The position numbers and the translations under genes are program-made. The notes beneath the pieces were generated by a model. The model was not told where the DNA came from, ran no database searches, and was given only the letters and a program-made list of their open reading frames with translations. Shown here one piece after another: positions 1 through 30,802 of a DNA stretch of 30,802 nucleotides. How positions within the stretch are numbered: the first letter of the stretch is position 1; each line of letters opens with the position of its first letter. The stretch covers positions 1-30,802 of IMG/VR virus record IMGVR_UViG_3300042731_004505. The stretch is one strand, 5' to 3'. Source of the stretch: a virus.

Positions 1-42
1 CTCGCTTTTTTTTCATCCAAAATAATCGGACCCAAAGAAGAC

Positions 43-480
43 ATGGCAGGTAGAAAAAGAAAACCGACAGAATTGAAACGGAAGCAAGGGACGTTGAGGC
101 CCTGCAGGGAAAATCCATCTGAGGTGAAGCCGGAAATCTGCATTCCTGATATTCCGGAATTTATTAGGGGTAATGATCGCGCTGTTCAAATCTGGAACCG
201 ATTGGCTCCTCAGCTTGAAAGAGATAAATTGCTGACGGACAGATATGCGGAGGCGTTTGGTCGTTATTGTTTTTGGCAGGCCCGGTTCGAGGAACTTGCT
301 CAAAATCAGAATATATTCCCGAGTCAGTTGAAGGATGCGGAATTGCAAATTTCTAGATTAAGTTCTCGTTTTGGATTTACACCGGCCGACATTTCTGAGA
401 TTAAGAATTTGCCGAAAGGTAAGGAAAAGAACCCATTTGAAGAAATGATGAATCAGGGTCGTAATAAAAATGCTGGCTGA
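43..480 (+). CDS. terS: Terminase small subunit, P27 family
   Basis: Small terminase subunit that recognises phage DNA and feeds it to the large subunit for packaging. The 145-residue product opens with MAGRKRKPTELKRKQGT, the basic N-terminus typical of the P27 family (usual pattern MAGRKPKPT..K..QG), followed by a mostly helical body (IWNRLAPQLERDKLLTDRY) that matches the family's central region. It is directly upstream of, and overlaps by 11 bases, the large subunit gene, which is the usual order. No strong ribosome binding site is visible before the ATG (only AAAGAAG). The 42 bases before it contain nothing else I can identify. Confidence 0.9.
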   Translation: MAGRKRKPTELKRKQGTLRPCRENPSEVKPEICIPDIPEFIRGNDRAVQIWNRLAPQLERDKLLTDRYAEAFGRYCFWQARFEELAQNQNIFPSQLKDAELQISRLSSRFGFTPADISEIKNLPKGKEKNPFEEMMNQGRNKNAG

Positions 481-2188
481 ATGTGAAATTCAATGCAGAT
501 CTGAGGCCATCGTTCACAGGTACATTGACGACGTACTTGGCGGAGCAATCCCCGCGTGTAAGTATGTCAAATTGGCTTGCCGGCGCCATTTGGATGATCT
601 CGAATATGGTCATGAAAGAGGATTATATTTCGATGCAGAGGCGGCTCAGGCCGTTATCGACCTAAAAGAAATGCTCAAGCATTCGAAAGGGAAATGGGCA
701 GGACAGCATTTGATTCTTGAGCCATGGCAGCAATTTGTTGATTGGGTTCTTTTCGGCTGGAAGCGGGATGATGGGACCCGGAGATTTAATGTTGCTTATG
801 AAGAAGTTGCAAGGAAAAACGGAAAATCGACTCAGATCGCTGCTACAGGAATTTATGGCCTGGGTTTTGATGGCGAAAACGGGGCCGAAATTTATTCTGT
901 TGCTACAAAAGAGGATCAGGCAAAAATTACATTTGACGAAGGCCAGAGAATGACTAAAAAGTCTGAGAATCTCGGAGGCCTTGCTCAGATAAATAAAAAG
1001 TCAACATATATTGAAGCCACTGAATCTTATTGGAAGCCTTTGGGTAAGGACTCTAAGACCCAGGACGGTTTAAATCCTCACATGGTTCTTGTGGATGAAT
1101 TCCATGCCCATCCAGATCGATCTATGCTTGATGTGATGGACTCTGCCGTTGGCGCCCGCAGTCAGCCGTTACTGCTTATCATTACAACGGCAGGTTTTAA
1201 CGTTCAGTCAGCGTGTTATCTCGAGAGGGATTATGCGATAAAAGTACTTGAGGGCACGATTGAGGACGATAGTTATTTTGCAATTATTTATACTTTGGAT
1301 CGTGATGAAACAACGGGAGAATTGTTTGATGACTGGACGAATCCGAAAGTGTGGATTAAGGCAAATCCAAATCTTGGAGTGTCACTTTATGAAAAAGATA
1401 TGAAGCGGATGTGTAGGAAGGCACAAAATGATCCGCTTACGGTAAACAACTTTTTGACAAAACGGCTTAATATCTGGACGACACAGGTCACAAAGTTTTT
1501 TAATATTGAAAAATGGAACATGTGTACTGATGCAGTTTCTTTGGATGAATTATCCGGGAAGCCTTGCTATCTTGGTGTGGATCTGAATTCAAAAATTGAT
1601 ATTGGTGCAATTCTATGCGTGTTTCCGTGGATAGATGGCCGCGTAGTGCTTTATCCAAAATTTTACTGCCCTCGTGATGGTGCTGAGGAACGCAGCAGGA
1701 AAGACAGGGTCCCGTATTTAGCATGGGCCGAACAGGGCTATTTGGAATTAACAGAGGGATCAAGAACAGATTATGAATATATAAAAAGTGATATTTGTAA
1801 ACTTTGGTCAATGTTTGATGTGATTAAAATGGGATTTGACCAGTGGAATTTTGAATACCTGTATCAAAGACTGATTTCTGACGGTATGGATTCGTCGAAG
1901 GTAATTGAGTATCCTCAGACAATCAAGAACATGAGCGAGCCGACTAAGGAATTATCTGCATTAGTCGTTGACGAAAAGCTTATTCATAACGGGAACCCTG
2001 TCCTTAGATGGATGGCAAGTAATACCGCTGTGTATCGAGATCCCAATGACAATGTCAGGCCTGTAAAAGAAAAATCCTCAGAAAAAATTGACGGCATTAT
2101 AGCGGCGATTATTGCGATGGGCATTATGCTTATTGAGCCTGAAAAAAAAGAGTCAGTATATGAGATTCGCGGACTATTAGTGATATGA
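470..2188 (+). CDS. terL: Terminase large subunit (ATPase and nuclease)
   Basis: Packaging motor: the N-terminal ATPase drives DNA into the prohead and the C-terminal RNase H-like nuclease cuts the concatemer. In the 572-residue product a Walker A variant, ARKNGKST, is at residues 114-121, Walker B MVLVDE is at 205-210, and the coupling motif IITTAG starts at 238. The nuclease half shows Asp371 (LGVDLNSK), Asp457 (GFDQWNFE) and Asp541 in EKIDGIIA, the C-terminal motif characteristic of this terminase family. Length is normal. The stop overlaps the portal start as ATGA, which implies translational coupling. Confidence 0.95.
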   Translation: MLAECEIQCRSEAIVHRYIDDVLGGAIPACKYVKLACRRHLDDLEYGHERGLYFDAEAAQAVIDLKEMLKHSKGKWAGQHLILEPWQQFVDWVLFGWKRDDGTRRFNVAYEEVARKNGKSTQIAATGIYGLGFDGENGAEIYSVATKEDQAKITFDEGQRMTKKSENLGGLAQINKKSTYIEATESYWKPLGKDSKTQDGLNPHMVLVDEFHAHPDRSMLDVMDSAVGARSQPLLLIITTAGFNVQSACYLERDYAIKVLEGTIEDDSYFAIIYTLDRDETTGELFDDWTNPKVWIKANPNLGVSLYEKDMKRMCRKAQNDPLTVNNFLTKRLNIWTTQVTKFFNIEKWNMCTDAVSLDELSGKPCYLGVDLNSKIDIGAILCVFPWIDGRVVLYPKFYCPRDGAEERSRKDRVPYLAWAEQGYLELTEGSRTDYEYIKSDICKLWSMFDVIKMGFDQWNFEYLYQRLISDGMDSSKVIEYPQTIKNMSEPTKELSALVVDEKLIHNGNPVLRWMASNTAVYRDPNDNVRPVKEKSSEKIDGIIAAIIAMGIMLIEPEKKESVYEIRGLLVI

Positions 2189-3621
2189 AATTTTTTGATA
2201 AAATTTTCAGCAGATTCGGTTATGTGAAGACATCTTCCCGGTCTCAGTGGGACGATTTCTGGTTTAGCGCTATTTCTGCATTGTCCGCTGCAGGTGTTGA
2301 AATCACGCCTGAAAACGCGTTAAGAGTTTCTGCGATATGGGCCTGCAATCGAGTAATTTCTGAGAGTGTTGCATCGTTGCCATTTATCGTTTATAGGCGC
2401 ATGCCAAGCGGCGGAAAGGAACGGGCTCCTGATCATCCTGTTTATAGGATATTTCAAAATGAACCGAATGAGATTCAGACAGATTACGAATATCGTGAGC
2501 AGATGCAGACGCATCTTAATTTGTACGCTAATGCATATTCTGAAATCGTTTTTAATCGTTACGGGCAGCCTGAATCGTTAAAAATGCCTACTCATCCGAC
2601 AATGGTAAAGATTGAAAAAATGGACGATGGAAGCATTCGGTATGTTTTTAAAGATGCCGGCGCTGAACGGGCATTAGTTCCTGGGCGTGTTTTTCATCTT
2701 AAGGGATTGTCTGTTGATGGTTATTACGGAATCTCACCTATTCAGGCCGGAAAAGATTCAATTGGTCTTGCCAGAGCCGCTGAATTATTTGGTTCCATGT
2801 TTTTTCAAAACGGAGCAAGACCGTCCGGGGTATTAAAACACCCTCAGGTTTTGACTGATAAGGCAAGAGATAATCTTAGAAATTCAGTTGCTCAGCAGTC
2901 AAAAAGCGGGACTTTGATACTCGAAGAAGGGATGGATTGGACTCAGACCACGGTTGTTCCTGAGGAAGCCCAGTTTATCGAGACACGTCAATTTCAAATT
3001 GAAGAAGTATGCCGATGGTATCGAATGCCGCCTCATAAAATTGCCCATTTATTAAGGGCGACATTTACAAATATTGAGCATCAAAGTACTGAGTTTGTTA
3101 CTGATACGTTAATGCCGCATTTAAAGCGGTGGGAAAAAAGAGCATCAAAATCATTATTTGTTGTTGATGGCGATGAGTATTTTGCGGAACATTTAGTTGA
3201 AGGCCTTTTGAGAGGTGACGTTAAGACCAGGACTGAAGCATATTCAAAATATATCAACAATGGTGTTATGTCGCCGAACGAAGTGAGGATTCTCGAAAAT
3301 ATGAATCCGAGAGATGGCGGTGATATTTATTTAACACCGATGAATATGACATCGAGCAATAATCGCAATTCAAATGAAAACGCCAGCATTGATGTCATTG
3401 ATCGGCTTGCAAAAGATGCCGCGGGCCGCATAGCAAATGCCGAAATAAACGGAGCAAGAACTGAAAAGTTTTACGCCAAACATCATAAATATATTCAATT
3501 AGTTTTGCAGCCATTCGGCGTGTCTGCTGATCCACGTTTAATGACGATGCAGTCCGGAATTGATGAGAATAATTTAGAAGACAGTATATATACTTTAATT
3601 ATGGGGCAATTCAATGCATGA
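2185..3621 (+). CDS. Portal protein, HK97-like
   Basis: Dodecameric portal at the head vertex through which DNA enters and leaves, and onto which the neck assembles. The 478-residue product has hallmarks of the HK97-type portal family: the N-terminal RVSAIWACNRVISESVASLP segment, HPVYRIFQNEPN, and the central GYYGISPIQAGKDSIGLA and PPHKIAHLLRATFTNIEHQS segments. Length is typical. It lies between TerL (ATGA overlap) and the prohead protease (8-base overlap), the standard HK97 order. The C-terminal ~75 residues are polar and less conserved. Confidence 0.95.
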   Translation: MKFFDKIFSRFGYVKTSSRSQWDDFWFSAISALSAAGVEITPENALRVSAIWACNRVISESVASLPFIVYRRMPSGGKERAPDHPVYRIFQNEPNEIQTDYEYREQMQTHLNLYANAYSEIVFNRYGQPESLKMPTHPTMVKIEKMDDGSIRYVFKDAGAERALVPGRVFHLKGLSVDGYYGISPIQAGKDSIGLARAAELFGSMFFQNGARPSGVLKHPQVLTDKARDNLRNSVAQQSKSGTLILEEGMDWTQTTVVPEEAQFIETRQFQIEEVCRWYRMPPHKIAHLLRATFTNIEHQSTEFVTDTLMPHLKRWEKRASKSLFVVDGDEYFAEHLVEGLLRGDVKTRTEAYSKYINNGVMSPNEVRILENMNPRDGGDIYLTPMNMTSSNNRNSNENASIDVIDRLAKDAAGRIANAEINGARTEKFYAKHHKYIQLVLQPFGVSADPRLMTMQSGIDENNLEDSIYTLIMGQFNA

Positions 3622-4486
3622 GTATAATCAAATAATAAAGGCTTTGCAGTCGTATGTTTGGGCGATAATACCTGAAAAAATGGATGAAATATTGTTTATG
3701 CTCAATGCGAGGCTCAACAACCAGCCTTACGAAAAAGCGGCGGCCAGGCGTGCGACGAGCTTTAAAGATGTTAAAGGCAAAATTGCTGTTTTGAATATAT
3801 TCGGAACGATTGTGCAGCACGCCGATATGTTTACTGAATGGTCTGGCGGAACATCGACTGAAAATGTCGGAAAAGTATTTGATTCGCTTATCGAAGACAG
3901 TGGGATCGGAGCTGTCGTTTTAAATATTCACTCCCCAGGCGGATCTACGTGGGGAGTCCAGGAATTATCTGATAAGATTTATAATGCCAGGGGCGAAAAA
4001 CCTATTGTCTCAGTCGCAAATTCGATGGCCGGATCTGCAGCTTACTGGATCGGGACTGCGGCTGATGAGTTTATTGTAACGCCAGGAGGCGATGTCGGGT
4101 CTATCGGAGTGTATGCTATCCACGTCGATGAATCAAAACTTGATGAAAATTTAGGCTTGAAATATACAATTATCAAGGCCGGAAAATATAAGGCTGAAGG
4201 GAACCCGTTTGAGTCGCTAAGCGAAGAGGCTATTGATTACTATCAAAGTCATGTTAATGATACTTATGATGCTTTTGTCGGTGCCGTGGCCAGAAACAGA
4301 GGCGTTACGGTTTCAATAGTAAAGTCTGATTTTGGTCAAGGCCGTATGTTAAATGCTAAAAATGCACTTTCAGCAAAAATGGTTGACAGAATTGCAACAT
4401 TTGATGATGTGATTAAAGATATGATCGGAAGTAGAAAAACGAACTCAAATAAAAGAGCCAGTTTGGAGATCAAAAGACGAAGATAG
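3614..4486 (+). CDS. Prohead protease, S49 (SppA/lambda C-like) family
   Basis: Serine protease that cleaves the capsid scaffold during head maturation. The 290-residue product is a single S49 domain: SPGG at residues 107-110, the catalytic serine in NSMAGSAAY (Ser141), and the general-base lysine in AGKYKAEGNPFESLS, most likely Lys193 by comparison with lambda gpC. A conserved GDVGSIGVYA segment lies between them. It overlaps the portal gene by 8 bases. Many HK97-like phages use an S78 protease here, so S49 puts this head module in the lambda C-like protease class. No separate scaffold gene follows; the scaffold is probably the capsid protein's own N-terminal region. Confidence 0.93.
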   Translation: MHEYNQIIKALQSYVWAIIPEKMDEILFMLNARLNNQPYEKAAARRATSFKDVKGKIAVLNIFGTIVQHADMFTEWSGGTSTENVGKVFDSLIEDSGIGAVVLNIHSPGGSTWGVQELSDKIYNARGEKPIVSVANSMAGSAAYWIGTAADEFIVTPGGDVGSIGVYAIHVDESKLDENLGLKYTIIKAGKYKAEGNPFESLSEEAIDYYQSHVNDTYDAFVGAVARNRGVTVSIVKSDFGQGRMLNAKNALSAKMVDRIATFDDVIKDMIGSRKTNSNKRASLEIKRRR

Positions 4487-4493
4487 GTTAAAT

Positions 4494-4598
4494 CCAAAAA
4501 GAAAGTAGGCAGCGGCGGGAGTCATGACCCGCTTGATGCCGTAATCATCGCAGCCTATTACGGGGGCTTGTCGAAAGACAGGTCCCTTTTCTTTTTGG
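4494..4598 (+). ncRNA. Candidate structured RNA (four-way junction) before the capsid gene
   Basis: The protease-capsid gap folds by eye into a compact cloverleaf. A closing stem pairs 4494-4504 (CCAAAAAGAAA) with 4588-4598 (TTTCTTTTTGG), 11 bp plus a G-U. Inside are P2 (4508-4511 with 4537-4540 and 4515-4519 with 4528-4532), P3 (4541-4545 with 4557-4561) and P4 (4563-4572 with 4577-4586, GAAA tetraloop). Linkers are only 0-2 bases. It is not a tRNA: loop sizes and stem lengths do not fit. I recognise no known riboswitch class. A role in transcript attenuation or processing before the most highly expressed head gene is inference. Confidence 0.6.
4563..4596 (+). terminator. Terminator-like hairpin with GAAA tetraloop
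   Basis: A 10-bp stem (4563-4572 with 4577-4586, two G-U pairs) closed by GAAA is followed at once by TTTTCTTTTT. This is a textbook intrinsic terminator inside the late operon. The same U-rich run is the 3' strand of the closing stem described for 4494-4598, so termination and the cloverleaf would compete for it. Partial termination here could set capsid output relative to the upstream packaging genes. Confidence 0.6.
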
Positions 4599-4604
4599 TT
4601 TGAT

Positions 4605-4633
4605 ATGGCGGTAGCCATGGTGTGCGGTAGCAC
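4605..4633 (+). promoter_or_regulatory. Two tandem GGTA-loop hairpins upstream of the capsid start
   Basis: Two adjacent small hairpins share the octamer GCGGTAGC. The first is ATGGC-GGTA-GCCAT (4605-4618) and the second GTGC-GGTA-GCAC (4622-4633). The loops are identical while the outer stem pairs differ but stay complementary, as expected for selected RNA structure. They lie 40-68 bases before the capsid ATG. A protein-binding leader (autoregulation) or an extension of the upstream cloverleaf is possible. The function is inferred only. Confidence 0.5.
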
Positions 4634-4672
4634 GGATAGTGTTAAAACAACAACTGAACAAGGAATAAGAAG

Positions 4673-6013
4673 ATGAATGAATTACTCAAGTTAAAAAACA
4701 GAAAGGCAAAAGCCCTTGACAGTGCGGCGGCCGTTCTGAAGATCGCCGAGGATGAAGATCGCGAAATGACTGAGGAAGAAAAGTCGATGTATGACGGCTT
4801 TGTCTCCGAGGCAGATGCACTTCAAACTCGCATCGATGCAAGAGAGGCTATCATTGACCGCATTGAAAAAACGCCTGCATCCGAAAATGCTGAAGTCGAA
4901 AATGCTGTCGAGAGAGTCACTGACGGAACCCCCGCGTTTTTGAAAGCAAAAAATTATGGCTACGAAAAGGGTATTGGTGAATTTGCCCTTGAAGTTCAAA
5001 ACGCCGGAAACCGTGGGCTCCAGGAAGGCAGCAAGCTTGCAATTATTGAAAAGCATGCCGCTGCAACCGGTATGAGTATCGGTGTCGGATCTGATGGCGG
5101 TTTTTTGCTTCCTCCATTATTCTCTGATCGAATTTATGAAGGCGTATTCAGTTCTGAGTCACTGCTGGGGATGACTGACAGTTATCCGGTTCAGGTCGGC
5201 CAGACTCTGGAAATGCCTGCGGTTAATGAGACATCAAGGGCAGCCGGCTCTCGACATGGCGGTGTTCGCGGTTACTGGCTTGCGGAAGCGGCTCAAATGA
5301 CCGGGTCTAAACCGGCATTTCGCAAAATTGCATTGAAGCCTAAAAAGCTTGGCGTTCTTTGCTATGCAACGGATGAATTACTGATGAACGTCTCTGCATT
5401 GAGCAGATTTTTGGCAAGCGCGTCCATTGATGAGATCAACTTCCTCATTGGAGATTCAATTGTTAACGGTGACGGTGTTGGAAAGCCAATTGGAATTCTC
5501 AGTTCCGGATGTGTTGTGTCTATCACGAAAGAATCGTCCCAGGCAGCCGACACGGTTGTTGCCGGAAATATCAATAAGATGTGGGCTCGTTTGTTTGCGA
5601 GGTCAAGAGGCAATGCGGTATGGCTCATTAACCAGGATGTTGATCCTCAGCTCGACGGCATTAATATTCCACTGACGGATGTTGGTGGGACGGCCACTGT
5701 CGGCGGATTTGCAGTTAAGGTCTACAACGCTGACAATTACACCCTCAAGGGCCGTCCGATTATGCCGATTGAGTACTGCCAGACTGTTGGCGATGCCGGC
5801 GATGTGATCCTTGCTGATATGATGGGCTATGTCACTGGTTATACGGCAGGCGTGGATTCTGCAATGAGTATTCATCTGAGGTTTGACTACAATGAAACCG
5901 CGTTCCGATTCATCTTTGCCGTGGATGGTCAGACCTGGCTGAATTCTGCCGTGACACCATACAAAGGGTCTAATACTCAATCTCACTTCCTCAAAATCGC
6001 TGCAAGAGCGTAA
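4673..6013 (+). CDS. Major capsid protein, HK97 fold
   Basis: Forms the icosahedral head. In the 446-residue product, residues 1-75 are charged and predicted coiled coil (MNELLKLKNRKAKALD onward), matching the delta/scaffold domain removed by the prohead protease. The HK97-fold core starts near 130 and contains GGFLLPPLFSDRI (142-154), as in other HK97-type capsid proteins. The C-terminal part has the usual DMMGYVTGYTAGVDSAMS-like segment. The ATG has an AAGGA ribosome binding site 8 bases upstream. Its leader is unusually structured. The exact cleavage site cannot be read from sequence alone. Confidence 0.95.
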   Translation: MNELLKLKNRKAKALDSAAAVLKIAEDEDREMTEEEKSMYDGFVSEADALQTRIDAREAIIDRIEKTPASENAEVENAVERVTDGTPAFLKAKNYGYEKGIGEFALEVQNAGNRGLQEGSKLAIIEKHAAATGMSIGVGSDGGFLLPPLFSDRIYEGVFSSESLLGMTDSYPVQVGQTLEMPAVNETSRAAGSRHGGVRGYWLAEAAQMTGSKPAFRKIALKPKKLGVLCYATDELLMNVSALSRFLASASIDEINFLIGDSIVNGDGVGKPIGILSSGCVVSITKESSQAADTVVAGNINKMWARLFARSRGNAVWLINQDVDPQLDGINIPLTDVGGTATVGGFAVKVYNADNYTLKGRPIMPIEYCQTVGDAGDVILADMMGYVTGYTAGVDSAMSIHLRFDYNETAFRFIFAVDGQTWLNSAVTPYKGSNTQSHFLKIAARA

Positions 6014-6028
6014 GAAAGGTGAAAGATT

Positions 6029-6505
6029 ATGAAAAGTGTTGAAATTGAAAAACCAGTAACAGGGCTTGCCCCTATTACGCCGAGTACGTCAACGCCGGAT
6101 TATGTCAGCATGAAAAATGCAGGGCACCTTACTATTTATATTTTGGCTGACAACTCGACAAGTGTCACGGGATCGGCAATCACGCTGAAACAGGCAACGG
6201 CCGTAGCGGGAACGTCTGAAAAAGCTCTTGGGTTCAGCCATGTATGGGCCAATGAAGACACTGGGGCCGGCGACACGCTCACAAAGACAACCGTAACGAG
6301 TGACACATTCACGACGGATGATACGGATAACAAAAACCTCCTGTACGTGATTGAGATCGATGCTGAAGATCTTGACACGGATAATGGGTTTGATTGTGTC
6401 CGCGTCGGTACCGGGGACGCTTCGGGCACTGTTTTGAGCGTGCTTTATGTGCTTAAAGAGTTGCGTTACAAACAGTCGACACCCCCTGCTGCAATTACTG
6501 ATTAA
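6029..6505 (+). CDS. Putative capsid decoration or minor head protein
   Basis: The 158-residue product starts MKSVEIEKPVTGLAP and is rich in Thr, Ser, Val and Asp, suggesting an all-beta fold. The segment SMKNAGHLTIYI and a Cys-free Thr-rich middle resemble virion proteins often encoded right after the capsid gene. There is no signal peptide or membrane segment. It has an AAAGGTG ribosome binding site and lies 15 bases after the capsid gene, so the two are co-translated. Head decoration or a head-fibre base is the likely role from position. I cannot assign a named family. Confidence 0.6.
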   Translation: MKSVEIEKPVTGLAPITPSTSTPDYVSMKNAGHLTIYILADNSTSVTGSAITLKQATAVAGTSEKALGFSHVWANEDTGAGDTLTKTTVTSDTFTTDDTDNKNLLYVIEIDAEDLDTDNGFDCVRVGTGDASGTVLSVLYVLKELRYKQSTPPAAITD

Positions 6506-6513
6506 CGTTAACC

Positions 6514-6537
6514 GGGGCGGGGTGTATGCTCCGCCCC
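6514..6537 (+). promoter_or_regulatory. GC-rich hairpin in the head operon
   Basis: GGGGCGG (6514-6520) pairs perfectly with CCGCCCC (6531-6537) across a 10-base loop. No T-run follows, so it is a poor intrinsic terminator and more likely stabilises the upstream capsid/decoration message. An ATG at 6526 lies in the loop and is in frame with the next gene, but a later ATG fits that family better. Confidence 0.5.
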
Positions 6538-6552
6538 ATATTTGAGCATTTT

Positions 6553-7140
6553 ATGAATTGGAAAGTTACCACAGAACCGACGAATGAGCCTGTCGCGCGG
6601 ACAGAAGCAAAATTGCATCTAAAAGTTGATTATACAACAGATGACGATTTGATTGATGAGCTTATAAAAACCGCGAGGCAATGGTGTGAGGATTACGAGG
6701 GAAGATCTTATATGACTCAGACCATAACGTTATACATGGATTCTTTTTGTTCTGACGTGATTTATTTGCCGAGGCCTCCAATTTTGTCAGTCGACAGTGT
6801 TAAATATCTTGATGATACGGATACATGGCAGACATTAGACACGTCGATTTATGACGTTGATTTGTTTTCAAACGTTGGGCGGATCATTTTGGCGTATGGT
6901 CAGTCATGGCCTACGACACTTGCGGACAGAAATGCTGTCCAAATCATTTATAAAACCGGATACAGCGAAACGGCCGCTGACGCAAGCAAGATACCGTCTA
7001 GAGTTAAATCGGCCATGAAGCTTATTGTAGGACACTTGTATGAGAACAGGGAGAACTCGATTATTGGCTTAACGGCTCAAAACATACCGATGGGAGCAAC
7101 ATCGCTACTGAATGACAGGGTGTTTTATGCGGGCAGGTAG
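6553..7140 (+). CDS. Head-tail connector, gp6/phiE125 gp8-like
   Basis: Adaptor ring below the portal. The product fits the gp6-like connector family: the N-terminal EPTNEPVARTEAKLHLKVD, then DDDLIDELIKTARQWCEDYEGRS, then a beta-rich middle ending in VQIIYKTGYS, and a C-terminal helix SAMKLIVGHLYENRE. I start at MNWKV (6553) because family members begin M.W.V..EP. An in-frame ATG at 6526 would add nine residues but lies in a hairpin loop. The 3' end overlaps the head-closure gene. Confidence 0.85.
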   Translation: MNWKVTTEPTNEPVARTEAKLHLKVDYTTDDDLIDELIKTARQWCEDYEGRSYMTQTITLYMDSFCSDVIYLPRPPILSVDSVKYLDDTDTWQTLDTSIYDVDLFSNVGRIILAYGQSWPTTLADRNAVQIIYKTGYSETAADASKIPSRVKSAMKLIVGHLYENRENSIIGLTAQNIPMGATSLLNDRVFYAGR

Positions 7141-7444
7141 ACTGAGACATCGCGTTAATCTTCAAAGCTATACTGAGACACAGGACAGCACGGGTCATCC
7201 TTCGAAGTCAGGGTCTACTTTTGCTACTGTTTGGGCAGACATTCAGCCATTAAGAGGATCTGAGGACAGAGAGGCGCAGCGATTGACGGGCTCTCAGCAA
7301 TTTAAGATTACGATCAGATATAATTCAGCAATTGATATTAAATCAAAGGTCGTTGAAGGATCTGATACTTATGAGATTAACTCAATCTCTGATTACCGTG
7401 AAATACACAGATTTATGGAATTAACATGCACAAGGAGTGTTTGA
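7127..7444 (+). CDS. Head closure (head-tail joining) protein
   Basis: Stopper/joining protein of the SPP1 gp16-like class that closes the neck after packaging. The 105-residue product starts MRAGRLRHRVNLQ, the family's N-terminal signature, with DSTGHPSKS and FATVWADIQPLRGSE following, the latter matching the usual W..v.pl.g.E motif. The sheet ends in YEINSISDYREIHRFMELTC. An upstream in-frame ATG at 7112 would add MTGCF but the family start favours 7127. It overlaps the connector gene by 14 bases, so it is probably translationally coupled. Confidence 0.85.
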   Translation: MRAGRLRHRVNLQSYTETQDSTGHPSKSGSTFATVWADIQPLRGSEDREAQRLTGSQQFKITIRYNSAIDIKSKVVEGSDTYEINSISDYREIHRFMELTCTRSV

Positions 7445-7445
7445 A

Positions 7446-7868
7446 ATGAGTGACGGAGTTATAGGCCATGGCGCAACTCTTGTTGGTGCCACAACCGGAA
7501 CGATTGGGAATATCACCGATCTAACAGCCGGATCAGTTTCTGTGTCTGTCGCAGAATATACCACGATGGATTCAACAGATAAATGGAAAGAATTTCTTGC
7601 CGCGACAAAAGATGCAGGAGAGATCACATTTACCTGTAATTACGATGGTGCATCCGGTGGGACTGCGAATGATATTTATACAAACGTTGGTTTAGATCCT
7701 GAGGTCTGGACAGTTACTTTTAATGATAACGTAACGGGTTCTAAGCTGGCAGCGAGCGGTTTTATTTCCGGCGTTGAATGTACAGGTGCCACGGATGATG
7801 TCGTAACAATGAATGTTACCATCAAACTAACAGGGGCATTGAGCCATACCGCAAATTCAGGATCATAA
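7446..7868 (+). CDS. Tail tube protein
   Basis: Major tube subunit of a non-contractile tail, inferred from fold-like features and position. The 140-residue product begins MSDGVIGHGATL, followed by ITDLTAGSVSVSVAEYTTMDSTDKWKEF; the pattern of a sheet with a T.MDS..W..F segment is typical of lambda V/TTP-like tube proteins. The C-terminal half (VWTVTFNDNVTGSKLAASGF..VECTGATDDVVTMNVTIKLTG) is also characteristic. The ATG is set by AGGAG 8 bases upstream; a GTG at 7437 lies inside that site and is rejected. The tail chaperone gene follows, as expected. Confidence 0.85.
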   Translation: MSDGVIGHGATLVGATTGTIGNITDLTAGSVSVSVAEYTTMDSTDKWKEFLAATKDAGEITFTCNYDGASGGTANDIYTNVGLDPEVWTVTFNDNVTGSKLAASGFISGVECTGATDDVVTMNVTIKLTGALSHTANSGS

Positions 7869-7870
7869 CT

Positions 7871-8254
7871 ATGCTGACAAAAGAACAGATATTATCTGCA
7901 AATGATCTTCCGACTCAAGTCGTTAATGTGCCTGAATGGAACGGATCGGTTATTGTTAAAACAATGACAGGCCTTGAACGGGACTCTTTTGAAGAATCGA
8001 TGCTGAAAGCAGATAAAAAAAGCATTGCTTACGTTGGTTCTAAGTCTCGTTTGTGTGTCAGATGCATTGTTGACGATTCAGGGAAGCGAATTTTTTCCGA
8101 CGAAGATGCAGAGGCGTTAGGAAAAAAATCTGCGCCAGCCATTAATCGCATTTATGATGTAGCAGCCAGGATTAACGGCATAAACAAGGAAGACATTGAC
8201 GAGCTTGAAAAAAACTCAGAAACCGGCCAGAACGACGATTCTATTTCCGACTAG
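7871..8254 (+). CDS. Tail assembly chaperone (gpG-like)
   Basis: Chaperone that coats the tape measure during tail assembly. The 127-residue unshifted product has the usual pattern MLTKEQILSANDLPTQVVNVPEWNG, VIVKTMTGLERDSFE, VRCIVDDSGKRIFSDED and a helical end AINRIYDVAARINGI. It sits between the tail tube gene and the tape measure gene. A canonical slippery heptamer near its 3' end lets a fraction of ribosomes shift into the downstream frame, giving the longer GT form, as in lambda G/GT. Both products are normally needed in a fixed ratio. Confidence 0.85.
   Translation: MLTKEQILSANDLPTQVVNVPEWNGSVIVKTMTGLERDSFEESMLKADKKSIAYVGSKSRLCVRCIVDDSGKRIFSDEDAEALGKKSAPAINRIYDVAARINGINKEDIDELEKNSETGQNDDSISD
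8209..8215 (+). promoter_or_regulatory. -1 programmed frameshift site A AAA AAC
   Basis: In the gpG frame the codons read GAA AAA AAC TCA, so the heptamer A-AAA-AAC has exactly the phase needed for simultaneous -1 slippage. After slipping, translation continues without a stop from 8215 to 8526 and gives a fusion of about 218 residues. The downstream frame reads RFYFRLALSLGMTVKELLG, the typical GT joint in tail chaperones. No strong downstream pseudoknot is obvious by eye. Confidence 0.85.
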
Positions 8255-8526
8255 CCTTATCTTTGGGAATGACCGTCAAAGAACTTCTTGGCCGGGTAGA
8301 CAGTAGAGAGCTTACTGAATGGAAGATTTATTGTCAATACGATCCTATCGGAAATGAACGTGCCGATATGCATAATGCGACGATTATTTCGACATTGATC
8401 AACATCTTCAGAGGAAAAAAGCAGAAAGCGGTGAAGCCGGAAGAGTGCATGTTAAAATTCGGCCCGAAAAGACAAAAGACAATGGCTGAGATGAAAGCTA
8501 TTTTGAAAGCAGTAGGTTTCAAATGA
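8215..8526 (+). CDS. Frameshift extension of the tail chaperone (gpGT, T part)
   Basis: Translated after -1 slippage at 8209-8215, adding about 103 residues to the first 115 of the chaperone. The segment LALSLGMTVKELLGRVDSRE followed by LTEWKIYCQYDPIGNERADM is the conserved T-part signature (usual form LALALGMTV.EL...S..E...W.AY...EP.G..R.D). Its C-terminal part contacts the tube. An ATG at 8263 exists but lacks a proper ribosome binding site, and homologous positions are internal, so independent initiation is unlikely. It overlaps the next gene as ATGA. Confidence 0.85.
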   Translation, partial: LRNRPERRFYFRLALSLGMTVKELLGRVDSRELTEWKIYCQYDPIGNERADMHNATIISTLINIFRGKKQKAVKPEECMLKFGPKRQKTMAEMKAILKAVGFK

Positions 8527-9002
8527 AAAACATTCAGATCGATGGAATTGAAAATGTAAACAAAAGGCTGACTTTGTTTGCAAATAAAATATCGGACAAA
8601 GCTTCGAACGAAGGTCTCAAGTCTGCGGGCCGTGCATTTCGCGATAAAGCAAAAGGGAATGCCTCCTTAATGGTTGGCGGCCAGATGGGGACCATGCTTT
8701 CCAGGTACATGAGAATGAAGGTTTACAAAAAAACGCGAAAAAAACCTTATGCGATAGCGATAGGCCCAGCAGCCGGCGTCAGCGAATTTGTCCACGAGGC
8801 AAAAGGCGAATCTCGCCATAAAGGGAAACGTACCTATATTCCGACCGCTATTGAATATGGACATATCAAAGTGCTTTTTGGAACAAGGACGATGGAAAAA
8901 GTTGCTCCAATACCGTTTATGAGACGTGCAGCGAATCAAATGAAAAGGCTTGTAAGGAACATCTATACAGCCACTGTTTTAAGCTGGCTAAAGAGGATTT
9001 GA
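8523..9002 (+). CDS. HK97 gp10-like tail/neck protein
   Basis: Tail completion (neck) protein of the gp10 family, which joins the tail tube end to the head. The 159-residue basic product starts MKNIQIDGIENVNKRL, followed by LKSAGRAFRDKAKGNASLM and, near the C-terminus, YIPTAIEYGHIKV and PIPFMRRAANQMK, all typical of this family. In most HK97-like phages it precedes the tail tube gene; here it follows the chaperone and directly precedes the tape measure, a rearranged order. It is coupled to both neighbours through ATGA and TGATG overlaps. Confidence 0.75.
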   Translation: MKNIQIDGIENVNKRLTLFANKISDKASNEGLKSAGRAFRDKAKGNASLMVGGQMGTMLSRYMRMKVYKKTRKKPYAIAIGPAAGVSEFVHEAKGESRHKGKRTYIPTAIEYGHIKVLFGTRTMEKVAPIPFMRRAANQMKRLVRNIYTATVLSWLKRI

Positions 9003-10468
9003 TGGCTACTGTTGGAACGTTAAAAGTGTTTTTGCGGGCTTATACGGCAGATTACGAAGCTAAGATGCTTCGAAGCCGTAAATATCTGCGTTATCTTAAT
9101 TCCTCTGCACAGGAAGCAGGGCTTTCTTTGCGGTCAATGGGGCTGATTGCAACTACCGCCGCAGCAGCAACGGTCTATGGCACTGTAAAAATTGCAAAAG
9201 CCGCTTCTGACGCAGAGGAAATAATGAATAAATTCGACGTGACGTTTAAAGAGTTTTCAAACGAAGCTTATCTATTCGCAAGTGATACGGCAAGAGCCAT
9301 TGGACGAAGCACAACGGACATTGTTAATTACATGGCAGATCTTCAGGACACTTTCGTTCCTTTAGGATTTGCCAGAGACGAAGCGATGGATCTTGGATCT
9401 TCGCTGACAAGACTTGCCATTGACGTGGGCTCTTTAAAAAATGTCATGGACGCAGAGGCAATAGATGCATTTACATCGGCCATCGTTGGAAATCATAGGG
9501 CTGTGAGGAAATACGGCATTGTAATTACGGAGGCCAGGCTGAAACAGGAAGCAATGGCGGCAGGGCTTACGGACTCTTTTGATTCTCTCACGAATATGCA
9601 AAAAGTTTTATTGAGATATAATATCATTTTGCATGACTCAAGAGATGCGATGAAAGATGCGACGAATACTGCCGGAACGTATGCTAATCAGGTCAAGCGG
9701 CTAAAGGGCAATTTGAAGGAAATGGCAATTACCGTTGGCGAACCGCTTAAAAGCGCTCTCACTAAAGGTATTACAGCAATTAACAAGTTTTTTGAATGGG
9801 CTGTTTACGGAACAAAATCGATTGAGGATTTTGATTATAAGCTGAAAGAAGTGAAGCAAACGGCAGAGCAGGCCGCCAAATCAATAGATCAGGCCTCCAA
9901 ATCTGTGAAAATATTGTCTATGAATCAAATACGGTTTTCAACTGGGACGGATGATCCTGTTAAATGGTTCCAGGACTTAAAAGATCAAATTAACACATTC
10001 AACATGGATAAATGGGACAGACTTCTTTTTTCGTTTGACTGGGCTGCGGGTCCATCAAAAGAGTTGTACTTAGGATTTAAAGAACTAACAAACCAAATGC
10101 GTGAAATGGAGGCTCAGGCCTCACGTATGGATAAAATAAGATCATTTGCAGAGGGCATAAAGGATTCTTTAAAAACGCCGCTTGATAAGGCGAAGGAATT
10201 TATAGCTCAACTCCGTGACGCATTGAAAGAGGGGCTTTTATCTACCGAGGAATATCTGAAAGCCATTGCGGACTATTCAAAAAAAAACCAAGCCACGCCG
10301 GATACGACTCGAAGCACATATAACGCAACGACCTTAAATCCGTTTGTTTCTGTATCGGGAATGAATATAGCAGCAACATCAAATCCTATCGTGGCGGAAC
10401 AACAGGAAACAAATATACTGCTTAGAAGGATCTTAGATGAAAATGTAAGGACAAGTTTGAATGGCTAA
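9002..10468 (+). CDS. Tail tape measure protein (short)
   Basis: Rod-like protein that sets tail length and is ejected with the DNA. The 488-residue product has the N-terminal KVFLRAYTADYEAKMLRSRK, a hydrophobic AATVYGTVKIAKAASDAEE segment at about 50-70, and the conserved LQDTFVPLGFARDEAMDLGS and AIVGNHRAVRKYGI motifs typical of phage tape measures. The rest is long helix. At about 0.15 nm per residue it predicts a tail of roughly 70 nm, short for a siphovirus. I use ATG 9002 (AGAGGA upstream) over TTG 8999. No lytic domain is seen. Confidence 0.9.
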   Translation: MATVGTLKVFLRAYTADYEAKMLRSRKYLRYLNSSAQEAGLSLRSMGLIATTAAAATVYGTVKIAKAASDAEEIMNKFDVTFKEFSNEAYLFASDTARAIGRSTTDIVNYMADLQDTFVPLGFARDEAMDLGSSLTRLAIDVGSLKNVMDAEAIDAFTSAIVGNHRAVRKYGIVITEARLKQEAMAAGLTDSFDSLTNMQKVLLRYNIILHDSRDAMKDATNTAGTYANQVKRLKGNLKEMAITVGEPLKSALTKGITAINKFFEWAVYGTKSIEDFDYKLKEVKQTAEQAAKSIDQASKSVKILSMNQIRFSTGTDDPVKWFQDLKDQINTFNMDKWDRLLFSFDWAAGPSKELYLGFKELTNQMREMEAQASRMDKIRSFAEGIKDSLKTPLDKAKEFIAQLRDALKEGLLSTEEYLKAIADYSKKNQATPDTTRSTYNATTLNPFVSVSGMNIAATSNPIVAEQQETNILLRRILDENVRTSLNG

Positions 10469-11246
10469 GATTAAATGGGATCTTGTTGAGGGAAACTCCG
10501 GAGAATTAACAGATGCTGGATGGAAATTTTACAGAACCGCTTTAGTATCTGAGCTTTCCGGATCTGGCCCGTTCAAGTTGATAGAGGCCGTTAAATCGCT
10601 TGGGGTTTTGCTTGGAGATGTGCATCCCGAATATCAACATGCCTATTTGATTTCAATCATGCCGTCAGCAAGAGGCACTGATATTGTGGAATGTAGATTA
10701 ACTTACGAGGAATTCAACGAAGAAAATGTATTTTTCACCATAAATTCAAGTCCTATTGAAATAATGACTAATGTTGATTCTGCGGGGAGCGACCTGGAAT
10801 TATCGTATCAATATTCATCTTCTCTCGAAAATACACATCCCGATTACGATATGGCCGGAAAAACAGATTCCACAGGGGCCGAGGTTTCGAAATTAACAAC
10901 ACAGCCGACCGTTATAGCGAGGCATAGAGAACTAATAACAGGCGCATGGATACTTCAAAAGATAAAAACGTATGTTGGAAAAGTCAATAATGGTCCGTTT
11001 TTTCTTGATACAGATGCATTCGCAAGACAATGGCTTTGTATTGATATAAGCGCAACGGAGATTGTTTTTGATAAGCTTTACGACGTATCTTACTCGTTTC
11101 AATACAGTCCGTATACGTGGGATTCAAAATTAGTTTACATTAACCCAAGGACCGGGAGACCGCCTGCAGACGTTACTGCCCAGGAAGAGGCGTATAAGTC
11201 ATTTCAAATTTATGAAGAAGTCGATTTTAATGTAGGAATATTCTAA
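10461..11246 (+). CDS. Putative tail protein (distal tail region), unknown family
   Basis: I do not recognise this 261-residue product. It starts MAKIKWDLVEGNSGELTDAG, is mixed alpha/beta with many aromatic residues, and carries no signal peptide or membrane segment. It lies directly after the tape measure gene (8-base overlap), where siphoviruses encode the distal tail protein, and continues straight into the putative fibre gene by a one-base overlap. A tail-tip structural role is therefore likely. No Dit or Tal sequence signature is visible, so the identity rests on position. Confidence 0.55.
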   Translation: MAKIKWDLVEGNSGELTDAGWKFYRTALVSELSGSGPFKLIEAVKSLGVLLGDVHPEYQHAYLISIMPSARGTDIVECRLTYEEFNEENVFFTINSSPIEIMTNVDSAGSDLELSYQYSSSLENTHPDYDMAGKTDSTGAEVSKLTTQPTVIARHRELITGAWILQKIKTYVGKVNNGPFFLDTDAFARQWLCIDISATEIVFDKLYDVSYSFQYSPYTWDSKLVYINPRTGRPPADVTAQEEAYKSFQIYEEVDFNVGIF

Positions 11247-12469
11247 TGTCAATTATACGATGGATTGGCGGAGCATCTTCTGTTGCTCAAATAGATGATT
11301 TAACTGTCGGCGGTACGATTGAAGCCGGCGATGAATTTAAGATAACCGTAACGGGCGAAAACGGGTCAAGTCATACAGTGCAGTTTGACGCTACGGATAC
11401 AAATATTGCTACGGTTGTTGCGGGCTTAGTTGCGGCGTGGAATGCGGACACAGATCCGCTATGTACTCCGATAACAGCTACGGACGCAAGCCCGATTGTC
11501 AGGCTTTCTGCGGACACGGCCGGCGTTCCTTTTTATGTCACGGTCGAAACCACGGAAAGCGGTGGAGGTGCCGCTGATGACCAGACCTTTGTTCGGTCGT
11601 CAAATACCGCAAACTCAGGGCCTAACGACTGGAACACGGCTGCGAATTGGTCTGGCGGTGCTGTGCCGGTTGCCGATGATGATGTGCATGTTGAGGATGC
11701 GATTGTCAAATACGGCATGGATCAGGACGGCATAACCCTTGACAGTCTCAATATCACTGGATCTCAAATTGGCCAAGCCGTTGAAGACGGATATTTACCG
11801 GCCTATCTGGTTATTGAGCCCGATGTGCTGAATATCGGGTATGATTATGGGCCTGGAACAAAGACACAAAAAGTGCCGATACTAATCAGTACGTCTGACA
11901 ACAATACGCTGATTAATGTGTACAATTCAACGACAAATAATGACCAGCCTGCGGTGTGGTTAAAAACGAATCATGCGTCTCAAATAATCAATGTCTATAA
12001 AGGCGTTGTCGGTGTCGGATGGGGCGACGGTGAAACATCAACTGTTGGCACAATCAACATTTTGTACACGACAAACCAAAATACGGACTCAAAAGTCTAT
12101 ATTGGAAACGGCGTTACTCTGTCCAATCTGAACGTTAATGGAGGATCAAGTACGCTGCTTTCAGCAATCGGGACCGCTATGGTTGTTAATGCCGGGACAA
12201 TTGCTTATTATTCAACCGATGATACCTCAGGAAAAACAATAGCAAGCCTTACAATCAAAGGCGGCACGTTTAATGCAACCGGACCTGGCATAATAACCGC
12301 ATTAAATGTAATTGCCGGCACAGCAGATTTGTCGAAGTTTACAGGAACCGTAACAACGCCGAAAATTGCCAAAGGGGCAACTGTAAAATATGACATTGGT
12401 AATATTACGCTTACTAACGATTGGTCTGCTTATGACTCGTCTGGTGTATGCACTTTAAAAGCATTGTAA
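11246..12469 (+). CDS. Putative tail fibre/tip protein with beta-helix-like repeats
   Basis: The 407-residue product is rich in Gly, Thr, Asn and Val. Residues ~1-120 look like a compact beta domain (TVGGTIEAGDEFKITVTGEN onward). About 125-150 comes a NDWNTAANWSGGAVPVADD segment, a motif I associate with extracellular beta-helix proteins of Planctomycetota and relatives. The rest is a ladder of short strands (TINILY, SNLNVNGG, TIASLTIKGGTFNATG, TALNVIAGT), as in a parallel beta-helix. A receptor-binding fibre or tip protein is the likely role. It is placed in the tail-tip cluster and shares a one-base overlap with the gene before. Confidence 0.65.
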   Translation: MSIIRWIGGASSVAQIDDLTVGGTIEAGDEFKITVTGENGSSHTVQFDATDTNIATVVAGLVAAWNADTDPLCTPITATDASPIVRLSADTAGVPFYVTVETTESGGGAADDQTFVRSSNTANSGPNDWNTAANWSGGAVPVADDDVHVEDAIVKYGMDQDGITLDSLNITGSQIGQAVEDGYLPAYLVIEPDVLNIGYDYGPGTKTQKVPILISTSDNNTLINVYNSTTNNDQPAVWLKTNHASQIINVYKGVVGVGWGDGETSTVGTINILYTTNQNTDSKVYIGNGVTLSNLNVNGGSSTLLSAIGTAMVVNAGTIAYYSTDDTSGKTIASLTIKGGTFNATGPGIITALNVIAGTADLSKFTGTVTTPKIAKGATVKYDIGNITLTNDWSAYDSSGVCTLKAL

Positions 12470-12470
12470 A

Positions 12471-12875
12471 ATGATAAGAACAAAAAAACAAGGCGATCCG
12501 GAAAACAAAATGATCATCCGAGGTGATCAGTTTATCCGTGTCAACAAAACACCGGGCGGATGGACAATCGGACTTGACATTAATACCACCCAGGCAAGGA
12601 TTCCAAAAGTCTCAGGTATTGGTGCGCAGATCAGGAAGGCCTACATCATAAGCGGATCGAGCGCGGGCAAAACTATTGATTGCTACCTTGATACGTACTC
12701 AACGGGTGAAATTATCAGCGTTTATTTTGAAATTATTGGGGGCAACCCGAATTTGTCGGATTGCTTCCCTTTGTTTAGTGCCGGAGATCGGATTTATATA
12801 CTATACGACAGCGAAGAATCCAGATGGGAATATGTCGGCGGAAATGTTATATCTGCAGGGGATTGTGCTGACTAA
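12471..12875 (+). CDS. Tail-cluster protein of unknown function
   Basis: A 134-residue product with no recognised family. It starts MIRTKKQGDPENKMI and looks all-beta (WTIGLDINTTQARIPKVSG, KTIDCYLDTYSTGEIISVYF), ending with a hydrophilic tail. There is no signal peptide. There is no clear ribosome binding site, only two bases after the fibre stop, which suggests coupled translation. It overlaps the next gene as TAATG. Its position between the putative fibre and a Cys-rich protein suggests an accessory tip or receptor-binding component. Confidence 0.6.
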   Translation: MIRTKKQGDPENKMIIRGDQFIRVNKTPGGWTIGLDINTTQARIPKVSGIGAQIRKAYIISGSSAGKTIDCYLDTYSTGEIISVYFEIIGGNPNLSDCFPLFSAGDRIYILYDSEESRWEYVGGNVISAGDCAD

Positions 12876-13645
12876 TGCTATTATATCGTAATCCAAGCAC
12901 ATTAAAAGCATACAGGCGGGACGGTTTGGCCTGTCGAACATGCTGCGCATTGGCTGGCGGAAACAGTGATTGTTCGTATTGTGACCCCGAAGCGACGCCG
13001 AACGAAGTCTATGTCAGGGCAACAGGTATAACCGACACATGCGGGGCCGCAACGGCCGTTAAAATTCCTGGGTCCGGGAATATGTATATATTGTATAATA
13101 TTTACTCTGACGGCGTGGCAGGATTGTTTAATTATCATTTATTTACCTGTTACAACAAAGGCATGATAATTCCAAATTTCTGCGTGTGGCAGTCTGACCC
13201 AGTTGACGTGTCAGGTTCCGGCGCGTATCTTGGTGTTTTTAGTCACGGTATATATCAGGATGGGTATTTCCCGGAATTCCAGGGCTGCACGAGCGGATTT
13301 GTCTCTAAGCACGCCCCTGTCTGCTCAATTGAGTGTATGGTTTTTCGGATTTATAACGAGATCTCATATCGCTTTAATATTTACACCGAGGGCAGTTGTC
13401 TCCCGTGTGGAGAACATGGCTCTGAGGCGGGCATATATGGGATTGGTTTAATATATGGCTATGTGCAGACGGGTAAATGCGTATGCCCAGACGAGGCCAC
13501 ACTTGAGGGCACGGGCCCACAAGGGATCTGGAATAAAACAGACTCGGAATATGACTGTCTTGTTGACATCACAGGCTCTCACAGAGTGATCGATACGAGA
13601 TATGCATCAATCAACGTGAGCACGTCGACAGCAGAGGAGTGCTGA
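12875..13645 (+). CDS. Cysteine-rich tail-cluster protein
   Basis: A 256-residue product with 17 cysteines, which is very high for a phage virion protein, many in close pairs (ACRTCC, DCSYC, CSIEC, SCLPC, KCVC). It is also rich in Gly and Tyr with long beta-type stretches (MYILYNIYSDG, FRIYNEISYRFNIYTEG). There is no signal peptide or membrane segment. The position at the end of the structural cluster suggests a receptor-binding or tip protein stabilised by disulfides or metal. I do not recognise a family. Confidence 0.6.
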   Translation: MLLYRNPSTLKAYRRDGLACRTCCALAGGNSDCSYCDPEATPNEVYVRATGITDTCGAATAVKIPGSGNMYILYNIYSDGVAGLFNYHLFTCYNKGMIIPNFCVWQSDPVDVSGSGAYLGVFSHGIYQDGYFPEFQGCTSGFVSKHAPVCSIECMVFRIYNEISYRFNIYTEGSCLPCGEHGSEAGIYGIGLIYGYVQTGKCVCPDEATLEGTGPQGIWNKTDSEYDCLVDITGSHRVIDTRYASINVSTSTAEEC

Positions 13646-13646
13646 G

Positions 13647-13955
13647 ATGGGATGTTGCGGGAAAATCAAAAAAGGCGCTAAAATTACTCGTCAAATTGCC
13701 GAGGGTTACACAAAAGACGCCCTATCAAAAGTGACTGGGTATAAACATCCGGCGTGGGCACAGCGGGTAAAAAAATGCCATGGATGTGCTGAACAGACAT
13801 GGCTTGATACCCGCCTGCCGAATGTTCTCAAAGAATTACCGAAGCAAGATCCCTCCACCAAAAACAGGCATTTATTTTGTCGAATCTGCCGCTGTTATAT
13901 GCCTGCAAAAACAAAAGTTAAGGATGCAAAATGCCCTTTAAATAAATGGACTTGA
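13647..13955 (+). CDS. Small zinc-binding protein with a CPLNKW tail
   Basis: A 102-residue basic product with eight cysteines: MGCCGK at the N-terminus, KKCHGC near residue 45, and FCRICRCYMPAKTK plus AKCPLNKW at the end. The Cx2Cx1C...CPL.KW ending recurs in small phage and bacterial zinc-ribbon proteins (DUF6171-like pattern), where it forms a metal knuckle. It is the last gene of the late operon, one base after the Cys-rich gene, and a strong terminator follows. Its role is unknown; assembly or virion metal-binding are both possible. Confidence 0.65.
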   Translation: MGCCGKIKKGAKITRQIAEGYTKDALSKVTGYKHPAWAQRVKKCHGCAEQTWLDTRLPNVLKELPKQDPSTKNRHLFCRICRCYMPAKTKVKDAKCPLNKWT

Positions 13956-13978
13956 TTTTCCTTTATTGTTTTGTGCAT

Positions 13979-14018
13979 TGGCCGCTTTCTTTGCCGAGGA
14001 GGGCGGCCATTTTTTTTT
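13979..14018 (+). terminator. Late operon terminator
   Basis: TGGCCGC (13979-13985) pairs with GCGGCCA (14003-14009) and is followed by nine T residues (14010-14018). It lies 24 bases after the last late gene and just before a new promoter, so it closes the structural operon. Confidence 0.85.
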
Positions 14019-14041
14019 GGAAAAATATTTTATTTTCCCCC

Positions 14042-14069
14042 TTGACTTAGTAACGTTATCGTGTATACT
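14042..14069 (+). promoter_or_regulatory. Near-consensus sigma-70 type promoter
   Basis: TTGACT (14042-14047) and TATACT (14064-14069) are separated by 16 bp, right after the late terminator. The 8-bp palindrome TAACGTTA (14051-14058) lies between them. It is the best promoter by eye in this part of the window and would drive the acidic protein gene at 14128. Confidence 0.75.
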
Positions 14070-14077
14070 TTATATAG

Positions 14078-14096
14078 TTAATAACGAGCTTATTAA
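14078..14096 (+). promoter_or_regulatory. Candidate operator dyad downstream of the promoter
   Basis: TTAATAA (14078-14084) and TTATTAA (14090-14096) form a perfect 7-bp inverted repeat around CGAGC, starting close to the expected transcription start. The position suits a repressor site that would block initial transcription. The binding protein is unknown; the XRE-type protein encoded at 16144 is one candidate. Confidence 0.45.
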
Positions 14097-14127
14097 TAAT
14101 CAAACAAGACAAAGAAAGGGTAGAAAA

Positions 14128-14706
14128 ATGGAAACGACACAAATCACAACAATTGAGGATCTCAAGGGTGGCTATTTTGGCAATGTCTATCACAAGGGCA
14201 CTTTTGGCGGCCATGATCTCTACGTTGCAGAGATCGCTGATCCCTATGACAATGAGACCGGCTGGGAGTGCAGCGAGTGGCATCTGGTCAAAGATAACCA
14301 GGCTGTATCTATCGCCAATTGCGATGGATATAACGGCATTGACTGGCGAGTTGACGATGATGATCTGTTAGATCTGCTGGGTGATGATGATATTATTGAC
14401 GCGGCCAAAGAGGCAGTTGTGCCTTATAGTCTCACAGGTGCTCTGATCGCCGCCGCCCGCGAGGCCGAACTGGAAGACGCCCCTGATGATTATGATGGCG
14501 ATGTCGCTATATGGGTCACACGCTGCTATTCAGCGAGCACGCTCGGTGCCCCAACGGATGGGTTTTTGACCGACGAGGATAACGATGCTATGATTTTTTC
14601 CAACGCCTCCGAAGCCCAAGTCCATATTGACGAGATGGAGTCAGGCGCTTATGTCTTGTCGCATGGAGAGATGTGTCGCCCAAGTTACCGGATCGTCAAG
14701 CATTAA
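14128..14706 (+). CDS. Strongly acidic protein of unknown function
   Basis: A 192-residue product of unknown family with about 41 Asp/Glu against about 10 Lys/Arg, including clusters such as RVDDDDLLDLLGDDD near residues 75-90 and ELEDAPDDYDGD near 120. The ending FSNASEAQVHIDEMESGAYV is more ordinary. There is no membrane segment. The ATG is set by AAAGGG 7 bases upstream and the gene is first after a strong promoter with an operator-like dyad. Charge and strong expression allow a DNA-mimic or anti-host role, but nothing in the sequence proves it. Confidence 0.75.
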   Translation: METTQITTIEDLKGGYFGNVYHKGTFGGHDLYVAEIADPYDNETGWECSEWHLVKDNQAVSIANCDGYNGIDWRVDDDDLLDLLGDDDIIDAAKEAVVPYSLTGALIAAAREAELEDAPDDYDGDVAIWVTRCYSASTLGAPTDGFLTDEDNDAMIFSNASEAQVHIDEMESGAYVLSHGEMCRPSYRIVKH

Positions 14707-14712
14707 GCACTT

Positions 14713-14753
14713 CCCTCCTCCAGCGGCAGGCCGGAGCAAGCCCGGCCGGAGGG
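14713..14753 (+). terminator. Two-part GC-rich hairpin (attenuator or terminator)
   Basis: CCCTCC (14713-14718) pairs with GGAGGG (14748-14753) and, inside, GGCCGG (14729-14734) pairs with CCGGCC (14742-14747) with a 7-base loop; the left side has a 10-base bulge. Only TTT follows, so termination is probably partial, reducing expression of genes after the acidic protein. Confidence 0.5.
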
Positions 14754-14786
14754 TTTAACTGAAAACTTTTTTGAAAGGGTAAAGGA

Positions 14787-15002
14787 ATGGAAAAAACTTA
14801 TGCTATCGAAATGGTTGGGCTTACTGATCTTGAAAATCACACATTTGAAGACATGCCGCTAGAGGAGGCAAAATCAGAAATAAAACGTCTCAAAGTCCAG
14901 TTCCCGGATCGAAAATTTTTCCTAGTCACCGGAGGCAACGGAGGCGTAGGGTGCTATCTTAACCCTGACGGAAACCACAGCATTACCGGCAAAGCATGGT
15001 GA
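14787..15002 (+). CDS. Small hypothetical protein
   Basis: A 71-residue product, MEKTYAIEMVGLTDLENHTF onward, with a short helix (PLEEAKSEIKRLKVQ) and a Gly-rich end (LVTGGNGGVGCY). No recognised family and no membrane segment. The ATG has an AAAGG-type site close upstream. It is bracketed by hairpins on both sides, so its expression may differ from the neighbours. Composition matches the flanking genes. Confidence 0.6.
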   Translation: MEKTYAIEMVGLTDLENHTFEDMPLEEAKSEIKRLKVQFPDRKFFLVTGGNGGVGCYLNPDGNHSITGKAW

Positions 15003-15019
15003 GCATTTTTCTACCCGGC

Positions 15020-15048
15020 TCCTTGCCCTTGTTGGGCGGGGGCTTTTT
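15020..15048 (+). terminator. Intrinsic terminator
   Basis: TCCTTGCCC (15020-15028) pairs with GGGCGGGGG (15034-15042) over 9 bp including three G-U pairs, loop TTGTT, then C and TTTTT. It lies 17 bases after the 71-residue protein gene and before the AAAGGAG site of the next gene. Confidence 0.7.
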
Positions 15049-15066
15049 AAAGAAAGGAGACAAATA

Positions 15067-15432
15067 ATGAGAGATATGGTTAAAGAACTTCTTCCGCATG
15101 TTGACAAAGACTGTCGGAAGAACATAAAAAGCGGAATTAACCTACTGAAACGATATGCCAATGGCGAAGATATTGATACGAAATCAAGCGAGTTCAGGGG
15201 GCTTATTCAACGGATTTCTATGGCCTCAGACAATCGGGGCGACTATGCCGAACCCGATATTGCAACAGGTGATAAAGCTTATAAAAGACGACGGCACGCT
15301 GAAAAAGTCTCGTATATGCTCGATTTGATAAATGCAGAAATCGGAATAGATGAAGAAAATCAAAAGTGTATTATACGAGACGGTGTTGTTATGATGCCTG
15401 TCAGTTTTTACTATGGAATTGTATCAGTCTAA
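15067..15432 (+). CDS. Hypothetical protein, mostly helical
   Basis: A 121-residue product starting MRDMVKELLPHVDKDCRKNI, with two amphipathic helical parts and a basic stretch DKAYKRRRHAEK near residue 75, ending in hydrophobic VVMMPVSFYYGIVSV. It has a strong AAAGGAG site. No family recognised. It follows a terminator, so it either needs its own promoter or is expressed by read-through. Early accessory function is the most that can be said. Confidence 0.6.
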   Translation: MRDMVKELLPHVDKDCRKNIKSGINLLKRYANGEDIDTKSSEFRGLIQRISMASDNRGDYAEPDIATGDKAYKRRRHAEKVSYMLDLINAEIGIDEENQKCIIRDGVVMMPVSFYYGIVSV

Positions 15433-15463
15433 CTCATACGAAATGGAAAAAGGAGAATAGGAA

Positions 15464-15634
15464 ATGAATACTGAGAAGATGGTAATTGTAAAAGCATGCG
15501 GAGCTATGTATGTAAATACGAATCTTGGATTTCATGGCTCGATAAATCAGGCAAAGGAGTACGCCAAAAATCATAACTTCGGAGGTGGCGTCGAAATTTA
15601 TAACCCAAGAACTCGGAAATTCAAAAAAGCTTAA
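15464..15634 (+). CDS. Small 56-residue hypothetical protein
   Basis: A short gene with a strong AAGGAG site 8 bases before the ATG. The product reads MNTEKMVIVKACGAMYVNTN, then a helix containing INQAKEYAKNHN and a basic end RTRKFKKA. Strand-helix-strand order is plausible (VIVKA, QAKEYAKN, GGVEIYN). No family recognised. It sits in the small-gene operon between two larger hypothetical genes with normal spacing, which supports it being real despite its length. Confidence 0.6.
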   Translation: MNTEKMVIVKACGAMYVNTNLGFHGSINQAKEYAKNHNFGGGVEIYNPRTRKFKKA

Positions 15635-15657
15635 ATCCAAATCTTAAGGAAAATGGT

Positions 15658-16116
15658 ATGAGCAAGAGAGAAATTCAGATAGACTTTATGAATTCCATTC
15701 TTGATGAATATTTTCATATTGAATGGAAAAATTTCGATGACGAATCAGTAGACGCATTATACAAAGATGCTATTTCCGCAAATGCCATCAATGAAGAAAA
15801 TAGAAAAATTAAAGAGGTTCTTGAAATAGAACGTAAAAGTATTCACGAAGAGCTTATGCGATCAAAAAAAAGAGGGGATGGTGGGGCAATGATTTCTTTA
15901 TATATGTATAAAAAGAGCCTCCCAAATCACGTTTGCAAGAAAAAAACAATTATTAAGGCGGCTCGAAAAACATTTCCAAGAGAACTAAGCTCTGTTGGGG
16001 ATGACTATATTAACTGCCTCTACAGAGTAGCCGAAAGGCTCATACTACTTGACAAAAAGATAAAAAAAATTGAATTTGTAAAACCTTCATTTTTGAATTT
16101 TGCAATTTATGTCTAA
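15658..16116 (+). CDS. Hypothetical helical protein
   Basis: A 152-residue Lys/Glu-rich protein starting MSKREIQIDFMNSILDEYF, predicted almost entirely helical (EENRKIKEVLEIERKSIHEE). Codons are AT-rich compared with the structural genes. There is no signal or membrane segment. The ribosome binding site is a weak AAGGAAAA before the ATG. No recognised family. It lies between the 56-residue gene and the HTH gene in one transcription direction. Confidence 0.6.
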   Translation: MSKREIQIDFMNSILDEYFHIEWKNFDDESVDALYKDAISANAINEENRKIKEVLEIERKSIHEELMRSKKRGDGGAMISLYMYKKSLPNHVCKKKTIIKAARKTFPRELSSVGDDYINCLYRVAERLILLDKKIKKIEFVKPSFLNFAIYV

Positions 16117-16143
16117 CCCATCCCCGTTTAAAGGAGAGAAAAT

Positions 16144-16377
16144 ATGACAAAAAAACAATCACAATCGCCACGCGATATGATCATAAAAGCGATGAACGAA
16201 AGACAATGGAGCATGTATAAGCTGGCACAAGAGTCTGGCGTGCATTACATGAGAGTGCATAATTTCGTAAAAGGCAAAAGCGATATTATGTTTGAGTCCG
16301 GGCTTAAAATATTGAAAGCCCTGGACTTGCTAGATACTCATGATCCATTCAGCGAAGGAAAAACCAAAACGGATTAG
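16144..16377 (+). CDS. XRE/Cro-CI type HTH DNA-binding protein
   Basis: A 77-residue product with one helix-turn-helix: MIIKAMNERQWSMYKLAQES (12-31) leads into GVHYMRVHNFVKGKSDIMFE, the Cro/CI pattern in which the second helix makes the DNA contacts, then a short helix LKILKALDLL. No dimerisation or cleavage domain, so it is Cro-like in size and not a full CI repressor. It has an AAAGGAG site. A target could be the dyad at 14078-14096. It ends within the antisense microprotein gene at 16330-16464. Confidence 0.8.
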   Translation: MTKKQSQSPRDMIIKAMNERQWSMYKLAQESGVHYMRVHNFVKGKSDIMFESGLKILKALDLLDTHDPFSEGKTKTD

Positions 16378-16464
16378 AACACCGATACCGAACCATTTTG
16401 CGAGAATATTAATTAATTTTCCTATTAGTTTTCGATTTATGCTTGGATTGTATATTCCTGGCAT
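16330..16464 (-). CDS. 44-residue membrane microprotein, paralogue B
   Basis: Minus-strand gene too short for most gene callers. GAGG lies 6 bases before its ATG. It encodes MPGIYNPSINRKLIGKLINI, then LAKWFGIGVLIRFGFSFAEWIMSI. The C-terminal half matches the neighbouring 38-residue gene (IRFGF..EWI.S in both), which shows that the frame is under selection. One membrane-spanning helix with an embedded Arg is likely. The 3' end overlaps the HTH gene by 48 bases in antisense. Function unknown; superinfection exclusion is a reasonable guess for such prophage membrane peptides. Confidence 0.6.
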   Translation of the reverse strand: MPGIYNPSINRKLIGKLINILAKWFGIGVLIRFGFSFAEWIMSI

Positions 16465-16479
16465 GGTAGTCCTCTTATG

Positions 16480-16596
16480 CTAAAACAAACTTAAAATCCA
16501 TTCTGAAACTGCAAATCCGAACCGGATAAATATTCCGCAGATAAACGAGAGAATCAAGAAAAACAATATGCTTTTAAATGTGATTTCAATTTCCAC
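16480..16596 (-). CDS. 38-residue membrane microprotein, paralogue A
   Basis: Minus-strand GTG-start gene with a strong GGAGG site 6 bases upstream, 20 bases after the methyltransferase stop. It encodes MEIEITFKSILFFLILSFIC followed by GIFIRFGFAVSEWILSLF, a single hydrophobic helix. The last 18 residues align with paralogue B (IRFGF, xEWI, S conserved), so the two arose by tandem duplication. Position right after the FkbM-type gene suggests co-transcription and a common purpose at the cell envelope. The function is not known. Confidence 0.6.
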   Translation of the reverse strand: MEIEITFKSILFFLILSFICGIFIRFGFAVSEWILSLF

Positions 16597-16615
16597 GTCC
16601 TGCCTCCTTGCCGTG

Positions 16616-17392
16616 TCAGAAACATTCACAATATAAAGCCAGCGTATTATCTCCCTGGTTGCTCAGGCAGTAGCCGGCACTTTCGAGATGCCTTCGTAAC
16701 CCAATCATTTTATAATCAAGACTGTGAGATTCAAAATGAATAATTTTAGGCCTTGTCTTTTCGATTGAGCAATTATAAATCACCTGGTCATCAAGGCCCT
16801 CTGCGTCGACCTGCAGCACGTCTATTTCCGGCCCTAATCCGAGTTTGTCAAGCAGCGGGACAAGCTTCATGCTTTCAGGATGGATCGTCTCTATGGCCGC
16901 CTCAGCGTCTCCTTTGTAATACGTGGATAGCCATTTCTTTGTGTGCTCCGGATCCCCTGATGTTGCGCCTGTCGGGGCTCTGTAAACAGGCCATCCCTTC
17001 GCATATGATGGCATTTTAATAAGCGGCCAGATTTCTTTTTTGATCGCATAGAGCGTTAGGTGCCCTCCTGGCCCTATCGCCCCTGCCCATATTTTATGAT
17101 CGGGATGGAAAGAATAATTTTCAGAAAGATATGGAATTAAGGACTCCTGAGGCTCGATGAGCAATATTTGCGTTTTATCTTTAAATGCCTTTGCAAAATA
17201 GTAAAGTGGATCGGCAAATTTTCCGTCATTGGCGCCGACCTGAACGATTTTTAATTTCTTTTTTATCATCAGCAAAATGACCATCGCACTTTCAAACGCT
17301 GATGATAATTTATCTGGCTCTTGTCTTACTTTGAGTTTGCAAATATCGTAACCAAAACAATTTACGGATTTTTTGATGATTTTTTTAAGCAT
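16616..17392 (-). CDS. FkbM-family methyltransferase
   Basis: SAM-dependent O-methyltransferase of the FkbM type, 258 residues from the ATG set by GGAGG 7 bases upstream; an upstream alternative start at 17419 lacks this. SAM motif I is VQVGANDGKF (50-59), acidic motif II is IEP (79-81), and EIDVLQVDAEGLDD (189-202) plus IIHFESH are family hallmarks. FkbM enzymes often methylate sugars of surface glycans. On the opposite strand from all neighbours and next to the switch, it looks like a lysogenic-conversion gene that alters the host envelope; that role is inference. Confidence 0.85.
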   Translation of the reverse strand: MLKKIIKKSVNCFGYDICKLKVRQEPDKLSSAFESAMVILLMIKKKLKIVQVGANDGKFADPLYYFAKAFKDKTQILLIEPQESLIPYLSENYSFHPDHKIWAGAIGPGGHLTLYAIKKEIWPLIKMPSYAKGWPVYRAPTGATSGDPEHTKKWLSTYYKGDAEAAIETIHPESMKLVPLLDKLGLGPEIDVLQVDAEGLDDQVIYNCSIEKTRPKIIHFESHSLDYKMIGLRRHLESAGYCLSNQGDNTLALYCECF

Positions 17393-17462
17393 TAAACAAC
17401 CTCCAAAAATTCGCCTCACTTTTTAAGTCCGGAAAACCGATAGGCATACATGTAAATTTTGA

Positions 17463-17490
17463 TATATAGAATCTTTATTTTTATTATCAA
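17463..17490 (-). promoter_or_regulatory. Promoter for the methyltransferase operon
   Basis: On the minus strand TTGATA (17490-17485) and TATATA (17468-17463) are separated by 16 bp, with about 65 bases of leader before the methyltransferase ATG. The region is AT-rich and lies between that gene and the minus-strand regulator-like gene. Confidence 0.5.
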
Positions 17491-17560
17491 CTTTCATTTT
17501 TTTCATTGAATATTTCACAAGAATATTGTTAAAAATAATTGGGCCTCAAGGAGAAAGCCA

Positions 17561-17722
17561 ATGGTATCAAACGAAAAAAATTCGGAAAATACCAATACTC
17601 GCTTAACTAAAAGCCTATCTATTTTTCAGAAGATTTTTCTTGTAGCTTGCTCAAAAGCCCTAAGAGCTCGTCAGGATCAATCTTTAAATCACTCAAAGCC
17701 TTTTGGGTCGCAGAGTCAATAA
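17561..17722 (+). CDS. Possible small plus-strand gene (53 aa), doubtful
   Basis: ATG with an AAGGAGA site 6 bases upstream opens a 53-residue frame, MVSNEKNSENTNTRLTKSLS onward, that overlaps the 3' part of the minus-strand gene at 17619 in antisense. The ribosome binding site is good, but the composition in the overlap is explained by the opposite strand and there is no family match. Listed only as a possibility. Confidence 0.2.
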   Translation: MVSNEKNSENTNTRLTKSLSIFQKIFLVACSKALRARQDQSLNHSKPFGSQSQ

Positions 17723-17960
17723 TCTGATTGCGTATTTCTTCTCTCAGCCTCTCTGCAGCCGCATCAATATTATCTTCATAGGCCAGTCGCCCTGCTAATT
17801 CCCGTATTCCGAAATCATTTGAGAACGCAAACAATAACATCCATGCCGCCTCTGGGCTGGATCCATGTTTTTTGCCAGGGTGGAAGTTCTCCCATTTTTC
17901 AACCAATGTTTCGGGGAAATAATACGATCTTTTTATTTTTTCCTGATCTTTTTTAATCAT
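17619..17960 (-). CDS. Possible ribbon-helix-helix regulator, leaderless
   Basis: A 113-residue minus-strand product from ATG 17960. IKRSYYF could form the beta strand, PETLVEKWENF helix 1 and SSPEAAWMLLFAF helix 2 of a ribbon-helix-helix fold, followed by a helical acidic C-terminus; this assignment is by pattern only. A good promoter has its -10 ending only 8 bases before the ATG, so the transcript is predicted to begin at or next to the start codon. That explains the missing ribosome binding site and parallels the leaderless cI message of lambda. The divergent partner is at 18100. Confidence 0.6.
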   Translation of the reverse strand: MIKKDQEKIKRSYYFPETLVEKWENFHPGKKHGSSPEAAWMLLFAFSNDFGIRELAGRLAYEDNIDAAAERLREEIRNQIIDSATQKALSDLKIDPDELLGLLSKLQEKSSEK

Positions 17961-17968
17961 ACAAACAC

Positions 17969-17997
17969 TTAATAGCAAAGAACTTATAGGAAGTCAA
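17969..17997 (-). promoter_or_regulatory. Minus-strand promoter of the switch region
   Basis: On the minus strand TTGACT (17997-17992) and TATTAA (17974-17969) are spaced 17 bp apart. The -10 lies inside TTGCTATTAAG, one of three TGCTAT motifs. The predicted start is at about the ATG of the minus-strand gene. Confidence 0.65.
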
Positions 17998-18097
17998 AAG
18001 GGTTTTTTAGAACAAAATAGAGTTTTTCGCTTTACAAGCCTTTTTTCTGTGCTATCTTTTATTAGAGTTATTCAGAATTTTTTGGGATTAAATAGCA
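17972..18097. promoter_or_regulatory. Divergent control region with three TGCTAT motifs
   Basis: TGCTAT occurs at 17977-17972 (minus), 18050-18055 (plus) and 18097-18092 (minus). The first two overlap the -10 elements of the two facing promoters; the third lies just before the plus-strand ATG and forms the inverted repeat GTGCTAT/ATAGCAC with the second. This arrangement suits a shared operator set. Confidence 0.45.
18031..18058 (+). promoter_or_regulatory. Plus-strand promoter of the switch region
   Basis: TTTACA (18031-18036) and TATCTT (18053-18058) with 16-bp spacing. The expected start near 18065 lies downstream of the GTG at 18049, so the gene it drives must begin at ATG 18100. Confidence 0.5.
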
Positions 18098-18099
18098 CT

Positions 18100-18333
18100 A
18101 TGCCACTATACAAAGAAACAAATTGCATAAACTTTTCGGCTCCCGGGTATAAAAATGTCGTGAGAGCGGGTAATGAAATCGCAAGAAAAATTAATAGGCC
18201 GGTCCATGAAGTGGTCTCAGAAATCCTTTTAACTATCAATTCAAAGATACAAAATTCAGACTCAACAAGTCAAGAAAAAAATATATTCTACGATTTAGAC
18301 CTTGATCTTTCACAATTAAATAGGGTGGGTTAG
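18100..18333 (+). CDS. Small ribbon-helix-helix-like protein
   Basis: A 77-residue product from ATG 18100. NCINFSA could be the strand, YKNVVRAGNEIARKI helix 1 and PVHEVVSEILLTINSKI helix 2, again the strand-helix-helix order of small DNA-binding regulators, then an acidic tail. It is transcribed divergently from the 113-residue gene, 140 bases away, across facing promoters that share motifs. A Cro-like antagonist or an excision factor are the likely roles, since the integrase follows. No direct family match is claimed. Confidence 0.6.
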   Translation: MPLYKETNCINFSAPGYKNVVRAGNEIARKINRPVHEVVSEILLTINSKIQNSDSTSQEKNIFYDLDLDLSQLNRVG

Positions 18334-18337
18334 CCCG

Positions 18338-18366
18338 TTGACTAGGGCGTAAAAAACCTTTATTGT
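18338..18366 (+). promoter_or_regulatory. Integrase promoter
   Basis: TTGACT (18338-18343), 17-bp spacer, TATTGT (18361-18366). It is followed by a 6-bp hairpin TGGCCG/CGGCCA (18368-18388) in the leader, ahead of the AAAGGAGG site of the integrase. Confidence 0.65.
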
Positions 18367-18409
18367 ATGGCCGTCTTGCTTGCGGCCAGAACAAGAAAGG
18401 AGGTATTTT

Positions 18410-19366
18410 ATGTCCAAAGTTAGCAGGCTAAGACTAAGTGTGTTGTTAAGCAAATATGCACAGGCAAATAGTCAACTAAGAGAGTCAAGTATTGGAATTG
18501 TCAACACGGCGTTTGATCATCTCTCAATTGCTTTCGGCGATCCGTATATTGATCAGATTGGCGTTATCCAGGCTCAGATGTTCTACGGCTGGATGCTTAA
18601 GAGAAAAGTCAATGACAAGCCTTACAGCCCGGTTACAGTCAAGATTTACATCGAAGCAATTAAGACCGTGTTTAAATGGGCCATTGACGCAAACCTGATC
18701 GAAAACAATCCGTTTGCAAAAGTTCGCAAGATCAAGCATAGGGCAAAAAAGAAAGTGCCTTATGAAGATGACGAGCTCAGGCGGTTGTTTTCGGCGTGTC
18801 CGGATGACCGATGGCGATTAATTATCGCATTGACTACTGTTGGATTAAGGCGAGGTGAAATCCTGAATCTGGCCGTTAATGATCTTGACTATATCAATCA
18901 AGAGATTTATGTTCAGTCAAAGGATCAAACGCTTCAAACGTGGATCTGGAAAATTAAAGACACTGACTCCAGAATTGTTCCCATGACGGGACTGATCGAA
19001 CATTGTGCTTTGCGGATACATGCAACACTGCCGACCGGTCAGCCGTATATTTGCTTGAAGCCCGATCGCTATCAATTTTTATGCCGAAAAGGATTTGAAA
19101 ATCTTTCAGAGCGAGTAAGGAAATGCCCTGAGAGCAATTTTAGACGGTCCCTATTAAGCATCTTTGATCGGGCTAATGTAACATACAAAACATTCCACGC
19201 ATTGCGTGGGACGGCCGGAACGATCATGGCTGAAAACGGCCTAACACCCGAAAAATTAAAAGAGGTGTTAGGCCACTCAAAGATTGAAACGACTTACGCA
19301 CATTATATAGCCCCCCGTAAAGGCTATATAAGCGATGCCCGGAACGCCGCCTACAGGCAGTCATAA
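18410..19366 (+). CDS. int: Tyrosine recombinase integrase
   Basis: Site-specific recombinase for phage integration and excision. The 318-residue product has an N-terminal SAM-like core-binding domain (about 10-105) and a catalytic domain with Arg147 (GLRRGE), a Lys in the IWKIKDTDSR hairpin, His263 and Arg266 (FHALRGT), His289 (LGHS) and nucleophile Tyr296 (ETTYAHY). All catalytic residues are present, so it should be active. The ATG is set by a very strong AAAGGAGG site; an earlier TTG is rejected. A tRNA-derived attachment site follows within 12 bases of its stop, as usual for tRNA-targeting integrases. Confidence 0.93.
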   Translation: MSKVSRLRLSVLLSKYAQANSQLRESSIGIVNTAFDHLSIAFGDPYIDQIGVIQAQMFYGWMLKRKVNDKPYSPVTVKIYIEAIKTVFKWAIDANLIENNPFAKVRKIKHRAKKKVPYEDDELRRLFSACPDDRWRLIIALTTVGLRRGEILNLAVNDLDYINQEIYVQSKDQTLQTWIWKIKDTDSRIVPMTGLIEHCALRIHATLPTGQPYICLKPDRYQFLCRKGFENLSERVRKCPESNFRRSLLSIFDRANVTYKTFHALRGTAGTIMAENGLTPEKLKEVLGHSKIETTYAHYIAPRKGYISDARNAAYRQS

Positions 19367-19376
19367 CAGGCAGTCA
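19353..19376. repeat. Direct repeat beside attP (possible arm-type sites)
   Basis: ACAGGCAGTCA occurs at 19353-19363 and again at 19366-19376, a 13-base period, spanning the integrase stop codon and ending two bases from the tRNA-derived core. The spacing is close to a helical turn and the place suits integrase arm-binding sites. It could also be a chance duplication. Confidence 0.4.
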
Positions 19377-19377
19377 A

Positions 19378-19424
19378 TGGGCAGTACCGGACTTGAACCG
19401 ATGACCTCCTGGATGTCGACCAGG
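19378..19424 (-). other. attP core: 3' half of a tRNA-Val(GAC) gene
   Basis: The minus strand shows the anticodon arm CCTGG-TCGACAT-CCAGG, a 5-base variable loop AGGTC, a T-arm ATCGG-TTCAAGT-CCGGT, acceptor strand ACTGCCC and discriminator A. The D-arm and 5' acceptor strand are absent, so it is a fragment and not a tRNA gene. The anticodon would be GAC (Val), though position 33 is C and not the usual U. Integrases that target tRNA genes carry the 3' end in attP to restore the gene after insertion. CCA is not encoded. Confidence 0.75.
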
Positions 19425-19604
19425 CGGAAACAAGAGGTCGTGCCGGGAAGTCGTTAAAACGAAACAAACAGTCATTCTGGTCGCAAGTAAGGCCCTACTC
19501 CTCCTTGGGGCCTGAAAATGAGGCGGTGGCGTTAACAAAGACCTAAGAAAAGCCCTAGAAGTATTGGGATGCCTGACGAATATCATTTTCTTCCAAAAAC
19601 ACAC

Positions 19605-19666
19605 TGGGTCTCACGACCCACCCTACTTTCGGTGACCCGGTGTACGCCCCATCGGGTTGCCTTTTT
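19605..19666 (+). terminator. Tandem hairpins ending in an intrinsic terminator
   Basis: TGGGTC-TCAC-GACCCA (19605-19620) is followed by a 12-bp stem 19631-19642 with 19650-19661 (three G-U pairs, 7-base loop) and then TTTTT (19662-19666). It would end integrase transcription after it crosses attP. The attP-to-19700 interval contains no other gene I can support. The unassigned segment 19425-19604 shows nothing clear. Confidence 0.65.
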
Positions 19667-19700
19667 AAAAAACCCAACCTGATCTATGAAAGGATGAACT

Positions 19701-19796
19701 GTGTGTATAAAACTTATCAAATCAATTTTGTGTGCAATTACGGCGATATGGATTATTCCGAACGAGCCCCTTATGTTTATCAAGAGAGGTAAGTAA
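19701..19796 (+). CDS. 31-residue hydrophobic leader-type peptide
   Basis: GTG start with AAAGGA 6 bases upstream encodes MCIKLIKSILCAITAIWIIP, then NEPLMFIKRGK, one short hydrophobic segment flanked by Lys. Its TAA overlaps the ATG of the next gene (TAATG), so it is probably translated to couple the next gene, and may also act as a membrane peptide. Too short for homology. Confidence 0.45.
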   Translation: MCIKLIKSILCAITAIWIIPNEPLMFIKRGK

Positions 19797-20008
19797 TGTA
19801 TTTTCCCGCTCCGCCAGAAACATTTTTTCACCGTGTCCATATCGGCCGGCCAACAACGCCAGATCAGCACGGCTTTTGTGAACTGTGCTATCGTTATACA
19901 AATGAAGATGTTGTCCAGTGCGAAAGCTGCGGAGAGTGGACCTGTCCTGAATGCTTAATCGGAAATCTCTGCTACGAATGCTTTGTGAATATCCTGAAAG
20001 GAGGATGA
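19796..20008 (+). CDS. Small zinc finger protein with four CxxC pairs
   Basis: A 70-residue product with eight cysteines in four CxxC pairs: FCELC, QCESC, TCPEC and LCYEC, all in the last 45 residues. This should bind two zinc ions, possibly in a cross-brace like RING or FYVE fingers. The N-terminus MYFPAPPETFFHRVHIGRP is unusual and Pro/aromatic rich. It is first of the recombination genes and lies 3 bases before the exonuclease gene, so a helper role in recombination or DNA binding is possible. Confidence 0.65.
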   Translation: MYFPAPPETFFHRVHIGRPTTPDQHGFCELCYRYTNEDVVQCESCGEWTCPECLIGNLCYECFVNILKGG

Positions 20009-20011
20009 CTT

Positions 20012-20881
20012 ATGCCAATCACCGAAGAGCAAAGACTGCGTAGGCGTGATCATATCGGAGCCTCTGATATTGCCGCCATAAATGGCTTGAGCAAATGGGC
20101 CAATCGATATGACATCTGGGCATTTAAGACACGTCGTTACGATGGAGATAAATCAAGCAAGCCAAAAGATGCAGGTAATTATTTTGAGCCTGCCGTTTTG
20201 GATTGGGCAGAGAGCGGTTATGGGCTCGGGCCAATTGAGCGCGATCCTAAAAAGCTTACGGTCCCGTACAAAGAGTGGCCTGTTATCGAGTCGAATCTTG
20301 ACGGCATTTTAATCAGCACCGGAGAGCCGGTCGAAGCGAAAACGACAGATCTGTTCTTTCCGTCAAATGAGGTGTGGGGCGACGAAGAAACAGACGAAAT
20401 TCCTGACCGTGTGATTTTACAGGGACAGACGCAAATGATCTGCACAGAAACAGATATGTGTTATGTTCCCGCTTTTATCGGCGGCCGTGGATTCACAATG
20501 TATCGCGTCAAGCGAAACAAAGACGTGATTGACATGATCCTTGAAAACGCTCACGACTTCTGGGAAAACCACGTACTAAAGGACATTCCTCCTGACGAAA
20601 TCCCTTCAATGGCGATCATCAAGAAAATGCGTCGTGAGCCTAAAAGCGTCACGATTATTTCTGATGATCTTGTTCGGGAGTGGCTCACTGCAAAAGAAAA
20701 ACACCTCATTGCCAAAAAAGAATTTCAAGAAGCTCAAAGGCGGATGCTTGGAACTTTTGGAGACGCGGAGGCTGGGGAATGCGGACTCGGAACCGTTACT
20801 TATTTTACAACGAAACAAAAAGGATATACTGTCGAACCAACTGAATTTAGAACGCCGCGATTCAAAGCGAAAGGGGCTTAG
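20012..20881 (+). CDS. YqaJ-type phage recombination exonuclease
   Basis: 5'-3' exonuclease of the lambda Exo/YqaJ family, which resects DNA ends for the annealing protein encoded next. The 289-residue product contains IGASDIAAI (15-23), GNYFEPAVL with Glu59, the metal ligand Asp97 in SNLDGIL, the catalytic VEAKT with Glu108 and Lys110, and LQGQTQM (136-142), all in the right order. The C-terminal 80 residues are helical and family-typical. It has an AAAGGAGG site and lies 5 bases before RecT, forming the usual two-component single-strand annealing system. Confidence 0.92.
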   Translation: MPITEEQRLRRRDHIGASDIAAINGLSKWANRYDIWAFKTRRYDGDKSSKPKDAGNYFEPAVLDWAESGYGLGPIERDPKKLTVPYKEWPVIESNLDGILISTGEPVEAKTTDLFFPSNEVWGDEETDEIPDRVILQGQTQMICTETDMCYVPAFIGGRGFTMYRVKRNKDVIDMILENAHDFWENHVLKDIPPDEIPSMAIIKKMRREPKSVTIISDDLVREWLTAKEKHLIAKKEFQEAQRRMLGTFGDAEAGECGLGTVTYFTTKQKGYTVEPTEFRTPRFKAKGA

Positions 20882-20886
20882 TTATT

Positions 20887-21897
20887 ATGGCACAGAACAA
20901 TACTATTCAAAAGGTTGGCACAAAGCAAACATTGCAAACAATGCTTGAAGGGGATGCTTTTCAAGATTCATTGAAAGCTGTTCTTCCAAGGCATTTGACT
21001 CGGGAAAAATTCATAAAGACAGTTCTTATTGCTACAAGCAAGAATCCCCGATTGATGGAGTGTACGCGGGATTCATTTTTGAAGGCGGTCATTACCTCGG
21101 CCGAACTTGGATTAGACTGCACGGGTACTCTTGGGCAGGCATACCTTGTACCGTTTAAAAACGGAAAATCCGGAAATTATGAATGCCAAATGATACCGGG
21201 CTATCAGGGATTGATAGACCTTGTTTATCGCGCAGGCCAGGTCAAGTATATTGATGCCCAAGTTGTCTGTGAAAACGATAAATTTCGATTCTCGCTCGGA
21301 ACAAATCCGTTTATTGAGCATGAACCCGAACTGGACGATAGGGGAAAAATTCGTGCGGTTTATGCGGTTGCAGAAATTGACGGACAAAAGCCGAAAATTG
21401 AGGTCATGTCTTTATCTGAGGTAAAGGCAATTCAAGACCGGTCTAAGGCAAAAAATAATGGTCCATGGGTTACGGATTTCAACGAAATGGCACGAAAAAC
21501 AGTGCTGAGGCGGATAATTAAATATCTCCCGAAATCAGTTGAGATCGAACGCTTGATTGGTGTCCTTGATGCCGACAATCAGCAATATGATGCGATTGCA
21601 GAGGAAACAGCGAATGAAGCTAAGGCAGGTGCCCAGGGACTCACGGAGCGTATGAAAAAGGCAAAACAGGTTGATTCAACAGTTTCGAATGCACCTCCCG
21701 ATGAAGATCAAAACATTCCTGATCCTGAAACCGGGCAGGCAGACGCTCCAAATGACACGGATGGCGAACAGGCAACGGAGTGCCGTTTTTATTGTACAAA
21801 CTGTGATGGCGAGTTTGACAGTTTGAAAAACGGCAATTGTCCAAACTGCATAACGGGTAAGCATATCGTTGATCGAAGGCCTCAGGTGGAAAAATAA
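20887..21897 (+). CDS. recT: RecT-family annealing protein with C-terminal zinc ribbon
   Basis: Single-strand annealing recombinase that works with the exonuclease before it. Residues 1-215 are a standard RecT domain: LKAVLPRHLTREKFIKTVLI, NPRLMECTRDSFLKAVI, GLDCTGTLGQAYLVPF, YQGLIDLVYRAG and WVTDFNEMARKTVLRRIIKYLP. A flexible Pro/Asp-rich linker (about 240-297) leads to an extra zinc ribbon with CTNC (303-306) and CPNC (318-321). RecT proteins normally lack such a module, and the linker may let it contact DNA or a partner. Otherwise length and motifs are typical. Confidence 0.93.
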   Translation: MAQNNTIQKVGTKQTLQTMLEGDAFQDSLKAVLPRHLTREKFIKTVLIATSKNPRLMECTRDSFLKAVITSAELGLDCTGTLGQAYLVPFKNGKSGNYECQMIPGYQGLIDLVYRAGQVKYIDAQVVCENDKFRFSLGTNPFIEHEPELDDRGKIRAVYAVAEIDGQKPKIEVMSLSEVKAIQDRSKAKNNGPWVTDFNEMARKTVLRRIIKYLPKSVEIERLIGVLDADNQQYDAIAEETANEAKAGAQGLTERMKKAKQVDSTVSNAPPDEDQNIPDPETGQADAPNDTDGEQATECRFYCTNCDGEFDSLKNGNCPNCITGKHIVDRRPQVEK

Positions 21898-21928
21898 TAA
21901 ATCCAACACACAGAACAGGAAAATAAAC

Positions 21929-22576
21929 ATGTATTGTGAATATAATGGCGAATACATAAATGAAGATGATTGCGAAGAATGTTCGCGGTTAGGGAGTTGT
22001 AAACAATATCGACGTAGTGAGGAGAGGAACAAGCAATTGGAGCATTTACGCAATAACGAGGTTATACAGCAAACAAAGAGGAAGCTCCTGGCAACTATCG
22101 GCATGGATGAAATTGCGATTGACAATTGTCTTGATAATCTTTGCAGTGCCATCTTTAAGGATTATCAATCATGGATAACAGCGAACATCTTAGACGTCAT
22201 CGAGAACAGGATTCTTGAATATATTGATAACAATGTTAAATCCTACGTCGAAGAGTGCTTCGCAAAGGCCACTTCTGAAATGGTACTTGAAATCTCAAAA
22301 GACGGCAAGCCAATGGTGACTACAATTCAGGAAACTATTGTCAAGCAGTTTACGGCGTTTCTGAAAAAAACAGACTCCAACAGGAGGAATATCATTGAAC
22401 GCAACATCAACGATGCCATAAACAGAAAAGTCACGGACATGGCAAATGAGGCGTTGGCTGAGCTGAAAAAAGAGACTGTTGAGAAGTTTGAAAAAGAAGC
22501 AATGAAGAAAATGATGGAAGGCATGGCAAAGGCTATCAATCAGGACAAGCGATTACTGTCAATGTTTGGTGAATAA
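21929..22576 (+). CDS. Helical protein in the recombination operon
   Basis: A 215-residue product from ATG 21929 (AGGA upstream; an upstream frame start overlaps recT and is rejected). The N-terminal MYCEYNGEYINEDDCEECSR has four cysteines within 27 residues, a small zinc-binding piece, and the remainder is long charged helix likely to form a coiled coil (EALAELKKETVEKFEKEAMK). No family recognised. Lying between RecT and a RecF/SMC-like ATPase remnant, it could have been its partner or a nucleoprotein scaffold; that is inference. Confidence 0.65.
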   Translation: MYCEYNGEYINEDDCEECSRLGSCKQYRRSEERNKQLEHLRNNEVIQQTKRKLLATIGMDEIAIDNCLDNLCSAIFKDYQSWITANILDVIENRILEYIDNNVKSYVEECFAKATSEMVLEISKDGKPMVTTIQETIVKQFTAFLKKTDSNRRNIIERNINDAINRKVTDMANEALAELKKETVEKFEKEAMKKMMEGMAKAINQDKRLLSMFGE

Positions 22577-22594
22577 CACAGAAAAGGAGAAATC

Positions 22595-23133
22595 ATGAAA
22601 ATAGTAAGTTTAAAGGCAGAAAATTTCCTACGGCTCATTGCTGTGGAAATATCGCCAAGCGGCGAAACAGTACTAATTACTGGGAAGAACGGTGCCGGCA
22701 AGAGTTCAGTTCTTGACGCGATCGTTGTGGCTTTGTGCGGAAAGAAATATCTTCCGAAAAAACCGATTCGGGACGGTCAGGATTCAGCCGAGATTATAAT
22801 TGAAACAGAGGAACTTATCGTCACGCGAAAAATTACACAGGAGCAATCCTATGTGAAGGTGACGAATAAACAGGGCCATGTCATTCCGAGCCCCCAGGCA
22901 TTCCTCTGGACCAGGTCAACACAGCGAAGCAGCTTGAAGTCTCTGTGGCGATCTCTATGGCCCTGAATCCGGAACTTAGAGTTATCCGTATGAACGGAAA
23001 TGATCTTGACAGTGATTCAATCAAAGCTATTTCTAATCTTGCTAAAAATCAGGACTACCAGCTTTAGATTGAAAAAGTTGATGAGTCCGGCCAGATCGGG
23101 TTTGTTATCGAAGATGGTACGGTAAAAGCATAG
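22595..23133 (+). pseudogene. Gutted AAA (RecF/Rad50-like) ATPase
   Basis: The first ~98 residues are an intact N-terminal ATPase part with Walker A GKNGAGKSS (30-38) in MKIVSLKAENFLRLIAVEI, then the frame ends at 22966. A second frame, open from before GIPLDQVNTAKQLEV, continues VAISMALNPELRVIRMNG to FVIEDGTVKA, the typical C-terminus of these phage ATPases, with one internal TAG at 23065. The large middle part (Walker B, coiled coil) is missing. A deletion joining GGCATTCCTC-like sequences plus a frame change fits best. The ATPase is therefore dead, or the contig is misassembled here. Confidence 0.75.
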
Positions 23134-23159
23134 CTCTTTAAAAAAAACGATAGCGTAGT

Positions 23160-23243
23160 GCCCTGCAAGGCACAAATTAACCAGACCGGACACGGTCAGG
23201 TATGACTCTTGGAAATCCATTAATCCGGCTTTGCAGGGCTTTT
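23160..23243 (+). ncRNA. Candidate structured RNA with 12-bp closing stem
   Basis: GCCCTGCAAGGC (23160-23171) pairs with 23228-23239 over 12 bp with a single G-U, followed by TTTTAT. Inside, GACCG-GACA-CGGTC (23184-23197) forms a hairpin extended by CC/GG after an A-A mismatch. It could be a terminator for the broken ATPase operon or part of a non-coding RNA. I match it to no known riboswitch. Confidence 0.5.
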
Positions 23244-23316
23244 ATAAGACCTCAATTCTTCCTTTCCGGGAGATTGCATTCGTGTAAACGATGAATCCGT
23301 GGCAGGAAACCAAGCG

Positions 23317-23428
23317 GAGCCGTACCGGGAGGACGGATATATCGCCCGGCTCGTGTAATATTTCTCCTAACGGCTATTTGATTTAATAAAGCCCCGGTTG
23401 TGTTGGCCGTGCATAAAAAGGCCGGGGC
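23317..23428 (+). other. Further hairpins in a 314-base gene-free stretch
   Basis: The interval 23134-23447 carries no gene I can support. Besides the structure at 23160-23243 it holds GAGCCG/CGGCTC (23317-23322 with 23347-23352) and GCCCCGG/CCGGGGC (23391-23397 with 23422-23428). The last lies 8 bases before the ribosome binding site of the 19-residue leader, so it may control translation of the genes that follow. Confidence 0.45.
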
Positions 23429-23447
23429 ACTTCATAGGAGAATAAAT

Positions 23448-23507
23448 ATGAAATATTGGAAAAATATTAAAAAATGGGACAAAGCCCTGAGGGAGATTAA
23501 GGAATGA
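23448..23507 (+). CDS. 19-residue leader peptide
   Basis: ATG with AGGAG 7 bases upstream encodes MKYWKNIKKWDKALREIKE, basic and helical. Its TGA overlaps the ATG of the next gene as ATGA, so it probably serves translational coupling. Its importance as a peptide is unknown. Confidence 0.4.
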   Translation: MKYWKNIKKWDKALREIKE

Positions 23508-23803
23508 CTTATTATGCAGGACAAATTTTGAGAGTTAAGGGCCTTGACAAGGTGAACGAATATATAGACATATGGATCGCTTGCGTTGGAAAAGGAATGA
23601 TATGCGGTTTCCCAATTGAGGGTGGTCATTTGTCAGGAAACAGATACACAGATTTCGTTGGCGCAGGTAATCCATACCTCATCACAATTGATGAACTACG
23701 CAGACTTCTTGGGAAATTTGAATCTGTGGAAGTACTTGAAAATTGTAACGTTATCGTGAAAGATTCCACCCTCCCCGTTCCGCAGGAGAAAGACTATGAG
23801 TGA
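23504..23803 (+). CDS. Hypothetical protein (99 aa)
   Basis: Starts MTYYAGQILRVKGLDKVNEY and appears to be a small alpha/beta protein with an N-terminal beta region (IDIWIACVGKGMICGFPIEG) and a helix (TIDELRRLLGKFESVEVLE). No recognised family, no membrane segment. It is coupled to the leader peptide by ATGA and overlaps the next gene by 8 bases, so it belongs to a tight three-gene unit downstream of the structured leader. Confidence 0.6.
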   Translation: MTYYAGQILRVKGLDKVNEYIDIWIACVGKGMICGFPIEGGHLSGNRYTDFVGAGNPYLITIDELRRLLGKFESVEVLENCNVIVKDSTLPVPQEKDYE

Positions 23804-24065
23804 AGGCACAAACAGATTCGGTGTTTTCGTAAGTGAAACATATTGGATCGGCGATAAACAAAACGGTATTTGCATAACAAATGAAGACGACGACGGCGTT
23901 GTTGATGAAATCGTTATGTATGTCGATGGCAAATGCGTCATGCATTTGGAAGCAATGTCAGACTTTTGTTACGATATTGCATTGTATACAGGAGATCACG
24001 AAGCTCATGTCAGTATCGGCAGCAGGAGCTTGAGAGCCATTGTCGATGCTACTGTAAAGGATTGA
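23796..24065 (+). CDS. Hypothetical protein (89 aa)
   Basis: Starts MSEGTNRFGVFVSETYWIGD and is acidic and mostly beta (ICITNEDDDGVVDEIVMYVD, HVSIGSRSLRAIVDAT). No family recognised. It has an AGGAGAAAG ribosome binding site inside the gene before and a three-base gap to the next. The size and overlaps are typical of phage early accessory genes. Confidence 0.6.
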   Translation: MSEGTNRFGVFVSETYWIGDKQNGICITNEDDDGVVDEIVMYVDGKCVMHLEAMSDFCYDIALYTGDHEAHVSIGSRSLRAIVDATVKD

Positions 24066-24067
24066 TT

Positions 24068-24403
24068 ATGAACAACAAACGCAGGCCAAATCGGCTGAAA
24101 AAAATATTTGACAATCAGGTTGATGGCTTAACTCAAGACAAAGTATCAAAGCTCTGTGCGTTAATTCGTGATTGCGAAAAAAAGATCAATGCTGCTTATG
24201 GCTCATGCATTGAGCATCGTATACTTTTTCATTCATTCTTCAATCAATTCATGGAAGTAAAGAATGAGGCCCTTGATGAATTTCATAAGGAAATCGGCGG
24301 ATTCGGCGATTACGACGAATATTTGGAAGATAGCCTGGCTATGTCGACGGCCATTCCTGACAGAAACGAACTCGACAAATTCTTCGAACGGATAGGATAT
24401 TAA
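24068..24403 (+). CDS. Hypothetical helical protein (111 aa)
   Basis: Starts MNNKRRPNRLKKIFDNQVDG, has a basic N-terminus and a helical body (KVSKLCALIRDCEKKINAAY, FFNQFMEVKNEALDEFHKEI) and an acidic end. I start at 24068, directly after the stop of the gene before, because an earlier frame start lies inside that gene. No family recognised. The last gene in this unit before a small membrane protein. Confidence 0.55.
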   Translation: MNNKRRPNRLKKIFDNQVDGLTQDKVSKLCALIRDCEKKINAAYGSCIEHRILFHSFFNQFMEVKNEALDEFHKEIGGFGDYDEYLEDSLAMSTAIPDRNELDKFFERIGY

Positions 24404-24404
24404 A

Positions 24405-24578
24405 ATGATAAGGCTCATAGAACTGCTCAGTATGCTATTTGGCGCATTGTTTTATTACTACGCAATTCAAAGTGCAAGTGAATATAATTGCCGTTTCAAT
24501 TACAGATTCTGGAAAACTGTGTATGCGGGAATATTTCTGTGGCCTTTCGTCTACGAGATATGGAGACTTTGCAAATAA
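24405..24578 (+). CDS. 57-residue membrane protein
   Basis: A small gene one base after the previous stop. It encodes MIRLIELLSMLFGALFYYYA (helix 1), a polar loop with NCRFNYRFWKT, and VYAGIFLWPFVYEIWRLC (helix 2), so two membrane helices in a hairpin are likely. No clear ribosome binding site, so translation is probably coupled. It could be a holin-like or exclusion peptide, but no motif decides this. Confidence 0.5.
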   Translation: MIRLIELLSMLFGALFYYYAIQSASEYNCRFNYRFWKTVYAGIFLWPFVYEIWRLCK

Positions 24579-24587
24579 AGGATTGCC

Positions 24588-24914
24588 ATGGCTACTCAAA
24601 CCAGCAAGGACGCTCATAAAAAGACAGACGATCTGAGATCGCATCAGCTTATACTTGTACATGATGCGATAATCCATTTCGGCCGATCCGGTACCTGTAT
24701 AGCCGACATCCAGGCTTATCTTAGACGTTGCGGGATCAACCTGGAAAAGAGCTCCATATCCGCCAGGATGAACAAACTTAAAGACATTAGACTGATAGTG
24801 CCGGCGAGTCCTTTTAAGCGACTCAGCAACGCCACGGGCCGCCTGTCCGAATTCTGGATGGACATTCATTTTCAACAAAACCCGGGAACGCAATCTGTAT
24901 TATTCAGGGATTAA
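24588..24914 (+). CDS. Small winged-helix protein
   Basis: A 108-residue product. The central HDAIIHFGRSGTCIADIQAY, then LRRCGINLEKSSISARMNKL and KDIRLIVPASPFKRLS, has the helix-turn-helix plus wing order of winged-helix proteins that phages encode just before their replication gene. Basic throughout, no other domain. AAAGGA lies before the ATG. It precedes the DUF1376-type replication protein by one base and may bind the origin or control this operon. The specific target is not visible. Confidence 0.65.
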   Translation: MATQTSKDAHKKTDDLRSHQLILVHDAIIHFGRSGTCIADIQAYLRRCGINLEKSSISARMNKLKDIRLIVPASPFKRLSNATGRLSEFWMDIHFQQNPGTQSVLFRD

Positions 24915-24915
24915 C

Positions 24916-25806
24916 ATGTCGAATGAACAAAGCAAAAATTCACCTGCTTTTCAATACTATCCAGCCGACCTTTTGAGTGATCCGGAAGTCATGTTGTGGG
25001 ACATGGAATCGGTCGGTTGCTACTGGCAAATGATAAGTTATCTTTGGATAAACGGCGGAAAAGTTGAAGTTAATTCGGACTTTTTCTGCAAATTATTCAG
25101 AGTTAATCGAAAAAAAACTGCAGAAAAACTCTGGAACAAGATCAAGGGAAAGTTTGTTATAGACAATGGCATTGCCATGCATAAAAGAGTTCTTAAAGAA
25201 ATGCAACGCCAAGAGGAATCAAGACTTAGAAGACAGGAGGCAGGAAAGAAAGGTGCTAAATCAAGATGGCATAGCCATGAAAACGAAAATGGCAATGCCA
25301 AAGTTTTGCCATTGGCAAAAAATGGCTATTCATCTTCTACTTCTACCTCGTTAAGTAATACTATTGATAATAGTATTAACCCGTCACAAAATTCGAAAAT
25401 GGCAATGCCATCACTGACAACGGAGCAATTTGAGTTCAGTCACAATCAAGATAAATATATTCAGGAATTAATTAAAACCTGGAATAAAGCCTCGAAGAAA
25501 AAAGTCACTGAATCTGACATTGAATCTCTTGCCTCTGAAATTACGCGGATTCTGAATCACCTGAGATTTGGTGAAATTATTGAAGCTGTTAAAAATTACG
25601 GAGATGCACGCAAGATCAAAAATACAATGGCAGGTGATTTTAAATGCGCAACATTTCTTCGTGATTTTTTGAATCCCGAAAAGACAGGAAAATATCGGTC
25701 TGCATATTTCGACATTGATAATTACGATCCTGAGAAATGGAAGACAAATAACTTAAAGCCTGAAAAAATGACAATCGAGGAAAAGAAAAAGGCGATGCGG
25801 ATATGA
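24916..25806 (+). CDS. DUF1376-type phage replication protein
   Basis: A 296-residue protein whose N-terminus (FQYYPADLLSDPEVMLWDME, then VGCYWQMISYLWINGG) matches DUF1376, found in phage replication initiators. A low-complexity linker (about 115-160, many Asn and Ser) separates it from a C-terminal helical domain (YIQELIKTWNKASKKKV onward) with a segment FKCATFLRDFLNPEKTGKY typical of these replication proteins. Role: origin binding and helicase recruitment, by family. The linker-coding DNA holds iteron-like dyads, as in lambda O. It overlaps the following gene as ATGA. Confidence 0.8.
   Translation: MSNEQSKNSPAFQYYPADLLSDPEVMLWDMESVGCYWQMISYLWINGGKVEVNSDFFCKLFRVNRKKTAEKLWNKIKGKFVIDNGIAMHKRVLKEMQRQEESRLRRQEAGKKGAKSRWHSHENENGNAKVLPLAKNGYSSSTSTSLSNTIDNSINPSQNSKMAMPSLTTEQFEFSHNQDKYIQELIKTWNKASKKKVTESDIESLASEITRILNHLRFGEIIEAVKNYGDARKIKNTMAGDFKCATFLRDFLNPEKTGKYRSAYFDIDNYDPEKWKTNNLKPEKMTIEEKKKAMRI
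25167..25410. other. Candidate replication origin inside the replication gene
   Basis: TGGCA-N-TGCCA dyads occur at 25167-25177, 25290-25300 and 25400-25410, with a variant TGGCATAGCCA at 25267-25277 and a related 17-base palindrome TTTTGCCATTGGCAAAA at 25304-25320. The half-sites at 25267, 25290 and 25313 are 23 bases apart. Between them and the last dyad is AT-rich DNA with a perfect 10-bp inverted repeat TAATACTATT/AATAGTATTA (25356-25378). Iterons plus an AT-rich unwinding segment within the initiator's linker is the lambda-type origin layout. Confidence 0.55.
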
Positions 25807-26261
25807 TGACTGAACTTGAAATGGACAGTGTGATAACTGAGCTTAATCTGTACTTCCCAAACTCTGACGTTGCCGACTTGGAAATTGTTAAGCGGTATAT
25901 AAAAAAACTGAATTGCGACGTTGAGATAGTCCTCAATGCGATTTATGAATCCGCTCAGAACAGTAATTACAAAACAGTGCAAAGAAAAGATCTTATTGAA
26001 TGTATTCAGAAGAATTTAAAAAAAGCGGGCAGGGGCTTTTCATTGATTCCTGTTATTTTCCAGTGCATCGAGACAAAGGAATATACACAGGTCCAGGTGG
26101 AAAACACAACGATTGAGATCTTCGAACGATGCTGCAGCAAGGCGCATGAAGCGATCAATCGACAAAGAAAAGGAACCTGGGCTAGAAATGACGGTTTGGA
26201 TATTCATAAAGCGAGAAAAGAACGCTTAGATTTTATCGATAAAAATTGCTTATTTTCATGA
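25803..26261 (+). CDS. Protein of unknown function next to the replication gene
   Basis: A 152-residue product starting MMTELEMDSVITELNLYFPN, helical and slightly basic, with a middle part GRGFSLIPVIFQCIETKEYT and a C-terminal basic segment AINRQRKGTWARNDGLDI. It shares a four-base overlap with the replication gene, the place where helicases or helicase loaders often lie, but no Walker or loader motif is present. No family recognised. A replication accessory role is inferred from position. Confidence 0.55.
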   Translation: MMTELEMDSVITELNLYFPNSDVADLEIVKRYIKKLNCDVEIVLNAIYESAQNSNYKTVQRKDLIECIQKNLKKAGRGFSLIPVIFQCIETKEYTQVQVENTTIEIFERCCSKAHEAINRQRKGTWARNDGLDIHKARKERLDFIDKNCLFS

Positions 26262-26275
26262 AAGGAAAATCAATT

Positions 26276-26482
26276 ATGGCGGCGAACAAAAAGACGGCAT
26301 TTAGTCGCGTAACGACATACGGGACGCTGAATAGGCAACATGGTCAACAGTGATAGAATAATTGATCGATAGAAAAGTCTTCTAAGGAGCCAAGACTCTT
26401 TGGATTCAAAACGAGCTTGGAGCTTAAAAAACAATTGCTGAATAATAAACATGATCACGAAAAAGAAGAAAAAAAGAAATGA
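26276..26482 (+). pseudogene. Remnant of a small gene with three in-frame stops
   Basis: ATG 26276 (AAAGGA upstream) opens MAANKKTAFSRVTTYGTLNR, which stops at 26351. The same frame has TGA, TAG and TGA within 15 bases (26351, 26354, 26363), then stays open as basic sequence (KEPRLFGFKTSLELKKQLL) to a TGA at 26480 that overlaps the resolvase ATG as ATGA. The preserved overlap suggests a formerly intact gene of about 68 codons. The other end could simply be chance. Confidence 0.35.
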
Positions 26483-26901
26483 TTAAATTTACAGTTATCG
26501 GAGATCCAAAGGCCTTGAAGCGTGTGCGAGTATTTACGAATAAGCATACGGGCAAAAAACACGGCGTTGATCCGTCTGCCGAAGATAAAGAAACATTTCT
26601 TCAGCAGGCGATTAAGTTTAGACCGACGATGCCTTTGGATATACCGCTTCGTGTGGATCTTAAGTTGTATTTTTCCAGGCCAAAATCGCACTACCGAACA
26701 GGCAAGTACAGTGATCAGCTAAAACCGAATGCCCCTGTTTATCACACAGTCAAGCGATACGACGTTGACAACGTCATCAAATTTATTCTTGACACGCTCA
26801 ACGGGATCTTTTGGAAAGATGACTGTTTCGTGTGTGTTATTACGGCAATCAAAAAATATAGTTTGAATCCAAGAACAGAAATTAAAATTACTGAATTGTA
26901 A
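26479..26901 (+). CDS. rusA: RusA-family Holliday junction resolvase
   Basis: Endonuclease that resolves four-way DNA junctions, here probably for concatemers made by the YqaJ/RecT system. The 140-residue product starts MIKFTVIGDPKALKRVRV and has the catalytic acidic cluster RYDVDNVIKFILDTLNGIFW (Asp95, Asp97) with Asp114/Asp115 in KDD, as in E. coli RusA. Length is normal. There is no clear ribosome binding site; it starts on the stop of the broken gene before. It is the last gene of the replication and recombination block. Confidence 0.88.
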   Translation: MIKFTVIGDPKALKRVRVFTNKHTGKKHGVDPSAEDKETFLQQAIKFRPTMPLDIPLRVDLKLYFSRPKSHYRTGKYSDQLKPNAPVYHTVKRYDVDNVIKFILDTLNGIFWKDDCFVCVITAIKKYSLNPRTEIKITEL

Positions 26902-26940
26902 TGCATAAAAATAAACAATCAAAAATTGAAAGGGAAAAAC

Positions 26941-27567
26941 ATGGAAAGTACGAAGCCAGCGTGGAAAAGCAAAACAGTATGGGCCTCTTTGATTATGCTC
27001 ATCGCTCTCGGGCTTGGTCATCTCGGCATTGATTTCGGCGCCGATGACCAAAGCCAGACCGTTGATGCGATTTATCAAATCATAGAGGCTGTCTGTGCCG
27101 TTGTTGCTATCTATGGGAGAATAACTGCCAAGAAAGCTATTGGAGGGAGCGGAGGAGCATCTTATATGATCTTGTTTATGCTGCTGCTGTTTCTCTCGTT
27201 GTCGCTGCTGCCACTGGCCGGCTGCACGCCGATCATCGCAATGGACTCCGGACTGCAGAGCCGGGTGTATGAATCTTATAATGATTCAATGGAGGCCGTT
27301 TCATCTTGTGAAACCGGCCACATGCAGATTGCCGACGCCTGCGTTGAATTAGCACAGCAGCAAGAGGCGATGACGATGTTATATCAAAATGCGGAGTTAC
27401 GTCCGGCCATCAAGGCCGATATTCTCGGCTGCCTGGACATTACAGGGGGGTATATTCAGCATTGCGAAAACGGATCCCTGACCGTCGAAGACGCCTGCCG
27501 TGGAATTGCACTTAATGCGAGAGCATTTAAAGCCGTCCTGGACGGCGGAAAGGTGAATGACGAATGA
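26941..27567 (+). CDS. Holin-like protein fused in frame to a lipoprotein
   Basis: A 208-residue product from the ATG set by AAAGGG (a TTG at 26926 is rejected). Residues 1-67 look like a phage holin: basic start, KSKTVWASLIMLIALGLGHL, then QIIEAVCAVVAIYGRIT and a basic end, two membrane helices. A GGSGGAS linker leads to MILFMLLLFLSLSLLPLAGC, a lipoprotein signal with lipobox LAGC, followed by a ~110-residue Cys-containing domain. Lysis by holin plus an outer-membrane-bound partner (spanin-like) is the natural reading. The two parts may be separate products (see the nested start). Confidence 0.7.
   Translation: MESTKPAWKSKTVWASLIMLIALGLGHLGIDFGADDQSQTVDAIYQIIEAVCAVVAIYGRITAKKAIGGSGGASYMILFMLLLFLSLSLLPLAGCTPIIAMDSGLQSRVYESYNDSMEAVSSCETGHMQIADACVELAQQQEAMTMLYQNAELRPAIKADILGCLDITGGYIQHCENGSLTVEDACRGIALNARAFKAVLDGGKVNDE
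27166..27567 (+). CDS. Nested lipoprotein start within the holin-like gene
   Basis: ATG 27166 follows a strong GGAGGA site (27151-27156, 9 bases spacing) and begins exactly at the lipoprotein signal, MILFMLLLFL with lipobox LAGC (Cys20). It would give a 133-residue lipoprotein without the holin part. The region before it codes a flexible Gly/Ser linker, so one message may yield both a holin-lipoprotein fusion and a free lipoprotein. Confidence 0.5.
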   Translation: MILFMLLLFLSLSLLPLAGCTPIIAMDSGLQSRVYESYNDSMEAVSSCETGHMQIADACVELAQQQEAMTMLYQNAELRPAIKADILGCLDITGGYIQHCENGSLTVEDACRGIALNARAFKAVLDGGKVNDE

Positions 27568-27902
27568 ACCAGGTTAATTTATCCGAACTAATCGGAAAGC
27601 TTCCGGAGGCAATGCGGTCCAATGCGGAGGCCTATCTGAAAGGACTGATCGGTATGGCCGATGCCGATATGGAATCTTTTTTATCATTCCTTGCATACGG
27701 GGCCCAATCCGAAGCCTGGGCTCTGGTCAAGAAAAATGTGCCTGCCTCCGTACTCCTGGAAGCGCATGAAAAATACGTTGAATCGCTTGAGCAGCAGGTT
27801 GATGCGGCTGAGGCGCTGGAGAGGTCACGAAACGGCGTGATTACTGATATGTTGCGCATTGCCCTTGGAGTGCTCCGTATCTCGAATTACGTCGTGTATT
27901 AA
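27564..27902 (+). CDS. Hypothetical protein (112 aa) after the holin-like gene
   Basis: Starts MNQVNLSELIGKLPEAMRSN and is nearly all helix (LVKKNVPASVLLEAHEKYVE, SLEQQVDAAEALERSRNGV), ending with a hydrophobic tail. No recognised lysis motif and no membrane-spanning helix of full length. ATGA overlap with the gene before shows coupling, so it may act with the holin-like protein. No family recognised. Confidence 0.6.
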   Translation: MNQVNLSELIGKLPEAMRSNAEAYLKGLIGMADADMESFLSFLAYGAQSEAWALVKKNVPASVLLEAHEKYVESLEQQVDAAEALERSRNGVITDMLRIALGVLRISNYVVY

Positions 27903-27956
27903 TCACAGATGGCGGATACCCCGTCCTGGGTATTAATTGGGTATTTGGAGAAAATT

Positions 27957-28145
27957 ATGAAATGGTCCGACTCAGTGTTTGTGAACATGGTAAGAACTGT
28001 TTGGAAATTAGTTCTTTTCCGAGGACACAGCAGGACCGTTTCGTGCCTTGAATATTATTCGCGTATAGTGCCTGTGAGCCGTGGCGGGCATTTGCTTTCG
28101 CTTAGAGGCCATAAATGTTTATATTGCACAAGTGGATTTGTTTGA
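27957..28145 (+). CDS. Small protein (62 aa), uncertain
   Basis: ATG 27957 with GGAG upstream encodes MKWSDSVFVNMVRTVWKLVL, then a basic stretch FRGHSRTVSCLEYYSRIVPV and KCLYC at the end. An earlier in-frame ATG at 27909 has no ribosome binding site. Composition is plausible for a short membrane-associated protein, but neither homology nor operon overlap supports it. A strong terminator follows 32 bases downstream. Confidence 0.4.
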   Translation: MKWSDSVFVNMVRTVWKLVLFRGHSRTVSCLEYYSRIVPVSRGGHLLSLRGHKCLYCTSGFV

Positions 28146-28176
28146 GTACACAGATCAATACACGGCGAAAACAAAC

Positions 28177-28216
28177 AAGCCCGGCCCTGCCTTCACTGTC
28201 CCTGGGCCGGGCTTTA
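28177..28216 (+). terminator. Intrinsic terminator with 11-bp stem
   Basis: AAGCCCGGCCC (28177-28187) pairs perfectly with GGGCCGGGCTT (28204-28214) across a 16-base loop, then TA. The U-run is short but the stem is among the strongest in the window. It separates the lysis-like genes from the small accessory genes. Confidence 0.65.
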
Positions 28217-28246
28217 TCTGAAACAGAAAACATGAAAGGATATGAA

Positions 28247-28747
28247 ATGAAAGCTTTATGTTGGATTACATTTTCAGCTTCGCTAATTATCGTAATATCA
28301 CTCGACATTGTAAGAGCGTTTCAATGGTATCAGGCAAAGAAAGTCATGGCCGTTCTTGACCTTGCTGACGATGCAAGTATGCCGGCAAAGAAGGCAGAAT
28401 TCCTTGATAAATTTGTCGATGAAATACAATCACGGAACCTTCCTGAGTACGGGGCTTTTATTTGGAAGACAGAACAAAATAAAATATCAAACCAAATCAT
28501 TGTCTTGCAAAGTCTGTCTGATAGATGTAAGGAGTTGATCGGAAAAGATCCTGAGTCCATGGGATACGCTACAGGAATACAACAGATTACGGGCCAGGAG
28601 TTTGATCATGCTATTGAGTCTATCGGGAAGATAATTTACAAATCACTCATGATGAAATATGGATGGTTTATGTTTTATCAAGTCTTCTGGACATGGATAA
28701 TACCGTTAGTAATGCTTCTTGTATCAATAGGTGCATCTGTTGAATAA
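28247..28747 (+). CDS. Membrane protein with N- and C-terminal helices
   Basis: A 166-residue product from ATG 28247 (AAAGGA 6 bases upstream; longer frame starts overlap the terminator and are rejected). Helix 1 is MKALCWITFSASLIIVISLD, helix 2 is the C-terminal FYQVFWTWIIPLVMLLVSIG, and the ~100 residues between are hydrophilic and helical. Topology suggests both ends in the membrane with a soluble middle. No family recognised; accessory or exclusion function possible. Confidence 0.65.
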   Translation: MKALCWITFSASLIIVISLDIVRAFQWYQAKKVMAVLDLADDASMPAKKAEFLDKFVDEIQSRNLPEYGAFIWKTEQNKISNQIIVLQSLSDRCKELIGKDPESMGYATGIQQITGQEFDHAIESIGKIIYKSLMMKYGWFMFYQVFWTWIIPLVMLLVSIGASVE

Positions 28748-28774
28748 TGTATTTTTCAAATAGAAGGATTCAAA

Positions 28775-28999
28775 ATGAAAGACATAATACTTTATGAACA
28801 CAGATGTTCATTGTGCAAGTGGAGATGGAACTCTGAAAAGCGGGCTGATCCGTGTCCTTCATGTGATCAGCATAACATAGCGATGAGTTCTCATCTGAAA
28901 GGCTGTTACGATGATGGCGGGATATATCATAACAGACAAAAAAAGATTAATCGAGGTTCTCGAAAGCATGGCCGTGCCGAAAAGAGACGGGCAAGTTAA
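28775..28999 (+). CDS. Small zinc-ribbon protein
   Basis: A 74-residue basic product: CSLC (residues 11-14) and CPSC (27-30) form a Cx2C...Cx2C zinc ribbon, and the last 25 residues are Lys/Arg rich (RQKKINRGSRKHGRAEKRRA). GAAGGA precedes the ATG. Such basic zinc ribbons in phage accessory regions usually bind nucleic acid. The following gene starts immediately after its stop. Confidence 0.65.
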   Translation: MKDIILYEHRCSLCKWRWNSEKRADPCPSCDQHNIAMSSHLKGCYDDGGIYHNRQKKINRGSRKHGRAEKRRAS

Positions 29000-29191
29000 G
29001 TGTCAAAACATGAATACTATTACGCATGGGGAAGCCCAAGTAGCAAAAAAGCCAATGCAAAGCAAAAGGCAATGTACAAAAGAAAGCTACGAGTATTAGC
29101 TCGCGGGAAACTGGACACGGCACTTGTTGAGTTTGAGAACGGCCAGACTGAGGTTATTAGCCGAAGCGCCTTACGCAGAGTGAAAAGGTAA
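29000..29191 (+). CDS. Small basic protein (63 aa), GTG start
   Basis: GTG directly after the previous stop. Product MSKHEYYYAWGSPSSKKANA, then KQKAMYKRKLRVLARGKLDT and a short strand-rich end (ALVEFENGQTEVISRSALRR). Very basic N-terminal half. No family recognised. A nucleic-acid-binding role is suggested only by charge. Tight junctions on both sides support a real gene. Confidence 0.5.
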   Translation: MSKHEYYYAWGSPSSKKANAKQKAMYKRKLRVLARGKLDTALVEFENGQTEVISRSALRRVKR

Positions 29192-29195
29192 AGGA

Positions 29196-29480
29196 ATGAG
29201 TATGGAATATCTTGCTCAGCATATTGCAAAGCAACTCCCAAAGGCCAGATATTTAAAGTCAGTATCAACTACGAAATTAGTTGAAATTTCTGAACGGGTG
29301 TTCTCTGGGGAATTCGGAATTTTTTACGATAGAGATTTGATCTTCTCTGAAATGATTCATCGACTGAAAGACAAAGCGAGTTCTGAGCGATTGATAGGGA
29401 AGATTTCACACATACTCAATAACGAAGATATTTCTCAGCACGATGCCATGCAGGGCCAGGCCGGAACGGAGGAAGAGTAA
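29196..29480 (+). CDS. Hypothetical helical protein (94 aa)
   Basis: Starts MSMEYLAQHIAKQLPKARYL and is helical, ending acidic (GQAGTEEE). An AAAGGA site overlaps its ATG region. No family recognised, no membrane segment. It shares a one-base overlap with the next gene (TAATG). Confidence 0.55.
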   Translation: MSMEYLAQHIAKQLPKARYLKSVSTTKLVEISERVFSGEFGIFYDRDLIFSEMIHRLKDKASSERLIGKISHILNNEDISQHDAMQGQAGTEEE

Positions 29481-29764
29481 TGCACATGTTTAATGCTTTA
29501 ATTGCAATGTCAAGATCCTTTGATCAAGGCTGTGAAAATACTACACACGAAGGCATAAGGAAGTGTAGAGAGTCTATAAAGCGTGGATGGATAACTCCGA
29601 GAAACAGCAAAGCATTTGACGCCCTAAGCGTTGATGAGATGGAAATTATCTTGGATCACTTAGAGAATCACATTGCAGGGCCAAGATCGACCGCCGCGGT
29701 ATTTTCAGCTTTTAATGAAATAATCAGTGCTAGATCTGAAATTAGAGAGAGAGAAGAAGCATGA
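29480..29764 (+). CDS. Hypothetical protein (94 aa)
   Basis: Starts MHMFNALIAMSRSFDQGCEN and contains IRKCRESIKRGWITPRNSKA and a helical C-terminus (EIILDHLENHI, AFNEIISARSEIREREE). No family recognised. A GGAGGAAGAG site lies before the ATG inside the end of the preceding gene. It overlaps the next gene as ATGA. Confidence 0.55.
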   Translation: MHMFNALIAMSRSFDQGCENTTHEGIRKCRESIKRGWITPRNSKAFDALSVDEMEIILDHLENHIAGPRSTAAVFSAFNEIISARSEIREREEA

Positions 29765-30117
29765 CCCTCACAGAACTACAAAAGTTAAGCGATGAAGCAT
29801 TTGCATATAAGGCGGCGTGGTTACTTAAAATTCATAGAGAACACAAATTTAAGACATCACATCCTCTTTGCAGGTGTTGCTTGTGTGATACGATCTACAG
29901 AGATAGACATAGATACAGATGTGTTTGCAATATGGATCTGGACTGGAACACGGCGATGCCGATGCTGCTGGAAGCTATGAAACAGCCAAATTATTACATC
30001 GATGGTCTTGAGTTGATTTATACTGATGGGGAAGGCGGATGGGTAAAACCAATAAAAACAGAACGCGAGGTAATCACCGCCGTCCTTCTCGCAAGAGGGC
30101 TTGTGAAAGGAGAGTGA
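29761..30117 (+). CDS. Hypothetical Cys-rich protein (118 aa)
   Basis: Starts MTLTELQKLSDEAFAYKAAW, then CRCCLCDTIY and RYRCVCNMDLDW carry six Cys near the middle, followed by a segment MPMLLEAMKQPNYYIDG and an Ala-rich end VITAVLLARGLVKGE. The second half faintly resembles phage ABA-sandwich proteins (W..A..LL.EA), but I would not name it so. ATGA coupled. Confidence 0.55.
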   Translation: MTLTELQKLSDEAFAYKAAWLLKIHREHKFKTSHPLCRCCLCDTIYRDRHRYRCVCNMDLDWNTAMPMLLEAMKQPNYYIDGLELIYTDGEGGWVKPIKTEREVITAVLLARGLVKGE

Positions 30118-30120
30118 AAA

Positions 30121-30471
30121 ATGAAAGAGTTTGATGACATAAACAAAGACGACTGTTTTGTTGATGTCCCCTCGACATTTTTTAAATGCACGCATGGGGT
30201 TTTCTCAAAAACGGCCAACGGATCATTGTGTTACACGGATAGCGAAGAACGTGGAAGATTTATCGCTGAAAAGATCAATGAAGCGTGCAGGCTAAAAAAG
30301 CTCAATCAGGAAATGCTGGAAGTCTTGTCTGAAATAATACGATCAGAATATTGCATAAAATGGGTTTCCAGTGATACATGGCAATGTGAGTCTTGCCTTG
30401 GGATAAAAGGACACACCAAAGACTGCATCGTACCAAAAGCTAGATCCCTCATCGAAAGGGCTGAGGAGTGA
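30121..30471 (+). CDS. Hypothetical protein with Cys-Cys-His C-terminal motif
   Basis: A 116-residue product. The C-terminal CESCLGIKGHTKDCIVPKAR is a small metal-binding module that recurs in phage accessory proteins (pattern C..C.G..GH..DC...KAR), preceded by a helix (KLNQEMLEVLSEIIRSEY). N-terminal residues 1-50 contain further Cys but no recognised domain. AAAGGAGAG lies before the ATG. Function unknown. Confidence 0.6.
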   Translation: MKEFDDINKDDCFVDVPSTFFKCTHGVFSKTANGSLCYTDSEERGRFIAEKINEACRLKKLNQEMLEVLSEIIRSEYCIKWVSSDTWQCESCLGIKGHTKDCIVPKARSLIERAEE

Positions 30472-30644
30472 TTACCGAAAAAGATGTGTGTTATAGCTGC
30501 AAACACATTGACTGGCACTATATCAAAGGGCAGTTAAGCTACTATTGCACAAACAAAAAGAACGGAGATCGCCCTACTGTGCAGCTCAATTCTTGCTGTG
30601 AACACCATACCAAAACAGACAAACGGCCTTATTTGGGGAAATGA
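30468..30644 (+). CDS. Small Cys/His-rich protein (58 aa)
   Basis: GTG start overlapping the previous stop, with AAAGGG 7 bases upstream. MITEKDVCYSCKHIDWHYIK then CTNKKNGDRPTV and NSCCEHHTK, five cysteines and several His that could bind zinc. Small and without a family match. The next gene starts one base after its stop. Confidence 0.55.
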   Translation: MITEKDVCYSCKHIDWHYIKGQLSYYCTNKKNGDRPTVQLNSCCEHHTKTDKRPYLGK

Positions 30645-30645
30645 A

Positions 30646-30802
30646 ATGACTATCAAAGCCCTGTCAGTCAAACAGCCCTGGGCCTCCCTGATTGTGTACG
30701 GATTCAAAAAAATTGAAACCCGTACATGGAAAACAGAACGCAGAGGGCCGCTGCTTATCGTGTCTTCGAAAAAGCCTGACGAGTTGGGATTTCATTATGT
30801 GC
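30646..30802 (+). CDS. ASCH-domain protein, cut by the window end
   Basis: Only the first 52 residues are present. MTIKALSVKQPWASLIVYGF, then KKIETRTWKTERRGPLLIVS, is the ASCH signature (I.AL.V.QPWA..I..G.K..E.R.W). ASCH proteins are thought to bind RNA or modified bases and are common in phage accessory regions. The 3' end is missing because the sequence stops. Confidence 0.8.
   Translation, partial: MTIKALSVKQPWASLIVYGFKKIETRTWKTERRGPLLIVSSKKPDELGFHYV

Follow-up and report, generated by a model that had tools for sequence, protein, structure and literature searches.

Which function might a highly structured RNA have between two head genes of a phage, where little regulation is expected? 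The question is raised by a 105-nt element that fills part of the gap between the protease and capsid genes of a 30.8-kb IMG/VR phage record (IMGVR_UViG_3300042731_004505, positions 1 to 30,802). The whole stretch of 30,802 nucleotides is called the window. The element belongs to a well-supported structured RNA family without an Rfam match, in which covariation renders a pseudoknot and a self-complementary loop directly testable. Moreover, it may reveal how phages balance the structural proteins encoded in one operon, or how they protect late mRNA.

Structure of the RNA element

The element has a minimum free energy of -50.6 kcal/mol (z -6.3), none of 200 shuffles was equally stable, and its fold ranks among the strongest in the window. 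A minus-strand reading was rejected, the fold being weaker there (-38.3 kcal/mol, z -4.2). The element ends ~75 bases 5' of the capsid gene. Its outer stem P1 closes the structure, the inner stem P2 bears the hairpins P3 and P4, and the hairpin P5 stands apart, with a U-tract after it (Table 1). P2, P3 and P4 form a three-way junction, and the ten bases after P5 are all U save one C. The G+C-rich P5 directly followed by this U-tract is called as an intrinsic terminator.

An earlier reading of the window, made from its letters only (the sequence-only reading), had proposed a cloverleaf with an 11-bp closing stem, three hairpins within it, and a U-rich run serving both as terminator tail and as 3' strand of the closing stem. 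The computed fold agrees on the closing stem (4494-4504/4588-4598), the three hairpins and the double use of the U-rich run. The cloverleaf itself needs revision, with P3 and P4 placed on the inner P2 as a three-way junction and P5 standing apart, and the pseudoknot between the P4 loop CCGUAAU and AUUACGG after P2 had been missed.

In the interval between the element and the capsid start, two tandem small hairpins with GGUA loops, AUGGC-GGUA-GCCAU and GUGC-GGUA-GCAC, occur at 4604-4632, and a comparable GGC-GGAA-GCC is present at the matching position of another locus, L163. A mobile element was rejected, as no second copy is present within the window.

Table 1. Positions in the window of the element, its parts and the flanking genes
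Feature	Position	Strand	Evidence or remark
Whole RNA element	4494..4598	+	fold z -6.3; 84.7 bits, E 4e-21 with the covariance model, the window itself being among its building sequences
P1 5' strand, A-rich, CCAAAAAGAAA	4494..4504	+	pairs with 4588-4598; own pairing better than swapped partners in 24 copies
P2 5' strand, UAGGC	4506..4510	+	pairs with 4553-4557
P3 hairpin, stem 4515-4519/4528-4532, loop AGUCAUGA	4515..4532	+	stem covaries
Self-complementary 4-mer CAUG of the P3 loop (within UCAUGA, 4522-4527)	4523..4526	+	35 of 36 copies have a palindromic 4-mer here
P4 hairpin, stem GAUG/CAUC, loop CCGUAAU (4539-4545)	4535..4549	+	covariation
Pseudoknot 5' strand (P4 loop)	4539..4545	+	complementary to 4557-4563; 25 distinct covarying loop/linker pairs
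Pseudoknot 3' strand AUUACGG, first base common to P2	4557..4563	+	loop/linker pairing, covariation
P5 hairpin, GAAA tetraloop, terminator stem	4564..4585	+	fold, terminator call, covariation
U-tract UUUUCUUUUU, terminator tail and most of P1 3' strand	4587..4596	+	terminator call; at least seven U in nine bases in 32 of 34 copies
Upstream gene, S49 head maturation protease	3614..4486	+	Pfam PF01343, phrog_53
Downstream gene, major capsid protein	4673..6013	+	Pfam PF05065, phrog_10

Copies in other phages

No close DNA relatives were found in INPHARED. An 18-base piece of P5 matched a contig with a 43% identical protease, and the element is at the same place there. A second pattern, taken from the shared core, gave a dozen true copies among 75 matches. 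With a third pattern (P2/P3 only) and a covariance model, 41 copies came to light in 39 uncultured phage contigs, of which 36 are non-identical, with E-values between 4e-26 and 1e-5 under a model built from 13 sequences that match by construction. Four contigs carry two copies each, and G705/G706 provide one more distinct copy. The second pattern prescribes some bases of the pseudoknot, and the third some in P2, in the junction and in the P3 stem, so that conservation at these positions is partly selected for. The palindrome in the P3 loop, P1, P5 past its first bases, and the U-tract are untouched by either search pattern, and the variation of the pseudoknot is drawn from copies found without a pseudoknot constraint, including the second copy of L196.

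Several matches were discarded. Three DNA-pattern matches (L164, L165, and L166) have only the P5 hairpin in common with the element; around this chance match, L164 (~2189) and L165 (~4409) contain what we take, by eye, to resemble a group I intron core. The genome matches L269 and L279 (~26 bits) are judged false, as the P3 region differs and the terminator tail is absent. No true copy of one exact core pattern was found in 84,980 species genomes, and model R2, in a search of low power, found none over 681 genomes in two phyla. A pattern search of 793 genomes in two further phyla likewise gave none, the three bare pattern matches there having no model score. Plasmids and INPHARED gave no copy in the searches run.

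Covariation and pseudoknot

Covariation was evaluated on the 36 non-identical copies with the pseudoknot written into the structure, in an alignment whose fit took account of P2-P5 and left the pseudoknot aside. Paired cells amount to 95.7%, compared to 79.8% after shuffling, and 25 of the 29 pairs have changed on both sides. The covariation score is 0.410 against 0.134 for shuffles, and none of 500 shuffles reached the observed value in any measure. When the partner is slid by 1-3 columns, a control that preserves the relatedness among copies as shuffling does not, the score does not exceed 0.093. Covariation in homologues, which the sequence-only reading had named as its check, is therefore strong in every helix, and is present in the pseudoknot as well.

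The 25 distinct pairs of loop and linker form 6.04 Watson-Crick base pairs on average, whereas swapped partners form 3.28 (maximum 4.04 in 2000 trials). Examples are CCGUAAU/AUUACGG, CCUUCAA/UUGAAGG, CUAUCAC/GUGAUAG, and CUUGUAC/GUACAAG. Judged by these comparisons among copies, the conserved structure of the element is almost certainly real. Its common features are stem P2, the hairpins P3 and P4, a pseudoknot of 4-7 bp, and the P5 hairpin with its U-tract. Few unpaired bases look conserved, which disfavours a small-molecule aptamer.

Terminator and outer pairing

The terminator tail proposed for the window recurs in 32 of the 34 copies with a complete 3' end, which have at least seven U in the nine bases after P5. 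Outer pairing divides the copies into two widely split groups, assigned from the same energies as those tested: in group A (24 copies, including the window), the partner of an A-rich strand 5' of P2 is the U-tract plus a few bases after it, at -14.25 kcal/mol for own partners compared to -10.43 kcal/mol for swapped ones, and in group B (10 copies), an upstream strand has its complement in the 3' strand of P5 instead, at -24.2 compared to -19.7 kcal/mol, with none of 2000 swaps as good in either group. The upstream strand of group B also folds as a hairpin of its own, P0, and the arrangement of P0 plus P5 competes with a strand-exchanged closed form.

The sequence-only reading had suggested a switch between alternative structures. 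A pairing that competes with the terminator is clear in the 10 group B copies, which support such a switch. The alternative stem of group A extends past the U-tract and, including bases beyond it, is not a classical antiterminator. At the moment when a polymerase either terminates or continues, the U-tract remains part of the RNA:DNA hybrid, and the stem between U-tract and A-tract in the form of the window is therefore unlikely to prevent that polymerase from terminating.

In several group B copies (L212, L308, L315, L291, and L173), an upstream ORF stops inside P0 or the P2/P3 junction, and these stops may couple translation to the fold. The stop codons of upstream ORFs near P0 follow no consistent rule. 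SD sequestration was rejected, the start region lying outside the element in the copies read.

Self-complementary loop of P3

A self-complementary 4-mer (AGCU, CAUG, GAUC, or CGCG) is present in the P3 loop of 35 of the 36 copies, and in 19 of the 20 distinct loops. When the letters of the loops are shuffled, 6.4 are palindromic on average and 13 at most (5000 trials). One pseudoknot type was found with GAUC, CAUG, and AGCU loops, so the 4-mer has apparently undergone repeated change without loss of its palindromy. Since the 4-mer is unable to pair with itself inside its own loop, it is naturally read as a site of pairing with a second molecule, which suggests that P3 loops form loop-loop dimers between molecules. 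In L196 and L317, each copy of the one phage has a different palindrome; as a rule this fails for G705/G706.

An ordinary terminator with a chance fold would account for the canonical terminator that is present. However, this reading is hardly credible and is already contradicted by the conserved palindrome and the covariation of the pseudoknot, P2, P3 and P4, all far above chance.

Inter-subunit loop pairing occurs in phi29 prohead RNA. A trans-acting dimeric small RNA freed by termination at the U-tract, such as a structural or packaging RNA, would be consistent with the almost universal palindrome, the compact fold, the terminator, and the site among head and packaging genes. It is nonetheless quite improbable, as P1 of group A needs bases after the U-tract that would be mostly missing from a terminated RNA, and such an element is missing from that junction in most related phages.

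Gene context

Within late operons, the copies lie on the sense strand and are followed by genes of the capsid, portal, head-tail adaptor, or tail. According to PHROGs, in which some loci have no match, the downstream gene encodes the major head protein (window, L188, L298, L299, and L304), the portal (L171, L303, L305, and L315), the head-tail adaptor (L290 and L295), the major tail protein (L312), the minor tail protein (second copy of L196), or an Ig-domain protein (L292). Consequently, the suggestion that the element sets capsid expression is not supported in that form, as it is not specific to the capsid gene. The genes 5' of the copies include proteases, terminases, and tail terminators. 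The first downstream ATG, which is not always the true start, lies at a median of 16 nt past the match end and leaves no room for a separate promoter.

Among 72 relatives of the window capsid, the gap before the capsid gene has a median length of 35 nt and is mostly unstructured, so the element is a module and is not inherent to the protease-capsid junction. The closest protease relative (52%), in L008, is without the element, and another terminator-like hairpin with a T7 run lies in its protease-capsid gap (3888-3963).

Proposed mode of action

Tentatively, and with a likelihood somewhat short of even, we regard the element as a new family of cis-acting intercistronic terminator/read-through RNA in phage late operons, a reading drawn from sequence comparison. 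Sequence and covariation show the three-way junction locked by the pseudoknot that the P4 loop forms with the strand joining P2 to P5; P5 with its U-tract abuts it as an intrinsic terminator, mostly a few tens of bases 5' of a structural gene. Late transcription would enter from the upstream gene and meet the terminator, and how strongly the downstream gene is expressed would depend on the fraction reading through. Group B would add an antiterminator, its upstream strand taking over the 3' strand of P5. In group A, the A-tract would pair with the U-tract only in read-through RNA, and the downstream mRNA would then carry the closed element as a compact barrier on its 5' side. The balance might be tipped by a protein of the phage or its host, by ribosomes on the upstream gene, or by loop-loop dimerisation of neighbouring transcripts. 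The occurrence of copies before varied structural genes and the contigs with two copies are as expected of a cis element. On the other hand, one would hardly expect a terminator before a capsid gene without efficient read-through, and most relatives of the same capsid manage without the element.

Comparison with known RNA classes

In Rfam 15, no copy in the window and 17 further copy-bearing loci reaches a gathering threshold, in agreement with the earlier statement that no named RNA class is recognised, and a word search of open-licence papers turned up no such element. The best of the weak matches is BjrC68 (RF02353), mainly in the terminator half, with 25.7 bits against a gathering score of 39, and its alignment, unlike the element, is without a pseudoknotted three-way junction. 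ARAGORN predicts no tRNA or tmRNA in the window, and a hammerhead or HDV-like ribozyme was rejected by eye, Rfam giving no match.

Flaviviral class 1a xrRNAs (Xrn1-resistant RNAs) have a three-way junction, a pseudoknot of 2-7 bp that joins an apical loop with the strand 3' of the closing stem, and a following hairpin (PMC8571300, PMC5760640), and flaviviral xrRNA stops bacterial RNase J1 in vitro (PMC5760640). The element likewise has a three-way junction and a following helix, and its counterpart of PK2 (4-7 bp) covaries. The ring of junction and pseudoknot might therefore halt a bacterial 5'-3' exonuclease (RNase J), stabilising the downstream structural mRNA after upstream cleavage, and the scarcity of conserved unpaired bases is also in line with such a barrier. 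However, this reading is unlikely. The conserved C between the junction hairpins of class 1a is absent, its place being taken usually by GA and in the window by UU, and thus the element is not filed under this class. PK1, in which the junction pairs with two bases located 5' of the closing stem, has no consistent counterpart in the copies by eye. In addition, the element differs by its self-complementary loop, which is on the other hairpin, by its intrinsic terminator, and by its setting in phage late operons, and a barrier would leave the terminator, the palindrome, and group B unexplained.

Processive antitermination inside an operon is a function of EAR RNA. HK022 put RNA, of ~70 nt and two stem-loops, lies near early promoters (PMC9378689). 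Like put, the element comes from a phage and may influence transcription elongation, and its intra-operon position on the sense strand in one or two copies per contig would suit an RNA that modifies RNA polymerase for late genes further downstream. In contrast to put, it has ~105 nt with four hairpin stems or junction arms plus a pseudoknot, lies among late structural genes, and carries its own terminator, which makes such a role improbable.

Transcription attenuators and riboswitch expression platforms also place a structured domain beside a terminator, and group B shares their alternative strand pairing; in the element, few unpaired bases are conserved, and terminator and pseudoknot hardly compete. 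A wider view, which we consider doubtful, is that the element is a hitherto unrecognised RNA class, disseminated as a module among phage late operons, whose mechanically locked pseudoknot and dimerising P3 would couple read-through or decay of structural mRNA to the amount of late transcript, and which would possibly be the first natural bacterial xrRNA-like fold.

Other features of the window

Another fold of high stability (-49.1 kcal/mol, z -5.2) lies at 18320-18440, across the beginning of the integrase gene. Its stem appears to sequester the ribosome-binding site AAAGGAGG, and by alignment it is unrelated to the element. On the minus strand, opposite to the structural genes, an FkbM-type methyltransferase (16616-17419; PF05050, no PHROG match) is possibly a host-modifying cargo gene.
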